Positions 1 through 64,000 of a DNA stretch of 64,000 bases are shown piece after piece. The stretch comes from Salinibacterium xinjiangense (lineage in GTDB: Bacteria; Actinomycetota; Actinomycetes; Actinomycetales; Microbacteriaceae): positions 496,001-560,000 of the forward strand of contig NZ_BMLC01000001.1 of assembly GCF_014645015.1 (NCBI RefSeq), given 5' to 3'. The notes under the pieces were generated by a model that was given only the letters and a program-made list of their open reading frames with translations, was not told the origin of the DNA and ran no database searches. Position 1 is the first letter of the stretch. Each line of letters starts with the position of its first letter. Position numbers and translations under genes: made by a program.

Positions 1-1
1 C

Positions 2-175
2 GGTTCGGTGACCAAGCCTCGATTCGATGGCATCACTGCCGCCATCGAACTGGTGCGAGCGGATCTCGAACTGGCCATCAGCCAGCAGGTTGAGGTCCCC
101 AAAGATGAGGACAAACCCGACAAACCCGACGAACCGGACAAACCCGACAGGCCGGACAAGCCGGGCGAAGACTAG
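2..175 (+). CDS. C-terminal end of an unidentified protein (cut by window start)
   Basis: Fifty-seven codons are open from the left edge to a TAG at 173-175. The readable part begins with a short, probably helical stretch ([18 protein letters not shown]) and ends in a charged, proline-rich tail of repeated P-D-K/E units ([18 protein letters not shown]). The tail is encoded by degenerate copies of a gacaaaccc-like unit and probably is disordered. The gene converges on dxr, and the two stop codons share the palindrome CTAG at 172-175. I do not recognise the family from this fragment, and most of the gene lies outside the window. Confidence 0.6.
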
Positions 176-1254
176 TCCCGAGAGGCGAGTAACCCGTCGG
201 CGTGCTCGCGAGCCCACCGTTCGGCCTCGTACACGGCATTCAGGTCCATGCCGTGCGGTTCGTGGGCATCGACGACGGCGGCCACCGTATCGAGGATGTC
301 CAGGTACCCGATGGCTCCCGCGTGGAAGGCCAGCACGGCCTGCTCGTTCGCCGCATTGAACACGGCAGGGAAGGTCAAGCCCGCTTTGCCCACCTCTTTC
401 GCGAGCGCGACGGCGGGAAATACCTCGGAATCCAACGGCTCGAAGCTCCACTGGCTCGCCGTCGTCCAGTCCAGCGGTGTGCCGACTCCGGGTACGCGAT
501 TCGGCCAGTCGAGCCCGAGGGAGATTGGCAGGCGCATATCGGGCGGGCTCGCCTGGACGATGGTCGAACCATCCACGAACTCCACCATCGAATGCACGAT
601 CGACTGGGGATGCACAGTGACGTCGATGCGGTCGTAGGGCACATCGAACAGGATGTGCGCCTCGATTACTTCGAGCCCCTTGTTGACCAGGGTGGAGGAG
701 TTGGTCGTGACGACGAGCCCCATATCCCAGGTCGGATGCGCCAGCGCTTCGCTCGGAGTGACTCCTCGGAGTGACTCTCGAGTCCTGCCCCGGAACGGAC
801 CGCCCGACGCCGTCAACACCAGTCTCTGCACCTCGGCGCTGCTGCCGGAGCGCAGCGCCTGGGCAATGGCCGAGTGCTCGGAATCAACAGGCACGATCTG
901 TCCGGGGGCAGCGGCCGCGGTAACGAGGTCGCCGCCCACGATCAGGCTCTCTTTGTTCGCCAAGGCAAGAGTGGCGCCGGACTGGAGTGCCGCGAGGGTC
1001 GGACCGAGCCCCACGGAACCCGTGATGCCATTCAGGATGACGTCTGCTGAGACATCCCGAACCAATTGGCACGCCTCATCGACCCCGAGCGCCGTGTGCT
1101 TGACACCGAACGCGCGCGCCTGCGTCATCATCTCGTCGCGATTACTGCCGGCGGCAAGCCCCACCACCTCGAAGAGGTGAGGATTAGCGGCAATCACGTC
1201 GAGAGCCTGGGTTCCGATGGAACCCGTCGACCCGAGGATGATCACGCGACGCAC
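172..1254 (-). CDS. dxr: 1-deoxy-D-xylulose 5-phosphate reductoisomerase
   Basis: Cytosolic enzyme of the MEP isoprenoid pathway, converting DXP to MEP with NADPH and a divalent metal. The 360-residue product starts with the NADPH-binding loop [13 protein letters not shown] (residues 8-20). It then carries NKESLIVGG, the metal-site segment [11 protein letters not shown] with its Asp and Glu, [19 protein letters not shown], and [11 protein letters not shown] with a further acidic ligand. Length is slightly below the usual 380-400. The start is GTG with an AGGGG upstream, 8 bp after the FKBP stop, so the two genes are probably co-transcribed. The assignment is secure. Confidence 0.96.
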
Positions 1255-1262
1255 GATGACCC

Positions 1263-2246
1263 CTAGCCCAGGCCGAGGATGTCGACCACGAAAACGAGGG
1301 TGTCTGTTCCGCCGATCGAGGGCGGACGGCCCGCTTCGCCGTAACCCTCAGCTGGCGGGATGATCACGATTACCTGCGAACCGACGGTCTGGCCCTCGAG
1401 CGCCTTGGTGAACCCGGCGATGACCTGGGCGGTGTTGAACGGCGAGGGTTCGCCGCGAGCCCAGCTCTCGTCGAAGATCTCCTTCGTGTTCCAGTTGATG
1501 CCCTGGTAGTGCACGATCACGTCTGAGGCCGGCGGCACCTCAGCGCCGTCACCCTTCTTGAGAACCGCGATCTTCAGCTCGGTGGGCGGCGCCCCGTCGG
1601 GAATCGTGACGGTCGGGCGGCCGTCGTCGGCCAGTACCACCGTCGGGAATCCCGCTGTGGCCGGCTGATCGGCACCGTCTGCCTTGGGCAGTGGCGCGGT
1701 GGTGGGCCCATCGGTGGGCGGCGCCGCCTCGATCGAGACGATGTCGGCGACGAACACGAGATCCTGGCCCGGCTCGATGCCGAGGTCTGCCGATCCGGTC
1801 TCTCCGAATGCGTCGGCTGGCGGGATGACGCCGACGACCCTGGAACCGACTGCCGAGCATTCGAGTGTCTTCACGAAGCCGGGAAGCAGGTTCTCATTGA
1901 GGGGGAACGCGCTGAGCGTCGCATCCGTGTAGTCGGTGCCTGCGATGTTCACGCCCGTGGCACCGTTGAAGATGGAGTACTGCACGTTCAGGGTGTCGCC
2001 CTGCTGGGCGACCTTGCCGTCGCCCTTGATGGCGACGGTCCGCTCCGTCTTTTCGGCGGATGTCGGCGAATCGAAGATGACGATGGGAAGCGTTCCGATC
2101 TTACCGGTCGCCTTCACTGCGTCAGAGATCGAGCCGGATGGTGTGGGGGTACAGTCCGCCGCAGCGCCACCCCCTGAGGCTGGTGTGCACGCGGCGAGTG
2201 AGACGACGAGACCCGCGGTGACGAGCATGGTTGTAACGATGCGCAA
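1263..2246 (-). CDS. Two-domain FKBP-type peptidyl-prolyl isomerase lipoprotein
   Basis: Predicted exported cis-trans prolyl isomerase of 327 residues. I chose the TTG at 2246 because AGAAAGG sits 7 bases upstream and the protein then opens with a short basic/hydrophobic signal ending in the lipobox SLAAC; an upstream TTG at 2279 is also open. Two FKBP domains follow, at about residues 60-165 ([23 protein letters not shown]) and 215-326 ([25 protein letters not shown]), joined by a Pro/Thr-rich linker. The lipobox implies anchoring on the outer face of the membrane. It lies just upstream of dxr with no obvious functional link. Confidence 0.9.
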
Positions 2247-2314
2247 GACGGCACCTTTCTGATCGGAAGTCCGGAGCAATACTTACGCAGTTTTCCTGAA
2301 CGAACTGTGAACGC

Positions 2315-2782
2315 CTACGACGTGATGCGAAGAGTCGGCTCATGGCCCACAGGGAAGTTTACCGAACTGGCGATGAAGCACAGGGCACCCGCCTCGGCAT
2401 GGATGGCCTGGGCTACCGTCGGATCTCCAGCCGAGATCGTGACCACCGGGCGCAGAGTCACCGATGTGAAGTGGCCGCCATCCCCTACCTGCCGCATCTC
2501 TCCTACGGCGTCGTCGACGTATTCTTCGACGATGATTCCGTGCTTGACCGCTACGTGCAGGTAGCTGAGCATGTGGCACTGGCTGAGGGAGGCGAGCAGC
2601 AACTCTTCGGGATTCCACCGTTCGGGTGTGCCGCGGAACGGGGTGTCTGCTGAGCCCTCGATCGGCGCATTGCCTTCGGCCGAGACCAGGTTGTCCCTGC
2701 CGTAATCCCGGTAGCCGGATGTACCGGATCCGGTGTTGCCCGTCCACTCGACGCGCACACTGTAACGATGCTCAAGATCCAC
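2315..2782 (-). CDS. OsmC/Ohr family peroxidase-like protein
   Basis: A 155-residue OsmC-fold protein. Family members reduce organic hydroperoxides with two cysteines. Both expected cysteines are visible: SQCHMLSYLH near residue 68 and EAGALCFIAS near residue 132. The motif RWNPEELLLASLSQCH is typical of the family. The start is GTG, with a G-rich stretch about 8 bases upstream. The gene is divergent from gabT across a 51-bp gap. The subfamily (OsmC, Ohr or YhfA-like) cannot be fixed by eye, and the substrate is inferred from the fold. Confidence 0.88.
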   Translation of the reverse strand: MDLEHRYSVRVEWTGNTGSGTSGYRDYGRDNLVSAEGNAPIEGSADTPFRGTPERWNPEELLLASLSQCHMLSYLHVAVKHGIIVEEYVDDAVGEMRQVGDGGHFTSVTLRPVVTISAGDPTVAQAIHAEAGALCFIASSVNFPVGHEPTLRITS

Positions 2783-2833
2783 CGAAAATCCCCCGTCGCG
2801 TGGCCCGTTTACTGCACATAGGCTCTAAGTATT

Positions 2834-4177
2834 ATGACTGACATCCTTTCGACATACGTTTCACCGATCACCCAGGAGCGCAGGATCACGACGGCCATCC
2901 CCGGCCCGAAATCGGTCGCCCTGCAGAAGCGTCGAGAGGCGGTCGTCGCCTCCGGTGTCGCCTCGGCACTGCCCATCTTTGCCGAGCGCGCTCACGGGGC
3001 CATCGTCGTCGACGTCGACGGCAACCAGTTCATCGACCTCGGAGCCGGAATCGGCGTGGTGACCATCGGCCACACCGACGCTGCAGTCATTGAAGCCGCA
3101 TCGAAGCAGCTGACCGAGCTGACACACGCCATGTTCACGATCACGCCATACGAGTCATACGTACGCGTGGCTGAATTGCTCGCCGAGCACACCCCGGGCG
3201 ACTTCGCGAAAAAGTCCGTGTTGCTCAATTCCGGTGCAGAAGCCGTCGAGAACGCTGTCAAGATCGCTCGCTCCTACACTCGCCGCTCCGGCGTCGCCGT
3301 GCTCGATCACGCCTATCACGGCCGCACGAACCTGACCATGGCGATGACCTTCAAGGCGATGCCATACAAGACGGGCTTCGGACCGTTGGCACCCTCGGTG
3401 TTCCATGCGCCGGGTTCGTACCCGTACCGCGACGGACTCAGCGGAGCGGATGCCGCTGCCCGCACGATCACCTACCTGGAAAAGTCCATCGGCGCCTCCG
3501 ACCTGGCCTGCGTCGTAGCAGAACCCGTGCAGGGTGAGGGTGGATTCATCGTGCCGGCAGACGGCTACCTGGTCGCCTTGCAGGAGTGGTGCACGGCAAA
3601 CGGGGTGGTGTTCATCGCCGACGAGGTGCAGAGCGGCATGGCCCGCACGGGAAAGTACTATGCGAGTGAGCATTTCGGGCTCGTGCCAGACATGATCATC
3701 ACCGCCAAGGGCATCGCCGGAGGCCTGCCCATCTCCGCCGTGACCGGTCGTGCCGAGATCATGGATGCACCGCATAAGGGCGGCCTCGGCGGCACGTTCG
3801 CCGGCAACCCTGTCGCAGCCGCGGCGGCGATCGCGGTGTTCGATGAGGTCGAACGCAGGAACCTCCTCGCCGAGGCATCCAGAATCGAATCGATCCTCAA
3901 GCCCGCGTTGCACGCACTCGCGCTAAAGTACCCGATCATCGGTGACGTGCGCGGCATCGGAGCCATGATCGCGATCGAGCTCGTGCAGCACGGTTCGCTC
4001 ACCCCGAATCCCGCCGCGGTCGCCGCGGTCGCCGCCTACGCGGCACAGCACGGAGTAATCCTGCTGACCGCGGGCACGCTCGGCAACGTGATCAGGTTCC
4101 TGCCGAGCCTCGTCATCAGTGACGAACTGCTGGCAGACGCCATCGGCGTGATCGATGACGCCTTCGCGTCACTATGA
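2834..4177 (+). CDS. gabT: 4-aminobutyrate aminotransferase (class III, PLP)
   Basis: Transfers the amino group of GABA to 2-oxoglutarate, giving succinate semialdehyde and glutamate. The 447-residue protein has the class III pattern: LLNSGAEAVENAVKIAR (cofactor phosphate site), DHAYHGRT, EPVQGEGGF, IADEVQSGMARTG with the ring-stacking Asp, IITAKGIAGG with the PLP lysine, and GGTFAGNPVA. No Shine-Dalgarno is visible. TAGGCT at 2819-2824 lies 9 bases before the ATG, so the mRNA may be leaderless. Its last four bases (ATGA) overlap the start of the asparaginase gene, implying translational coupling. No gabD lies in the window. Confidence 0.92.
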   Translation: MTDILSTYVSPITQERRITTAIPGPKSVALQKRREAVVASGVASALPIFAERAHGAIVVDVDGNQFIDLGAGIGVVTIGHTDAAVIEAASKQLTELTHAMFTITPYESYVRVAELLAEHTPGDFAKKSVLLNSGAEAVENAVKIARSYTRRSGVAVLDHAYHGRTNLTMAMTFKAMPYKTGFGPLAPSVFHAPGSYPYRDGLSGADAAARTITYLEKSIGASDLACVVAEPVQGEGGFIVPADGYLVALQEWCTANGVVFIADEVQSGMARTGKYYASEHFGLVPDMIITAKGIAGGLPISAVTGRAEIMDAPHKGGLGGTFAGNPVAAAAAIAVFDEVERRNLLAEASRIESILKPALHALALKYPIIGDVRGIGAMIAIELVQHGSLTPNPAAVAAVAAYAAQHGVILLTAGTLGNVIRFLPSLVISDELLADAIGVIDDAFASL

Positions 4178-5136
4178 CGCATCGCGCCCTAACGCCGGAA
4201 GGAACAGTGGAGCTTGCCCGGCTCGAACGCTCGGGGATGATCGAGTCGCGCCATGCGGGTGCGGCAGTCGTCGTCAGCGGAGACGGATCGGTGCTCCGTG
4301 AACTGGGCGACGGATCGGCGCTGGTCTACGGCCGGTCGACCCTGAAGTTCCTGCAGGCCGTCACCATGCTGCGGGCCGGCCTGGATCTCGAGGGAGAGCA
4401 GCTCGTGCTTGCGGCGGCCAGCCATACCGGCACCCCGCGACACCTCGCGGTCGTCGAGCAGATCCTGGCTCGCGCGAGTCTTGGTGACGATGCGCTGAAG
4501 TGCCCTGTGGACTATCCGATCGACGCACCATCGAGATATTCAGCCACGGGTAAGCGCCGAATCACCATGAACTGCTCGGGAAAGCACGCCGCATTCCTGC
4601 TCACCTGCGTGCTCAACGGCTGGCCGACCGAGTCGTATCTAGAGCCGAGCCACCCGCTGCAGCGGGCGATCCGGGCCACGGTCGAAGAGTTCACCGGTGA
4701 ACCTGTCGCACACAGCGGCATCGACGGCTGCGGTGCTCCCGTCTTCGCGGTCACGCTCCGTGGGCTCGCCCTGGCGATGTCGCGGCTCATCACCGATCCG
4801 GATGGCGCACGGCTCGCCGCCGCGATCCGGGCTGATTCGTGGGCGCTGGACTCCCCCGCGGTTGCCACCGTCATCGATTCACTCGGGCTAATCGCCAAGA
4901 ACGGCGCGGAAGGCGTGTTCGTCGCCGTGACCCCTGAAGGCACATCCGTCGCTCTCAAGATCATGGATGGCAGCACCCGGGCGTCCATCGCTGTCGGCCT
5001 GTCGCTGCTCGCGTCGGTGGGGGCAGTGGATGCCGCGACGGCAGAGACCGTGATCGCCGAGACCATCGAACCGGTGCTCGGCGGCGGACTCGTCGTGGGC
5101 GGCATTCGCGTCACCGAGGCCGTCTTCGCCAGCTAG
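4174..5136 (+). CDS. Asparaginase (asparaginase II / rhizobial-type family)
   Basis: A 320-residue protein of the family typified by the thermolabile rhizobial asparaginase, unrelated to E. coli AnsA/AnsB. It is predicted to hydrolyse asparagine to aspartate and ammonia. Recognisable blocks are VYGRSTLKFLQAVTML near the N terminus, AAASHTGTPRHLAVV, MNCSGKHAAFLLTCV and HSGIDGCGAPVFAVTL. No signal peptide is seen, so it should be cytoplasmic. It overlaps gabT by ATGA, so the two are co-translated. Substrate specificity is inferred from the family. Confidence 0.88.
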   Translation: MTHRALTPEGTVELARLERSGMIESRHAGAAVVVSGDGSVLRELGDGSALVYGRSTLKFLQAVTMLRAGLDLEGEQLVLAAASHTGTPRHLAVVEQILARASLGDDALKCPVDYPIDAPSRYSATGKRRITMNCSGKHAAFLLTCVLNGWPTESYLEPSHPLQRAIRATVEEFTGEPVAHSGIDGCGAPVFAVTLRGLALAMSRLITDPDGARLAAAIRADSWALDSPAVATVIDSLGLIAKNGAEGVFVAVTPEGTSVALKIMDGSTRASIAVGLSLLASVGAVDAATAETVIAETIEPVLGGGLVVGGIRVTEAVFAS

Positions 5137-5159
5137 CTGCGAGGCGCCAGCTAGCTGCG
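5127..5159 (+). repeat. 15-bp direct repeat at the asparaginase stop
   Basis: The sequence CGCCAGCTAGCTGCG occurs at 5127-5141 and again at 5145-5159. The first copy contains the last codons and TAG stop of the asparaginase gene, so the second looks like a small duplication of the gene end. Each copy contains the palindrome AGCTAGCT. The repeat fills the 26-bp gap between two converging genes. A termination role is possible but there is no strong hairpin followed by a T run. Confidence 0.7.
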
Positions 5160-5162
5160 CAA

Positions 5163-5963
5163 CTACCCCTGCCTGGCGAGTCGCTTACGCCTGGCAGCAG
5201 CCGACAGTTGCGTCACGACGACCAGCACCAGTGCGAACAGGAATACCGCAGAGGCGATCACGTTCGCCTCGGGAGGCATGCCCTTGGCGGCCGCCGTGTA
5301 GACGAACACCGGGAACGTCTCGACACCGCCATTATTGAACCTCGTGATGATGAAATCGTCGAAGCTGAGAGCGAACGACAGCAGGGCTGCGGCGATGATG
5401 CCGGGCATGAGCAACGGCAGCGTGATTTTCATGAAGACCTGCGCGGACGAGCCGTAGAGGTCTCTACCCGCCTCTTCGAGGGCTGGATCAAGGCTCGCCA
5501 CTCTCGCCTTCACCGTCACCACTACGAAACTCAGGCAGAACAGGGCGTGGGCGATGATGATGGTGCCGAGCCCCTTCGGAACGCCTACGCTCAGGAACTG
5601 TGCCGCGAGTCCGGCTCCGAGTACGACCTCGGGAGTAGCCATCGGCAGGAACAGCAGCAGGCTCATGGCGGAGCGGCCCCGGAACTTGAAGCGCACGAGA
5701 GCGATAGCCATCATGGTTCCCAGCACGGTGGCGATCAGGGTTGCGACGACGCCGACGAGGATGCTCGTACCGAATGCAGCACAGACGCCCTGCGCCTCGC
5801 AGACCCGCGTCCAGTTGTCGAGCGTGAATCCGACCCAGACGATGTTCGATTTCACCGACGCGTTGAACGAGAACACGAAGGTATAGACGATCGGGATCAT
5901 GATGAAGACCAGCGCCAGGGCGCTGTACAGCGGCAGGAGCCACTTGCCGAGCGACAGCCTCAC
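5163..5963 (-). CDS. potC: Polyamine-type ABC transporter permease PotC
   Basis: Inner-membrane permease subunit of 266 residues with about six hydrophobic segments. The coupling-loop motif typical of binding-protein-dependent permeases is visible as EEAGRDLYGSSAQVFMKITLPLLMPGI (two pieces, residues about 165-190). It is the last gene of a four-gene operon and overlaps potB by 4 bp. It should pair with PotB to form the channel for putrescine/spermidine or a related amine. The exact substrate cannot be read from the permease. Confidence 0.9.
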   Translation of the reverse strand: MRLSLGKWLLPLYSALALVFIMIPIVYTFVFSFNASVKSNIVWVGFTLDNWTRVCEAQGVCAAFGTSILVGVVATLIATVLGTMMAIALVRFKFRGRSAMSLLLFLPMATPEVVLGAGLAAQFLSVGVPKGLGTIIIAHALFCLSFVVVTVKARVASLDPALEEAGRDLYGSSAQVFMKITLPLLMPGIIAAALLSFALSFDDFIITRFNNGGVETFPVFVYTAAAKGMPPEANVIASAVFLFALVLVVVTQLSAAARRKRLARQG

Positions 5964-6874
5964 AACAGCTCCTCAGTGCCAGAGCGTCTCACGTAGAGCG
6001 CCACGATCAGCAGGATCAGCCCCATCAGGATCACGGACAGCGCCGAGGCCTGCGGGTAATTCAGCAACGAGATGAACTGCGACTCGATCACATTGCCGAC
6101 CATCTGCGTCTGTGCCGAGCCGAGGAAACTCGCGCTCGCATTGATGTAGTCACCCGACGCCGGGATGAACGTGAGCAGGGTTCCCGATACGACTCCCGGC
6201 AGCGACAGCGGCAGCGTGACCCTCCAGAACGTCGTGGCGGGGCTCGCGTAGAGGTCGGATCCCGCCTCGAGGTAGCGCACGTCGAGGCGCTCCAGGGTCG
6301 TGTAGATCGGCAGAGTCATGAACGGGAGGAAGTTGTAGGTCAAACCGAAGATCACCGAGAACGCCGTGCCGGTCAGGTGCCCGTCGGCGGGCAGGATCGT
6401 GAGCGCCTTCAGTGCGGAGACGATGGCCGAATCATCCGACATCAATTGCTTCCAGGCGAGGGTTCGCAACAGGAAGGAGATGAAGAACGGGGCAATGACC
6501 AGCGTCAGCATGAGCGCCTGCAGCAGCGGCCAGCGGCGCGCCTTCACGCCGATGAAGTACGCGAGCGGATAACTGATGACCAGGGCGAAGAACGTGGCCG
6601 CGAGCGCGTAGCCGAACGCTCGCAGGAAGTGCGGCCAGTAGGCCTGGATCACGATCGCGTAGTTCTCGATCCTGAACGCCGTCTGGTACTGGCCGACGTC
6701 CCCGAATTCGATCGGTGCCTGCAGGGAGGTCATGACGAGCGACACCAGGGGCGTCAGGAAGAACAGCGCGAGATAGGCGAGCCCCGGAAGCAGCAGGATG
6801 AGCGCGACTTTCGATTTGCGCCGCGGCGCCGGGTCTGTCTGGATCGAGTTCGACCCGAAGGCTGCGAACGCCAC
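5960..6874 (-). CDS. potB: Polyamine-type ABC transporter permease PotB
   Basis: A 304-residue membrane permease with about six transmembrane segments. The EAA-type loop reads LEAGSDLYASPATTFWRVTL (residues about 205-225), and the C terminus ends in a long hydrophobic helix. The start is GTG, whose first base is also the last base of the potA stop (TAGTG), giving a 1-bp overlap. The stop overlaps potC by 4 bp. It forms the translocation pathway together with PotC. Confidence 0.9.
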   Translation of the reverse strand: MAFAAFGSNSIQTDPAPRRKSKVALILLLPGLAYLALFFLTPLVSLVMTSLQAPIEFGDVGQYQTAFRIENYAIVIQAYWPHFLRAFGYALAATFFALVISYPLAYFIGVKARRWPLLQALMLTLVIAPFFISFLLRTLAWKQLMSDDSAIVSALKALTILPADGHLTGTAFSVIFGLTYNFLPFMTLPIYTTLERLDVRYLEAGSDLYASPATTFWRVTLPLSLPGVVSGTLLTFIPASGDYINASASFLGSAQTQMVGNVIESQFISLLNYPQASALSVILMGLILLIVALYVRRSGTEELL

Positions 6875-8076
6875 TAGCGCTCCTCGATCTCCGCGAGGAG
6901 GTTATGCCTGGCCTGCATCGCAATCGTCGCGGTATCGGTATCGTCGGAGAACCTCGGAATCTCACCCGGTTCGTCAGCCAGCCCGAACCCGTGCTCGACC
7001 GTCCACGACACCCACACTTCGGCACCGGGGTGGGCCACTGGGCCGAAAACCATGTTCTGTGCGAACACCGTGATCATCCCGATCCCGGCAATGGCGACCT
7101 GGTACTGCGTGCTCACTCCGCTGAACGAGACATCCACCACCCGGCCCGGCCCGAGCACGTTGGTTCCCGCAGCGCTTTTCGGCGCCCGGGTGTGCAGGAT
7201 GAGCTTCTCGGGGCGCACGCCGACCGTGACCTCCCCGGTGTGCCGCTGGGCACGCTCACGGGGAACCTCGATCTTCACGCCACTGATGTCGACCACGATC
7301 GACGTGCTCCCGCTGGCGGTGACGTCGCCGGTGAAGAGATTCGACTGGCCCAGGAAGTTCGCGACGAACGCCGTTCTGGGCAGCTCGTAAAGCTCCTCGG
7401 GGGCACCCATCTGCTCGATGCGGCCCTTATTCATCACGGCGACGGTGTCGGCCATGGTCATGGCCTCCTCCTGGTCGTGCGTGACGTGGAGGAAGGTGAG
7501 TCCGACCTCGTTCTGGATCGACTTCAACTCGAGCTGCATCTGGCGGCGCAACTTGAGGTCGAGTGCCCCGAGGGGCTCGTCGAGCAGCAGGAGCGCCGGA
7601 CGATTCACGATGGCCCGAGCGAGCGCCACGCGCTGCTGTTGCCCGCCCGAGAGTTGCTGCGGCTTTCGTGTCGCGAGGTGATCGAGCTCGACCAGTCGAA
7701 GTGCTTCGTGCGCCTTCACGACAGCATCGCTGATTCCGCGACGCCTCAGGCCGAACGCCACGTTTTCGAGCACCGTCATGTGAGGGAAGAGCGCATAGCT
7801 TTGGAACACCGTGTTGACCGGCCGCTTGAACGACTTTGTATCTGTCACGTCGTTGCCGCCGATCAGGATGCGTCCTGATGTCGGTTGCTCCAGGCCGGCA
7901 ACCAGTCGCAGGGTCGTCGTCTTGCCGCATCCTGACGGCCCCAGCAGCGCGAAGAACGACCCGGCGGGAATATGCAGATCGAGGTCGTCGATCGCCGTGA
8001 AACCGGGGAAGCGCTTATGGATCCCCACGAGTTCGAGATCAGCACCCTCCTCAGCGAAAGCGCTTTGTGCCATCAC
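6874..8076 (-). CDS. potA: Polyamine-type ABC transporter ATP-binding protein PotA
   Basis: Cytoplasmic ATPase energising the PotBC channel, 400 residues. Visible motifs are Walker [11 protein letters not shown] (about residues 45-54), the Q-loop region [12 protein letters not shown], signature [14 protein letters not shown], Walker [13 protein letters not shown] and the switch His in [20 protein letters not shown]-type C-terminal domain follows (about 290-370). It overlaps potD by 4 bp (ATGA) and potB by 1 bp, so all four subunits are tightly coupled. Confidence 0.95.
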
Positions 8077-9296
8077 GCACCCAGCTTGACGCGCTGGAAC
8101 TCGGCATTGAAGGCCTGGTCGTCAGCGGAATCCAGCGTACGGAAGATGTAGGAGTTGGCCAGCGTCTTTTCGCTCGGGAAGATCAGCTGGTTGTCGGCCA
8201 CCTCCGGGTACTTCTCGGCCGCGACCGCCTGCGCACCCGCCACGGGCGTGATGTAGTTCACCCACGCCGCGACCTCTGCCGCTACCTCAGGCTCGTAGTA
8301 GTAGTTCATGAGAGCCTCAGCGTTCTTCTTTCGCGGGGAGCCCATCGGGACGACGAACGTGTCGCCCCAGAGCGTTCCACCCGAGTCGGGAAGAGCGAAT
8401 TTCCACTTCTCGTAGCCTGCTTCGGCGTTGAGGACGGTGATGTCGCCCGACCACGCGATGGCAGCGAGCGCGTCACCCGACACGAAGTCCTGCATGTACT
8501 CGTTGCCCTTGATGCCCGAGATCTGGCCGGACGTGACCTGCTTCTCGAGCACCTCGATCGCATTGGCGTACTCGTCCATGCCCCAGTCGCCGGTCGAGAC
8601 GTCGACGCCCTGGCTCAGCATGATCAGGCCCATCGTGTCACGCATCTCGCTGAGCACGGTGACTTTGCCCTTGAGGCTCGGATCCCACAGGTCGTCCACG
8701 CTCTTGAGACCGGCGGGCAGCTCTTCGGTATTCCACGCGATGCCGGCGAATCCGTTCTGCCACGGGAGCGACATCTTGCGACCGGGGTCGAAGTCGGGGT
8801 TGAGGAGGGCCGGCGCGAGGTTCTTCTTGTTGGGGATGTTCGCGGCATCCAGTTCCTGCACGTACTTGAACCGGATGAGTCGTGCGACCATCCACTCCGT
8901 CAGGCAGAACGTGTCGGCACCGGTCGCCTGGCCCAGCGCCAGCTGGTCTTTAATGGTGCCGTAATACGTGTTGTTGTCGTCGATGTCGACTTTGTACTCG
9001 ACCGAGATACCCTCAGCGCTCTCGAAATTGATGAGCGTCGGATATCCGCCGGCGTCGTCTTCGTCGATATATGCCGGCCAGTTCGACCAGGTGAGGGTCT
9101 TATCGGTGTCAGAGACATCCGTTGCAGGCTTGGGAGCGGATCCGCCGGCCGGAGCACACGCGGCGAGCGCCATCGCTGTCGCCCCGATCCCCGCACCCTG
9201 AAGCAGGTGTCGCCTGCTCAGCTGCGATTTTTTGGCCTGCATAACCAGCTGGCGGATGATCGGATCTTCGGGAAGCGATTTCGGCAGTGATGACAT
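8073..9296 (-). CDS. potD: Polyamine-type extracellular solute-binding protein PotD
   Basis: Substrate-binding subunit of 407 residues. I use the ATG at 9296, which has AAGGAGT about 9 bases upstream; the reading frame is open further but lacks a ribosome site. The N terminus holds a twin-arginine motif (LSRRHLLQG) followed by a lipobox-like AMALAAC, suggesting a Tat-exported lipoprotein. The mature part starts [11 protein letters not shown], typical of PotD/PotF. It is the first gene of the operon, separated from ald by a divergent regulatory gap. Substrate (putrescine, spermidine or another amine) is inferred from family and neighbourhood. Confidence 0.92.
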
Positions 9297-9375
9297 CGTG
9301 GGCGACTCCTTCGCGCGTTGGTTGATACTTGCACACGAGTAGCACGAGGCACAGCTTTCAAGTGCAAAGCGCCCA

Positions 9376-9399
9376 TTTTGTAACAAAAATTTCACGAAA
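9376..9399. promoter_or_regulatory. Inverted repeats in the potD/ald divergent region
   Basis: The 184-bp gap between potD and ald carries TTTTGTAACAAAA at 9376-9388, a 6-1-6 inverted repeat, followed by TTTCACGAAA at 9390-9399, a 4-2-4 inverted repeat. It is the most A/T-rich patch of this gap and lies about 80 bp upstream of the potD start. It is a plausible operator for a dimeric regulator controlling transporter, alanine dehydrogenase or both. Which protein would bind is unknown. Confidence 0.45.
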
Positions 9400-9467
9400 T
9401 CAGCATTGGAAGGGACGATTCTGTGCGGATTCCACGGTCACGGCTACTCATCGCGACATATCGCTAC

Positions 9468-9473
9468 TACGCT
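9468..9473 (+). promoter_or_regulatory. Candidate -10 element of ald (leaderless)
   Basis: TACGCT fits the actinobacterial TANNNT pattern and ends 7 bases before the ald ATG, with no Shine-Dalgarno in between. Transcription would then start at or next to the start codon. No convincing -35 is seen. Confidence 0.4.
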
Positions 9474-9480
9474 GGGGCGC

Positions 9481-10596
9481 ATGAGAGTGGCTGTCCCTCG
9501 GGAGATCAAAAACAACGAATTCCGCGTAGCGATCACCCCCTCGGGAGTGCATGACCTTGTCTCGCACGGCCATGAGGTGCTCATCGAGACGGGGGCTGGC
9601 CTCGGGTCATCCATCACCGACGAGGCCTATGTCGCTGCCGGAGCCAGCATCGCGCCAGACGCCGCATCCACCTGGGCTGCCGCCGACCTCCTTCTGAAGG
9701 TCAAGGAGCCGATCGCCGCGGAGTACGGGTATCTCCGGGATGACCTGCTTTTGTTCACCTACCTCCACCTGGCCGCAGAAGCCGAACTCACGAGCGCTCT
9801 CACCCATGCGTCCGTCACCGCGATAGCCTACGAGACCGTGCAGCTGCCGTCGCGAGCTCTGCCACTACTCGCTCCCATGAGCGAGGTAGCGGGGCGTCTC
9901 GCCCCAATCGTGGGCGCCAACGTCATGCTCAAGCCCAACGGAGGCCCCGGACTGCTCGTTCCCGGAGTTCCCGGAACGCATCCGGCGCAGGTGGTCGTGC
10001 TGGGCGGCGGTGTGGCGGGCACCAACGCGGTGTCTGTTGCGGTCGGCCTGGGCGCCGACGTGACAGTGCTCGATACGAACATCCAAAGACTGCGTGAACT
10101 CGATGCCCTGTACGCGGGTCGCGTCAAGACGATCGCCTCGAACGGCTTCGAAATCGAGCGCGCGCTTCTCACCGCCGACCTGGTGATCGGTTCGGTGCTG
10201 GTTCCCGGCGCGAAAGCTCCCAAGCTCGTCAGTAACGAGCTGGTGTCGAGAATGAAAGCCGGCAGCGTTCTGGTCGACATCGCCGTCGACCAGGGCGGTT
10301 GCTTCGCTGACTCTCGTGCGACCACCCACGCTGAGCCGACCTTCACGGTGCACGGCTCGCTGTTCTACTGCGTGGCGAACATGCCGGGCGCCGTGCCCAA
10401 CACCTCCACGTATGCCCTGACGAATGCCACGATGCCTTACGTTCGCGCCATCGCGAACCTCGGCTGGAAGTCGGCGCTGCGGGCCGACCCCGCCCTCGCC
10501 CTCGGTCTCAACACTTTCGGGGGTGCCGTGGTCAATTCGCCTGTCGCTGCCGCCCACGGGGTCTCTCACATCGAGATGGCTGTCGCGCTTGCGTGA
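9481..10596 (+). CDS. ald: Alanine dehydrogenase
   Basis: NAD-dependent interconversion of L-alanine with pyruvate plus ammonia. The 371-residue length matches the family. I chose the ATG at 9481 because MRVAVPREIKNNEFRVA is the conserved N terminus; an upstream ATG at 9406 would add 25 unrelated residues. Visible blocks include VLIETGAGLGSSI, LLLKVKEPI, LFTYLHLA, VVVLGGGVAGTNAV (Rossmann NAD site, about residue 170), VDIAVDQGGC and NMPGAVPNTSTYAL. Next to an amine transporter it could recycle alanine made by pyruvate-dependent transaminases. Confidence 0.96.
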   Translation: MRVAVPREIKNNEFRVAITPSGVHDLVSHGHEVLIETGAGLGSSITDEAYVAAGASIAPDAASTWAAADLLLKVKEPIAAEYGYLRDDLLLFTYLHLAAEAELTSALTHASVTAIAYETVQLPSRALPLLAPMSEVAGRLAPIVGANVMLKPNGGPGLLVPGVPGTHPAQVVVLGGGVAGTNAVSVAVGLGADVTVLDTNIQRLRELDALYAGRVKTIASNGFEIERALLTADLVIGSVLVPGAKAPKLVSNELVSRMKAGSVLVDIAVDQGGCFADSRATTHAEPTFTVHGSLFYCVANMPGAVPNTSTYALTNATMPYVRAIANLGWKSALRADPALALGLNTFGGAVVNSPVAAAHGVSHIEMAVALA

Positions 10597-10608
10597 GTGA
10601 TCGTCGGC

Positions 10609-13431
10609 TCACACCGACATTCCGGGGATTGTCGCGCGCCTGACCCTGTGCTCGCTCTCGAGCCAGACGTCGTTTGCTCCCGCGCTGAGCGGTGGCGGCA
10701 GCTCTCGCGACCTCGTCAGGGCCCGGTAGTCTGCGACCGTACACCGGTCGAACATGATCTCCGCCACCGGTCGAAGCGTCGGCAGCAGGCCCCACCGCGA
10801 CTGCCATTCATCAGTGTCGCCGACAATGACCTGCCCCGGCCCGATGGTCAACTCCCACTCCCCGGGCACCAGGGACGCGAGGTGAAGCACCTCGAACCCG
10901 GCTGCCGACAGCCTCCTGCCGACAATCGAGGCGCGTGAGCTGACTATCGCCCATGGTCTGTCCGTGGACGGCCGCACCAGATGGTGGGCATCGGGTGATC
11001 GAAGCGGATCAGGATCGCAGACGACCTGCACCCTCGCGCCGTGCCAGAACCCGCCGCCCGGTGGGAGTGTCGCGTCGAACCGGGCGCCGTCTGCTCCGGC
11101 CAGCACGATGTCCGACTTGCTGGCATGCCTCAGTATTAGCCGCCCCGTTACGAGAGCAGCGAGCGGATGGATGTCGGCGGTCAACCTCTGGGCAGCCAGT
11201 ACCACGACCACACCGCGCGCCGGGCCGTCGCGCAGCAGCCGCAGCAGCCGCTCGATTGCGGCGTCTTTGTGCTCTGCCGGAAACCTCGCCAGAAGCGAGT
11301 CGAGATCGTCAATAGCCACGACCTCGTCACGAGACTGTTCGAGCGCCGCGATGACGTCCCAGGCCCCGGCGACATCTGCAGGCACCAGCAGTCCGCCCTG
11401 CGCCAGCGCCGCGAGCGCCGTCGACTTCCCGCTGCGGGCCACACCGAGCACCAGAACGTGGCCGTCGAGTCGTGCATCCCATTCCGCAATGCCATGCCGC
11501 TGCTCATGCGGGAGATCGCTGAGCCCGAACGGCACGCGGCCAGCACCAATGCTGTGGGCGCCGAGGCCGGCATCGCGCCTGCTGAGGGACTCCGGGAGCG
11601 GATCGCACCACGGTCGTCTCGGCGCCGTCGCATGCTTCCAGCGCATCGCAATGTCGCTGGCATCGCCAGGGCCAGCCATCGCGAACTGGACCGTGCGGGG
11701 GCGCCCTCCAGCAAATCCGACCAGACCACGACCCACGGCACCCGCGGGAAGCTCTGCTGCCGCAGTCGTTCCCATGACCGCAGAACTGTCAGCGGCATTA
11801 TTGACGCGCAGCGAGATGCGGAGATCGGCGTTGGCCAGCACCCCATCCCTCACGATCCCTGCTGGACGCTGCGTGCTCAGGATGAGGTGCACGCCGAGGG
11901 AGCGCCCTCGAGATGCGATGTCAGTGAACAGCGGATGCAGGTCGGGGTGCTCCCCCAGCATCGCGGCGAATTCGTCGGCGACGATGACCAGCCTCGGCAG
12001 GCTGAGCGGACCCTCCGGTGGGAGATCCAGGATGTCGCGCGCCCCGGCCCTGGCCAGGACGCGCTCGCGATACTTCAGTTCTGCACCCAGGCTCGCGAGC
12101 GCCCTGGCTGCTTCTGCGGCATCGAGATCGGTGATGATCCCCACCGAATGAGGAAGAGACGCGAGGGATTCGAACGCTGAACCGCCCTTGAAATCGAGCA
12201 GGAGGAAGTTGACGTCCGCCGGGGCGTGCCGCGCGGCCAGCGCGAGCACCCATGAGATCAGGAGCTCACTCTTGCCGCTACCGGTGGTGCCTCCGACCAC
12301 CGCATGCGGGCCGTGCACGACGAGGTCGATCGTAACGGGACCGGCGGCATCCACCGAGAAGTCTGCGGCGAGGGTAGTGCTGCGCTCATAGTGTGCTGGC
12401 GACGGAAGCACGGACGCGAGCGGCACCAGCGTCGGGATATCGAGACCGAGCGACACCAGCCCATCCCTGGTCGCCTCACGAGCCGCCCGCGTGGCCCATG
12501 CGATCGCAGATTCTCTCGACACGAGTCCGGGGCTCACCACGCGGCGCTGGCTTCGATCAGGATGCCGAATAATCTCTGCCCCGGTGTCGTATCCGACCCT
12601 GATCACAATGCGACAGTCTCCGGGCAGTTCGCTCTCCTGGCGGGCCATGGCGACGAGCGCTGTGGCCCGATCTTCAGCAGCCATGCCGAACTCGGCCAGG
12701 TATCCCTGTCGGGGCTCCCGCAGCGCGCGGTGCGGAAGTGTGCCCACCCAGGATTCCGCCCGATCGGTTGCGGCAACCCAGTAGTCAGCTGGCGAGAGGG
12801 CCCAGGCGAGCTGGACAACGATGGCTCTCGCCACCGCCAGTGCCAGAACCCGCGATCCGCAGACTCCGATGCCGTATCGCGCATCCACCAGCACCGGTGC
12901 ATCCTTGAGCACAGAAGCGAGGCTCTCGATCTCATCGAGGTCGGAATCGACCGCAGTAGGCGCGACGCGAGTTGGCGAGTCGAGCCGCAGGGTGCTTGGC
13001 ACCGAACCGAGACCGGCACGGACCAGAATCGGCGACGCCGCGCCGGCCATCCAGCGATCGGGGTCTGCCCCATGGCTACTGGTGATCGCTTCGGCGCCCG
13101 GCCCGATCTCCGCGAGATCCGAGACTTCAGCGGTGTGGGCCGCACGGATCGCTGCGACCGTAGCCGTTGCATCCCGCGCGAATCTGGCCCGCTCCCGCTT
13201 CAGGGAGGTGCGGGACCCGAACTTCGAGTCGGCGAAGCTGGCGAGGGCGGTGACCGGCCCGAGGACGGCAAAAAGCAGGGCGAACGGTGAACTCGTGATG
13301 AACCAGAGGACGAGCGCTGCAACCAGCGGCGCGAGACTGGCGATGAGCGGAAATCGAAACGGCGGCGACGAACCCGGAGGTCGAGGCGCGGTAATTCGCT
13401 GGGGTTCGGGGCTGAGCATCACCGTAGACAA
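10609..13431 (-). CDS. FtsK/SpoIIIE-type membrane ATPase, EccC-like
   Basis: A 940-residue protein with two N-terminal transmembrane helices (about 29-45 and 49-66) and two P-loop domains. The first has Walker A GGTTGSGKSE at about 380-389, LLLDFKGG, and Walker B LVIVADEFAAM near 481. The second has VLGVARSGKST at about 661 and EVVAIDDLDSL. This layout resembles EccC/EssC ATPases of type VII secretion rather than the septal DNA translocase FtsK: there is no 4TM N terminus and no visible gamma domain. No WXG100, EccB or EccD gene lies nearby. TTG at 13431 and ATG at 13419 are both possible starts; neither has a clear ribosome site. It is the last gene of the signalling/surface cluster. Confidence 0.82.
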   Translation of the reverse strand: MSTVMLSPEPQRITAPRPPGSSPPFRFPLIASLAPLVAALVLWFITSSPFALLFAVLGPVTALASFADSKFGSRTSLKRERARFARDATATVAAIRAAHTAEVSDLAEIGPGAEAITSSHGADPDRWMAGAASPILVRAGLGSVPSTLRLDSPTRVAPTAVDSDLDEIESLASVLKDAPVLVDARYGIGVCGSRVLALAVARAIVVQLAWALSPADYWVAATDRAESWVGTLPHRALREPRQGYLAEFGMAAEDRATALVAMARQESELPGDCRIVIRVGYDTGAEIIRHPDRSQRRVVSPGLVSRESAIAWATRAAREATRDGLVSLGLDIPTLVPLASVLPSPAHYERSTTLAADFSVDAAGPVTIDLVVHGPHAVVGGTTGSGKSELLISWVLALAARHAPADVNFLLLDFKGGSAFESLASLPHSVGIITDLDAAEAARALASLGAELKYRERVLARAGARDILDLPPEGPLSLPRLVIVADEFAAMLGEHPDLHPLFTDIASRGRSLGVHLILSTQRPAGIVRDGVLANADLRISLRVNNAADSSAVMGTTAAAELPAGAVGRGLVGFAGGRPRTVQFAMAGPGDASDIAMRWKHATAPRRPWCDPLPESLSRRDAGLGAHSIGAGRVPFGLSDLPHEQRHGIAEWDARLDGHVLVLGVARSGKSTALAALAQGGLLVPADVAGAWDVIAALEQSRDEVVAIDDLDSLLARFPAEHKDAAIERLLRLLRDGPARGVVVVLAAQRLTADIHPLAALVTGRLILRHASKSDIVLAGADGARFDATLPPGGGFWHGARVQVVCDPDPLRSPDAHHLVRPSTDRPWAIVSSRASIVGRRLSAAGFEVLHLASLVPGEWELTIGPGQVIVGDTDEWQSRWGLLPTLRPVAEIMFDRCTVADYRALTRSRELPPPLSAGANDVWLESEHRVRRATIPGMSV

Positions 13432-13529
13432 CCACGAGCGAACGCGGGCTCCCGATCGAGGGATCAGGTCGGTGGATTTTCACCGCGGGGTCGCGACTCT
13501 GAGGAGAGGTCCGGGACCACGCGGCAGCC

Positions 13530-14585
13530 CTAACTGACGATGAAGAACTGCTCACCGATCTCGACCCTGGTACCACGGGCTATCCGGTATCGCTTTCCCG
13601 GCTCGCACCGTCTCGGCTGCGCATCTGGCTCACGAACGACAGTACCGTTGCCCGAGAACCTGTCACTCACCCAGAAGGTGCCTGCTTCCTGGCCGAACTC
13701 GACATGGGTTTTCGACACAGATTTTCCCGGATCGACAATTGTGACGAACGTGTCGAAATACTCACCCGGCTCAGCCAATGGATGCCTGCCGACCATTCCC
13801 GTACCGAACACGGTGACGCTCTCGCCGGTGCTGAACTGGAGCACGAATCGATCCCTGCGCAGTGAGTTGTTGACGATCCGCGTCTCCTCGACATCGGGGA
13901 ACTCCGCCGCGACGGGAGGAAATGAGCCAGGGATCGCTGCCACGACGGGTGTCTGGCGCGCTACCTGCGCAGGCTCGACGGCCTCGGGCTGCTCAGGTCC
14001 TGTGCCCGAGGACGGACCGTGGGTGGATGCATGCTCGGTCGACCTCGGCAGCCCCCACGGGAAGGGGTCGTAGGCCACGGTGTCATGGGGTCGCGGCTCT
14101 GGGCTGGGGCGCCGGCGCACAAACCCGCATTCGGCACAGAATATGTCGGATTCCTCGAACCGCTGGCCGCACTGGGCGCAGAGGTCACCATCCCGGATCG
14201 CGTCGACAACCTCGGGTTCGAGGTCTGCCTCGACTTCGGGGTCTGGCTCTGGCTCGACCTCAAGCTCTACCTCAGCGTCAGCGTCAGCGTCAGCGTCAGC
14301 GTCAGCGTCAGCGTCAGCGTCAGCGTCAGCGTCAGCGTCAGCGTCAGCGTCAGCGTCAGCGTCAGCGTCGACCTCAGCCTCGACCTCAGGCTCAAGCTCC
14401 GGCTCCGGCGTGGGCTCAGACAGAAGCGGGCCACCGATTTCATCAATGACGGCCGGTACCGATTCCTTCGATGTCACAGGCCCCGCCGCATGGGGGTGTG
14501 CGGGTCGCGCGCCCGTCGAACGGCCGCATTCACCGCAAAACATGGCACCGGCGGGAAGGTCGGTACCGCAATACAAACAGGTCAC
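13530..14585 (-). CDS. Double zinc-ribbon, FHA-domain protein with acidic DA repeat
   Basis: A 351-residue soluble protein. Zinc ribbon 1 opens the protein ([19 protein letters not shown]). A Glu/Pro region and about 16 consecutive Asp-Ala pairs follow (about residues 73-105). Zinc ribbon 2 is [19 protein letters not shown] (about 138-156), then a Pro-rich linker, and a C-terminal FHA domain (about 245-350) with the expected VGRHP, SKTHVEF and GNGTVV motifs. FHA domains bind phosphothreonine, so it is a likely reader of the kinase encoded upstream in the cluster. It follows the transglutaminase-like gene by 12 bp. Confidence 0.85.
14272..14367 (+). repeat. Tandem hexanucleotide TCAGCG, 16 copies
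   Basis: Sixteen perfect copies of TCAGCG lie inside the zinc-ribbon/FHA gene, read on the minus strand as the Asp-Ala repeat. Because the unit is 6 bp, slippage changes repeat number without breaking the frame. The array is uninterrupted, which suggests recent expansion. Confidence 0.95.
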
Positions 14586-14597
14586 AGCACGCGCTTT

Positions 14598-16916
14598 CTA
14601 TCGTGAGAAGAAGTTCTTGAAACTATATCCACCAAGGGATCGCAGGGAGATCCTGGCCTTGATGCGCTGCCACCTGGTCAGGCCGTCGTCAAGCGATGCC
14701 TGCAATTCGTCGACCGCGCGCCAGACGTTGTCTGCGTCGGTACCGGATGGCGCATCCGGAGCGAAGATCGCCCGATCGGCAATCGCCGCGAGCACCGCGG
14801 ACTGCACCCCCCCGGCCGCCATCGCGAACTCAGTGCGGGTAGATGCCACCTCGGGGCTCAGTCCATGGTCGACGACGGCGTTCTCGAACTCCTGCCATCC
14901 CCCACTGATGCGTTGGATCGGTGTTGACGCGTTCCGCCGCAATTTCCTCCTGCGGAACTTCGCGGCAACGATCACGAGGAACGGCGCGAGTACGACTGCC
15001 GCAGCGATCGCCACCCAGCCAAGCACCCTCAGCACCGCAAGAACCGCCTGGAGCGCGAGGTTCACGTCCGGTGTTCGTTGCTGCTCAGTGTCAGGGGTGA
15101 GCTGACGGTCGAACCTGTCCGGCTCGAGAACCGGGGGTGGCACGATCGTCTGTGGCCTGGCAATCTGCGAGGTCTCTTCTGGAATCTCCTCGGGGATATC
15201 GCGGACGAGCGGGTTCGGATCGATCGTCACCCAGCCGAATTGGGCCGTGTTGATTTCGATCCACGCCGACACATCGGCCCCGGTGACCGCCTCGCCTTTC
15301 GCCAAGAATCCCATCACCACTCGGGAGGGGAAGCCCAGGTCTTTTGCCATCAGTGCGGCCGATACCGCGTACTGTTCGGCATCCCCGATCATCCGGGAAT
15401 CTGTGAACAGCTGCGAAATGCGGTCCGCCGCATGCCCGGAGCGACTGGCCGGTTCATCCACACCGATTCCGTGACTGATGTAGCCGTCAGCCTTCAGCCC
15501 GGCAAGGGCCGCTACCAGCCTGTTGCCGGCACCCGAGACGCCCGATGTGTACCCTTCGAGAGTGGCGGTCAACTGATCCGGAACATCCTGCGGGATAGGT
15601 ACGGATGCCGAACCGGGGTCGAGCGTGGCCAGCTCGCTCTCGGTGGGCTGTCGCGGCGTGATTGCCGAGAGCGTGTACGAATCTCCGCTGACCAGTCCCC
15701 CCACGACCGCAGCCGTGCCCGAGACATTGTTGTAATAGAAGCCATCACGCAGGGTGGCAGCGTCGGCACTCGTGAAGTCGACTGCTTCGAACAGGCCGGT
15801 CGTCGGCAGCCACACCCCGGAATATCCGCGGATCGTTACCTCGAGTTCCTGCGCGGTCCCGTCGACGGCCGACTGGTCGAACGTCGACGGCACTCGTGTG
15901 AATGACCCTGACTGGCTCGTTACACGGCTACTGCCGACCGAGTAGACGACACCGTTGTAGGTATCGAGGGTAGCGAGTCTGATGCGACCGCCTTCCGGGA
16001 GCCCCCGAACCTGGAACAGAGTGGAGTCGATGGTCGCCGGTTGCCAGTAGCTCCGGAATGCTGAAAGGGGGCTGACGTAGTCACGCGGGTCGAATGGCTG
16101 CACGATCGCTGTGCGCAGTACGGTCCGGTCTGCGGCCGGGGGCACAAGTGCAACGGCACCGATAGCCGCCGTCGATGCAACGGCGAGGATAACGGCCGCG
16201 CTCACGGCGGTACGAAGGCCCGCCACGCCAGCGTCTGGCGAGCGATCGAGACTTGCGGCATCGGTCGACTGGGCCAGCAGGGAGTTGACGGCGGTCCGAC
16301 GGCGGTACCATCGCAGCCACACGAGCCAGAGCAGCACCGCTACCAGCAGCGCGATCGGTGTCACCAGTGGCCGGTCGGGGAACTTCGGCCCGAAGGCCGT
16401 CGCCACGAGGAACACCAGGACGGGGAACGCAGCAGCGATCTCTCCCCGAGTCGACCTCAGCGCCACGCTCAGGCCGACGACGGTCGTGGTGAGGATCAGG
16501 ACGAGCGCGGGCACGAGCAGCGCCTGGTAGTCCGCGACGGGCAGCGTGATCGTCAGCAATTGTTTCCAGCCGAGGGCGACACCGGTGACGAGATCGACCA
16601 GACCGCCAGCGGTCGGCAGAACCCCGTATTGCGTTTTGGCCGGCACCGCGAGGGGAACCCCGACAAGAAGGAAGGCGGCAACGGTGGCCACCATCACGAC
16701 GGGAGACGGCCACCGGAAATAGGCACCGATGACGGCGATGATCGTGCCGAAACCCAGGGCACTCCCCACCAGGATGACGATGGCCGTGCTTCGATAAATC
16801 GGCCACAGTGCTGTAGCGGCGATGCCCGTGGAAACCCAGAACATGGCCACATTGACGGCAATGAAGAGCGGGCTCGCTGGCGAGAAACCGCGGGAATTGC
16901 GCTGGCCCCTGCTCAT
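14598..16916 (-). CDS. Transglutaminase-like membrane protein (DUF3488/TgpA type), catalytic Cys and His absent
   Basis: A 772-residue membrane protein. The ATG at 16916 overlaps the DUF58 stop by ATGA; a longer frame to 17105 would run inside DUF58. About seven hydrophobic helices occupy residues 15-270, then an extracytoplasmic region with the transglutaminase-like core near 535-625, and a last helix near 670-695. In the core the usual Cys position reads IGDAEQYA and the usual His-Ala-Trp reads VSAWIEI, whereas the Asp of IDPNP is kept. The fold is recognisable but a Cys protease/transglutaminase reaction looks impossible. It is placed after moxR and DUF58 as in many bacteria. Confidence 0.85.
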   Translation of the reverse strand: MSRGQRNSRGFSPASPLFIAVNVAMFWVSTGIAATALWPIYRSTAIVILVGSALGFGTIIAVIGAYFRWPSPVVMVATVAAFLLVGVPLAVPAKTQYGVLPTAGGLVDLVTGVALGWKQLLTITLPVADYQALLVPALVLILTTTVVGLSVALRSTRGEIAAAFPVLVFLVATAFGPKFPDRPLVTPIALLVAVLLWLVWLRWYRRRTAVNSLLAQSTDAASLDRSPDAGVAGLRTAVSAAVILAVASTAAIGAVALVPPAADRTVLRTAIVQPFDPRDYVSPLSAFRSYWQPATIDSTLFQVRGLPEGGRIRLATLDTYNGVVYSVGSSRVTSQSGSFTRVPSTFDQSAVDGTAQELEVTIRGYSGVWLPTTGLFEAVDFTSADAATLRDGFYYNNVSGTAAVVGGLVSGDSYTLSAITPRQPTESELATLDPGSASVPIPQDVPDQLTATLEGYTSGVSGAGNRLVAALAGLKADGYISHGIGVDEPASRSGHAADRISQLFTDSRMIGDAEQYAVSAALMAKDLGFPSRVVMGFLAKGEAVTGADVSAWIEINTAQFGWVTIDPNPLVRDIPEEIPEETSQIARPQTIVPPPVLEPDRFDRQLTPDTEQQRTPDVNLALQAVLAVLRVLGWVAIAAAVVLAPFLVIVAAKFRRRKLRRNASTPIQRISGGWQEFENAVVDHGLSPEVASTRTEFAMAAGGVQSAVLAAIADRAIFAPDAPSGTDADNVWRAVDELQASLDDGLTRWQRIKARISLRSLGGYSFKNFFSR

Positions 16917-18352
16917 GCTGCTGACGCCCTCGCCAGGGACTGTTTGAGGTCGTCGAGGTAACCGATCGTGAGCACACTCAATCCCGCGATGCGACGAAGG
17001 CCCGGGGCACTCTCGGGATCGCACACGACGGCAACCACCTCGACCCCGAGCGGGAATTTCGTGGATGCTGCTCGCAATTGTTGGCGGGTGACGCTGGAGC
17101 CGCACACGAGGAATGCCACCGACACGCCGCTCGCGCGATCCGCCGCAACGCGAGCGACGTCGGTAATGGTGAGCGCCGATTCGGTGTGTTCGACTACGGC
17201 GAGATCATCCAACAGTCTCGTTCCCGTGAGGGTCGACAGCATTCGCACGGCAAAGACCTTGTGTTTGGCGAACTCCGGCGTATCCTCGCTCGCGACGACG
17301 GTCACGGTGCGGGTGTCCCTGATGGCCCTGATCCCGAGCGACCCGGTGACGCTCACCGCCAGCTCGAATTCGTCGTCGTTGGCATAGTCGGCACTGGCCA
17401 GACTGAGCGCGATCATGAGGTGGCTGCGGCGCGTCTCCTCGAACTGGCGAACCATGTAGGTCCCCGTTCTCGCCGTCGATTTCCAGTGGATGTTGCGGCG
17501 CTCGTCTCCCGGCATGTACTCGCGCAGCGCGTGAAACGACACGTCGTTATTGGAGAGGTCTCTCGTCGGGTTGCCCTCCAGGTCTCGGATGAAACCGGTG
17601 CTCATGCTCGGAATTGCGACAGTGCGCGGATGCACGAACAACTCACTCACCTCGGTCCATACGAGTTCCCGCCGGACAAGACCCACGGGGTCCGCGCGAA
17701 CCGTGCGAACCGGTCCGACCGGCACCACACCGCGACGAGCCGTCGGGATCGAGAAGTTATGGGTGAATGATCGGCCCTTCCGGAGGCTCGGCAGCGCAAC
17801 CTCGGCCAGAGCTTTCCCGACCGGGATCTCGATGGTGACCCCGAGGGTGCGCCTGCGTCCCGTGTTGGCGATCATCACTTCCCCCACGGCTGATTCCCCA
17901 GCGACGACCCTCCGGTGCGGCATGCTGAGGTCGATCTGGATGCTGCTTCGGCCGACGAGGTAGACGACAGCGATGATCATGAGCGCGCCGCCAGCAAATC
18001 CGACGACGATAAGTTCGATCCACCCGATCAGGTAACCGAACAGGAGTGACAGTGGTACCAGGGCCAGCATCGTCCAGCCCAGCGGCGTGATGACCGCGGC
18101 CAGTCGCACAAAAACCCGCCGGAGAAAGCCGCCGATCGAGCGGCCCAACTGCACGGCTGAGATGATCGTGTCGGCCAGGAAACCCGTCCGCTCCCCGACG
18201 ATCCTCGTTCGGGTATTGGTGAGTCCGGCCGTGCCGGTGGGGAACTGGAAGTCGGCGCGCGCCGATGTCGCCGAACTCACCGACCTCTGGGCGCTTCTCG
18301 AGATTCGGCTCGGCTGAGTGCCGTCCAGCCCTGTCCTGCGGTCTGCCATCAC
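16913..18352 (-). CDS. DUF58 membrane protein with degenerate vWA-like region
   Basis: A 479-residue protein with a polar N-terminal stretch, two transmembrane helices (about 93-112 and 115-135), and the DUF58 block containing DVSFHALREYMPGDERRNIHWKSTA (residues about 275-300, two pieces). DUF58 proteins are partners of MoxR ATPases and resemble von Willebrand A domains. The segment where a metal-site DxSxS would be expected reads IALSLAS, lacking the Asp. Start is GTG at 18352 or ATG at 18349, both overlapping the moxR stop. It overlaps the next gene by 4 bp. Confidence 0.86.
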   Translation of the reverse strand: MMADRRTGLDGTQPSRISRSAQRSVSSATSARADFQFPTGTAGLTNTRTRIVGERTGFLADTIISAVQLGRSIGGFLRRVFVRLAAVITPLGWTMLALVPLSLLFGYLIGWIELIVVGFAGGALMIIAVVYLVGRSSIQIDLSMPHRRVVAGESAVGEVMIANTGRRRTLGVTIEIPVGKALAEVALPSLRKGRSFTHNFSIPTARRGVVPVGPVRTVRADPVGLVRRELVWTEVSELFVHPRTVAIPSMSTGFIRDLEGNPTRDLSNNDVSFHALREYMPGDERRNIHWKSTARTGTYMVRQFEETRRSHLMIALSLASADYANDDEFELAVSVTGSLGIRAIRDTRTVTVVASEDTPEFAKHKVFAVRMLSTLTGTRLLDDLAVVEHTESALTITDVARVAADRASGVSVAFLVCGSSVTRQQLRAASTKFPLGVEVVAVVCDPESAPGLRRIAGLSVLTIGYLDDLKQSLARASAA

Positions 18353-19320
18353 ACAGATTGCCGCTCGCTGGGTGGCGGGGTCTCCATGAGAATCTGACTC
18401 ATAATGCTCGGTGCCGTCACTCCGTCGAACTCCGCCTCGGGGTCGATGACGAGCCTGTGGGCGAGCACGGGTTCGGCGAGCGCCTTCACATCATCCGGGA
18501 TCACGTAGTGCCTGCCGCTGGCCGCGGCGAGCGTCTTCGCTGTGCGGATGAGGGCGAGCGCCCCACGCACGCTGGCGCCCAGGCGCACCTCGGGGACGGT
18601 TCGAGTCGACTCGACCAGTCGACCGACATAGTCGTTGATGGTGGGATCGACATGGACCATACGGGCCAGTTGCGACATCTCGGCGACCACCTCTGCGGTG
18701 ACGATCGCGGGCACGGTCGTCTCGTGGGCCTTCACGCCGGCTCCTTCGAGAATGCGCAGCGTCGATGCGTGATCCGGGTATCCGATGGATGCCTTCATGA
18801 TGAAACGGTCGAGTTGAGCTTCGGGCAGGCGATACGTGCCGGCCTGCTCGATCGGGTTTTGTGTCGCGATCACCATGAAGGGTGCTCCGACGGGGTGGGT
18901 GACACCATCGACTGTGACGTGCCCTTCCTCCATGACCTCCAACAGCGCCGACTGCGTCTTAGGGCTCGCACGGTTGATTTCGTCGGCAAGCACGATGTTG
19001 GCGAAGATCGGTCCGCGATGGAACTCGAAGTCGGAGACAACCTGGTTGTAGATGCTCACCCCCGTGATGTCGCCGGGGAGCAGGTCTGGGGTGAACTGGA
19101 TACGGCTGCTCGAACCCGCGACGCTTTGCGAGATAGCACGCGCGAACGAGGTCTTGCCCGTGCCGGGGAAGTCCTCGAGCAGAAGGTGGCCGTCGCTCAG
19201 CAGCGCTGTAAACCCGAGTCGGATGACGAAGGTCTTACCCAGCAGCACCTGGTCGACATTGGCCACGAGCCTGTTGAAAATGCCGGAGAACCAGGTCGCC
19301 TGTTCTGGTGTCATGGTCAT
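18349..19320 (-). CDS. MoxR-family AAA ATPase
   Basis: A 323-residue AAA+ ATPase of the MoxR class, usually acting as a chaperone for vWA/DUF58 partners. Motifs seen are Walker A EDFPGTGKTSFA (about residue 48), Walker B IVLADEINRASPKTQSALLE, sensor IATQNPIEQAGTYRLPEAQ and the arginine-bearing LDRF. The ATG has GGGGAG 7 bases upstream, the clearest ribosome site in the cluster. It is followed directly by DUF58 with overlapping start and stop (TGATG). Confidence 0.94.
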   Translation of the reverse strand: MTMTPEQATWFSGIFNRLVANVDQVLLGKTFVIRLGFTALLSDGHLLLEDFPGTGKTSFARAISQSVAGSSSRIQFTPDLLPGDITGVSIYNQVVSDFEFHRGPIFANIVLADEINRASPKTQSALLEVMEEGHVTVDGVTHPVGAPFMVIATQNPIEQAGTYRLPEAQLDRFIMKASIGYPDHASTLRILEGAGVKAHETTVPAIVTAEVVAEMSQLARMVHVDPTINDYVGRLVESTRTVPEVRLGASVRGALALIRTAKTLAAASGRHYVIPDDVKALAEPVLAHRLVIDPEAEFDGVTAPSIMSQILMETPPPSERQSV

Positions 19321-19392
19321 ACTGGTACTCCCCTGCTTGGATTCGGATGCACGGTTCCCGGCCTGGGCTGTGCCGTGCCGGTCGAGCCTGCG

Positions 19393-22300
19393 TCAGTCAT
19401 AGTCGGACCATAGGTAGGTCTTCGTGTACGTCGTGCCGTTGGCCGAGACCCGAATGGTGAGGTGCGGATCCTGACGCACGCTCGCGTCAGCATGACAGGT
19501 CGTCGCAGTTTCCGCCGGAAAGTATTCCCTGGGCGGCGCTCCGCAGGCATATTCGACCAGAGAATAGCCGGTCGGTAATCCATCCCACTGGAATGTTCCC
19601 GAGTTCGACAGCAGAGCGTCGTCGGGGAGGAACGTCAGTTGCCCCGTGACCCGGGGATCCACGGGCGTGCCGAGGTCGAAAGAAGCCGACCACGACGACT
19701 GGCACAGCGGCACAGAGGCCCAGATGCGGCAGGCCCGAACCTGCACGGCCACGTTCTGCCCGTACTGCTGGCCATCGGTATTCAGGAACGACCCCAGGGG
19801 AACCCGTCCCGACTCGGTGGCGGGGACACCGGGACCGATAAGACGGTAGATGATCGAATAATCGACGGTCAGCGGCTCAGCTCCGATAGACCCTCCGAGC
19901 AGCTGGAAGTCGAACACGTCCCCGTTCTGCACGGGGCCTGTTCCCGAATCGATGGCCGTGACGATGCCGGGAGCCGTGCGGGCGACCACCGAGGGGCTCG
20001 CTGTACAGCCCTGCCCGTTCCTGGCGAACACGAGCAGCGAGTAACTCGCATTGGCCTGCAGCCCGGAGAACTGGGCGGTGGTTCCGGTTCCGGCGTCGAG
20101 CACGACGGCGCCGTTCGCCGTCACCGTACCGTCGGCCGCACAGGTGGGAGCCGCGCCGGTGTAGGCGGCAGCGCGGTAGCCCGAGATCTGGCGACCGTTG
20201 TCACTGAATATGCCCGGCCAGTCCAATCGCACGCTTGCGTCGCCGGTCATCGTCGCGAGCGGTGATGCTCCGGCGATGGGTGGCCCGGCAGGAACATCGG
20301 AGCGCGGCTCGCTCGTGTTCCACACCGAGAGCGCAGTGAGCGCGGCATTGCGTGGGCTGACCGTGTAACTGACGGCGACTCCGTTGTCGAGAGTCCATCC
20401 GGCAGCCAAAGTGTTGACGGTACAGATGCCGCCGGCACACACCGTGGCCGGGGAGAAGTCTCCCGAGAATCCGCCCACATTCAGCCTGTAGCGGTCCACA
20501 GGCGAGCCACCGGCCGGAGAAGTCACCGCATTCCACGAGATACTCAGGCCCCGATCGAGGGCGATGGAACTAAACGATGCCGGAGCTGCGGGGATCAGGT
20601 CTGACCAGATTGGATCTGCGAGCACCGTCGAATCGGACTCTCCGATCGCATTGATGGCCACTACCGCAATCGTCACGGCATTCGCCGGTCCGTTGCCCGC
20701 AGTGGGTATCGAACAGGTGGTTCCTGTGCACTCCGTCGACGACACGACGGTGCCCCCGTCTGACGCGGTCACGCGGTAGGCGGTGATCGGCGAATTATTG
20801 AAGGCGCCACCGTTCCATCGCATCGTGATCGACCTGTCACCGAAGCCCGTTGGCGCGATATTCGCAACCGGGTCGGGTCGGTCCTGCACGGAGACCGTGA
20901 TCGATCCCCAGACGAACCGGTCTGGATCATTCGTGGAGTCGGCGACCTGGTACTGCAGGTTGACGTCGCCAGGCAACGCCGTCCGGGCAACGCTGACCGA
21001 GAGCCTCGAATTGTCCTCGTTGGGGCTGATGGTAATGCCAGCCGGCAAAACGGCGCCGTCCAGTCCCCTGATATTGACGACCCGGATCGGGGCGCCGGGG
21101 AACGGGTTGGTGGCGGCATCGTTGGCGAGCACATCCACCGTCGTGGTGCCACCACGGCGAGCGACGGCTTTGTCGGCAGCGGGTATCAGTAGTGGTCGGG
21201 TCGAGGGCACGATAGTGAGCTGGATTCGCCCTGAGCCACCCTGCGTGACGTCATCCCGCACGCCCAGAGCGACGGTGGAGACGGTTCCCTTCCGCGCATT
21301 CTCGGCCGCCCTGAGCGTGAGTATCGTTCCGTTGAGCACCGCACGGAATCCGTCGGGCTGGGGGTCGAGGATCGAATACACCAATTCATCGATGTCGTCG
21401 GGGTACGGGTAATTCGTCAGCTTGAGAAGGTCGATATCCCGTCCCTCACCAGGCTCGAATTCGATGACGGCGCCACCGAACTCCGGAGGCTGGTTCACCC
21501 TTGGGGACACAGTGATCGGCAGCACGAGGATGGACTTTCGGCCGTTGGGGTCGCTGGCGGATGTTCCGTCCGTCACCTCGAACGAGATCGACGCCGGTCC
21601 GAAATACCTGTCGGCCGAGGTGAACCGCAGCGTGTACTGGTCTGAGACGAGGCTGCGCCCGTTCGAGTGAGTGGCCTGTACGGTGCTCGAGTCCGTCAGC
21701 CTCACCTGCTTGCCGCCGACGGCGATGACGTAGTCGTTGATATCGATGGTGAGTTCGGACTCACTGACGACCTTCAGTGCGGGGGCGCGTCGATCGAGCT
21801 GCGGCAGGGCGTCATTCAGGCCAGGCACCCTGATAAACGCGAAGCTGAAGACATTGCGGTCATCGGGGTGCGTGAGCCTGAACGGGATGATCTGGCTCTT
21901 CTCGGCGACTGTCACCTCGATGCGCTTGTCTGAGGTCACCCTCGCGTTGGCGGAGTATCCCGGATATACGGAGAGTCCGAGAGACCGGGAGTCGCCATCG
22001 GCGAAGAAGACATTGGCGAGCACATCGACAGTCACCCTGGGGCGATTGAGCACGTCCGACAGGGTCAGGATGCTGTCGGTCGCGATCGGATACGAGAGCG
22101 GGGCACCAGGATCGACGATGACCCTGATGAAGTTCTGGCTCGTGCCGCCCTTGTCGTTTTCGATCGTGTAGATCACGCCGTAGCTGCCAGGAAGCGCGGG
22201 AGGTGTGATCTCGACGATGTCGGTGCCCACGATGACGGCGGTGGTGACCTCGTCGTTGGGCATCGCGCCGGTGATGACGAGGGGGCTGCCGTCCGGGTCG

Positions 22301-25296
22301 GAGTCGTTGGCAAGCGCCTGGACCGATACCGTGAAACCGGGTCGCACTGTGACCTCGTCGGCGATGGCGACCGGGTTGCGGGCACCCTCGAGTCTGGGGC
22401 TGATGCCGATACGCACAATCCCCGTGGCTCGCGCCCCCAGGGAGTCGATCACGGTGTAGGTGAACGAATCCGTGCCCGCAGAGTAGTCGCCTGCGTCGTA
22501 CACGAAGGTGTCATCCTCCACTGCGGACACCGATCCCTTGTCGGGATTCGTGGACTGGCCGAGCAGCTGCACCGAATCTCCGTCCGGGTCGATGCCGCTC
22601 AGCGGAATGCGCACGCGAACGCTCTCCCCGGCGATCACCCTCGCCGTGACAGTGGTGGGAACCGGTGCGTTGTTCGTGGCTGCGTCGGCTTCGCGCACCG
22701 AGATCCGCACCAGGCCCGTCGCAGCCTGGCCATCCGGGCCGGTCACCCGATATGCGGCTGTGAAGTTTCCCGTCTTGTCCGGGGCGAGGTAGCGCAGCAC
22801 TCGTCCCGAGGCGAACAGGAGCCCGGAGTTTTCGGGAAGAGCCTGGTCGAGCACGGGCTGGAGGGTGAGTGTGAGCCCATCGGGATGCTCATCGTTGGAG
22901 AGCACAGGGATGTCGATCGCATCACCGACTCGCACCGTGACATTGTCATCGTTGGCGATCGGAGGCTGGATGCGGGTCAGCGCTGGGATCTGGATCACGG
23001 TGATGACGCCCTCAGCCTCGGCCAGGCCGTTACTGATCCGGTAATTGAATGACACCGGACCATTGTCGAGAGGTCGATCGAGGCTCACCCTGACCACTCG
23101 CTGGTCGAGGATCTCCGCACGCACACCCGAATTGCCCGGCAGGTTCATCAGGCCGGTCACCAGCAGCACGCCACCCGCGGGATCCACGTCGGTAGAGGCA
23201 ACATCGATCCGTTCGCTCTGCAGGGTTCTCACAAACACGGTCTTCGGCACGGTGATGGGTCGGGTGTTTGCCTCCGGCGGCGATACGACGTCGACCCGCA
23301 CGAGTCCCGTCACGGTCAGATTGCCGTCGGTGACGACGTACTCCAGGTAGTGGCTGCGCACCTGGCTGCTGGTAAAGCGGAAGGTTCCGGTCTCATAGCT
23401 GGGGGTGATGGTGACATCTGGTTTCGCCGGCACACTGCTGAGCCTCAGGATGCCTGAACCGCCGCGCACGTGATCGAGCGGGGAGATCGTCCTCTCCTCA
23501 CCTGCCGATACCAATACGACAAACGGATCGGGGATGATGTCGACCTTGCCCGACGCCCTGATCGACACGGACAGTGTGCCGCTGCCTTCCGCAGAACCGT
23601 CGGAGACGAGCAGGGCGACGATTGCAAGGTCACCGCCCGAGCCAGCGTCAGAGTATGTCACTGTGCCGTTGGGCTTATAGGTCACAGCCGCTGGAGGCGC
23701 AACGCTGGCGTTGGTGAGGTAGAACGCGTCACCATCAGGATCGATCCAGTCGGCAAGCACCTGGGTCGTCACTCGGCCACCCTCGACGACGACCGTCTTC
23801 GTCGACCGCACCTGGGCAGGCGCAGAATTCTCCCCGGGAGTGCGCATCGTCACCACCACGGTTGCCGAGGCCGTGCCGCCTCTCCCATCCGTGATCGAGT
23901 ACGGGAATGAGATCTGCCCGGTTGCCCCGGCGTTGAGGGTCAGCTGAATCTGCTGGCGTTCGTTGATCAGGTCTATCCGGCCGATCGATTCGTCGATGGG
24001 CGCAACGTCACCGACGACGAGCACATCACCGTTCGGATCGTAATCGTTGAGCAGGACCGGCAGCACGGTCGCCCTGCCCGGCCGCGCGCCGAAGGAATCG
24101 TCGATTGCTACCGGCGGTTCCTGGATCACCTCGACCTCCGGCTGAAGGGAGTCGTCGTTTTGCTGCTCCTGGGGTTGCTGGTCGTCGGTGGCGATGAGGT
24201 CGTCCCAGTTGTTGATCAGCTGGCCCGCGCGCTGCACGGCCCACGTACGCCCAGTTCGCCGATCATTGAGCACTGCGCTGTCTCCGTTGGTGACGAATGC
24301 GAGTTGGGCGTTCGCTGTCACAGCGTCGAGAGCGACCGTCGTGCCGTCGCCGCCGGCGTCGAGGCACCGTCGCCAGCTCGTGCCGTTGGTCCATGATGCG
24401 AACTCGCAGCCGTCGAGCACGAGCGGTCTCGCGGCGATACCCGACTGGCCGTCGGTAAGGTTCATCGCGGTCGCGCCACTGAGCGGGACACTGATGAGCC
24501 CGCCCGAGTATCCGACAAGCACCCTGTCACCGGCCGAGCTGGCCCACTGCACGGTCACCGAACTGGAATCTCCGACGAGAGCCGTGAGATCCACCGTCCT
24601 GCCATCCAGGTACAGCATGTTCGCGTCGAGGTCGAGAATGGCCCAACGACCGGCGACAGACGTCAGGACCACCGAGGCATCGGCTGCGGCCAGTCGGACC
24701 CGCTGGCTTGACTGCACCGCACCTGACTTGGCAGCATCCACCGAGTAGACCAGAGACGTTACCGGCGAGTAAGCGAACAGCAGTCCGTCGGGATCGACGC
24801 TGACCGCAGCCCCCTTGCCCAGGCTGAGGGTGGATTCCGACTCAGCGTCGAAGTTCCTGAAACTCTCGGTGGAGACGATCCACAACTCGCCGGTTCCCTC
24901 GGCGAAGACGATCACGTTGTCGCCAGCGAGATACACCTCGGGCTGATCCGGGGGCAGGGGGACGCTGTCGGTGACCAGGGAGGTCGCGGGGTCGACGATG
25001 TCGATCTTGATCTCGGAGCGGTCGAACAGCAGCACCGTGGTGCCGCGCTGCAGTACGTCGACATCATTCCCGGTGGTGGCCACGACGGTGTTCAGTTCGA
25101 GCACCTCGGGATTGGCCCGGCCGATGGCCTGCTGCTGGCTGTTCGCAACCCATACCGAACCGTCACCGAGATCGAGCCGTTGCGCCGAATAGCCTGTCGA
25201 GACGATCGCGATCGTCGCCACGAGCGCAGCGATCGCGACGCCACTGGTCACACTGATAGCGGTGGATGCGTGGGTGGCAAGCCATTTTCTCAGCAT
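19393..25296 (-). CDS. Giant membrane-anchored Ig-like/cadherin-like and fibronectin type III repeat protein
   Basis: A 1,967-residue surface protein. A single transmembrane helix lies near residues 13-34 after MLRKWLATHAS. A region of short repeated beta motifs at about 40-370 may be a propeller. A Gln/Asp-rich linker leads into eight or more Ig/cadherin-like domains (about 395-1480), marked by motifs such as DYDPNGD, DWIDPDGD, GIDPDGDS and NDSDPDGS, which are typical Ca-binding repeats. Fibronectin type III-like domains follow to the end (for example ITMRWNGGAFNNSPITAYRV and LSISWNAV). I prefer the ATG at 25296, 10 bases after the kinase stop; a GTG at 25338 overlapping the kinase is also open. 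In the Bifidobacterium PFNA cluster the matching gene is fn3. Adhesion or scaffold function is inference. Confidence 0.85.
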   Translation of the reverse strand: MLRKWLATHASTAISVTSGVAIAALVATIAIVSTGYSAQRLDLGDGSVWVANSQQQAIGRANPEVLELNTVVATTGNDVDVLQRGTTVLLFDRSEIKIDIVDPATSLVTDSVPLPPDQPEVYLAGDNVIVFAEGTGELWIVSTESFRNFDAESESTLSLGKGAAVSVDPDGLLFAYSPVTSLVYSVDAAKSGAVQSSQRVRLAAADASVVLTSVAGRWAILDLDANMLYLDGRTVDLTALVGDSSSVTVQWASSAGDRVLVGYSGGLISVPLSGATAMNLTDGQSGIAARPLVLDGCEFASWTNGTSWRRCLDAGGDGTTVALDAVTANAQLAFVTNGDSAVLNDRRTGRTWAVQRAGQLINNWDDLIATDDQQPQEQQNDDSLQPEVEVIQEPPVAIDDSFGARPGRATVLPVLLNDYDPNGDVLVVGDVAPIDESIGRIDLINERQQIQLTLNAGATGQISFPYSITDGRGGTASATVVVTMRTPGENSAPAQVRSTKTVVVEGGRVTTQVLADWIDPDGDAFYLTNASVAPPAAVTYKPNGTVTYSDAGSGGDLAIVALLVSDGSAEGSGTLSVSIRASGKVDIIPDPFVVLVSAGEERTISPLDHVRGGSGILRLSSVPAKPDVTITPSYETGTFRFTSSQVRSHYLEYVVTDGNLTVTGLVRVDVVSPPEANTRPITVPKTVFVRTLQSERIDVASTDVDPAGGVLLVTGLMNLPGNSGVRAEILDQRVVRVSLDRPLDNGPVSFNYRISNGLAEAEGVITVIQIPALTRIQPPIANDDNVTVRVGDAIDIPVLSNDEHPDGLTLTLQPVLDQALPENSGLLFASGRVLRYLAPDKTGNFTAAYRVTGPDGQAATGLVRISVREADAATNNAPVPTTVTARVIAGESVRVRIPLSGIDPDGDSVQLLGQSTNPDKGSVSAVEDDTFVYDAGDYSAGTDSFTYTVIDSLGARATGIVRIGISPRLEGARNPVAIADEVTVRPGFTVSVQALANDSDPDGSPLVITGAMPNDEVTTAVIVGTDIVEITPPALPGSYGVIYTIENDKGGTSQNFIRVIVDPGAPLSYPIATDSILTLSDVLNRPRVTVDVLANVFFADGDSRSLGLSVYPGYSANARVTSDKRIEVTVAEKSQIIPFRLTHPDDRNVFSFAFIRVPGLNDALPQLDRRAPALKVVSESELTIDINDYVIAVGGKQVRLTDSSTVQATHSNGRSLVSDQYTLRFTSADRYFGPASISFEVTDGTSASDPNGRKSILVLPITVSPRVNQPPEFGGAVIEFEPGEGRDIDLLKLTNYPYPDDIDELVYSILDPQPDGFRAVLNGTILTLRAAENARKGTVSTVALGVRDDVTQGGSGRIQLTIVPSTRPLLIPAADKAVARRGGTTTVDVLANDAATNPFPGAPIRVVNIRGLDGAVLPAGITISPNEDNSRLSVSVARTALPGDVNLQYQVADSTNDPDRFVWGSITVSVQDRPDPVANIAPTGFGDRSITMRWNGGAFNNSPITAYRVTASDGGTVVSSTECTGTTCSIPTAGNGPANAVTIAVVAINAIGESDSTVLADPIWSDLIPAAPASFSSIALDRGLSISWNAVTSPAGGSPVDRYRLNVGGFSGDFSPATVCAGGICTVNTLAAGWTLDNGVAVSYTVSPRNAALTALSVWNTSEPRSDVPAGPPIAGASPLATMTGDASVRLDWPGIFSDNGRQISGYRAAAYTGAAPTCAADGTVTANGAVVLDAGTGTTAQFSGLQANASYSLLVFARNGQGCTASPSVVARTAPGIVTAIDSGTGPVQNGDVFDFQLLGGSIGAEPLTVDYSIIYRLIGPGVPATESGRVPLGSFLNTDGQQYGQNVAVQVRACRIWASVPLCQSSWSASFDLGTPVDPRVTGQLTFLPDDALLSNSGTFQWDGLPTGYSLVEYACGAPPREYFPAETATTCHADASVRQDPHLTIRVSANGTTYTKTYLWSDYD

Positions 25297-25306
25297 GACG
25301 GACTCA

Positions 25307-26734
25307 TCATCCCGCGGTGTCTGCGCATTTTTCACCACTCGCCGGGCCGTCTTTGCCCTTGCGATTCACGGTGACCGTGATGCAGACCCGCTGCCCCGGC
25401 TCAGCGTCATACGTGAATTCGGGGCTGCGCTGGATGCTCGACTGCCCATCGTCCGTCACGATGCGGAAGGAGTCGGTGTCGTTGATCCCCGGGTCCTGCC
25501 AGCTGAAAGTGACCGTACCGTCGGCCACATTCGCCTGGATGTTGGCGACCACCGGCACATCATTCTGTCCGGTCGTCGTAAAGACCACGATAAGGGTGAC
25601 GATGAGCGCCACGATCAGGGCAGCCCCCGCAACGCCGGCGCCGATCCAGCCTCTCCTGTTCCCGGTCTCCCCGGAACCGGAAGCGCCGGTGCTCTTCGCA
25701 ACCGAAGACGAACCGCGACCGAAGGTATCGATGCCCGTGTACGGCGCGCTGGCGACTGCTCCCCGACGGCGACGGCGACGTTCCCCGACAGAGACAGTGG
25801 GCGTGACGCCCCCCCGGACCCGCGTGCGATCCTCGAGATCCGAGACGGTAGCGAGCGCCCAATCGTCGATGATGGTCTCGATCGCGGTCTGTGGCAGTCC
25901 CAGTTCGGACTCGATGGCCTGCAACTCATGGACGAGCTCGATCACCGAACCCTGTCGAGCTTCGGGCTTGCGGGACATGCCGCGGATGAGCGCTCGTTCG
26001 AGAGCCACTGGCACGTCATTGCGCCCGATCGATCGGGGCTTCGCACGGTTGATCCGGGAGATGAGATCGGTCGATTTGTTCGACTCCCCCGGCACTTCGA
26101 ACGGTGACCTCCCCGCCAGGAGCGAGTAGATGGTGGCAGCGTATGCCCAGACTTCCGAGGGAATATTGCCAGCCGTCTCGTCCATCAGGACTTCGGGAGC
26201 CGACCACGGAATCGACATCCCCACGGCGTCGAAGTTTCCCGCCTCCCCGATCGTCGCAGCGATGCCGAAGTCTGAGAGAACCGGATTGCCGTACGCCGTG
26301 GTGAGGATGTTCGACGGCTTCACGTCGCGATGTAGCACACCGGCACGATGCGCCGTGTCGAGGGCGCTGCCGATCTTGACGGCGATCTTCAGCACCTCGG
26401 CCACGGGCAGTCGCTCTGTGCGGTAGCGCTGACTCAGTGACGACGAACAGAGCTCCATGACGAGATACGGCCTGCCGTCGGATGACACGCCCGCCTGGTA
26501 GACCGTGAGAATCGAGGGATGCGAGCTCAACTGCGCCATCAGGTTGGCTTCGGCCTGGAACATCTGCCTGATCTGGTCGTTGACCACCTCGCTGAGCATC
26601 ACTTTGACCGCGACCTGGCGTCGCGGCATGTTCTGTTCGTAGAGGAATACGTCGGCAAAACCACCTGAACCCAACACGTGGATGTGTGAGAATCCGGGCA
26701 GGATCGGAGGCGAAGACGGCAGTCGGCGCGCCAC
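25307..26734 (-). CDS. Transmembrane Ser/Thr protein kinase with FN3-like extracellular domain
   Basis: A 475-residue receptor-type kinase. The GTG at 26734 is chosen because AGGAGG lies 5 bases upstream. The kinase domain (about 15-270) has the glycine loop LGSGGFADVF, VAVKVM lysine, LHRDVKPSNIL catalytic loop, LSDFGIA and SAPEVL. After a basic linker there is one transmembrane helix near 363-385. The outside part (about 390-475) is a beta-sandwich-like segment (VADGTVTFSWQDPGIND) with two cysteines, resembling a fibronectin type III domain instead of the PASTA repeats of PknB. It lies between the phosphatase and the giant FN3 protein. Its likely targets include the two FHA partners. Confidence 0.92.
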   Translation of the reverse strand: MARRLPSSPPILPGFSHIHVLGSGGFADVFLYEQNMPRRQVAVKVMLSEVVNDQIRQMFQAEANLMAQLSSHPSILTVYQAGVSSDGRPYLVMELCSSSLSQRYRTERLPVAEVLKIAVKIGSALDTAHRAGVLHRDVKPSNILTTAYGNPVLSDFGIAATIGEAGNFDAVGMSIPWSAPEVLMDETAGNIPSEVWAYAATIYSLLAGRSPFEVPGESNKSTDLISRINRAKPRSIGRNDVPVALERALIRGMSRKPEARQGSVIELVHELQAIESELGLPQTAIETIIDDWALATVSDLEDRTRVRGGVTPTVSVGERRRRRRGAVASAPYTGIDTFGRGSSSVAKSTGASGSGETGNRRGWIGAGVAGAALIVALIVTLIVVFTTTGQNDVPVVANIQANVADGTVTFSWQDPGINDTDSFRIVTDDGQSSIQRSPEFTYDAEPGQRVCITVTVNRKGKDGPASGEKCADTAG

Positions 26735-26800
26735 GGTCACCTCCTGGATTCGGGTTGGATTCCCAATTGTAGGCAGGTCAATACGGCCATAGACCGCTAT

Positions 26801-26834
26801 CGCCCCCGAACGGGGGGGCGTTGAAGCGCCCCCC
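26801..26834 (-). promoter_or_regulatory. Two overlapping, mutually exclusive GC hairpins between phosphatase and kinase
   Basis: The 123-bp gap holds a perfect 8-bp stem (GGGGGGCG at 26813-26820, CGCCCCCC at 26827-26834, 6-base loop). An alternative stem pairs CGCCCCCG at 26801-26808 with the same G run. Only one can form at a time. There is no following T run, so simple intrinsic termination is doubtful. An effect on kinase expression or mRNA processing is possible. Confidence 0.5.
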
Positions 26835-26857
26835 ATTCGGAGTGGCGCCCGAACGCG

Positions 26858-27688
26858 CTACCGACGGCGCAGTCGAGGTGCGGTGTCGTCCAAATCGACC
26901 AGGTCCGGAGCTTCGAGAACGTCGACGACCACAGCCGTGACGTTGTCCCGGCCGCCAGCCGCAAGGGCCGCGTCGACCAGGGCCCCCGCCGTCTCGCGAG
27001 GGCTCATCCCCGCAGCCAGATGCATCCGCAACCGGTCATCGCTGACCTCTTTTGTCAGGCCGTCAGAACAGATCAACAGCCTCAGGCCCGTGCGCAGGGG
27101 CAGCATCCAGAAATCGGGAAACGGTCGCGAAGTGAATCCGACAGCACGCGTGATGATGTTGCTGTCAGGGTGGTTCTCCGCCTCCTCCCGCGAGAGGGCG
27201 CCGGATTCGACCAGTTCCTGCACCACGGAATGATCGGTGGTGACCTGTGTCAGGTCGTTCGATTCAAACTTGTAGACGCGACTGTCTCCGATGTTGAAAA
27301 CCGCGAAGTACGGGTCATCATCCTGGAGTGTCAGGACCGCCCCGGTGACAGTGGTGCCCGCCCCCAGCTCACTGTCGGTTGCGATCACCGTGATGTCTTC
27401 CGTTGCCAGCATGAGTGCCTGCTCGACGAGCTCGGGGTCGACGAACTCGCCACCGTCGATCTCGGCGAGGCGTGTAACGACCGCTTGACTCGCGAGATCT
27501 CCGGCGGAGTGTCCGCCCATCCCGTCGGCGACCGCGAAAAGCGGTACGCCGGCGACATAACTGTCTTCGTTCACCTGCCTACGGTGTCCGACATCGGTTG
27601 CAGAGGCCCACGCAAGTCGCACGACAGCCTCCGGCCGATCGGGTATGGACACAGCCATCCCAGCGTTGTTCGAGCCGATTTCGGTCAC
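26858..27688 (-). CDS. PP2C-family Ser/Thr protein phosphatase
   Basis: A 276-residue metal-dependent phosphatase, the likely antagonist of the kinase next to it. The GTG at 27688 has AGAAAGG 5 bases upstream and lies 19 bp after the FHA stop; a longer frame would run into the FHA gene. Motifs are NEDSYVAG, FAVADGMGGHSAGD, ICSDGLTKEV and GGRDNVTAVVV, which hold the metal-binding aspartates. No transmembrane helix is seen, so it is cytosolic and differs from PstP-type enzymes with an extracellular tail. Confidence 0.94.
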   Translation of the reverse strand: MTEIGSNNAGMAVSIPDRPEAVVRLAWASATDVGHRRQVNEDSYVAGVPLFAVADGMGGHSAGDLASQAVVTRLAEIDGGEFVDPELVEQALMLATEDITVIATDSELGAGTTVTGAVLTLQDDDPYFAVFNIGDSRVYKFESNDLTQVTTDHSVVQELVESGALSREEAENHPDSNIITRAVGFTSRPFPDFWMLPLRTGLRLLICSDGLTKEVSDDRLRMHLAAGMSPRETAGALVDAALAAGGRDNVTAVVVDVLEAPDLVDLDDTAPRLRRR

Positions 27689-27707
27689 GGCTGCCTTTCT
27701 GAATCGA

Positions 27708-28280
27708 TTAGCCGAGGCGCTGCATCGGAAGAATCTGGAGAATGTTCTCGTCCCCAATATCCACCAGCGCGCCCGGTGAGACGACCACCGACTCACCCTG
27801 GCGCAGTTTTCGGGGGATGCTTCCGGGCTGCATCACCACGGACCCGTTGGTCGAACGGAGATCGGTAACGATGACGGATGACCCCACCTGGCGCACTTCG
27901 ACATGGGTTCCGGATACCTCGTGGCCCGGTGAAGAGACTCGCACGAGCCGAGGCAGCGCTCCAGTGGAGATTCGAGAAGTCTGGGGATCACGGCCCACCC
28001 TGGCCGGCTTGTCGAGCATCACGGGTTCCGCAAACTCGCCCACCCGGAAGCTGTAGATCCCCTGTGGCGGGCCTGCACTGTTCGAGGACAGGCCGAGCAC
28101 GGCGTCTAAAGCGCCTCGTGACACCCGCTCGCGCTGGGGTTCGACGAGGTCGACGACGGGCCGTCGTGAGGTCATCACCGTGTCAGCCATCAGCTCGTCG
28201 GTAGCCTCAGGGGATGGCGCGGTCACACCAGAATCCGGCCGCGACGGCGCTGGTCGTGTGTCGTCGAATTCCTCGCCCAT
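27708..28280 (-). CDS. FHA-domain protein
   Basis: A 190-residue protein: a polar N-terminal half rich in Pro/Ser/Thr (about 1-75) and a C-terminal FHA domain (about 85-185) with VGRDPQTSR, SGTHVEVR and STNGSVV, the residues that contact phosphothreonine. Threonines in the N-terminal half (for example PEATDELMADTVMTSR) are plausible kinase targets, as in GarA-like proteins, but that is inference. It is the first gene of the nine-gene cluster. TAAAGT lies 7 bases upstream of the ATG. Confidence 0.9.
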   Translation of the reverse strand: MGEEFDDTRPAPSRPDSGVTAPSPEATDELMADTVMTSRRPVVDLVEPQRERVSRGALDAVLGLSSNSAGPPQGIYSFRVGEFAEPVMLDKPARVGRDPQTSRISTGALPRLVRVSSPGHEVSGTHVEVRQVGSSVIVTDLRSTNGSVVMQPGSIPRKLRQGESVVVSPGALVDIGDENILQILPMQRLG

Positions 28281-28287
28281 GCGCCTA

Positions 28288-28293
28288 ACTTTA
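28288..28293 (-). promoter_or_regulatory. Candidate -10 for the kinase/FHA cluster
   Basis: On the minus strand TAAAGT fits TANNNT and ends 7 bases before the FHA ATG, with no good Shine-Dalgarno between, so the cluster may begin with a leaderless mRNA. No -35 is clear. Confidence 0.4.
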
Positions 28294-28393
28294 TGGGCTG
28301 ATTGGTGACGGCGCCCGCCGCTGCGTTCCTGGCCGTAGCCTCCATCCAGCTACCGATTTCGTTGAAAAATACCCGAAAGTGATTCGGAATCGC

Positions 28394-28422
28394 TTGTTTA
28401 TGGGCCACCCCACTGACAGAAT
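28394..28422 (+). promoter_or_regulatory. Promoter of the Lrp gene (TTGTTT-17-CAGAAT)
   Basis: TTGTTT at 28394-28399 and CAGAAT at 28417-28422 are separated by exactly 17 bases. The -10 ends 6 bases before the ATG, which lacks a Shine-Dalgarno, so a leaderless transcript is likely. It is the best promoter match in the window. Confidence 0.55.
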
Positions 28423-28428
28423 CGTCTC

Positions 28429-28911
28429 ATGACATCATCGCCGCGCCATCCGGGATCGCGTCCGGTCCAACTCGACGAGGTGTCAAAAGGGATCATCGAA
28501 CAGTTGCAGGCAGACGGGAGGCGCTCGTATGCCGAAATCGGCAAAGCCGTCGGGCTCAGCGAAGCTGCCGTGCGCCAGCGGGTCCAGAAGCTCACGGATT
28601 CGGGAGTGATGCAGGTAGTCGCCGTCACCGATCCCATGCAACTCGGCTTCTACAGGCAGGCCATGATCGGCGTCAGGGTCACCGGCGACACGACCGTGGT
28701 CGCCGAAAAGCTGAGCGCCCTCACCGCCGTCGACTATGTGGTGCTGACGGCGGGAAGCTTCGACATCCTCGCCGAGGTCGTCTGCGAGAACGATGACGAC
28801 CTGATCAGCCTCCTCAACAAGCAGATCCGCTCCATCGATGGCGTGGCCTCCACCGAGACTTTCGTGTACCTGAAACTACAAAAACAGTTCTACAACTGGG
28901 GAACAAGGTAA
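28429..28911 (+). CDS. Lrp/AsnC family transcriptional regulator
   Basis: A 160-residue regulator with an N-terminal winged helix-turn-helix (about 17-65, DGRRSYAEIGKAVGLSEAAV) and a C-terminal RAM/ligand-binding domain (about 78-155). Such proteins sense amino acids as dimers or octamers. It is 5 bp upstream of the aminotransferase, so it is probably an autoregulated local switch for the amine-degradation genes that follow. It could also act on the distant pot/ald region. The effector is unknown. Confidence 0.92.
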   Translation: MTSSPRHPGSRPVQLDEVSKGIIEQLQADGRRSYAEIGKAVGLSEAAVRQRVQKLTDSGVMQVVAVTDPMQLGFYRQAMIGVRVTGDTTVVAEKLSALTAVDYVVLTAGSFDILAEVVCENDDDLISLLNKQIRSIDGVASTETFVYLKLQKQFYNWGTR

Positions 28912-28916
28912 AGCCG

Positions 28917-30353
28917 ATGACTATCACGGAACCGATTCGGGCCACAGAATGGTCACGATCCTGGAACGATGCCGAGCTGCAGCAGAAGGCGAAAGATCAC
29001 CTCTGGATGCATTTCACGCGCCAGTCGCTCATGGAGGACGGCCACGGCGTTCCGATCATCACCAAGGGTGAGGGTCACCATATCTGGGACTCGAACGGCC
29101 GGAAGTACATCGACGGGCTCAGCGGCCTGTTCGTCGTCAATGCCGGCCACGGTCGTAAGAGGCTGGCACAGGTCGCCGCACGGCAGGCCGAGGAGCTGGC
29201 CTTCTTCCCGCTCTGGTCATACGCACACCCGAGCGCCATCGAGCTGGCCGACCGGCTCGCCCACTACGCGCCGGGCGACCTGAATCGTGTCTTCTTCTCC
29301 ACCGGTGGTGGTGAGGCGGTCGAGACCGCGTTCAAGCTCGCCAAGTATTACTGGAAGCTGCAGGGCCGCCCCACCAAGCACAAGGTCATCTCGCGAGCCG
29401 TTGCCTACCACGGCACGTCGCAGGGCGCCCTCGCGATCACCGGCATCCCCGCCATGAAAGAGATGTTCGAACCGGTCGTACCCGGGGGTTTCCGTGTACC
29501 GAATACGAACTTCTACCGCGCTGAGGAGATGGGCTTCGTCGCGTCAGCCGGCGCTACCGATGTCGAGGCCGAATTCGGTGTGTGGGCAGCGAACCGTATC
29601 GAAGAGATGATCCTGTTCGAAGGCCCCGAGACAGTGGCAGCGGTGTTCCTCGAACCCGTCCAGAATTCGGGCGGATGCTTCCCTCCGCCGCCCGGCTATT
29701 TCCAGCGTGTTCGCGAGATCTGTGACAAGTACGACGTGCTGCTGGTCAGCGACGAGGTCATCTGCGCGTTCGGGCGCATCGGACACATGTTCGCCTGCGA
29801 CGAGTACGGATACGTCCCGGACATGATCACCTGCGCGAAGGGGATGACCAGCGGATATTCCCCCATCGGCGCCACGATCGTGTCCGACCGAATCTACGAG
29901 CCGTTCAAGCACGGTTCGACGGCGTTCTATCACGGTTATACCTTCGGTGGTCATCCGGTGTCATCGGCGGTTGCGATGGAGAACCTCGACATCTTCGAGG
30001 AGGAGAACCTCAACGCGCATGTGCGGGAGAACTCACCCATCTTCCGCAGGACGCTCGAGAAGCTGCTCGACCTGCCGATCGTGGGCAACGTGCGCGGAGC
30101 CGGATACTTCTTCGGCATCGAGCTCGTCAAAGACAAGGTCACCAAAGAGACCTTCGACGATGATGAGTCGGAACGGCTGCTCCGAGGATTCCTTTCCAGG
30201 GCCCTGTACGACGCGGGGCTGTACTGTCGCGCCGACGACAGGGGTGACCCCGTCATTCAGCTCGCTCCACCGCTCACGATCGGGCCCGCGGAATTCGATG
30301 AGATCGAGGCCATCCTGCGTTCCGTCCTGACCGAGGCATGGTCAAGACTCTGA
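28917..30353 (+). CDS. Class III aminotransferase, putrescine/pyruvate type
   Basis: A 478-residue PLP enzyme of the omega-aminotransferase group that includes SpuC. Features are STGGGEAVETAFKLAKYYW, AVAYHGTSQGA, EPVQNSGGCFPPP, LLVSDEVICAFGRIG and the PLP lysine in CAKGMTSGY. The likely reaction is putrescine (or another omega-amine) plus pyruvate giving the aminoaldehyde plus alanine. The lrp gene upstream and the FAD oxidase 13 bp downstream support a role in polyamine breakdown. Beta-alanine or another amine cannot be excluded. Confidence 0.88.
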   Translation: MTITEPIRATEWSRSWNDAELQQKAKDHLWMHFTRQSLMEDGHGVPIITKGEGHHIWDSNGRKYIDGLSGLFVVNAGHGRKRLAQVAARQAEELAFFPLWSYAHPSAIELADRLAHYAPGDLNRVFFSTGGGEAVETAFKLAKYYWKLQGRPTKHKVISRAVAYHGTSQGALAITGIPAMKEMFEPVVPGGFRVPNTNFYRAEEMGFVASAGATDVEAEFGVWAANRIEEMILFEGPETVAAVFLEPVQNSGGCFPPPPGYFQRVREICDKYDVLLVSDEVICAFGRIGHMFACDEYGYVPDMITCAKGMTSGYSPIGATIVSDRIYEPFKHGSTAFYHGYTFGGHPVSSAVAMENLDIFEEENLNAHVRENSPIFRRTLEKLLDLPIVGNVRGAGYFFGIELVKDKVTKETFDDDESERLLRGFLSRALYDAGLYCRADDRGDPVIQLAPPLTIGPAEFDEIEAILRSVLTEAWSRL

Positions 30354-30366
30354 ACTCGACCGTCTC

Positions 30367-31725
30367 GTGACAGACTTCCGGCAGCTGAGCTTCTGGCACG
30401 ATACGGTGCCGGATGATCTCACTCCCCGCACGGCGCTCGACGCGGATCTGGATGTCGACGTCGCGATCGTCGGCGGGGGCCTGACCGGGCTTTGGACGGC
30501 TTGGTACCTCCTCGAACGCGACCCGTCCCTCTCGATAGCGGTGCTCGAGAAGGAGATCGTCGGGTTCGGGGCCTCCGGGCGCAACGGCGGATGGTGCAGC
30601 GCACTGTTTCCCCGGTCGACGGTTTCCCTCGAACGGGCCCACGGCCGCGAGGCGGCCCTCGCGATGCGGCGGGCCATGATCGATACCGTCGACGAGGTCG
30701 GGCGGGTCGCGGCATCCATCGGGCTCGATATCGACTACCTGAAGGGTGGCACTGTCTCGTTCGCTCGCTCAGGAGTGCAGCTCGCTGCTGCCAAAGCCGA
30801 GGTGGCCGAAGCTGCGGTTTTCGGCGTCGACCAGGTCGAATTGTGGGCACAGGATCGGGTGAAGGCGGCCGGCGCCCTTGGAGCGAGCTTCGACCCCGCC
30901 TGCGCGCGACTGCACCCGGCGAAACTGGTGAGGGGTCTGGCGCGCGCCCTCGAATCCAGGGGTGTCGTCATCTACGAAAACACCGAGGTCACCGACTACG
31001 CATCCCGCTCGGTGCGAACGAGGCTCAGGACCGTGCAGTGCAAAGACGTGGTCGTGGCAACCGAAGGCTATGGAGCGACACTGCCCGCCACCCGGCGCCG
31101 CATGCTGCCCCTTTATTCGATGATGATCGCCACCGAGCCGCTGCCCGATTCCATCTGGGATGAGATCGGCCTCGACCACGGGCAGACCTTCACCGACTTC
31201 AGGCACCTTCTCGTCTACGGGCAGCGCACGGCTGACAACCGTTTCGCCTTCGGTGGGCGCGGCGCGAGATACCACTGGGGCAGCTCAATCCGATCAGAGT
31301 ACGACCGCGTTCCTGCGGTGTTCGACCACCTGCGTCGCACGCTGGGTGATATGTTCCCCGCGATAGGGCAGGTTGCCGTCACCCATCGCTGGGGCGGTCC
31401 ACTTGGCGTGTCTCGAGACTGGCATGCCACCGCGAGCTACGACGCAGCCCGGGGGCTGGCCTCGGCCGGCGGATATGTCGGTGACGGCCTGAGCACCACA
31501 AACCTGGCGGGTCGCACACTCGCCGACCTGATGACCGGCGCCGACACAGCACTCATCTCGCTTCCGTGGGTGAATCATCACTCGCCGTCCTGGGAACCGG
31601 AGCCATGGCGTTTCCTCGGCGCGAACGCTGGATTGATGGCCATGACAATCGCGGATGCCGAAGAGAAGTTGACGGGTCGTGCATCCATTGCAGCCAAGTT
31701 GATGAGGTCGTCGACGGGACATTGA
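30367..31725 (+). CDS. FAD-dependent amine oxidase, PuuB-like
   Basis: A 452-residue DAO-family flavoprotein. The N terminus has the FAD-binding Rossmann motif VAIVGGGLTGLWTAWYL (about residue 35) and GFGASGRNGGW. The C-terminal part has THRWGGPLGVSRDW and GYVGDGLSTTNLAGRTLADL, which contacts FAD. The family includes gamma-glutamylputrescine oxidase. The GTG start lies 13 bp after the aminotransferase. No PuuA ligase is seen, so the free amine or another substrate may be used. Confidence 0.87.
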   Translation: MTDFRQLSFWHDTVPDDLTPRTALDADLDVDVAIVGGGLTGLWTAWYLLERDPSLSIAVLEKEIVGFGASGRNGGWCSALFPRSTVSLERAHGREAALAMRRAMIDTVDEVGRVAASIGLDIDYLKGGTVSFARSGVQLAAAKAEVAEAAVFGVDQVELWAQDRVKAAGALGASFDPACARLHPAKLVRGLARALESRGVVIYENTEVTDYASRSVRTRLRTVQCKDVVVATEGYGATLPATRRRMLPLYSMMIATEPLPDSIWDEIGLDHGQTFTDFRHLLVYGQRTADNRFAFGGRGARYHWGSSIRSEYDRVPAVFDHLRRTLGDMFPAIGQVAVTHRWGGPLGVSRDWHATASYDAARGLASAGGYVGDGLSTTNLAGRTLADLMTGADTALISLPWVNHHSPSWEPEPWRFLGANAGLMAMTIADAEEKLTGRASIAAKLMRSSTGH

Positions 31726-31810
31726 GGCCCACCAGATCAACTCCTGAAAAAATGTGGACCGATCACTTTCTTTGGGAATACTTTCAGGGTTTATGCGATT
31801 GCATGTATTT

Positions 31811-32368
31811 ATGACTACTTCACTTGAAACCCACCCCGGCTACGTCGCGGGCACCTGGAAGCTTGACCCGACCCATTCCGAGATCTCTTTCTCGGTAAAG
31901 CACCTCAAGATCAGCAAGGTGCGAGGCTCGTTCAAGACCTTCGATGCCACCATCGTCACCGCCGAGAACCCTGAAGACTCCACCATCGAGGCCACCGTCG
32001 AGATCGCCTCCGTCGACACCAACCAGAAGGATCGCGACGCACACCTCCGTACGAGCGACTTCTTCCTCGCCGACGAATTCCCCACCATGACCTTCGCCTC
32101 AAAGTCCGTCGAGGTTTCCGGCGACGAGTTCGCCATCACCGGTGACCTCACGCTGCGCGGTGTCACCAAGTCAGAGGTACTCAAGGGCGAATTCGGTGGC
32201 ATCGTCACCGACGGCTATGGCCAGACCAAGGCTGGAGCCACCGCATCCACGGTTATCGACCGCCACGCCTACGGTGTCAGCTGGAACGCTGCCCTCGAAG
32301 CCGGTGGTTTCACCCTCGGTGACGACGTGACGATCACCTTCGAACTGCAGGTCGTACTGCAGCCGTAA
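31811..32368 (+). CDS. YceI family lipid/isoprenoid-binding-fold protein
   Basis: A 185-residue YceI-fold protein. The ATG at 31811 is chosen since the domain begins GYVAGTWKLDPTHSEISF right after it; further upstream ATGs add an unrelated stretch. Typical motifs are SFSVKHLKISKVRGSF, HLRTSDFFLADEFPTMTF and GDLTLRGVTK. The fold is a lipocalin-like barrel that binds long isoprenoid lipids in homologues. No signal peptide is seen, so it is probably cytoplasmic. No Shine-Dalgarno is visible, and the upstream 60 bases are unusually A/T-rich. Confidence 0.92.
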   Translation: MTTSLETHPGYVAGTWKLDPTHSEISFSVKHLKISKVRGSFKTFDATIVTAENPEDSTIEATVEIASVDTNQKDRDAHLRTSDFFLADEFPTMTFASKSVEVSGDEFAITGDLTLRGVTKSEVLKGEFGGIVTDGYGQTKAGATASTVIDRHAYGVSWNAALEAGGFTLGDDVTITFELQVVLQP

Positions 32369-32390
32369 CCGGATCGTCACAGCGCCAAGA

Positions 32391-32396
32391 TAGAGT
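32391..32396 (+). promoter_or_regulatory. Candidate -10 of the HExxH gene (leaderless)
   Basis: TAGAGT ends 7 bases before the GTG start at 32404; no -35 is evident. Confidence 0.35.
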
Positions 32397-32403
32397 CGCT
32401 GCC

Positions 32404-33453
32404 GTGACAGACTTCGAGCCCGCCCCGCTGCCCGAGCAGAAGGTGCGGGCTCGACCCGGTTTTGGACGCATCCTGCTCGCGTCCCTCGGTATCATCCTCG
32501 TCGTCGCACTCGGCGGCGCGGGAGCTTGGGTTCTCACCCACCAGCAGCGGGTGAGCGACCAGTTCGTCGTGTGGCAGTACGAACCGACCGCGACGATCGC
32601 CGCATACGCCGAGCGATCCACGATGACAGGTGAAGGCCGATTCCTGTTCTACGCGAGTCGCCCATCCATCGAGTCGACCGAGTCCTTCGACACCCACTGC
32701 GCCAGCGACATCGAAGATGTCGGGATTCTCGGATGCTACGTGCATGGCGACCGCAAGATCTTCCTGTTCAACGTGACCGACGACAGGCTGGACGGCCTCG
32801 AGGAGGTTGTTGCCGCCCATGAGATGCTCCACGCGGCATGGGATCGGATGTCAGACACCGACCACGCGGCCATCAGCCCCCTGCTGGAGGCCGAAGCTTC
32901 AGCTCGCGCCGGTGACCCTGCATTCGTCAAGACGATGGAGTACTACGCCAAGGCGGAGCCCGGAGAACGGCTCAACGAACTCCACTCCATCGTCGGTACG
33001 GAGTTCGCCGACATCAGCCCGGAACTCGAGTCGCACTATGCGACATTTTTTGGCGAGCGGCAGGCACTCGTGCAACTCCATCTCACCTCCGACGCAGTAT
33101 TCACTGAGCGTCAGGTGGCCATCAGCAACATCGTCGACCAGACCACCACGCTCAAGTCGAGCATCGATGCTGACTACATCTCCTACAATTCGGGCTACGA
33201 CTCGCTCAACGCCGACATCACCTCGTTCAACCTGCAAGCCGATGAAGGCGGATATTTCACCCAACGAGAGTTTGACGACAGGCGTGAAGAACTGGTCATC
33301 CGGCAGGCCGACCTCGACACGCTCTACACGTCCATCGCCGAGAGGGTCACACAATATGACGGGTTGGTCGCACAACTCGATGACCTCAACGCCGAAGTGA
33401 CCGAGCTCAACCAGAGCATCAACATCCGACCACGTACCGAGGGTGACTCCTGA
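32404..33453 (+). CDS. Membrane-anchored protein with HExxH zincin-like motif
   Basis: A 349-residue protein of no family I can name. A transmembrane helix spans about residues 23-46, with the rest predicted outside. The segment VAAHEMLHAAWDRM (about 138-151) is an HExxH zinc-peptidase motif in a helix, and downstream LNELHSIVGTEFADISPELESHY (two pieces) could supply a third ligand. The C-terminal third (about 230-345) is rich in heptad-like hydrophobics and is probably coiled coil. Two cysteines (about 98 and 111) may form a disulfide. Function as a cell-surface protease is inference. Confidence 0.8.
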   Translation: MTDFEPAPLPEQKVRARPGFGRILLASLGIILVVALGGAGAWVLTHQQRVSDQFVVWQYEPTATIAAYAERSTMTGEGRFLFYASRPSIESTESFDTHCASDIEDVGILGCYVHGDRKIFLFNVTDDRLDGLEEVVAAHEMLHAAWDRMSDTDHAAISPLLEAEASARAGDPAFVKTMEYYAKAEPGERLNELHSIVGTEFADISPELESHYATFFGERQALVQLHLTSDAVFTERQVAISNIVDQTTTLKSSIDADYISYNSGYDSLNADITSFNLQADEGGYFTQREFDDRREELVIRQADLDTLYTSIAERVTQYDGLVAQLDDLNAEVTELNQSINIRPRTEGDS

Positions 33454-33460
33454 CAGCCGG

Positions 33461-34405
33461 TCAGTCGAAGATGGCGGAGACCCGCGCGATCTCCTCTGAT
33501 GACGGCTTCCATGCAGTCGACGCCGCAGCGTTCTGCCTCAGTTGCTCAGGCTTTGTCGTGCCAGCGATCACGCTGGAGAGTCCGGGTTGGGCGAGCAGCC
33601 ATCCGAAGGTCGCCTCCAGCATCGTGATTCCCCGCGCATCGCAGAATGCCTCATAGGCCTCGAGCACATCCCACGGCGCATTCTCGGCTATGTGCGGTCG
33701 CTGGCGCATGATCCGGGAGTCGACAGGATGCTCGGTGCGGGTGAACTTTCCGGTGAGTAGCCCATTCTGAAGGGGGAAGTACGGCAGCAGGCCGAGATGA
33801 TTCCGATTGATCGCCGGCAGCACGTCCGCTTCGATATTCCTCGCCAGAAGGCTGTATTCGTTCTGGGATGACACGAACCTGCCAGCCGCGGCCGCCGCGT
33901 CGATCTGGTCCGCGGAGAAGTTCGAATGACCGTAATGGATGACCCTGCCCTCGTCGACGAGTTCATCGAGGGCGGCGATCGTCTCCTCGATGGGGGTCTG
34001 TGGGTCTGGGGTGTGCATCTGGTACAAATCGACGCGATCGGTCTGCAAACGGCGCAGGGAGCCCTCCAGGGCCTCGCGGATGTAGGCACGCGAGCCTTTC
34101 GGTGCACCGGGCGCGATCCCCATGTCGACGCCGTCGTGTCCGAATTTCGTGCCGAGGAACACGCTGTCACGATGGCCGTGGAGCGCCACGCCCATGAGCG
34201 ATTCGCTCACCCCGGGCGCTCCACCGTACATGTCGGCCGTATCGAACAGGGTGACGCCGAGAGTGATCGCTTCCGAGATGAGGGCATTCGTCCCCTTCTG
34301 GTCTTCGGTGGCAGTGCCGATCCTGCCGAAATTATTGCAACCGAGGCCGATCGTGGAGACCTGGGGGCCGCCGAGACCCAGCGGGCGGAATTCGATATCA
34401 ACCAT
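33461..34405 (-). CDS. Aldo/keto reductase
   Basis: A 314-residue NADPH-dependent oxidoreductase with a TIM barrel. The ATG at 34405 begins the conserved MVDIEFRPLGLGG. The catalytic tetrad is visible as Asp and Tyr in FDTADMYGG, Lys in LGTKFGHDG and His in LYQMHTPDP. The C-terminal cofactor loop is SSVIAGTTKPEQLRQNAAA. It converges on the HExxH gene (7-bp gap). Substrate unknown. Confidence 0.93.
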   Translation of the reverse strand: MVDIEFRPLGLGGPQVSTIGLGCNNFGRIGTATEDQKGTNALISEAITLGVTLFDTADMYGGAPGVSESLMGVALHGHRDSVFLGTKFGHDGVDMGIAPGAPKGSRAYIREALEGSLRRLQTDRVDLYQMHTPDPQTPIEETIAALDELVDEGRVIHYGHSNFSADQIDAAAAAGRFVSSQNEYSLLARNIEADVLPAINRNHLGLLPYFPLQNGLLTGKFTRTEHPVDSRIMRQRPHIAENAPWDVLEAYEAFCDARGITMLEATFGWLLAQPGLSSVIAGTTKPEQLRQNAAASTAWKPSSEEIARVSAIFD

Positions 34406-34487
34406 GCTCCTATCTTCCACCGCGCCGATGCCGTCGCGTTTCACCCCGATGTCCGAATTGCGCCAGAGCCGTGTCCGGCGCCCCGGC

Positions 34488-34493
34488 TACAGT
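34488..34493 (+). promoter_or_regulatory. Candidate -10 of ogt (leaderless)
   Basis: TACAGT (TANNNT) ends 6 bases before the ATG at 34500, with no Shine-Dalgarno. No -35 seen. Confidence 0.4.
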
Positions 34494-34499
34494 CGTGTC

Positions 34500-35036
34500 A
34501 TGACCACCGCACAGGGCCGCACCTCCCGCTCGTCGACACTCGTCGCCGTTCCAGCATTCCTCCGACGCACCGACTCCCCCCTCGGTCGCATCGAACTATT
34601 GAGCGACGGGCTTTGCGTGACGTCGCTCAGCATCGAATGCGCCGGGTCGCTGCCGTGGGGCGATCTTCCTGAGAACACCGCACCCGTTCTCGAGGTCGCC
34701 GTGACGCAACTCGGTGAGTACTTCGAGGGCAAGCGCACCGAATTCGATGTGCCGGTTGCTGTGGTCGGCACCGATTTCCAGAAGCAGGTATGGGCCGAGC
34801 TGTCGTTGCTGCCGTACGGGTCCGTAGTCTCATACGGATTCCTTGGCGGGGTCACCGGGCGGGCAACCGCAGGCAGGGCGGTCGGTGGAGCGGTTGGTGC
34901 GAATCCGGTCCCCATCATCGTGCCGTGCCACAGGGTGCTCGCCGCCAACGGTCGCATCACTGGCTTCAGTGCGGGAGAAGGCATCGCCACCAAGGCGTGG
35001 CTGCTCGATCATGAAGGCATAGAGCACCGCTCGTGA
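34500..35036 (+). CDS. ogt: Methylated-DNA-protein-cysteine methyltransferase
   Basis: Suicide repair protein that removes alkyl groups from O6-alkylguanine. The 178-residue product has the active-site motif VPCHRVLAANG (about residue 143) and the helix-turn-helix region LPYGSVVSYGFL. The start at 34500 is the first ATG matching family length; the frame is open much further back across the divergent reductase. Its end overlaps the next gene by 4 bp (GTGA), pairing two alkylation-repair enzymes. Confidence 0.94.
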   Translation: MTTAQGRTSRSSTLVAVPAFLRRTDSPLGRIELLSDGLCVTSLSIECAGSLPWGDLPENTAPVLEVAVTQLGEYFEGKRTEFDVPVAVVGTDFQKQVWAELSLLPYGSVVSYGFLGGVTGRATAGRAVGGAVGANPVPIIVPCHRVLAANGRITGFSAGEGIATKAWLLDHEGIEHRS

Positions 35037-35650
35037 CCGACTCGGGCGGCGCAGCGGTCGTCGGATCAGACGCTGGCGTGCTCGTGAGCGACGATGGCAC
35101 AGCACGCTGTCGTTGGGTAGGTACCGACCTCGAATACCAGCGCTACCACGACGAGGAATGGGGCAGGCCGCTTCACGGCGACCTTCCTCTTTTCGAAAAG
35201 CTCAGCCTTGAAGCCTTCCAGGCAGGGTTGTCGTGGATCACGATCCTGCGCCGGCGACCGGGGTTACGCGACGCGTTCGATGGGTTCGATCCACAACGCG
35301 TGGCCAACTACGAGGCTGGTGACATCGAGCGGCTCATGGCCGACGAGCGCATCATCCGGAACAGGGCGAAAGTGCTCGCGACCATCAGCAACGCTCGACT
35401 TGCGCTCGACCTCATTACCGAGGCTCGCGGCTCTCTCGACGAACTGATGTGGAGCTTCGCGCCCGCGGCTCGCGCGGCGCGATTTACATCGATGACCGAC
35501 ATTCCCGCGATCACGCCCGAATCCACGGCCATGAGCACTGAACTGCGGCGACTCGGTTTCAAGTTTGTCGGCCCCACCACGATGTACGCACTCATGCAGT
35601 CATCCGGCATGGTCGACGACCATGTTGAGGCGTGCTGGCGGGCGCACTGA
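35033..35650 (+). CDS. tag: DNA-3-methyladenine glycosylase I
   Basis: Base-excision glycosylase removing 3-methyladenine. The 205-residue protein has a zinc-snap pattern: Cys in ARCRWVG, His in YHDEEWG, and His/Cys in VDDHVEACWRAH at the C terminus. The core LSLEAFQAGLSWITIL and GFKFVGPTTMYALMQ are typical. GTG start inside the end of ogt, so both repair activities are made together. Confidence 0.95.
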   Translation: MTDSGGAAVVGSDAGVLVSDDGTARCRWVGTDLEYQRYHDEEWGRPLHGDLPLFEKLSLEAFQAGLSWITILRRRPGLRDAFDGFDPQRVANYEAGDIERLMADERIIRNRAKVLATISNARLALDLITEARGSLDELMWSFAPAARAARFTSMTDIPAITPESTAMSTELRRLGFKFVGPTTMYALMQSSGMVDDHVEACWRAH

Positions 35651-35681
35651 GTTCTTCGAACGCCATCCCGACATCGGGCAG

Positions 35682-36419
35682 TCAGATGACGAGATCCACG
35701 CCAGCTTCGGTGCGGTCCAGCCGGATGTCACGCCCGGCCGCCCACTCCAGCAGCGAGTCGACGCCAGCATGGGCAATCCCCGCCTCGACGAGGGCACGAG
35801 CGAACCGGCCCTTCCCCGCCTTGTTGAAGTGGCTCAGCGCTATGCGACGACCACGGGCATCCTCAGACACAACGCGAACAGCCACTGCCGACGATGGTGC
35901 GGGGCCCAGCGCGATGTATGAATTCGAACGGAGATCGATCACGAGGCAATCCGTCGCGACGAGGGCCGCCGTCACCGCCTCCCGCCAGTGCCTGCGCAAT
36001 GACAACTCGGGCAACCTCGAGTCATGCGACAACCTGTACGCAGGGATGGGGTCGCTGCCCCGCACAAGGCCGAACAGAGCGGAATGGACCACCAGGTGCT
36101 CCCCCGCAAACTCGCGCGCGACACCATCGAGGCTTTCGACGTCGAGTGCGTCGTACAGTACCCCGGTATAGCGGTCGAGGGCCGGCATGACGGGAGAGGT
36201 CGACACCGTCCTATTGCGATCAATCTCGAATCGCTGGGTAGGACCGAGCGCCAGAGCCGCCATGGACCCGCTTACCGAACGAGACAGGCGACGCACATCG
36301 GCAACCACCTGCCTGCGTTGCACGCTGAGACTCGTGAAACTGAGCCCGGCGAGGTCGAGCGATGCGCCACGCACTCCACCGTCACGCTTGGTTTCAGACG
36401 GCGGAAGAAGAACGAGCAC
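35682..36419 (-). CDS. yaaA: Peroxide stress protein YaaA (DUF328)
   Basis: A 245-residue YaaA/UPF0246 protein. The E. coli homologue limits iron-dependent oxidative DNA damage. Signature blocks are LLPPSETK at the N terminus, YTGVLYDALD, ALFGLVRGSDPIPAYRLS and SHFNKAGKGRFARAL near the C terminus. The GTG start abuts the TAG stop of the kinase gene upstream (TAG then GTG), so the two form a unit. Confidence 0.92.
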   Translation of the reverse strand: MLVLLPPSETKRDGGVRGASLDLAGLSFTSLSVQRRQVVADVRRLSRSVSGSMAALALGPTQRFEIDRNRTVSTSPVMPALDRYTGVLYDALDVESLDGVAREFAGEHLVVHSALFGLVRGSDPIPAYRLSHDSRLPELSLRRHWREAVTAALVATDCLVIDLRSNSYIALGPAPSSAVAVRVVSEDARGRRIALSHFNKAGKGRFARALVEAGIAHAGVDSLLEWAAGRDIRLDRTEAGVDLVI

Positions 36420-36938
36420 CTATGACTCGAGGAACGCCATGGCGCGGTCGATGTTGACACCGAGAGGTTCGACCGAGTCGAGGGTGATGCGCCCGACAGC
36501 CGCGCTGGCACCCGACCATTCCGCGTAATCTTCGAGGCTCTGCTCCACGGCATGCCAGGTGAGCTGCAGATGTGGCAGCTGCCGTTCGCGCTTTTCGATG
36601 CGCTCGCGGTGGATCTCGGGATCTGAGCACATCACCTCGATGAACTTCAACGGCTTACTGCGCCGCTGAGCCAGGTTGATCCATTGCTCTCGGGCAGGAT
36701 TCACGGCATTGACCGCATCGACGATCACACTCCGCCCAGCCGCAAGCGTGGTTTCGGCATGCATCTCGGCCACGAGGTAGGCGGCGAGACCGGTGGGTTG
36801 GTCAGCGTCGATCCCGGCCTTCAGGATCGCAGACTCGATCGGATCGACGGAGATCACCGGGAGCCCCAGGCGGGAGCCCAGAACCTGCCCGATGGTGGAC
36901 TTCCCGGAACCGGGAAGCCCAGCCATCACGATCAGCAT
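36420..36938 (-). CDS. P-loop nucleoside/polynucleotide kinase-like protein
   Basis: A 172-residue AAA_33-type kinase. The ATG at 36938 puts the Walker A motif GLPGSGKST at residues 8-16, as usual in this family; a longer frame would run into atpC. Further features are VIVDAVNAVNPAREQW and a basic lid-like segment RERIEKRERQ. The substrate is unknown; relatives phosphorylate nucleosides, sugars or antibiotics. No Shine-Dalgarno is seen. It starts 22 bp after atpC and may be read through from the ATP synthase operon. Confidence 0.82.
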   Translation of the reverse strand: MLIVMAGLPGSGKSTIGQVLGSRLGLPVISVDPIESAILKAGIDADQPTGLAAYLVAEMHAETTLAAGRSVIVDAVNAVNPAREQWINLAQRRSKPLKFIEVMCSDPEIHRERIEKRERQLPHLQLTWHAVEQSLEDYAEWSGASAAVGRITLDSVEPLGVNIDRAMAFLES

Positions 36939-36960
36939 GATGAAGGCCGGAACATGGTGA

Positions 36961-37221
36961 TTAGACCAGTCCTGCGTTTCGCGCGACAACCGTCACGGTG
37001 TTGTTCTCGACCGAGAGAAACCCGTCGTCCGCCTGGGCGGTGATGACGTTGCCCTCGATAGTGGTCACACGCACCTCACCCTGAGCGAGGATCGCCAGCA
37101 CGGGCTCGTGCCCCGGCAGGATACCGATCTCTCCCTCCGTGGTGCGCGCAATGATCTGCTTCGCCTTGCCCGACCACACCTCGTGGTCGGCAGCGACGAC
37201 GCTGACCTTGAGTTCGGCCAT
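36961..37221 (-). CDS. atpC: ATP synthase epsilon subunit
   Basis: An 86-residue subunit of the F1 central stalk. The ATG at 37221 precedes MAELKVSVVAADHEVWSG; the longer frame lies inside atpD. GEIGILPGHEPVLAIL is the conserved beta-sandwich motif. The C-terminal helical hairpin of longer bacterial epsilons is absent, as in many actinobacteria, so inhibition by that hairpin is not expected. Confidence 0.95.
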   Translation of the reverse strand: MAELKVSVVAADHEVWSGKAKQIIARTTEGEIGILPGHEPVLAILAQGEVRVTTIEGNVITAQADDGFLSVENNTVTVVARNAGLV

Positions 37222-37223
37222 TA

Positions 37224-38717
<1,494 letters not shown>

Positions 38718-38720
38718 TCA

Positions 38721-39620
38721 CTACTTGGCCGAGCTCAGGGCGTCTGCGCCGCCCACGATCTCGGAAATCTGCTGTGTGATCTCAGACTGGCGAGCGTTGT
38801 TCGCCAGCCGGGTGAAGTCTTTGATGAGCTTGTCTGCGTTGTCGCTGGCCGACTTCATGGCCTTCTGGCGTGCCGCATGCTCCGACGCCGCCGACTGCAG
38901 CATCGCGTTGAAGATGCGACTCTCGATGTAGACCGGGAGCAGGGCATCGAGCACTTTATCGACCTCAGGCTCGAACTCGTACAGCGGCAACAGCTCGGTG
39001 TTGTCTGCACTCTCGACGCCTTCGACGACCTCGAGTGGCAACAGGCGTACGACCTCGGGGACCTGCGTGACCATGCTGACGAAGCGGTTGAAGAGGATGT
39101 GGATCTCGTCCACTCCTCCCTCCGCAGTCGGCTGCACGAACTTCGCGACAAGAGCCTCGCCGATTTGCTGCGCTGTCTCGAACACGGGCTGGTCGGTGCC
39201 ACCGATCCACTGGGCTTCGGATTCACGTTTGCGGAATGCGAAGTTAGCGACAGCCTTGCGGCCGACCAGGTAATACACGACCACTTTGCCTTCACCCTCG
39301 AGGCGGGTGCGAAGTTCGCCCATCTCGCGGATGATCTGCGAGCTGAACGCGCCGGCCAACCCTCGGTCCGACGTGAACAACACGACAGCTGCGCGAGTGG
39401 GGTTCTCGGCTTCGGTCGTGAGGATGTGGTCGACGTTCGAGAAGGTGGCGACCGCTGACACGGCGCGCGTCACAGCGCGTGAGTACGGCCCGGATGCTGC
39501 GACCCGCTGTTGCGCCTTTTGAATGCGCGAAGCGGAGATGAGCTCCATGGCCCGAGTGATCTTCTTGGTCGTCTGGGCAGACTTGATCTTCTGCCGGTAG
39601 ACCCGAAGTTGCGCTCCCAT
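38721..39620 (-). CDS. atpG: ATP synthase gamma subunit
   Basis: Rotor stalk subunit of 299 residues with the two long terminal helices that form the shaft. The N terminus is [29 protein letters not shown] and the C terminus ends [22 protein letters not shown] (each as family; first is only quoted in part). [19 protein letters not shown] is the core motif. It lies between atpA and atpD. Confidence 0.97.
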
Positions 39621-39675
39621 GTGGTGTGTCCCTGGTTTCGTGTGTAAAGAGTGGCTGGGTGGCTATCGCCTGAAG

Positions 39676-41313
39676 TTAGCGCTTGCCCTTGACGATTTTT
39701 TCCTGGTTGATGTCTTCATCAGGCGTCTCGGCGAACTGCTCGGAACCCGGGCTGGAGAGCGACTTGCCATCGCCAGTCTGGAATTCGAGCTTGAACTTAT
39801 CGACAGCTGCGTCGAGCGCCCCCACGGTCTCGTCGGAGAGCACGTTCGTCTCGCGAAGTGAGTCGAGCACCTTGGTGTTGCGCGCAAGATAGTCGTGAAG
39901 TTCACTTTCGAAGCGCAGCACATCTTCGACCGGCACCTCGTCGAGCTTGCCGTTCGTGCCGGCCCAGATCGAGACGACCTGCTTCTCGACGGGCATCGGC
40001 GAGTACTGCGGCTGGCGCAATAGTTCGGTCAACCGAGCACCGCGAGCAAGCTGGCGGCGGCTGGTGGCATCCAGGTCCGATGCGAACATCGCGAAGGCTT
40101 CGAGCGAGCGGTACTGGGCGAGCTCGAGCTTGAGTGTTCCAGAGACCTTCTTGATCGACTTGACCTGGGCGTCTCCACCCACTCGCGACACCGATATTCC
40201 CACATCAACCGCGGGGCGCTGGTTGGCGTTGAAGAGATCGGACTGGAGGAAGATCTGGCCATCGGTGATCGAGATCACGTTGGTCGGAATGTAGGCCGAG
40301 ACGTCGTTCGCCTTGGTCTCGATGATCGGAAGACCGGTCATCGAACCGGCGCCCAACTCATCTGAAAGCTTGGCACAACGCTCGAGCAGTCGGGAGTGCA
40401 GGTAGAACACGTCACCGGGGTATGCCTCGCGTCCCGGCGGACGACGCAGCAGCAGCGATACGGCGCGGTACGCCTCTGCCTGCTTCGACAGGTCATCGAA
40501 GATGATCAGAACGTGCTTGCCGTCGTACATCCACTGCTGACCGATGGCCGAGCCAGTGTACGGGGCGAGGTACTTGAAACCGGCGGGGTCTGAGGCGGGA
40601 GCCGCGACGATGGTCGTGTACTCCATCGCTCCGGCGTCTTCGAGGGCGCCCTTGACCGCAGCGATCGTCGAACCCTTCTGGCCGATAGCGACGTAGATGC
40701 AGCGAACCTGCTTGTTCGTGTCGCCGGACTCCCAGTTCGCCTTCTGGTTGATGATCGTGTCGATCGCGATAGCAGTCTTGCCGGTCTGGCGGTCACCGAT
40801 GATGAGCTGGCGCTGGCCGCGGCCGATCGGAATCATGGCGTCGATGGCCTTGATGCCGGTCTGCATGGGCTCGTGAACGCTCTTGCGCTGCATGACGCCG
40901 GGAGCCTGGAGCTCGAGCGCGCGACGCGTGTCTGAAGCGATCTCCCCGAGACCATCGATAGGCGCACCGAGCGGGTCGACTACACGGCCGAGGAATGCGT
41001 CCCCGACGGGGACGGACAGCACCTCTCCGGTGCGGCTGACCTCCATGCCCTCGACGATTCCGGTGAACTCACCGAGCACGACAACACCAATCTCGTCTTC
41101 GTCGAGGTTCTGGGCCAGGCCCAGAGTGCCGTCGGCGAAGGTGATGAGCTCGTTGGCCATCACGCCAGGCAGCCCCTCGACGTGAGCGATGCCGTCAGCA
41201 GCATCAATGACGTGACCGATCTCGGCCTTGGATGCTTTGCCGGGCTCGTACGCCTTGACGAAATCCTTGAGTGCGTCACGGATCTCGTCCGGGCTGATCG
41301 TGAGTTCTGCCAT
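39676..41313 (-). CDS. atpA: ATP synthase alpha subunit
   Basis: Non-catalytic nucleotide-binding F1 subunit, 545 residues. The ATG at 41313 has AGGAAG upstream and starts [15 protein letters not shown]; a longer frame to 41376 has no support. Walker [14 protein letters not shown] (about 172) and the [21 protein letters not shown] segment are present. A 99-bp gap separates it from atpH, with no gene in it. Confidence 0.98.
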
Positions 41314-41412
41314 TGTGTCTTCCTGTTCAGTGGAAAAGTTTGGTGCCGGTGCCAGTTGTGGTGATGCCACCGACACGACACTGGTGAAGCTTTGGTGGTG
41401 TGCCCCAGAGGG

Positions 41413-42207
41413 CTAGGAGGCTAGTTTGAGTCTGAGTTCGTTAATGCGAGTGGAGACGCTGCCGTCGATGACGTCGTCGCCGACCTGCACGCGGATTCCG
41501 CCCACGATGCTCGGATCGACCACAAGATTGACCTCGAGATCGCGACCGTAGCTCTTCGAGAGCCCGACGCGGAGTCGATCCACCTGTGCAGCGCTGATGG
41601 GTGCGGCCGAGGTGATGGTCGCGACGGCCAGTCCCGCTTGATCGGCGACGATCGAGGCGGCCGTACGGATGAGACCGCCGATGCGACGGCCGCGAGGCTG
41701 CTGCACGAGGTGATTCAGGATGGCCAGGGACTGCTCGCTGGACTTGTCCTTCAGCAGCGCACCGACGAGCGCGGCTTTCGCCGAGTTCGAACCGAGCTTG
41801 CTGCCTACGGCGAGCTCAAGCTCCGCATCGGACGATACGGCTGCACCGAACGCGAAGAGCTCGCTCTCGATCGACAGGCCACTGGGCGCGGAACGGGCAA
41901 CGGCACGAATACCGATCTCCTCGATTCCCGCGAGAAGCTGATCCTGAGTCGACCATCGTGAGGCGACGAGCCCTGAGAGCAGCGCCCGAGCCGGTGTTCC
42001 GAACGATGAGAAGAGGCTATCGATCACTGCCGTCTTCTCGGTGGCAGCAACCGACGGGTCCGCAAGCACCGAACGCAGCTGCGCTGAATCCCCGACGACG
42101 CGGCCCGCACTGAAAAGCTGCTGCCCTGCCTCGAGTGCGTCGGTGATGTCGAGCGAGCCGAGCGCCGTGCGGGCATCCGCCAGCGCCACCCTGGTTGCCG
42201 ATCCCAT
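41413..42207 (-). CDS. atpH: ATP synthase delta subunit
   Basis: Peripheral-stalk subunit linking F1 to subunit b, 264 residues. That is longer than the 178 of E. coli but usual for actinobacteria. The C-terminal block VATITSAAPISAAQVDRL and VVDPSIVGGIRVQVGDDVIDGS is typical. Start overlaps the atpF stop by one base (TAATG). Confidence 0.95.
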   Translation of the reverse strand: MGSATRVALADARTALGSLDITDALEAGQQLFSAGRVVGDSAQLRSVLADPSVAATEKTAVIDSLFSSFGTPARALLSGLVASRWSTQDQLLAGIEEIGIRAVARSAPSGLSIESELFAFGAAVSSDAELELAVGSKLGSNSAKAALVGALLKDKSSEQSLAILNHLVQQPRGRRIGGLIRTAASIVADQAGLAVATITSAAPISAAQVDRLRVGLSKSYGRDLEVNLVVDPSIVGGIRVQVGDDVIDGSVSTRINELRLKLAS

Positions 42208-42767
42208 TACAGGCCTGCCTTGGCCTTGTCGTCAGTTTCGAGCTCGGCGAGGAACTGGTCGACCAGGGTCGACGCTCGCTTGTCGTCACTGAGGCTCTGG
42301 CCGATGACGCCCGATGCGAGGTCGATCGCTAGCGATCCGACCTCGGCCCGCAGCGAAATGAGTGCACCCTGGCGCTCAGCCTCGATGGTCGCCTGCGCGT
42401 TCGAGGTGATGCGGGCAGCCTCGATGGCAGCCTGCTCCTTGAGTTCCGCGAGAATCCTCGTACCGTCAGCGCGAGCCTGATCGCGGATCTTCGCAGCCTC
42501 GGCACGACCCTCAGCGAGCTGATCCTTGTACTGGGATAGCGCCGCAGCGGCCTCGGCCTGGGCGATCTCGGCCTTCTTTATGCCACCCTCGATGGCCTCG
42601 GACCGGGCATCCAGCGTCTTCTTGACCGAAGGAAGGAACTTCCTCCAGAAAACGAACAGGATGATCGCGAAACAGACGGCCGACCAGATGATGTCGTACG
42701 ACTCGGGCAGAAGCGGGTTAGGCGCTGCCTTGGTTTCCGCTACCGCAGTCAGGATTGCGCTAAGCAT
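42207..42767 (-). CDS. atpF: ATP synthase subunit b
   Basis: Peripheral-stalk subunit of 186 residues: one N-terminal transmembrane helix (about 27-45, IIWSAVCFAIILFVFW) and a long charged Ala-rich helix for dimerisation. GGAGG lies just upstream of the ATG. It is 27 bp after atpE. Confidence 0.96.
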   Translation of the reverse strand: MLSAILTAVAETKAAPNPLLPESYDIIWSAVCFAIILFVFWRKFLPSVKKTLDARSEAIEGGIKKAEIAQAEAAAALSQYKDQLAEGRAEAAKIRDQARADGTRILAELKEQAAIEAARITSNAQATIEAERQGALISLRAEVGSLAIDLASGVIGQSLSDDKRASTLVDQFLAELETDDKAKAGL

Positions 42768-42794
42768 TCCTGCCTCCTCTATGACTGGTGATTG

Positions 42795-43031
42795 CTACGG
42801 GAACGGGATGAACGCGACGGCGATCGCGACGAACGCGAGAGCCTCGGTGAACGCAATGCCGAGGAACATGAGGCCGGTCAGGCGTCCCTGCAGTTCAGGC
42901 TGGCGCGCAACCGACTCGACGGTTTTTCCGACGACGATACCCACGCCGATGGCGGGGCCGATGGTCGCGATGCCGAAGGCGATCGGCGCGAGGTGGCCGT
43001 TGATCTCGGCGACGGTCGTGATGGGGTCCAC
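42795..43031 (-). CDS. atpE: ATP synthase subunit c
   Basis: Membrane rotor proteolipid of 78 residues: two transmembrane helices with the polar loop VARQPELQGRL, and the proton-carrying Glu63 in GIAFTEALAFVAIA. No sodium-type ligand set is evident, so proton coupling is expected. Confidence 0.98.
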   Translation of the reverse strand: MDPITTVAEINGHLAPIAFGIATIGPAIGVGIVVGKTVESVARQPELQGRLTGLMFLGIAFTEALAFVAIAVAFIPFP

Positions 43032-43076
43032 GTGTGTTTCCTTTCAGGGGGGCGAACTGGCGAGTGCCAGGCTCGT

Positions 43077-43898
43077 TTAGTGATCTTCAGCCAGCGCGAG
43101 CTGGATGTAGGCGGCGGTGAGAAAAGCGAAGACGTATGCCTGAAGCACGGCGACGAGGATCTCGAAGATGGTGAAGATGAAACCGAATGCCAGGGTTCCG
43201 ACGCCGAAGAGGGCGAAGAATCCGCCAGCGCTGAAGAAGAAGAACTGCGTGGCCGAGAAACAAAGCACCAGCAGCATGTGGCCGGCGATCATGTTCATCA
43301 GGAGTCGGAGGGCGAGCGTGACCGGCCGCAGGATGAAGGTCGACAGGAACTCGATCGGGGTCACGATCACATAGAGCGCGGCCGGGACGCCGGACGGGAA
43401 CAGCGCCGATTTAAAGAACCCGCCGCCCGACTTCTTCACGCCTGCGTAAATGAAGGTGACGTATGCGACCAGTGCCAGCACGAGCGGGAGCCCGATCACC
43501 GACGTTCCGGTGAGGTTGATGCCCGGGACGATTCCAGTGACGTTCATTCCCAGCACGGTGATGAAGATCGCCGTGATGACCGGCAGGAAGCGAGCGCCTT
43601 CCTTTTTGCCGAGGTTTCCCTCGACGATGTTGGACTGCACGAAGCCGAGGATGGATTCGATGATCGACTGGCCTCGGCCGGGGATCATCTTCATGCGCCG
43701 GGTGCCGAGCCAGAAGACCAGGACGATGACCGCGACGACGAAGAAGCGAATCAGGATGACGCGGTTGATTTCAAACGGCGTGCCCTCGAAGAAGAGGACA
43801 GGCGGGAAGAAGTCTTCCAGCGTGGGTCCCTTGAACTCACCGTCGTCCGGACCGGCAGCGGCGACGAAGGGGAGAAGGGTGAGAGCGTGGTGTAACAG
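43077..43898 (-). CDS. atpB: ATP synthase subunit a, probable CTG start
   Basis: Membrane stator forming the proton path, 273 residues as proposed. The ATG at 43694 would give only 205 residues and remove the first transmembrane helix. The same frame continues upstream with family-typical sequence (GPTLEDFFPP, GTPFEINRVILIRFF, VIVLVFWLGTRR) to an in-frame TAG, with no ATG, GTG or TTG on the way. CTG at 43898 has GGAG 6 bases upstream and yields about the expected length; ATT at 43913 is an alternative. The essential Arg lies in VTLALRLLMNMIAGH. It is the first of the eight ATP synthase subunit genes. Confidence 0.9.
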   Translation of the reverse strand: MLHHALTLLPFVAAAGPDDGEFKGPTLEDFFPPVLFFEGTPFEINRVILIRFFVVAVIVLVFWLGTRRMKMIPGRGQSIIESILGFVQSNIVEGNLGKKEGARFLPVITAIFITVLGMNVTGIVPGINLTGTSVIGLPLVLALVAYVTFIYAGVKKSGGGFFKSALFPSGVPAALYVIVTPIEFLSTFILRPVTLALRLLMNMIAGHMLLVLCFSATQFFFFSAGGFFALFGVGTLAFGFIFTIFEILVAVLQAYVFAFLTAAYIQLALAEDH

Positions 43899-43997
43899 CG
43901 CTGGCTCCAGAATCGGGGCGTGAAAACACGCGGCGACGAAAGGTGGGGGGCGTTCTCTAAGACTCTACCAAGACTTCGACAGGGTGAAGAACACGAA

Positions 43998-44450
43998 CTA
44001 GCCTTTTGCCCCCTCATCGGCGCTATCGGGAAGTGCAACAGCACCCACGTGTGGCACCCGTGCGCCCACGAATGCGACGACATCGACCGCAAGACTGCCG
44101 ATGACGGCAGCGAGGATAGAAAAGAACATCACCAGGGGCTCGATGAAAGGCTGATCGCGCAGGATCACGAGAATCGCGATGAAGACCACGAATTTCAATA
44201 ACCACACTCCGAGCACGATGCCGAAGAACAGGGTGCTCGACGGCTCATTGTGGGTGATCTTCGCGGCGAGCACGATGCTCAGTGCCGTGAATCCCATGAA
44301 GAGCGCCGTGAGGCCAGCACCCACAAGCGCGCTGATGAGTCCGGGATTGCCGGCGACGAGGTATCCCACCACCGAACCCACGATCGCGATGATCGCGGTC
44401 AGGATCGCCCCGTAGACGATCGCCCTGGCGAGAATTGTTGCTGTCTTCAT
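43998..44450 (-). CDS. atpI: AtpI-like membrane protein
   Basis: A 150-residue protein with four hydrophobic helices, placed between wecA and atpB where actinobacteria carry an AtpI-like gene. E. coli AtpI helps assemble the c ring; that role here is by analogy because sequence conservation is low. The ATG overlaps the wecA stop by 4 bp. A 99-bp gap without a gene follows before atpB. Confidence 0.8.
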   Translation of the reverse strand: MKTATILARAIVYGAILTAIIAIVGSVVGYLVAGNPGLISALVGAGLTALFMGFTALSIVLAAKITHNEPSSTLFFGIVLGVWLLKFVVFIAILVILRDQPFIEPLVMFFSILAAVIGSLAVDVVAFVGARVPHVGAVALPDSADEGAKG

Positions 44451-45685
44451 ACTGGAGATTCTTTCGGGTCGGGGGCCGATGCTGCTGCGTTGAGAAGGTC
44501 TTCGTCTGCTGCTTCATCCAGCGCGTCGAAGCGGGGGTCTGCGCCATCATCGCCCGCGGACTGGGCGCGCACCTCGAGCGCTTTGCGCTTGCTCAGGGGT
44601 GAGAGGGTGACGACCGTACAGATGATCAGGCCGACCACGATCAACAGCGTGGCGACGTACCAGGGCACGAAGCGATAAGCGAGCACACCGACTGAGACAA
44701 CGAACGTCCAGGCGTAGAAGATCAGCACGGCGTGCAGGTGCGGGTGTCCCATATCGAGAAGTCGGTGATGCAGATGCTTCCGGTCAGCCGAGAACGGCGA
44801 CTTGCCGGCGCGCAGTCGACGCACAATCGCGAGACCGAAATCGAGCAGCGGGATCACCAGCACTGCGAAGGGGAGCAGGATCGGAATGAACGCCGGCAAC
44901 AACGACGCAGTGAACTGGTCTGGCTGATTCAGGACGTCTGGATCGACCTGGCCGGTGACAGAGATGGCCGATGCCGCCATCAGTAGACCGACGAGCAATG
45001 CGCCGGCATCGCCCATGAACAGCTTCGCCGGATGGAAATTCAGCGGCAGGAAGCCGATGCACGCGCCGATCAACACAGCTGAGATGAGGGAGGCGAGGTT
45101 GAAGTACTCGGTTTGGGCGCTCGACTGGAGCACATACGTATAGACGAAGAACACGCCGTTGGCGATCAGAGCGACGCCCGTGACCAGCCCATCCAGCCCA
45201 TCGATGAAATTGATCGCGTTCATGACGAGCACGATCGCGAAGACCGTGATGATCAGGAGCACGTACGGTGACAGGATCGTGCGTCCGAAGATGGGAACGG
45301 TGATGATCTGGACCCCCTGCCAGGCGAGCAGGCCGGCCGCGATGAACTGCCCGGCCAGCTTCGTAACCCAGTCCAGATCCCAGATGTCGTCAGCAACCCC
45401 GATAAGCACGATGATCGATGCCGCACCCAACAGGCCGAGCACCTTGCCAGGCTCCGTGAAGACGATGCTGAAACTGTCGATCTGGGATGCCACGGCGAAG
45501 GCGATGAGCATCCCGAAGAACATCGCGACGCCACCCAGCCGTGGCGTCGGCCTGGTATGGACGTCACGGTCGCGGATCGTCGGATACAGGCGGTATTTCG
45601 TACTGAGCTTCCAGATTACGATTGCCAGCGCGTAGGTGACGACCGCCGCGACCCCCGTGACGATGAGATAGAAGACTATTCGCAT
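44447..45685 (-). CDS. wecA: Undecaprenyl/decaprenyl-phosphate GlcNAc-1-phosphate transferase
   Basis: Polytopic membrane enzyme (412 residues, about 10-11 helices) that starts cell-wall glycopolymer synthesis by moving GlcNAc-1-P to a polyprenyl phosphate. Motifs: RPTPRLGGVAMF, VADDIWDL (Mg-binding Asp pair), NAINFIDGLDGL, FMGDAGALLVG and ADRKHLHHRLLDMGH. A charged cytoplasmic tail ends the protein. It overlaps sua5 by 10 bp and atpI by 4 bp. Confidence 0.94.
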   Translation of the reverse strand: MRIVFYLIVTGVAAVVTYALAIVIWKLSTKYRLYPTIRDRDVHTRPTPRLGGVAMFFGMLIAFAVASQIDSFSIVFTEPGKVLGLLGAASIIVLIGVADDIWDLDWVTKLAGQFIAAGLLAWQGVQIITVPIFGRTILSPYVLLIITVFAIVLVMNAINFIDGLDGLVTGVALIANGVFFVYTYVLQSSAQTEYFNLASLISAVLIGACIGFLPLNFHPAKLFMGDAGALLVGLLMAASAISVTGQVDPDVLNQPDQFTASLLPAFIPILLPFAVLVIPLLDFGLAIVRRLRAGKSPFSADRKHLHHRLLDMGHPHLHAVLIFYAWTFVVSVGVLAYRFVPWYVATLLIVVGLIICTVVTLSPLSKRKALEVRAQSAGDDGADPRFDALDEAADEDLLNAAASAPDPKESPV

Positions 45686-46332
45686 CGATCGGCCCCCACG
45701 ACAGCATGGATCCGCTCGGTCGAGATCGTACCTTCACGCACGATGCGCAGCTTGCCGTCGGGGAGCGAGAGTGACGTGGCATCTACGATCGTCGATGACA
45801 CGGATCCACCTTCGCCGTCGTCGAGGAAGATGCTGACCGAATCCCCCAGCATGGCTTCGGCGCCCGCCGCGGTGGTCGCCGCGGGCTCACCCGTGAGGTT
45901 GGCACTCGACACCGCGAGCGGGCCGGTTTCTGACAGGAGTTCGAGCGCGATGCGGTTCGAGGGCATGCGCAGCGCGACTGTGCCCCTTGTCTCCCCGAGG
46001 TCCCATTGAAGCGACGTTTGTGCTGGAAGGATGATCGTCAGCGCGCCGGGCCAGAATGTCTCCACCAACAGGCGCACCTCGTCGGGAACGCTCTCGGCAA
46101 GCGCGTCGAGGGTAGGTATGCCCGGAATCAACACCGGCGGAGGGGACTGCCGCGTGCGCCCCTTCGCGTCGATCAGCTTTTGAACGGCGGCCGGGTTGAA
46201 CGCGTCGGCAGCAAGACCGTAGACGGTGTCGGTGGGTATCACGACGAGCTCCCCGCGACTGATCGCGACCCGAGCGAGACGCATGCCGGTGAGGAGCTCG
46301 GCCTCAACCGAGCAATCGTAGATGGGTCCCAT
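45676..46332 (-). CDS. L-threonylcarbamoyladenylate synthase (Sua5/YciO/YrdC)
   Basis: Makes threonylcarbamoyl-AMP for the t6A modification of ANN-decoding tRNAs. The 218-residue protein has the YrdC core: VVIPTDTVYGLAADAF, KGRTRQSPPPVL, FWPGALTIIL, VALRMPSNRIA and LAVSSANLTGEPA. The extra C-terminal Sua5 domain is missing, so it is the short form. Normally next to prmC; here a HAD gene lies between them. Confidence 0.94.
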   Translation of the reverse strand: MGPIYDCSVEAELLTGMRLARVAISRGELVVIPTDTVYGLAADAFNPAAVQKLIDAKGRTRQSPPPVLIPGIPTLDALAESVPDEVRLLVETFWPGALTIILPAQTSLQWDLGETRGTVALRMPSNRIALELLSETGPLAVSSANLTGEPAATTAAGAEAMLGDSVSIFLDDGEGGSVSSTIVDATSLSLPDGKLRIVREGTISTERIHAVVGADRCE

Positions 46333-46491
46333 GTCGCGTCCATGCTACTCGTGGAAGCCCCGAAGCTCGCGAACGGTCGCGTCGCCAGGGCGTGAAAGAC
46401 TGGATGATGCCGTGGATATCTACTTCTCTGATCCTGACCCCAGCTCCCAGTCGCTTCTCCCTGGCACCCGGGCGTTCGTGAGGTTGCACCG

Positions 46492-47124
46492 ATGAACCTG
46501 CTGTTTATCTTCGACATGGACGACGTGCTCTACGACTACGACTGGCGCGTCCGGATGGCCGGAATGACCGAGCTCACCGGGTTGTCCCTCGCCGAGTTGC
46601 GCGAACGCTGGTGGCACGACGACGGCGAGTGGGCCGGTGAGGCAGGGCGGTTCGAGATGCCGGACGCTTACCTCAGCGCCTTCACCGAGTCGATCGGTGT
46701 CGATGTAGACGAGGACGAATGGGTGCGGGTGCGCGGTTCGGCGATGACCGTGCGGCCCGATGCCATCGCTGCGGTTCGCCGGGCATCCGAGCTCGGAACA
46801 ATCACACTGCTGACCAACAACAACGCCCTCACCGCAAAGCATCTGCACACCCTCGCACCAGAGCTCGTCGAGCTATTCGGCGAACACCTGCTGACCTCAA
46901 GCCACTATCGGGCGCGCAAACCCCATCCCGTGGTCTTCGAACGAGTGCTGGCGGCGTACGACACCGCCGCGGCGAACGCGTTCTTCGCCGACGACATGCG
47001 CGAGAATGTCGACGGAGCCCGCTCCATCGGTATCACTGCCTACCATTACGGCTCGGCCTCGGGAATGCTCTCCGCGATCGAGGCCTTCGCCGAGGAGCGC
47101 GCCACTGGAGCAGGCCAGGGCTGA
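46492..47124 (+). CDS. HAD-superfamily hydrolase
   Basis: A 210-residue HAD phosphatase-like enzyme. Motif I is IFDMDDVLYDYD (nucleophile Asp near residue 8), motif II LLTNNNA, the Lys motif RARKPHPVVFE and motif IV FFADDMRENVDGA. A helical cap lies between motifs I and II. GAGGT precedes the ATG by 7 bases. It is on the opposite strand to the surrounding prfA-prmC / sua5-wecA genes and ends 3 bp from prmC, so it interrupts an otherwise conserved order. Substrate unknown. Confidence 0.9.
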   Translation: MNLLFIFDMDDVLYDYDWRVRMAGMTELTGLSLAELRERWWHDDGEWAGEAGRFEMPDAYLSAFTESIGVDVDEDEWVRVRGSAMTVRPDAIAAVRRASELGTITLLTNNNALTAKHLHTLAPELVELFGEHLLTSSHYRARKPHPVVFERVLAAYDTAAANAFFADDMRENVDGARSIGITAYHYGSASGMLSAIEAFAEERATGAGQG

Positions 47125-47127
47125 GTT

Positions 47128-47985
47128 CTAGCGCAGCGCAGTCGTCGCGCGATCACGACCGAGGAGGTCGCGGTGGTGGGCGATTGCCGTCCATCCGTCG
47201 TGTCTGAGCAGCGCCCCTATCTCCGCGGCCTGCAACTCGCCGTGCTCGAGGATGAGCGAGCCACCCCGGCGCAGCAGACGCAGAGCCGTCGCCGAGACCT
47301 GGCGAACGACATCCAGGCCATCGTGCCCCCCGTACAGCGCGATCTCGGGGTCGAACAGTCGCACCTCGGGATCGCGCGGGATGGCACCGAGCGGAATGTA
47401 CGGCGGATTGGAGATGACGACATCGACACTGCCATCGAGGCTCGGGAGGGCGTGCGCGAGGTCGATGAAGACGGCGGTGGCGTTGGGCGCATCGACGGTG
47501 CGGAAGTTCTGCCGCGCCCAGACGAAAGCACGAGGCGACACCTCGACACCATAGACGCGGGCATGAGCAACCTCGGTGGCCATGGCCAGCGCGATCGCGC
47601 CACTGCCCATACCCAAATCGACGCCGACCGGTTCGGGTGAGGCCGTGGCCCGAAGCGCATCGATGGCGAACTGGGCCACGAATTCCGTCTCCGGCCTCGG
47701 AACAAAGACCCCGGGGCCGACGGCAAGTTCGAGCTGGCGGAACGCCGCCCTGCCGGTGATGTGCTGCAGGGGCTCCCTCGCGGCACGGCGTTTCACGAGT
47801 TGCTCGATCGTGGCGGAATCCTCAGCGGAGACGATCGTCCCGGTGACCGCCTTCGCCTGCACTCCCCCGCGGCTGAGGCCGAGCACGTGCCCGACGAGAA
47901 GTTCGGCGTCGACCGACGGATTCGTGATTCCGGCGCTTGATAGCGTGTCGATTGCCCGCTGGAGCAGTTCTGTCAGGGAGATCAT
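47128..47985 (-). CDS. prmC: Release factor glutamine methyltransferase
   Basis: Methylates the Gln of the GGQ motif of release factors using S-adenosylmethionine. 285 residues from the ATG at 47985, which precedes MISLTELLQRA; a longer frame overlaps prfA. N-terminal helical RF-binding domain, VPRPETEFV, SAM loop DLGMGSGAIALAMA and catalytic NPPYIPLG. It follows prfA, its substrate, by 31 bp. Confidence 0.95.
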   Translation of the reverse strand: MISLTELLQRAIDTLSSAGITNPSVDAELLVGHVLGLSRGGVQAKAVTGTIVSAEDSATIEQLVKRRAAREPLQHITGRAAFRQLELAVGPGVFVPRPETEFVAQFAIDALRATASPEPVGVDLGMGSGAIALAMATEVAHARVYGVEVSPRAFVWARQNFRTVDAPNATAVFIDLAHALPSLDGSVDVVISNPPYIPLGAIPRDPEVRLFDPEIALYGGHDGLDVVRQVSATALRLLRRGGSLILEHGELQAAEIGALLRHDGWTAIAHHRDLLGRDRATTALR

Positions 47986-48016
47986 GGTGTCGATGGGCTT
48001 TCCGACCCTGAGTGGA

Positions 48017-49096
48017 TTACTCGTCGGCGCCGAGAGCATCGAGCCGCGATTCCTCATCCGCGATAATGCAGGACTGGATAACCGGCTCGAGCGCTCCGTT
48101 CATCACGGCATCGAGGTTGTACGCCTTGTAACCGGTGCGGTGATCGGCGATGCGGTTCTCGGGGAAATTGTAGGTGCGGATGCGCTCCGAACGGTCCATG
48201 GTGCGGATCTGGCTCTTGCGATAGACGGAAGCCTCGGCATCCGCCTCCTCCTGGTACCGAGCGAGGATGCGGGCGCGCAGCACACGCATGCCGGCCTCAC
48301 GGTTCTGCAGCTGCGATTTCTCGTTCTGCATCGCCACGACGATCCCCGTCGGAAGATGGGTGATGCGCACAGCAGAGTCGGTCGTGTTGACCGACTGGCC
48401 ACCGGGACCACTGGAGCGGTACACGTCGATCTTCAGGTCGTTCTGGCTGATCTCGACCTCCTCGGGCTCATCGACCTCGGGGAAGACGAGCACGCCGGCC
48501 GCGGACGTGTGAATGCGCCCCTGTGACTCGGTCGCGGGAACACGCTGAACGCGGTGAACGCCACCCTCGTACTTGAAGTGGGCCCAGATACCTTCTGCGG
48601 GGTCACTGGAATTACCCTTGAACGCGACCTGCACGTCTTTGATGCCACCGAGGTCGCTCGAGGTCTGCTCGATGATCTCGGTCTTCCACTTCTTCGACTC
48701 CGCGTAGTGCAGGTACATGCGCAACAGGTCACCAGCGAAGAGGGCGGATTCCGCACCGCCCTCGCCCATCTTGATCTCCATGATGACGTCTCGAGCGTCG
48801 TTGGGGTCGCGTGGGATCAGCAGGCGTCGCAGCTTCTCCTGTGCGACCTCGAGAAACTCCGTGAGACCCGGCAGCTCTGACGCGAACGACTCGTCTTCGG
48901 CAGCCATCTCGGTCGCAGCGGCCACATCATCCGTCAACTGCCGCCACTCGTGATAGGCAGCGATGATGCGCGCAAGCTCGGCGTAACGTCGGTTTACCTT
49001 CTTACTCCTGGCCGGATCTGAGTGCAGTTCAGGGTCAGCAAGCTGATTCTGAAGCTCATCATGTTCGGCCAGCAGCGTCTGCACTGACTCGAACAT
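48017..49096 (-). CDS. prfA: Peptide chain release factor 1
   Basis: Recognises UAA/UAG stops and triggers peptide release. 359 residues with the RF1 stop-codon tripeptide region [14 protein letters not shown] (PxT) and the catalytic loop [18 protein letters not shown] with Gly-Gly-Gln. Begins 2 bp after rho ends, and precedes prmC. Confidence 0.98.
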
Positions 49097-49098
49097 GT

Positions 49099-51246
49099 TT
49101 AGTCCTCTTTGGATCCGTTGGTGCCGGGCATCGACTTCTGCACCTGCATGAGGAACTCGACATTGGTCTGGGTCTCCTTCAGGCGACCCAGGACGATCTC
49201 GACGGCTTGCTGCTGGTCGAGGCCAGCGAGGGCGCGACGCAGCTGCCAGGTGACCTTGACCTCGTCGGCACCCATCAGCATCTCCTCGCGACGGGTTCCT
49301 GACGCGTTGACGTCGACCGCAGGGAAGATCCGCTTGTCGGCGAGCTGGCGCGACAGGCGCAGTTCCATGTTGCCGGTGCCCTTGAACTCCTCGAAGATGA
49401 CCTCATCCATCTTGGAGCCGGTCTCGACGAGCGCGGTCGCGATGATGGTGAGCGATCCGCCCTCCTCGATGTTGCGGGCTGCACCGAAGAACCGCTTCGG
49501 CGGGTAGAGCGCAGACGAGTCGACGCCGCCGGAGAGGATGCGGCCCGAGGCCGGGGCTGTCAGGTTGTAGGCCCGGCCGAGGCGCGTGATCGAGTCGAGA
49601 AGCACGACCACGTCGTGACCGAGCTCGACCAGTCGCTTGGCACGCTCGATGGCGAGCTCGGCGACAGTGGTGTGGTCTTCAGCCGGACGGTCGAAGGTGG
49701 AGGCAATAACCTCACCCTTGACTGTGCGCTGCATCTCGGTGACCTCTTCCGGGCGCTCGTCGACGAGCACGACCATGAGGTGCACTTCGGGGTTGTTCTT
49801 GGCGATGGAGTTCGCGATCGCCTGCAGCACGAGGGTCTTGCCTGCCTTGGGCGGGGAGACGATCAGGCCGCGCTGGCCCTTACCGATCGGCGACAGGAGG
49901 TCGATGATGCGGGTCGAGAGCTTTCCGGGCTCGGTCTCGAGGCGCAGGCGCTCCTGCGGGTAGAGCGGCGTGAGCTTGCCGAATTCGACGCGATCGGCGG
50001 CCTCGTCGACGGGCAGTCCGTTGATCGAGTCGATGCGCACGATCGCGTTGTACTTCTGGCGGCCCTGGCTGTTGTCACCCTCGCGCGGCTGGCGGATGGC
50101 GCCGACAACGGCGTCACCCTTACGCAGGTTGTACTTCTTGACCTGGCCGAGCGAGACGTAGACGTCGTTGTTACCCGGCAGGTAGCCCGAGGTGCGCACG
50201 AAAGCATAGTTGTCGAGCACATCGAGGATGCCGGCGACCGGGATGAGCACGTCATCTTCGGTGATCTCGGGCTCGAAGTCGTCGCCGACCGGACCGCGCC
50301 CGCGCTTGCGGTCACGGTAGCGGCTGCGACCGTTGCCACCCTCGAGGTCGCCATCCTGAACCCGCTGGTTGTCGCGGTTCTGGTTGTTGCGGTTCTGGTC
50401 AGCCTGCTGGTTGTCGCGCTGCTGGTTGTCACGGTTCTGTCCAATGCCCTGCTGGCGACCGTTCTGTTGACGACCACCCTCCTGGCCGTTGTTCTGCTGG
50501 GCATTGTTCTGCTGGCCCTCGGGCTCACCGCCCTGCTTCCGGTCAATATTGCGGTCGGCGTTGCGGTCGGCGTTGCGGTCGGCGTTGCGGTTCCTGTTGC
50601 GGTTGCGCGAAGAACGGCTTGAGCCACCCTCCTGCTCGCCGTCGTTGGCGGTATCGGAGGCGGTGTCGTTAGCGGTGTCGTTGGCGGTGTCGGCCGACTC
50701 GCGTGCCGGAGCCTCGACTGCGACATCAGCCGGGGTGGGATCTTCGAGGCCGGACTCGGCCCCGGCTGCGTGTGAACTGGCACGCCGAGACGGGCGGCGG
50801 GCTGGCCGGGTGGCTGGCTCCTGCGGGTCAGTAGGGGCGGGCGCCTGCTCGTCATCCTGTGTAGCAGCGGTGGTCGCGTCGACGACGGGAGCTCCGGCGA
50901 GGACCGGGGCCGCAGCGATGGCCGCGGTGTCGGCGCTGGTGACGCGACGCGACGTGCGCTTGCGCGCGACCGGTGCGGCCTCCGGAGCGTCGGCTGCGAC
51001 TGTCTCGACTGCGACTGTCTCGACTACTGGGGTCTCGACCGCTGCCGTCTCGACTGCTACCGGCTCGGCCGAAGCTGTCGCCGGAATCGGAGCGGCTGCT
51101 GCGCCGCCCTGTTTGTCGCTGATCGCGGCCACGAGGTCTCCCTTACGAAGCTTGGATGCGCCACTGATACCGAGCGAGCTGGCGAGAGCCTGCAGCTCGG
51201 GAAGTTTGAGTGCGCTCAGGTGTGAGCTTGAGTTGACGTTCGTCAC
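49099..51246 (-). CDS. rho: Transcription termination factor Rho with long low-complexity insert
   Basis: Hexameric RNA helicase, 715 residues against about 420 in E. coli. GTG start with AAAGGA 8 bases upstream. An N-terminal Rho_N/SAP-like helical region ([17 protein letters not shown]) is followed by an Ala/Val/Glu-rich stretch and an Asn/Arg/Gln/Asp-rich insert (about 200-315). The cold-shock RNA-binding domain and the ATPase follow ([40 protein letters not shown]). Such inserts are common in actinobacterial Rho and add RNA contacts. The insert is locally repetitive at DNA level. Confidence 0.97.
50551..50586 (+). repeat. Three perfect 12-bp repeats inside rho
   Basis: GCGGTCGGCGTT occurs three times in tandem, with decayed copies on both sides. 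On the minus strand it encodes Asn-Ala-Asp-Arg units of the Rho insert. The unit is a multiple of three, so copy changes keep the frame. Confidence 0.9.
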
Positions 51247-51297
51247 TGGTGATGTCCTTTCCCCTGCCGAAAAGTTGCTAATCGCAGGAGAGCTGAT

Positions 51298-51325
51298 CAG
51301 CCCGGGCTGTCTGCGCGGGTGCGCA
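51298..51325. promoter_or_regulatory. Palindrome and hairpin in the thrB-rho gap
   Basis: The 123-bp gap holds the 12-bp palindrome CAGCCCGGGCTG (51298-51309) followed by a TGCGC/GCGCA stem with a 4-base loop (51312-51325). It lies about 50-80 bases upstream of rho. It might end thrB transcription or form part of a rho leader; rho genes are often autoregulated by early termination. No T run is present. Confidence 0.4.
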
Positions 51326-51369
51326 GGAATCGGATGCCACGAGATGAGGGTGATGATGCAACCGGGAAG

Positions 51370-52323
51370 CTACTGCTGGGGCTTCACTTCTACCTGGTGC
51401 GCCTTCACTGTAGCACCTTTGAAATCGACGGCAGCCATGGTCGCGCGCCACGGGTTCTCGGCGTGTTCTGCGACGAGCACAGCGGCCGCAGCCCGATCTG
51501 ACGGCTGGCTGGCGAGCACTAAAATCGACGGGCCCGCGCCTGACACCACCGCCGCGAACCTGTGATCACGCAGTGTGTGCACGAGCGAATTGGTCTCCGG
51601 CATGGCACTCGCACGGTAGTCCTGGTGCAGGCGGTCTTCGGTCGCTTCGAACAGGAGCTCGGGGCTCTGGGTGAGAGCAGCGATCAGCAGCGCCGACCTC
51701 GAGAGATTGAAGACGGCATCCTCGAAGGGGACGGATGCCGGCTGCAGGCTTCGCGCGACGGCCGTTGACACAGAGTGACCCGGCACGAACACGAGCGGGG
51801 ATACGGCCCGGTGCACGAGGAGCTTTCTTGCGCGCGGCACGGAATCCGCCGTCCACGCAATGGTCAGGCCTCCGAACAGTGCTGGCGCGACGTTGTCTGG
51901 ATGACCTTCGAGCTCTGTCGCGATCTCGAGCATCAGGTCGATGTCGAGCTCGGCGATGCCCTCGAGCAACCCCTTCGCGGCCATGACGCCGGATACGATC
52001 GCTGCGGCCGATGATCCGAGACCGCCCCCGTGCGGGATGACGTTGTTCGCGCTGAGGTGCAATCCGGGAACCGGCTGGCCGACGCGGGCGAAGGTGTACG
52101 CGATGGAACTGGCGACGAGGTTGGACTCGTCGGTCGGAACCTCGCCCTTGCCCACGCCGGTGACGTCGACCACGACGCCTCTCTCGTCGGTTGCTGTGAC
52201 CACGAGCTCGTCGTAGATCGCGAGAGCGAGACCGAGAGTGTCGAAGCCTGGCCCGAGATTGGCCGACGTCGCCGGGACGCGAACGACCACCGATCGCCCG
52301 GCGACCGCTGAGCCGAGGGTCAA
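51370..52323 (-). CDS. thrB: Homoserine kinase
   Basis: GHMP kinase phosphorylating homoserine, 317 residues. The TTG at 52323 is chosen: it overlaps the thrC stop in TTGA and has GAAGG 7 bases upstream, and the protein then reaches [21 protein letters not shown] at the proper distance. The ATP loop is [19 protein letters not shown], and the C-terminal motif is [10 protein letters not shown]. It is last in the hom-thrC-thrB unit. Confidence 0.95.
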
Positions 52324-53402
52324 GCGCGTGCCTTCACCAGACCGAGCACGCTCGCGATCTCGTCGGCATCGACCGGCACGACAGTCGGAACGATCTCGTC
52401 GCCATCGGCTGTACGCAGGGCCCACTGTGGATCTTTCAGGCCGTGCCCCGTCACCGTCAGCACCACGGTGGATCCCTTCGGGATCATGCCGGCCTCTGAG
52501 CGTTCGAGAAGCCCGGCAACGCTGATGGCTGAGGCTGGCTCGACGAAAATCCCGACCTCGGCGGACAGGATGCGGTACGCCTCGAGGATCTTGTCGTCAG
52601 TGATGGAGCCGAAGTATCCGTCGCTGTTCTCGCGAGCGGCGAGGGCGAGCTCCCACGAGGCCGGGTTGCCGATGCGGATAGCGCTGGCGAGCGTCTCGGG
52701 GTTCTTGACGACGCGACCGAGCACGAGCGGTGCGCTGCCAGCGGCCTGGAATCCGAACATCCGAGGCAGCTTGGTGCTCGCCTTGCGCACGAGGTCTTCG
52801 GTGTATCCGCGGTGGTACGCGGTGTAGTTGCCCGCGTTACCGACAGGGACGATGTGGAAATCCGGAGCATCACCCAGCACCTCGATGACCTCGAAAGCCG
52901 CGGTCTTCTGGCCCTCGATGCGGTCGGGGTTGACCGAGTTGACAAGGTGGACCGGGTAGTTGTTCGCCAGTTCACGAGCCATCTCGAGGCAGTCGTCGAA
53001 GTTGCCCTGCACCTGGATGAGCTCCGCGCCATGGGCGATGGCCTGGGCGAGCTTACCGAGCGCGATCTTGCCCTCGGGTACGAGCACGGCGGCGGTGAGG
53101 CCGGCATGGGTGGCATAGGCCGCCGCGCTGGCGGAGGTGTTTCCGGTCGAGGCACAGATGACGGCTTTCGCGCCGTGCTCGGCCGCCTTGGATACGGCCA
53201 TGGTCATGCCGCGGTCCTTGAACGAACCCGTCGGGTTTATTCCCTCGTATTTGACCCAGACCTTCGCGCCGGTGCGGTGCGACAGCGCGTCAGCCGGGAT
53301 GAGCGGAGTTCCACCCTCACCGAGGGTGATGATCGGGGTCGCATCAGAGATGTCGAGGCGGTCGGCATACTCGCGGAGAACTCCGCGCCACTGGTGGGCC
53401 AC
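52320..53402 (-). CDS. thrC: Threonine synthase
   Basis: PLP enzyme converting O-phosphohomoserine to threonine, 360 residues. PLP lysine in [15 protein letters not shown], substrate loop [16 protein letters not shown] and phosphate loop [15 protein letters not shown] are present. GTG start 3 bp after hom. Short actinobacterial form without the plant regulatory extension. Confidence 0.96.
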
Positions 53403-53405
53403 TGA

Positions 53406-54725
53406 TTACTGTCCTTCAACTCGTAGAACTGAGACAACACTCGACACCACGGGACTCGCGGCGAGCGCGGTTACCGTCGCGGCGAGAGATGACTCTGCGG
53501 CGCGATGGGTAACTATGACAAGGGTAGCGGTGGGACGGGCCTCATCCCCGCCGTCCCGCACCGACTGCGACACGGCTTCGACAGAAACGCCCCGATCGCT
53601 GAACTGCGTGGCGATGGCCGCGAGCACGCCAGGCTCGTCGACCACGGTCAGGGTGATCTGGTACTTCGTAGTCACGCTTGACATGGGAAGCACCGGCAGG
53701 TTGGCCTGGGTGGACTCCGCGACGCCTGGCCCGCCAGCAACGTGACGACGGGCGGCCGAGACGATGTCACCGAGCACCGCCGATGCGGTCTGGATGCCAC
53801 CGGCCCCTGCACCGTAGAACATCAGGCTGCCCGCCGCCTCCGCTTCGACGAACACGGCGTTGTTGGCGCCGTGCACCGACGCGAGCGGATGGCTGAGCGG
53901 CACGAGGGCGGGATGCACACGGGCGGTCACTCCCTCGACTCCGGTGGCGGCATCCGTGATCCGCTCGCAGATGGCCAGCAGTTTGACTGCGTAGCCGGCC
54001 TTACGCGCGGAGACCACCTGCTCGAGCGTGACCGAGGTCATGCCCTCACGATGCACGGCCTCGAGCGGCACCGTCGTGTGGAAGGCGAGGCTTGCGAGAA
54101 TCGCGGCCTTCTGTGCGGCGTCGAATCCCTCGATGTCGGCTGTCGGGTCTGCTTCTGCGTATCCGAGCCTCGTTGCTTCCGCGAGTGCGTTCTCCAGGGT
54201 GTCACCTTCGACATCCATGCGATCGAGGATGTAGTTGGTCGTGCCGTTCACGATCCCGAGGATGCGGCTCACCCGATCGCCGGCGAGGCTGTCGCGCAGC
54301 GGCCGGATGATCGGAATCGCGCCACCGACGGCTGCCTCGTAGTGCAGCTGGGCGCCAACCTGTTCGGCCGCCTCGAAGAGTTCGGGGCCATGCGTCGCCA
54401 GCAACGCCTTGTTCGCTGTGATGACGTCGGCTCCCGAGTTGAGAGCCTCCAGGATCAGGGTGCGCGCAGGCTCCAGTCCGCCGATGAGCTCGACGACGAT
54501 GTCTGCCTGCAGGATCAGCGCCGACGCATCTGTCGTCAATAGTTCCCTGGGGATGTCTCCATCGCGCGGAGCATCGAGGTTGCGTACGACGACCCCGACG
54601 ACCTCCAGCACAGCTCCGGCACGCGCAGCGAGTTCGTCACCGTGGGCGATCAGCAGGCTGGCGACCTGTGAGCCGACGCTGCCACCCCCGAGGACGGCGA
54701 CCCGCAGCTTACGTTGTTCGATCAC
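53406..54725 (-). CDS. hom: Homoserine dehydrogenase
   Basis: NAD(P)-dependent reduction of aspartate semialdehyde to homoserine, 439 residues. N-terminal Rossmann motif LGGGSVGSQVASLL, then VITANKALLATHG, NGTTNYILDRM, GYAEADPTADIEGFDAAQK. A C-terminal ACT domain (about 355-435, QITLTVVDEPGVLAAIA) is the likely threonine-feedback site. GTG start overlaps lysA by 4 bp. Confidence 0.96.
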   Translation of the reverse strand: MIEQRKLRVAVLGGGSVGSQVASLLIAHGDELAARAGAVLEVVGVVVRNLDAPRDGDIPRELLTTDASALILQADIVVELIGGLEPARTLILEALNSGADVITANKALLATHGPELFEAAEQVGAQLHYEAAVGGAIPIIRPLRDSLAGDRVSRILGIVNGTTNYILDRMDVEGDTLENALAEATRLGYAEADPTADIEGFDAAQKAAILASLAFHTTVPLEAVHREGMTSVTLEQVVSARKAGYAVKLLAICERITDAATGVEGVTARVHPALVPLSHPLASVHGANNAVFVEAEAAGSLMFYGAGAGGIQTASAVLGDIVSAARRHVAGGPGVAESTQANLPVLPMSSVTTKYQITLTVVDEPGVLAAIATQFSDRGVSVEAVSQSVRDGGDEARPTATLVIVTHRAAESSLAATVTALAASPVVSSVVSVLRVEGQ

Positions 54726-56134
54726 GACTGTGCTCCCTTGGCTGTGCTGACACGGATGCCCGCGTCCCTGCTGAGTAGGTCTTCCTCGGTCTCACCGCGC
54801 ACGATGACTCGCGCGACCCCACCGCGCACGGCCACCACGGGAGGCCGACCGAGGTAGTTGTAGTTGCTGGCCATGGCCCAGCCGTATGCGCCGGTCGCTG
54901 GCACGCCCACCAGGTCACCGGGGGTCACGTCGCCCGGCAGGTAGTCGGCGTGCACGACGATGTCACCTGATTCGCAGTGCTTGCCCGCGATGCGCACGAG
55001 GCTGGGTTCTGCGGTCGATGACCGGTTGGCGAGCCGCACCGAATAGTCGGCGCGATACAGGGACGGACGGATGTTGTCGCTCATGCCCCCGTCGACGCTG
55101 ACGTATCGGCGAACATCCGTGCCGTCCACCAGCACGTCCTTGATCGTCCCGACCGTGTAGAGCGTGGTCGTTGACGGCCCGATGATGGAGCGCCCCGGCT
55201 CGATCGCGACCACCGGAATGGGGATGCCCAACGTTGCAGCACCCTCCGAGACGATCTGCGCGAACCGGGCGGCGATCTCGGCGATGGGCAGCGGCGCGTC
55301 GACGCTCGTGTAGGCGATTCCGAAGCCACCGCCGAGGTTCAGTTCGGGAACCGGACCGCCAGCAAGAAGCTCGGCGTGCAGCGCGAAAAGTCGGCGTGCG
55401 GCCTCAGCGAATCCACTCGACTCGAAAATCTGCGAGCCGATGTGGGAGTGCAGGCCGAGGAATGTGAGCGAGGGTTCGGCGCGGATGAGGGCGACATGAG
55501 CCGCGGCATCCACGAGCGGAATTCCGAACTTCTGGTCCTCGCGGGCTGTCGCAAGGTATTCGTGGGTAGACGCGTGCACTCCGCTGTTGATGCGCAGGCG
55601 TACGGGCTGCACCACGCCGTGGCGAGTCGCAGCCTCCGCTATGCGCGAGATCTCGACCTCGCTGTCGATGACGATGGCACCGATTCCGATAGCCACCGCG
55701 CGGTCGATCTCGGCGAGAGACTTATTGTTGCCGTGCAGGCCCAAACGACGTGGCTCGACGCCTGCCGCGAGGGCGACGGCGAGTTCTCCCCCGCTGGCGA
55801 CGTCGATGTTGAGCCCTGCCTCGTTCATCCACCTCGCCACCTCGATCGAGAGGAACGCCTTACCCGCGTAGTAGACCTTGACGGATCCGCCCACCCTGGC
55901 GAATTCGTCACTGAAGCACTGCCGGATCTCGACGGCCCGGCTGCGCGCGTCAAGCTCATCGACGACGTAGACGGGGGTTCCGAATTGGGCGGCGATGGTC
56001 GAGGCGGCGACCCCGGCGATGACGAGTTCGCCTGCGGCGTCGCGACTGCTGTTCTTCGACCACACCGCGGTGGCGAGTTCATTCGCGTCAGCCGGGACGG
56101 CGAGCCACGAGGGGGCAAGCGGATTGCTGGTCAC
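54722..56134 (-). CDS. lysA: Diaminopimelate decarboxylase
   Basis: PLP-dependent last step of lysine synthesis, 470 residues, fold III barrel. PLP lysine in KVYYAGKAFLS, LGLHSHIGSQIF, LNLGGGFGIAY and the Cys of KHCESGDIV. GTG start with GAGG 4-5 bases upstream. Co-translated with hom, so lysine and threonine branches share a transcript. Confidence 0.96.
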   Translation of the reverse strand: MTSNPLAPSWLAVPADANELATAVWSKNSSRDAAGELVIAGVAASTIAAQFGTPVYVVDELDARSRAVEIRQCFSDEFARVGGSVKVYYAGKAFLSIEVARWMNEAGLNIDVASGGELAVALAAGVEPRRLGLHGNNKSLAEIDRAVAIGIGAIVIDSEVEISRIAEAATRHGVVQPVRLRINSGVHASTHEYLATAREDQKFGIPLVDAAAHVALIRAEPSLTFLGLHSHIGSQIFESSGFAEAARRLFALHAELLAGGPVPELNLGGGFGIAYTSVDAPLPIAEIAARFAQIVSEGAATLGIPIPVVAIEPGRSIIGPSTTTLYTVGTIKDVLVDGTDVRRYVSVDGGMSDNIRPSLYRADYSVRLANRSSTAEPSLVRIAGKHCESGDIVVHADYLPGDVTPGDLVGVPATGAYGWAMASNYNYLGRPPVVAVRGGVARVIVRGETEEDLLSRDAGIRVSTAKGAQS

Positions 56135-56227
56135 TGAACCTCACGAAGAATCTTGGAGCGATCGGGCACTACCGCGTGGTGTCCCGCGGGCACTGAGCTT
56201 ATCGGGGCAGAGCTTGAGGGCGGCTGT

Positions 56228-57097
56228 TTATGACGGAGGGCAGGTGCCCTGCTGGGAGAAACCCGCGCCCTCGAGAGCGACTCCATCACCATTGATCGAC
56301 ACGACGAGGTCGGTTCCGACGACCGTCACATCCTCGACGGTCAGCCCCCGGGGCAGGTAACTGGCGACGCACACCGTGCGGGAGCCGAGCAGGTTTCCGA
56401 CGATGCCTGAAATTCCCGGGATCGCGCGCAGGTCGGCGACCGACACCTGTTGGTCGCCCAGCAGCACGGTCACCGGCTCGAAGCTGATGCCTCCGTCGGT
56501 CGCCGACGGCGCCAGGTCGACCGCGACCGGAATGTTGGTGAGCAGCACGTCGATATTGGTACCGATCCTGATGAACTTGTCGCGGAGTTCAATCGAGGTC
56601 AGGTCGACGCCGCTGAGATAACCGGACAGCTTCTGCACGTTGGCTTCGTCGATCGTCACCTCGATGCCCATCGTGCCGAGCGGCTTCGACGTGTCGATCG
56701 GAACCCCGGTGGCCGTGATCTCTGCCTCCCCCGTGACCTCGCCGAGAACGAAATCGGGAATGTGCACCCTCAGGTCGTCGAGGCTTCCGGCGGCGGCCTG
56801 GAGCAGGATGGAGCCGTCCCCGAGGTTCACATCGACCGCGGCGTTGGGGTCGAGTTTGAGCGCCGCAACGATCTTCTCCCTGATAAGCCCCGTGGCGTAT
56901 TGCCGGGCGAGGGCATCGCCCACGAAGAACGCTACGAGCAGCAGGATGACGGTGATCACGAGGGCGATGAGTGCGCCCATCCACCACCGTCGCCTGCGCT
57001 TCGCCGGCTTGTCGGGCGGAACCTCCATCACACGAGTCTGCGAAGGCTCGAATTGTTCTGTGGGTTGTTCGTTCCGGGGCGCGATCGGCTCGGCCAT
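56228..57097 (-). CDS. DUF2993 (LmeA-like) membrane-anchored protein
   Basis: A 289-residue protein with a basic N terminus (KPAKRRRRWW), one transmembrane helix (about 41-62) and an extracytoplasmic DUF2993 domain, which has a tubular lipid-binding fold in homologues. In mycobacteria LmeA helps lipomannan maturation; that role here is only suggestive. It lies 3 bp after argS and 93 bp before lysA. The 93-bp gap contains no gene. Confidence 0.82.
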   Translation of the reverse strand: MAEPIAPRNEQPTEQFEPSQTRVMEVPPDKPAKRRRRWWMGALIALVITVILLLVAFFVGDALARQYATGLIREKIVAALKLDPNAAVDVNLGDGSILLQAAAGSLDDLRVHIPDFVLGEVTGEAEITATGVPIDTSKPLGTMGIEVTIDEANVQKLSGYLSGVDLTSIELRDKFIRIGTNIDVLLTNIPVAVDLAPSATDGGISFEPVTVLLGDQQVSVADLRAIPGISGIVGNLLGSRTVCVASYLPRGLTVEDVTVVGTDLVVSINGDGVALEGAGFSQQGTCPPS

Positions 57098-57100
57098 CGG

Positions 57101-58759
57101 TTACATCCGTTCCGGTGCGCTGACACCGAGCAGGCCGAGGCCGTTGCGCAGTACCTGGCCGACAGCATCGTTCAGCCACAGCCTGGTGCGATGAAGGTCG
57201 GTGACCTCGTCATTGGAGAGTGGGGTGACGCGGCAGGCGTCATACCAGCGGTGGTAGGCACCGGCCAGCTCTTCGGTGTACCTCGCGATGCGATGCGGTT
57301 CGCGCAGTTCGGCGGCCTGGCGCACGACCCGCGGGAACTCGGCAAGCACACCGAGCAGGATGCTTTCCGTCTCGTGTGAGAGCAGGCCCGCGTCGAAAAC
57401 GCCACGGTCGACACCGGATACCGCGGCGTTCCGGGCGACGGAGTTCGTGCGAGCATGCGCGTACTGCACGTAGAACACCGGGTTGTCATTGGTTTTGCGA
57501 CCCCAGAGATCGAGATCGATGTCGACCTGCGAGTCGATGGAGCTGCGCACGAGGGCGTAGCGACCGGCATCCACCCCCACGGCCTCCACCAGATCTTCGA
57601 GGGTGACGACGGTGCCCGCGCGCTTCGACATGCGCATGGGCTCGCCGTCACGCACGAGGTTGACCATTTGGCCGATGAGGACCTCGAGGTTCACGAACGG
57701 CTCGTCGCCGAACGCTTTCGTCATGGCCATCAGCCGCTTGACGTAACCGTGGTGGTCGGCTCCGAGCATGATGATGTTGCGCTCGAAGCCGCGCTCGCGT
57801 TTGTTCAGGTAGTAGGCGAGGTCGCCCGAAATGTAGCCGGCTTCGCCGTCGCTCTTGATGACCACACGGTCTTTGTCGTCGTCGTAGTCGGTGGAGCGGA
57901 ACCAGGTTGCGCCATCCGCCTCATAGATCGCCCCGAGGTCGCCCAGTCGGGTGATCGCCTTTTCGACGTCCCCGGATTCGTGCAGCTCGTTCTCGTGGAA
58001 GTACACGTCGAACTTGACGCCGAATTCGTGCAGTGACGCCTTGATGTCGCCGAACATGAGCTCGACGCCGACGGAACGGAACACCTCCTGCTGTTCATCG
58101 CGGGAGATCGTCTCGAGCGTGCCGGGATACAGCGCGATGACGCGTGCCGCGATGTCGGAGATGTATGCGCCGCCGTAGCCGTCCTCCGGCGCGGGCTCCC
58201 CCAGGAACGAGGCGAGCAGGCTGCGGGCGAACCTGTCGATCTGGGCGCCGTGGTCGTTGAAGTAGTACTCGCGGGTGACGAGGCCGCCCTGCGACTCGAA
58301 GATGCGCGCGAGGCTGTCGCCGACAGCGGCCCAGCGAACTCCCCCGATGTGGATCGGGCCGGTCGGGTTCGCCGAGACGAATTCGAGGTTGATGGTGACA
58401 CCGCTGTACAGGTCACCGCGGCCGTAGGCGTCAGCCTGCTCGACGATGGTTCGGGCGAGCGCACCGGCGGCCGCGGCATCCAGGGTGATGTTGATAAAGC
58501 CGGGGCCGGCGACGTCGACCGACGCCACACCGGGCAGTTTTGCTGCTTCGACCGCGATCTCATCGGCTAGTTCTCGGGGGTTTGCACCGAGCGGCTTCGC
58601 CAGTTTCATGGCGATATTGGATGCCCAGTCGCCATGATCGCGGTTGCGCGGACGCTCGAGAAGCAGGTCGTCGATCGTGAGCTCACGGGTGCCCCCGCGG
58701 GAGGCCGAGATCGACGTCACTACGGTCAACAGGGCTGAAGAGAGATCGGCGGGGTTCAC
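57101..58759 (-). CDS. argS: Arginyl-tRNA synthetase
   Basis: Class I synthetase of 552 residues. GTG at 58759 begins [14 protein letters not shown]; the longer frame runs through the divergent lipoprotein gene. HIGH motif variant [11 protein letters not shown] (about 125), KMSKS equivalent [12 protein letters not shown], and the C-terminal anticodon-binding domain with [11 protein letters not shown]. No Shine-Dalgarno. TAAACT on the minus strand (58768-58773) is 8 bases upstream, suggesting a leaderless start. Confidence 0.96.
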
Positions 58760-58767
58760 AAGGATCA

Positions 58768-58786
58768 AGTTTAGCTGGGGCACAAT
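58768..58786. promoter_or_regulatory. Compact divergent promoter, argS / lipoprotein
   Basis: Only 33 bp separate two divergent starts. TAAACT (minus strand, 58773-58768) lies 8 bases before argS, and CACAAT (plus strand, 58781-58786) lies 6 bases before the lipoprotein ATG. Neither gene has a Shine-Dalgarno, so both may be leaderless. Confidence 0.4.
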
Positions 58787-58792
58787 GGGGCC

Positions 58793-59398
58793 ATGTCCGC
58801 CCGCCGCACGCTTCTGATCACCGCTCCCCTTCTCGCCGCAGTGCTGCTGCTCTCGGGCTGCGGCCCGGCTGCAGATCCGAAATCGACATCGAAGCCCACC
58901 GGCACACCCCGGCCAACAGCGAGTTCGAGCGCGACCCCGGCGGCAGACCCGAATGCCTCGAACGCACCGCAGGTCGAGACTGGGGAGCCTGTCGGCCTTT
59001 CGTGCAACGACGTCGTGACCCCCCAGCAGGTCTACGACTACAACCCCAACTTCGGGCTTGTCGACGGCTTCGTGCCAGAGAACGGTTCGCTCGCCGCCCA
59101 GGCCGTCGCGGCAAACGGGCTGGCCTGCCGGTGGATGAACCAGACCAGCGGTGCCACTATCGACGTGTCTGTCGCGCACCTCGACGCGCGCTCGAACGAG
59201 ATCCGCAAAGAGTTTCTGGCGTCGAACAGTACGTCGGTGTCGAGCTTCGGGCCAGACGGCTACTTCGACCAGGGTGATGTGGGTTCTGCTGCGCAGGCGT
59301 TTCCCGGCGAATTCTGGGTGACCGCGGCATCCGTCGCCTTCTTCACAGCTGAGGATGCGGTCGCAATCATGGACAACGTGACCGCAGCCGCCGGCTAA
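58793..59398 (+). CDS. Small lipoprotein of unknown function
   Basis: A 201-residue secreted lipoprotein: basic start, hydrophobic helix and lipobox LLLSGC with Cys near residue 20. A Pro/Ser/Thr/Ala-rich linker (about 25-60) is followed by a compact domain with two cysteines (SCNDVV and ACRWMN), possibly a disulfide. I do not recognise the domain; such proteins are frequent beside argS-type genes in this group. Convergent with the next gene (12-bp gap). Confidence 0.85.
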
Positions 59399-59410
59399 CC
59401 CTGGCCGCGA

Positions 59411-60205
59411 TCAGCCAAGCTGCACCAGTTCGGTTCCGTCGTCTGTCGGCAGCTCGTCCACGATGGCCAGCACGCTCATATTGGTGAGCATGAGGTCGGC
59501 CCAGTGGTTGGTGAGGAACGCGGTATCGGCCGCGTCGCGGCCCGTCGAGATGCGCACCATGCTCTGGCGCGGGGCGAGGCGTGTGGCATCGACAACCCAC
59601 CAGGCTCCATCGACATATGCTTCGGCGACAGCGTGGAAGTCCATGGGCGAGAGCCCCGGCGCGTAGACGGCGACCATCCTGGCTGGCACGTCGAGGGCCC
59701 GCAGCAGCGCGATCACGAGGTGGGCGTAGTCGCGACACACTCCGCGGCGGGCGAGCAGAGTCTGTTCTGCGCCGTCGGTCGGCAGGCTGGAGCCCGGGAC
59801 ATATCGCAGCTTGTTCCAGACCCAGAGGGTGACGGCATGCAGCAGGTCGTAGCCCTTGATGCCGAAGAATTCGGATCGCGCCGTGGGTGTGAGACTGTCC
59901 GACTCGCAGTAGCGGCTGGGGCGTAGGTACGTGACCAGGTCGAGGTCGACGGGGGTTGCTGCGTCCGAACGACCGGCGATGCCTGCCGAATAGTCGACGG
60001 TCATCTTGCCGGGCCCCGCGATGAAGGTATGCAGCCTGGTTCCCTGGTGGTCGGTCAGCTCGGTGGCGCGTTGCGGCTCACCGTCGAGCACGAAGCTGAG
60101 GACTTCAGACGTGACCGCTGAACCCTGGGCGGCCGCGATGCTGAACACCATGTTGGTGCTCCCCCGGAGGTCGAGTTCGAGGTGGGAGGTGACGGTTCTC
60201 AACAT
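59411..60205 (-). CDS. Transglutaminase-like cysteine peptidase, intact triad
   Basis: A 264-residue soluble protein with a beta-rich N-terminal domain and a transglutaminase core. The catalytic triad is readable: Cys in RRGVCRDYAHL (about 156), His in MDFHAVAEAYV (about 191) and Asp in WWVVDATRLAP. No signal peptide. It contrasts with the membrane homologue at 14.6-16.9 kb, which lacks Cys and His. Likely an intracellular peptidase or amidase, substrate unknown. Confidence 0.9.
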   Translation of the reverse strand: MLRTVTSHLELDLRGSTNMVFSIAAAQGSAVTSEVLSFVLDGEPQRATELTDHQGTRLHTFIAGPGKMTVDYSAGIAGRSDAATPVDLDLVTYLRPSRYCESDSLTPTARSEFFGIKGYDLLHAVTLWVWNKLRYVPGSSLPTDGAEQTLLARRGVCRDYAHLVIALLRALDVPARMVAVYAPGLSPMDFHAVAEAYVDGAWWVVDATRLAPRQSMVRISTGRDAADTAFLTNHWADLMLTNMSVLAIVDELPTDDGTELVQLG

Positions 60206-60295
60206 TCCCCGATACTCTCACGCCGTTCGGGCCCGACCTACGATCGGCGAACCGCGGCAGGCGATACCGCTGGTAGCCTTGACCTCGAACTCCTG

Positions 60296-60367
60296 GCCCC
60301 CATAGCTCAGGGGATAGAGCACTGCCCTCCGGAGGCAGGGGCCGCAGTTCGAATCTGCGTGGGGGCA
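60296..60367 (+). tRNA. tRNA-Arg (anticodon CCG)
   Basis: Complete cloverleaf: acceptor GCCCCCA with TGGGGGC (perfect 7 bp), D arm AGCTCAGGGGATAGAGC, anticodon stem CTGCC/GGCAG around loop CTCCGGA giving CCG, and T loop TTCGAAT. The 3' CCA is not encoded. A weak 5-bp hairpin (60386-60398) follows. Confidence 0.96.
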
Positions 60368-60565
60368 CTGTCGCAAAAAGTCCGTGACCAACATGGTCGA
60401 AGGCTTCTCGCCCACAAGGTTCCCCAGTGACAGGCCGTGGTGATGCCAATCCGAAGATCACCATCAATGAGGTAGTGACCCAGTCAGCACAGCGGATGCG
60501 ATCGCTCGTCGGCTCGCGGCTGTGAGGCCCCATGAGTTTTGAAGCTGTTGTCGCGACGACAGAAT

Positions 60566-61801
60566 CTAGTCATCGCAGGCCACACCATCACCGTCACGGT
60601 CGAGATTTTTTGAATAGCCCGGCTGTCCTGCGCCAATTGGTGCGGCTCCCGCTGCGCGTGCTTCCGAACAGTTCTTGTACGTCACGGTGGGTGGTGCTGG
60701 TGCTGGTGCTGGTGCCGGTGCAGGAGGCGGAGCAGGAGCAGGCACCACGACGACCGGCGCTGGAGCGAAAGAAGAAGTCAGCGCTAGAGCATCTGGGCAG
60801 CCGGTGAGCACCCGCACCATGGCGTCGTGTTCAGCTTGGGTTACCCATAAGCCGTAGGTTGCCTTCACTGATACCTGGCGGCTGACATAGTCACAGCGGA
60901 ACGCCTTATTCGACGGCAACCAGGTCGCTGTGTCCCCGTCGCCCTTCTGGCTGTTGGAGCGACCGTCGACTGCCAGAAGATTCAATGGATCGTTCGCGAA
61001 AGAGATCCTTTGTGCGGAGGAGAGTTGCTGCGCACCGGTCTGCCACGCGTTCGACAGCGCCACAAGATGGTCAATTTGGATCAGGGCCGAAGTGGTGTTG
61101 CCGCGCAAGAAATTCAGATTCTGCCCGGTGTATGGCTCGAAAAACGATCCGTGCAGAACCGTGCACGTTCCTTCCTTGACACTCGTGAGCAGATCCCGGG
61201 CAAGGATGTCGTTGCGAGTGTCGCAGCCGTTACGGTCGACATCCAACCAGGCAGCGCCGAAATTCGCCGTCCTGTCATATCCGGTCTTCGGCGCCTTACC
61301 TTTGATCGCGACAGTCGCGAGGAGCGCGATCGCTGTGGTGTTTGTCACCGTACTGTCGGCGATCACCACCGCGGCACCATCCTGTGATGCGGTGACCGTC
61401 GCAGGGTCCCCCGGATCGTCCTCAGAGAATCTAACCGCAGGTGTGGGGGTCGCCGATGGGGTCGCGGTAGCGCTGGTGGCCGGTTTGACCGCTGACGCTT
61501 CATTGGCGGGCGGAGCGGCGACAGCACCCCCGACCATCGCGATCACGAGACTGGATCCGATCGTGATTCCAGCCAATTTTCTCGACGGAATTGACAGCCA
61601 TGATGCGCGACCAGTGACAAGAGAATAGATACCAGTGACAAGGCCGACGAGGGCCAACATCATCAAAAATCCAGAAAATCCATTTGTCAAAAGACCAACA
61701 AAGACAAAAATCGCGGCAGTTGCAGCGGCGATCCAGTTCCGAAGTGTCGGCTTGAATTTCCACCTGGACGTGCTGGATGAAATGGATTTCGAATCAGTCA
61801 T
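60566..61801 (-). CDS. Membrane protein with HNH-type (DUF1524) domain and excalibur domain
   Basis: A 411-residue protein. Two to three N-terminal hydrophobic helices (about 22-100) lead to an Ala/Thr/Pro linker. A DUF1524-type nuclease-like domain follows (about 165-330), with QIDHLVALSNAWQ, NDPLNLLAVDGRSNSQKGD and the Lys/Cys of NKAFRCDYV. A Pro-Ala repeat linker and a C-terminal excalibur Ca-binding domain (YKNCSEARAAG, LDRDGDGVACDD) complete it. This combination is typical of secreted or surface nucleases in actinobacteria. The ATG follows GGGGGAACC. It lies between the tRNA and a tRNA-like fragment. Confidence 0.88.
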   Translation of the reverse strand: MTDSKSISSSTSRWKFKPTLRNWIAAATAAIFVFVGLLTNGFSGFLMMLALVGLVTGIYSLVTGRASWLSIPSRKLAGITIGSSLVIAMVGGAVAAPPANEASAVKPATSATATPSATPTPAVRFSEDDPGDPATVTASQDGAAVVIADSTVTNTTAIALLATVAIKGKAPKTGYDRTANFGAAWLDVDRNGCDTRNDILARDLLTSVKEGTCTVLHGSFFEPYTGQNLNFLRGNTTSALIQIDHLVALSNAWQTGAQQLSSAQRISFANDPLNLLAVDGRSNSQKGDGDTATWLPSNKAFRCDYVSRQVSVKATYGLWVTQAEHDAMVRVLTGCPDALALTSSFAPAPVVVVPAPAPPPAPAPAPAPAPPTVTYKNCSEARAAGAAPIGAGQPGYSKNLDRDGDGVACDD

Positions 61802-62200
61802 GGTTCCCCCGCAATTGCACTCGCGAACCTAAGGGCAGCGGCACCAAAGACGTGATGATTACTCGGAGCTTAGCGGTTGGCTCATCGACGAGTGTGCGTG
61901 TGCGTGTGTTTCACGGCCGCTCGAGAAGGTGCCGGAAAGATAGGGGTCAAACGATGGCAACATAAGCGTCGTGAATAACATCTGGGAGGCTGCCCCGCAC
62001 GGGCCACCGCTGTGCAGGTATGAGGATGCCTGATCTCGTTGGAGGCACAGAGCCGTCGCCGGATTCTCCGTAATCGACGATTTTCCATAATCGGCATTGA
62101 GGTACGGCTTTTCTGTTGCCCGGGCAAGAAAACACCCGCAAGATCCCCATGATTCCGGGGGTTCCTGTGAGCATTACTGGGTCGATCACAGGCCAGAAAA

Positions 62201-62209
62201 TTATCCACA
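62201..62209 (+). promoter_or_regulatory. Single DnaA-box-like site
   Basis: TTATCCACA matches the canonical DnaA box exactly. Only one such site is seen here, so an origin is not supported; it could titrate DnaA, belong to a lost element, or be chance. Confidence 0.35.
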
Positions 62210-62254
62210 GTTCAATCCACTTTTACCCATATTTCGCCCTCACTTGCCCACATA

Positions 62255-62284
62255 GTCATCTGACTCATATGAGTCACACATGAC
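62255..62284. promoter_or_regulatory. Nested palindrome, candidate protein-binding or recombination site
   Basis: TGACTCATATGAGTCA at 62261-62276 is a perfect 16-bp palindrome. Outer arms GTCAT (62255-62259) and ATGAC (62280-62284) extend the symmetry. It lies in the non-coding gap beside the tRNA-like fragment, over 450 bases from the HNH gene start. It may be an operator or a site used by a former mobile element. Confidence 0.5.
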
Positions 62285-62343
62285 CATAAGTCCCCGTATT
62301 TGCCGATTTTTTGAGCTTGCGAAGGCGCCAATTGAAGCCTGAA

Positions 62344-62389
62344 CGCCCTCCGGGGGGCAGGGCGGTAGTTCGAATCGTGCTCGGCGCTG
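62344..62389 (+). repeat. tRNA-Arg-like 3' fragment, possible att remnant
   Basis: GCCCTCCGG, GGCAGGG and AGTTCGAATC occur in the same order and nearly the same spacing as in the 3' half of tRNA-Arg at 60324-60354, including an anticodon-like CCG. The anticodon 5' stem and acceptor end have diverged. It could be the far attachment site of an element once integrated in the tRNA, or a decayed tRNA. Confidence 0.55.
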
Positions 62390-62390
62390 T

Positions 62391-62879
62391 CTACCGAACC
62401 ATTCGGATTTCATCACCGCTGTCGGCGTAGCCCGTCGGCTGTCGCATACCGTCGTGCGCGAACCCGTTCCGAATATAGAACGATCTCGCCCGCAAGTTGT
62501 CTTCGAGCACCCAGAGTGATGCCGGATCATCGCCAAGAACTTCGTCGAGAAGAGCCTGCCCAGCTCCAGAGCCCTGCAAGTGCGCCAGCAGATAGATGAA
62601 CCGAAGCTGCCGACCATGAGGAGGCGGTCTGTCTGTGTTCCGTCCTGCACCGGCAAAGCCGATCAGCTCGCCTTCTGACTCGGCAACCACCGCATGGAAG
62701 TCGGGCGTCGGTTTGGCGCAAATCGATTCCCACTGCGTAAGGCGATCGACCCGCGCTTCCTCTCCCCAGGCGCTGGGCGGGAACCTGCCGGCGTAAACTT
62801 CCGCCCAGGTCCGGAGGTGGAGGTCAGCGATTGCTGCCGCTTCATTCGGGCGCGGAATGCGAATGAGGAAACCAGTCAC
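62391..62879 (-). CDS. GNAT-family N-acetyltransferase
   Basis: A 162-residue acetyltransferase. Acetyl-CoA motif region FIYLLAHLQGSGAGQALLDEVL (two pieces, about 95-115) with the Q-x-x-G-x-G/A pattern, and the C-terminal LWVLEDNLRARSFYIRNGF typical of the family. GTG start. Substrate unknown; amines, peptides or antibiotics are possible. Its stop adjoins the tRNA-like fragment. Confidence 0.9.
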   Translation of the reverse strand: MTGFLIRIPRPNEAAAIADLHLRTWAEVYAGRFPPSAWGEEARVDRLTQWESICAKPTPDFHAVVAESEGELIGFAGAGRNTDRPPPHGRQLRFIYLLAHLQGSGAGQALLDEVLGDDPASLWVLEDNLRARSFYIRNGFAHDGMRQPTGYADSGDEIRMVR

Positions 62880-62959
62880 ACCATCACTCTGCAGGTGAGT
62901 TCGCCGGAGAGCAACGATTGTCAGCTTTTCGGGTCAGTCGGGTGCCGCAGACCCGAAAG

Positions 62960-64000
62960 TCAGTCACCGTCACTGGACGAGACGCGCTGGGTGGGTGTGG
63001 AGGCATCCCGCGCGACGTGGCTGCGGGCGTGCTCGACCGCCGCGGGTAGCGTCGTGAAGAGATGCTTCTGGTGGCGGAGCGATGCGATGACTCCGACCCT
63101 CGTCGCCACCGTGAGGTGCCCGGGCTGGATTCCCTTGATCAGCACTGTCACGCCACGGCGCTCGAGCGCGTGCACCATTTCGGTGATGACACGTGCGCCC
63201 GTGGCATCCAGCACCTGCAATTGCGACATGCGCAGGATGACGACCGTCACGTTGTGGACGCTCGTCACCCGTTCAAGCACGCGGTCAGCCGCGCCGAAGA
63301 ATAGTGCTCCATCGAGTCGGAACAGGGCAATGTGCTCGTCGCCCGGCTGCGAGGGCGAGGCCAGCTCCTCCCGATGCACCCCACCAGAGCGGGCCAGGGC
63401 CCGCAGGGCGAAGAACGCGGCAACCGCGATGCCGATACCGACCGCCACGATGAGGTCGACCGAGACCGTCACGATCGCAGTGATGACGAACACGATCGCG
63501 TCCGAGCGGGTCGAACCGACGACGGCGCGCACCGTCGACAGCGAGATCATACGAAAGGCCGTGACCATGAGCACGCCAGAAAGCGCAGCGAGCGGCACCT
63601 GCGAGATCACCCCGGTCGCGAGATAGACGAGCGCCAGCAGAACAGCGGAGTGGGTGATCGCCGCCAGCCGTGTGCGCCCTCCCGAGCGGAGGTTGACCGC
63701 GGTCCTGGCGATGGCGCCGGTGGCGGGCATCCCGCCGAAGAAGCCGGATGCGACCGACGCGAGCCCCTGGCCGACGAGCTCACGATCAGCGTCGTACGGC
63801 CCGGTGTCGGAGATGGATGCCGCAACCCGTGCCGACAACAGCGACTCGATCGCGGCCAGGGCAGCCACCGTCAACGCTGGCGCGATCAGTTGCTGGAGCA
63901 GCGCGGCGTCGATATCCGGAAGTCCCGGAGCCGGCAGAGACGCTGGCAGTGCGCCGATCTCGGCAAGCGGAAGGCCCAGCAGCGACGCACCGACCGAGAC
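62960..64000 (-). CDS. SulP-family anion transporter, C-terminal part (cut by window end)
   Basis: The frame stays open from the right edge to the stop at 62960, giving 346 codons of a larger protein. Several transmembrane helices are visible (ESLLSARVA, LYLATGVISQVPLAALSGVL-type helices, AIVFVITAIVTVSVDLIVAVGIGIA in part). A C-terminal cytoplasmic STAS domain (about the last 120 residues) carries FRLDGALFFGAADRV and SQLQVLDATGARVI. The family moves sulfate, bicarbonate or dicarboxylates; the substrate cannot be assigned. The true start lies beyond 64000. Confidence 0.92.
   Translation of the reverse strand, partial: VSVGASLLGLPLAEIGALPASLPAPGLPDIDAALLQQLIAPALTVAALAAIESLLSARVAASISDTGPYDADRELVGQGLASVASGFFGGMPATGAIARTAVNLRSGGRTRLAAITHSAVLLALVYLATGVISQVPLAALSGVLMVTAFRMISLSTVRAVVGSTRSDAIVFVITAIVTVSVDLIVAVGIGIAVAAFFALRALARSGGVHREELASPSQPGDEHIALFRLDGALFFGAADRVLERVTSVHNVTVVILRMSQLQVLDATGARVITEMVHALERRGVTVLIKGIQPGHLTVATRVGVIASLRHQKHLFTTLPAAVEHARSHVARDASTPTQRVSSSDGD

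Follow-up and report, generated by a model that had tools for sequence, protein, structure and literature searches.

The F-type ATP synthase operon of Salinibacterium xinjiangense raises the question of where translation of atpB, the gene for subunit a, begins. In the stretch of DNA that was analysed (64,000 nucleotides, called 'the window'), the atpB frame ends at position 43077 of the minus strand and is open back to a TAG (Table 1). No in-frame ATG, GTG or TTG was found between this stop and the ATG at 43694, in agreement with the original prediction. A mechanically produced list of open reading frames begins atpB at this ATG (205 amino acids), while a protein begun at the CTG at 43896-43898 has 68 codons more (273 amino acids), the frame being open for another 22 codons upstream of the CTG. 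The gene is positioned between an atpI-like gene and atpE, which is the expected order (the neighbours were named from sequence and position), and among the atpB loci of relatives 167 yielded homologues of atpE and atpF, and 164 one of atpI. The nearest named relatives of the genome were Salinibacterium and Rhodoglobus, both of the Microbacteriaceae.

Table 1. Coordinates of the atpB locus features in the window
Feature	Position	Strand	Remarks
atpB, F-type ATP synthase subunit a	43077..43898	minus	273 aa from CTG; PF00119, E 1.6e-53
In-frame TAG closing the frame upstream	43965..43967	minus	Frame reading
First in-frame ATG	43692..43694	minus	Initiation here would cost 68 residues, the first predicted membrane helix among them
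CTG start codon (strongly inferred)	43896..43898	minus	27/27 genus genomes; 123/128 Microbacteriaceae genomes, 117 clean
GGAG Shine-Dalgarno core	43905..43908	minus	6 bases before CTG; matching CCTCC at the 16S 3' end of this genome
Leader hairpin UCG-CC-GCGUG-UUUU-CACGC-CC-CGA, 2x2 internal loop	43913..43936	minus	Fold and covariation
Extended -10-like element TTGGTAGAGT, presumed atpB promoter	43962..43971	minus	TTGnTAG-type in 42/74 genera
atpI-like gene upstream, ATG start	43998..44450	minus	Name inferred from position
atpE, subunit c, GTG start, control gene	42795..43031	minus	Name from sequence and position
atpF, subunit b, ATG start, control gene	42207..42767	minus	Name from sequence and position

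The CTG-started protein matched PF00119 (ATP-synt_A) over profile positions 2-217 of 217 with 182.2 bits (cutoff 33.9), whereas the protein started at ATG 43694 matched only from profile position 25, leaving positions 2-24 unmatched. Family-typical sequence had been predicted to extend 68 codons upstream of the ATG and to include the first transmembrane region, and both points held: the alignment with the best solved relative ran from query residue 44 through a segment that looks like the first membrane helix and that ends just before Met 43694. A start further downstream, at ATG 43694 or at another internal codon, with the CTG being an ordinary or an untranslated codon, is therefore very improbable, even though this ATG is the first standard start in the window's frame, since the part upstream of it is conserved as protein.

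The GGAG predicted six bases before the CTG was found at 43905-43908, and is a valid Shine-Dalgarno (SD) core, since the 16S 3' end of the same genome carries CCTCC. The spacing between SD and CTG fell in class 5 in 179 of 196 CTG loci and in class 6 in the other 17. Originally, the start had been given as CTG or ATT; the CTG proved to be conserved, but the ATT (43911-43913) was not retained as a candidate, its position varying among genera (AAA in 21, ATT in 14 and AAT in 9 of 74 genera, plus others). Likewise, the in-frame CTG overlapping the SD (43908-43910) was CTG in 11 of the 74 genera and CAG in 44. Initiation upstream of the SD, at either of these two codons, or by frameshifting from another frame, would make use of the open codons before the CTG, but it has an almost negligible probability: these codons are not conserved, one extra base between the ATT position and the GGAG shifts the frame upstream of the SD in three sister genomes (L006, L007 and L014), and in 12 loci (Microbacteriaceae and family f12) the stop that closes the frame leaves just 3-5 codons before the CTG, with no standard codon in between in 10 of the 12.

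Inspection of sister genomes for ATG or GTG, proposed together with the original prediction, revealed neither at the start position, the codon there being CTG in all 27 searched genomes of the genus. Chance and a sequencing error as sources of the missing standard start were thereby ruled out. In 22 of these genomes the stretch between the in-frame stop and the end of codon 25 lacked ATG, GTG and TTG, and in the remaining five a standard codon occurred only upstream of the CTG, never within the five codons preceding it.

A search of 299 Microbacteriaceae genomes (family f1) gave a match in 298, and loci were read in 128 genomes from 78 genera. Starts were called with ATG, GTG, TTG, CTG, ATT, ATC and ATA weighted equally, in combination with the SD and within a limited range; eight loci (L043, L065, L069, L121, L156, L162, L172 and L306) were assigned by hand from motif and context. 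The start was CTG in 123 genomes, TTG in three, ATC in one (G086) and unassigned in one, with 73 of the 78 genera having CTG only. Among the named loci, which overlap with the 128 genomes, CTG was called in 79 of 80 and TTG in one. Codon-blind SD calling, from which locus L287 was dropped for want of a match, suffered from noise, as stretches of G-rich coding sequence resemble SDs, and still had CTG as the commonest codon in this family (76 of 129 loci; next codon 11). The ATC of G086 (L149), another near-cognate codon, takes the place of the CTG after a GGAG SD and was seen in this single genome, and in Okibacterium and a relative (L043, L065 and L069) CTG and SD are retained with an N-terminus about 20 codons longer.

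Six of the 123 CTG-called genomes, from three genera, carry a standard codon slightly further upstream, at a distance of one or two codons from the CTG, leaving 117 clean cases. In these loci (L047-L050 of g47, L160 and L195) the standard codon, GTG in g47 and ATG in g13 and g6, is close to the SD, so that translation in these genomes could start at the standard codon; they may represent lineages that regained a standard start. These genomes weaken the family count, but not the case in the Salinibacterium genus.

In 63 genomes, from 49 of the 74 CTG genera, a standard codon was present within codons 2-10 after the CTG. Such codons could be taken to favour a downstream start, and CTG is not forced as the start where they are available. 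The commonest was GTG at codon 6 (32 genomes), which would exceed a suitable distance from the SD by about 15 bases, and over 72 aligned rows codon 6 was GTG in 23, CTG in 11, CTC in 10, CTT in 5, GTA in 5, ATG in 4 and TTG in 3, in addition to others. The downstream standard codons are thus not found at one place among the relatives, and the window has none within codons 2-10. In a further 57 CTG genomes (27 genera), no standard codon occurred from five codons before the CTG to codon 10. The start column was CTG in 73 of 73 aligned rows (which had been selected for CTG), compared with mixed codons in two other leucine-rich columns (CTG 47%, CTC 37%).

The neighbouring atp genes were used as controls, and mostly began with ATG, GTG or TTG. 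The same kind of caller gave GTG in 127, ATG in 34, TTG in two and no start in four of 167 atpE loci, and ATG in 107, GTG in 17, TTG in three and no start in 37 of 164 atpI loci. For atpF (167 loci), on which the same caller was noisy, the calls were ATG in 100, GTG in 28, CTG in 14, none in 16 and others in the rest. The 14 CTG calls were taken as probable noise, since an SD-like 4-mer followed by a standard codon is present at 156 of the 167 loci of atpF.

CTG starts were also found in sampled members of seven families beyond Microbacteriaceae. Within the same order, CTG was called in 9/9 loci of f9, 9/9 of f12, 3/3 of f18, 6/8 of f13 and 4/10 of f7, the six non-CTG loci of f7 being read as GTG by eye. 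In two families of other orders, CTG was found in 6 of 19 loci of f34 (the rest being GTG) and in 27 of the 30 genomes that were read in f21, from 57 matches in 61 genomes (the other 27 matches, 21 of them very weak, were left unread). Two f21 loci (L331 and L332) have lost the CTG and have an ATG three codons downstream in its stead, and a third (L339) was unassigned. Eight families (f2, f5, f8, f11 and f14-f17; one or two loci per family) had GTG, and f3, f10 and f19 had mixed or ambiguous starts, with none called in nine loci of f10. CTG calls at L241 (f6) and L282 (f45) look false and were left out of the counts. In one genus of f21, g137, searching with this query gave no AtpB match in any of eight genomes; its subunit a is probably very divergent.

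For a tree of 105 rows, AtpB proteins were trimmed of their first 41 residues (57 rows CTG, 42 standard and 6 neither; the label 'standard' was given by eye to f10, two f7 rows, L144, L363 and L382). All 57 CTG rows fell within one clade of 84 rows (support 100/100), and the 21 rows outside it were all standard. The start label required 12 changes on the tree, compared with 32.1 for shuffled labels, and well-supported branches force at least five changes. With every CTG row in a single clade of strong support, CTG initiation probably arose long ago in one AtpB lineage of actinomycetes and was lost repeatedly; one old gain followed by such losses is the simplest reading, several gains being also possible. 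On the same tree actinomycete AtpB splits into two deep types, and f34 contains both, which suggests transfer or loss of paralogues.

Upstream of the CTG, an extended -10-like element of the TTGnTAG type was present in 42 of 74 genera, compared with 0.8 expected from shuffles. The leader also contains a hairpin, which in the window ends four bases before the SD core, and which was seen by eye, by single-sequence folding and in structure-guided alignments. The fold of 43909-43942 had an energy of -11.1 kcal/mol (z -3.85), and single-sequence folding of the leader stretch in 74 genera gave a mean z of -1.83, with 57 below -1. In a structure-guided alignment of 19 sequences, compensatory changes on both sides were counted in 12 cells against a shuffled mean of 3.6. 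Among 69 model-aligned matches (three of them away from atpB) there were 37 both-sided cells against 12.8, and 0-6 when the partner was slid, in an alignment that leans toward its own structure. RNAalifold on a MAFFT alignment of 57 sequences gave no hairpin (two pairs, none covarying), which we think was due to misalignment of a stem of variable length. A model (R1) matched at atpB in 66 of 79 Microbacteriaceae loci (12 of them training rows), and, as it includes SD and CTG, these matches do not prove the hairpin independently. Beyond this family (92 loci) it gave nothing convincing. No Rfam match was found in 37000-48000 at the gathering cutoff, or in 43800-44100 at E up to 10. An AGCG/CGCT pairing is possible around the CTG (43884-43902), also appears in the predicted fold of 43872-43955, and would bring the start codon into a loop or close to one.

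Searching for the fixed form of UCG, stem and CGA gave 29 of 74 in Microbacteriaceae (2.44 expected), 18 of 27 in f21 (1.6 expected; these rows are mutually related, and the counts not independent), 2 of 3 in f18 (0.04 expected) and 1 of 4 in f7 (0.02 expected), while the 2 of 6 in f13 (0.22 expected) have long loops and are doubtful. Hairpins like that of Microbacteriaceae precede the CTG in two other families. The form was absent in f9 (0/9), f12 (0/9) and f34 (0/6), all of which have CTG, so CTG and hairpin are separable. This separation, together with the presumed short 5' UTR after the promoter-like element, would suit a hairpin whose main role is protection of the 5' end, or keeping promoter and ribosome-binding site apart, unrelated to the CTG. 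We regard such a role as possible though unlikely, because the hairpin reaches almost to the SD and shows enrichment in three CTG families (f1, f18 and f21), with none before standard starts (1 of 34, 1.38 expected).

We favour, with moderate confidence, an explanation in which a conserved weak CTG start, together with SD and leader, sets or gates the synthesis of subunit a. From the sequence comparisons we strongly infer that atpB is initiated at CTG 43896-43898, presumably as fMet by the initiator tRNA. The conserved SD would recruit the ribosome and place it at the CTG, in Microbacteriaceae probably with help from the hairpin just before the SD, which may keep the site accessible to ribosomes or respond to some factor. 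The CTG itself would keep initiation inefficient. Subunit a is needed once per complex, its excess would be harmful, and the multicopy subunit c is encoded next; the arrangement is probably kept because it limits or gates subunit a relative to subunit c. A disfavoured codon kept beside a conserved SD in a once-per-complex gene points to selection for low or gated output, and we hypothesise on these grounds that the CTG start has a regulatory purpose, with stoichiometry being what suggests a throttling of subunit a.

Alternatively, the CTG could be the start but a tolerated relic, with SD and context sufficing and no regulation involved. This is a serious contender, if an unlikely one: several lineages inside the CTG clade have standard starts, which suggests that CTG is dispensable. 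However, a single transition would yield TTG, yet most genera keep CTG with conserved SD and leader, and CUG very seldom replaces AUG (2 of 61,358 ancestral AUG starts; PMC5622118). A selected weak start remains our preferred explanation. We would extend it only with considerable doubt to the idea that the ATP synthase operon has an old cis-acting translation switch made up of hairpin, SD and CTG together, which would respond to initiation-factor balance or cell state and provide subunit a, and so a functional proton channel, only when assembly can use it.

If true, these results would mean that a core bioenergetic gene has had its start codon kept as CTG in many genera and several families. 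Gene callers restricted to ATG, GTG and TTG would misplace the AtpB N-terminus, by 68 residues in this genome. The CTG of atpB allows a test of whether selection uses weak starts to balance the subunits of ATP synthase. The covarying leader, for which Rfam gave no match in the window, is a candidate for a regulatory RNA.

In the open-access literature on CTG starts in atpB, ATP synthase, Microbacteriaceae or actinobacteria, and on a structured leader, no account of the present arrangement was found. Conserved near-cognate starts are already known elsewhere, and atpB resembles them in having the same non-standard codon across species with an SD at a suitable distance. The infC gene starts with AUU or AUA; in Escherichia coli the codon is AUU, and pcnB reportedly starts with AUU there as well. 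The likeness of these genes to atpB is a near-cognate start that is said to keep expression low, for infC (IF3) with modulation by IF3 itself (as given in PMC13009471); they differ in codon and gene, and infC is under its own control by way of IF3, a direct route that is closed to atpB. In Staphylococcus aureus, conserved near-cognate starts with extended SDs, as in cvfC1 (AUU) and ccpN (AUA), reduce yield (PMC13009471), whereas atpB has CTG, encodes an ATP synthase subunit, spans several families and in some of them has a leader hairpin. Reporters carrying an SD showed no enrichment of CTG in mycobacteria (0.03%; PMC4633059), a result that fits a weak start, yet casts doubt on CTG working in actinobacteria. 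Conserved non-AUG starts of chloroplast genes have, like that of atpB here, been proposed as a layer of control, but in an organelle and to raise rather than lower output (PMC9845219). Compared with F-type ATP synthase subunit a in general (PF00119), this atpB conforms in family and gene order, and only its start codon and leader are unusual.
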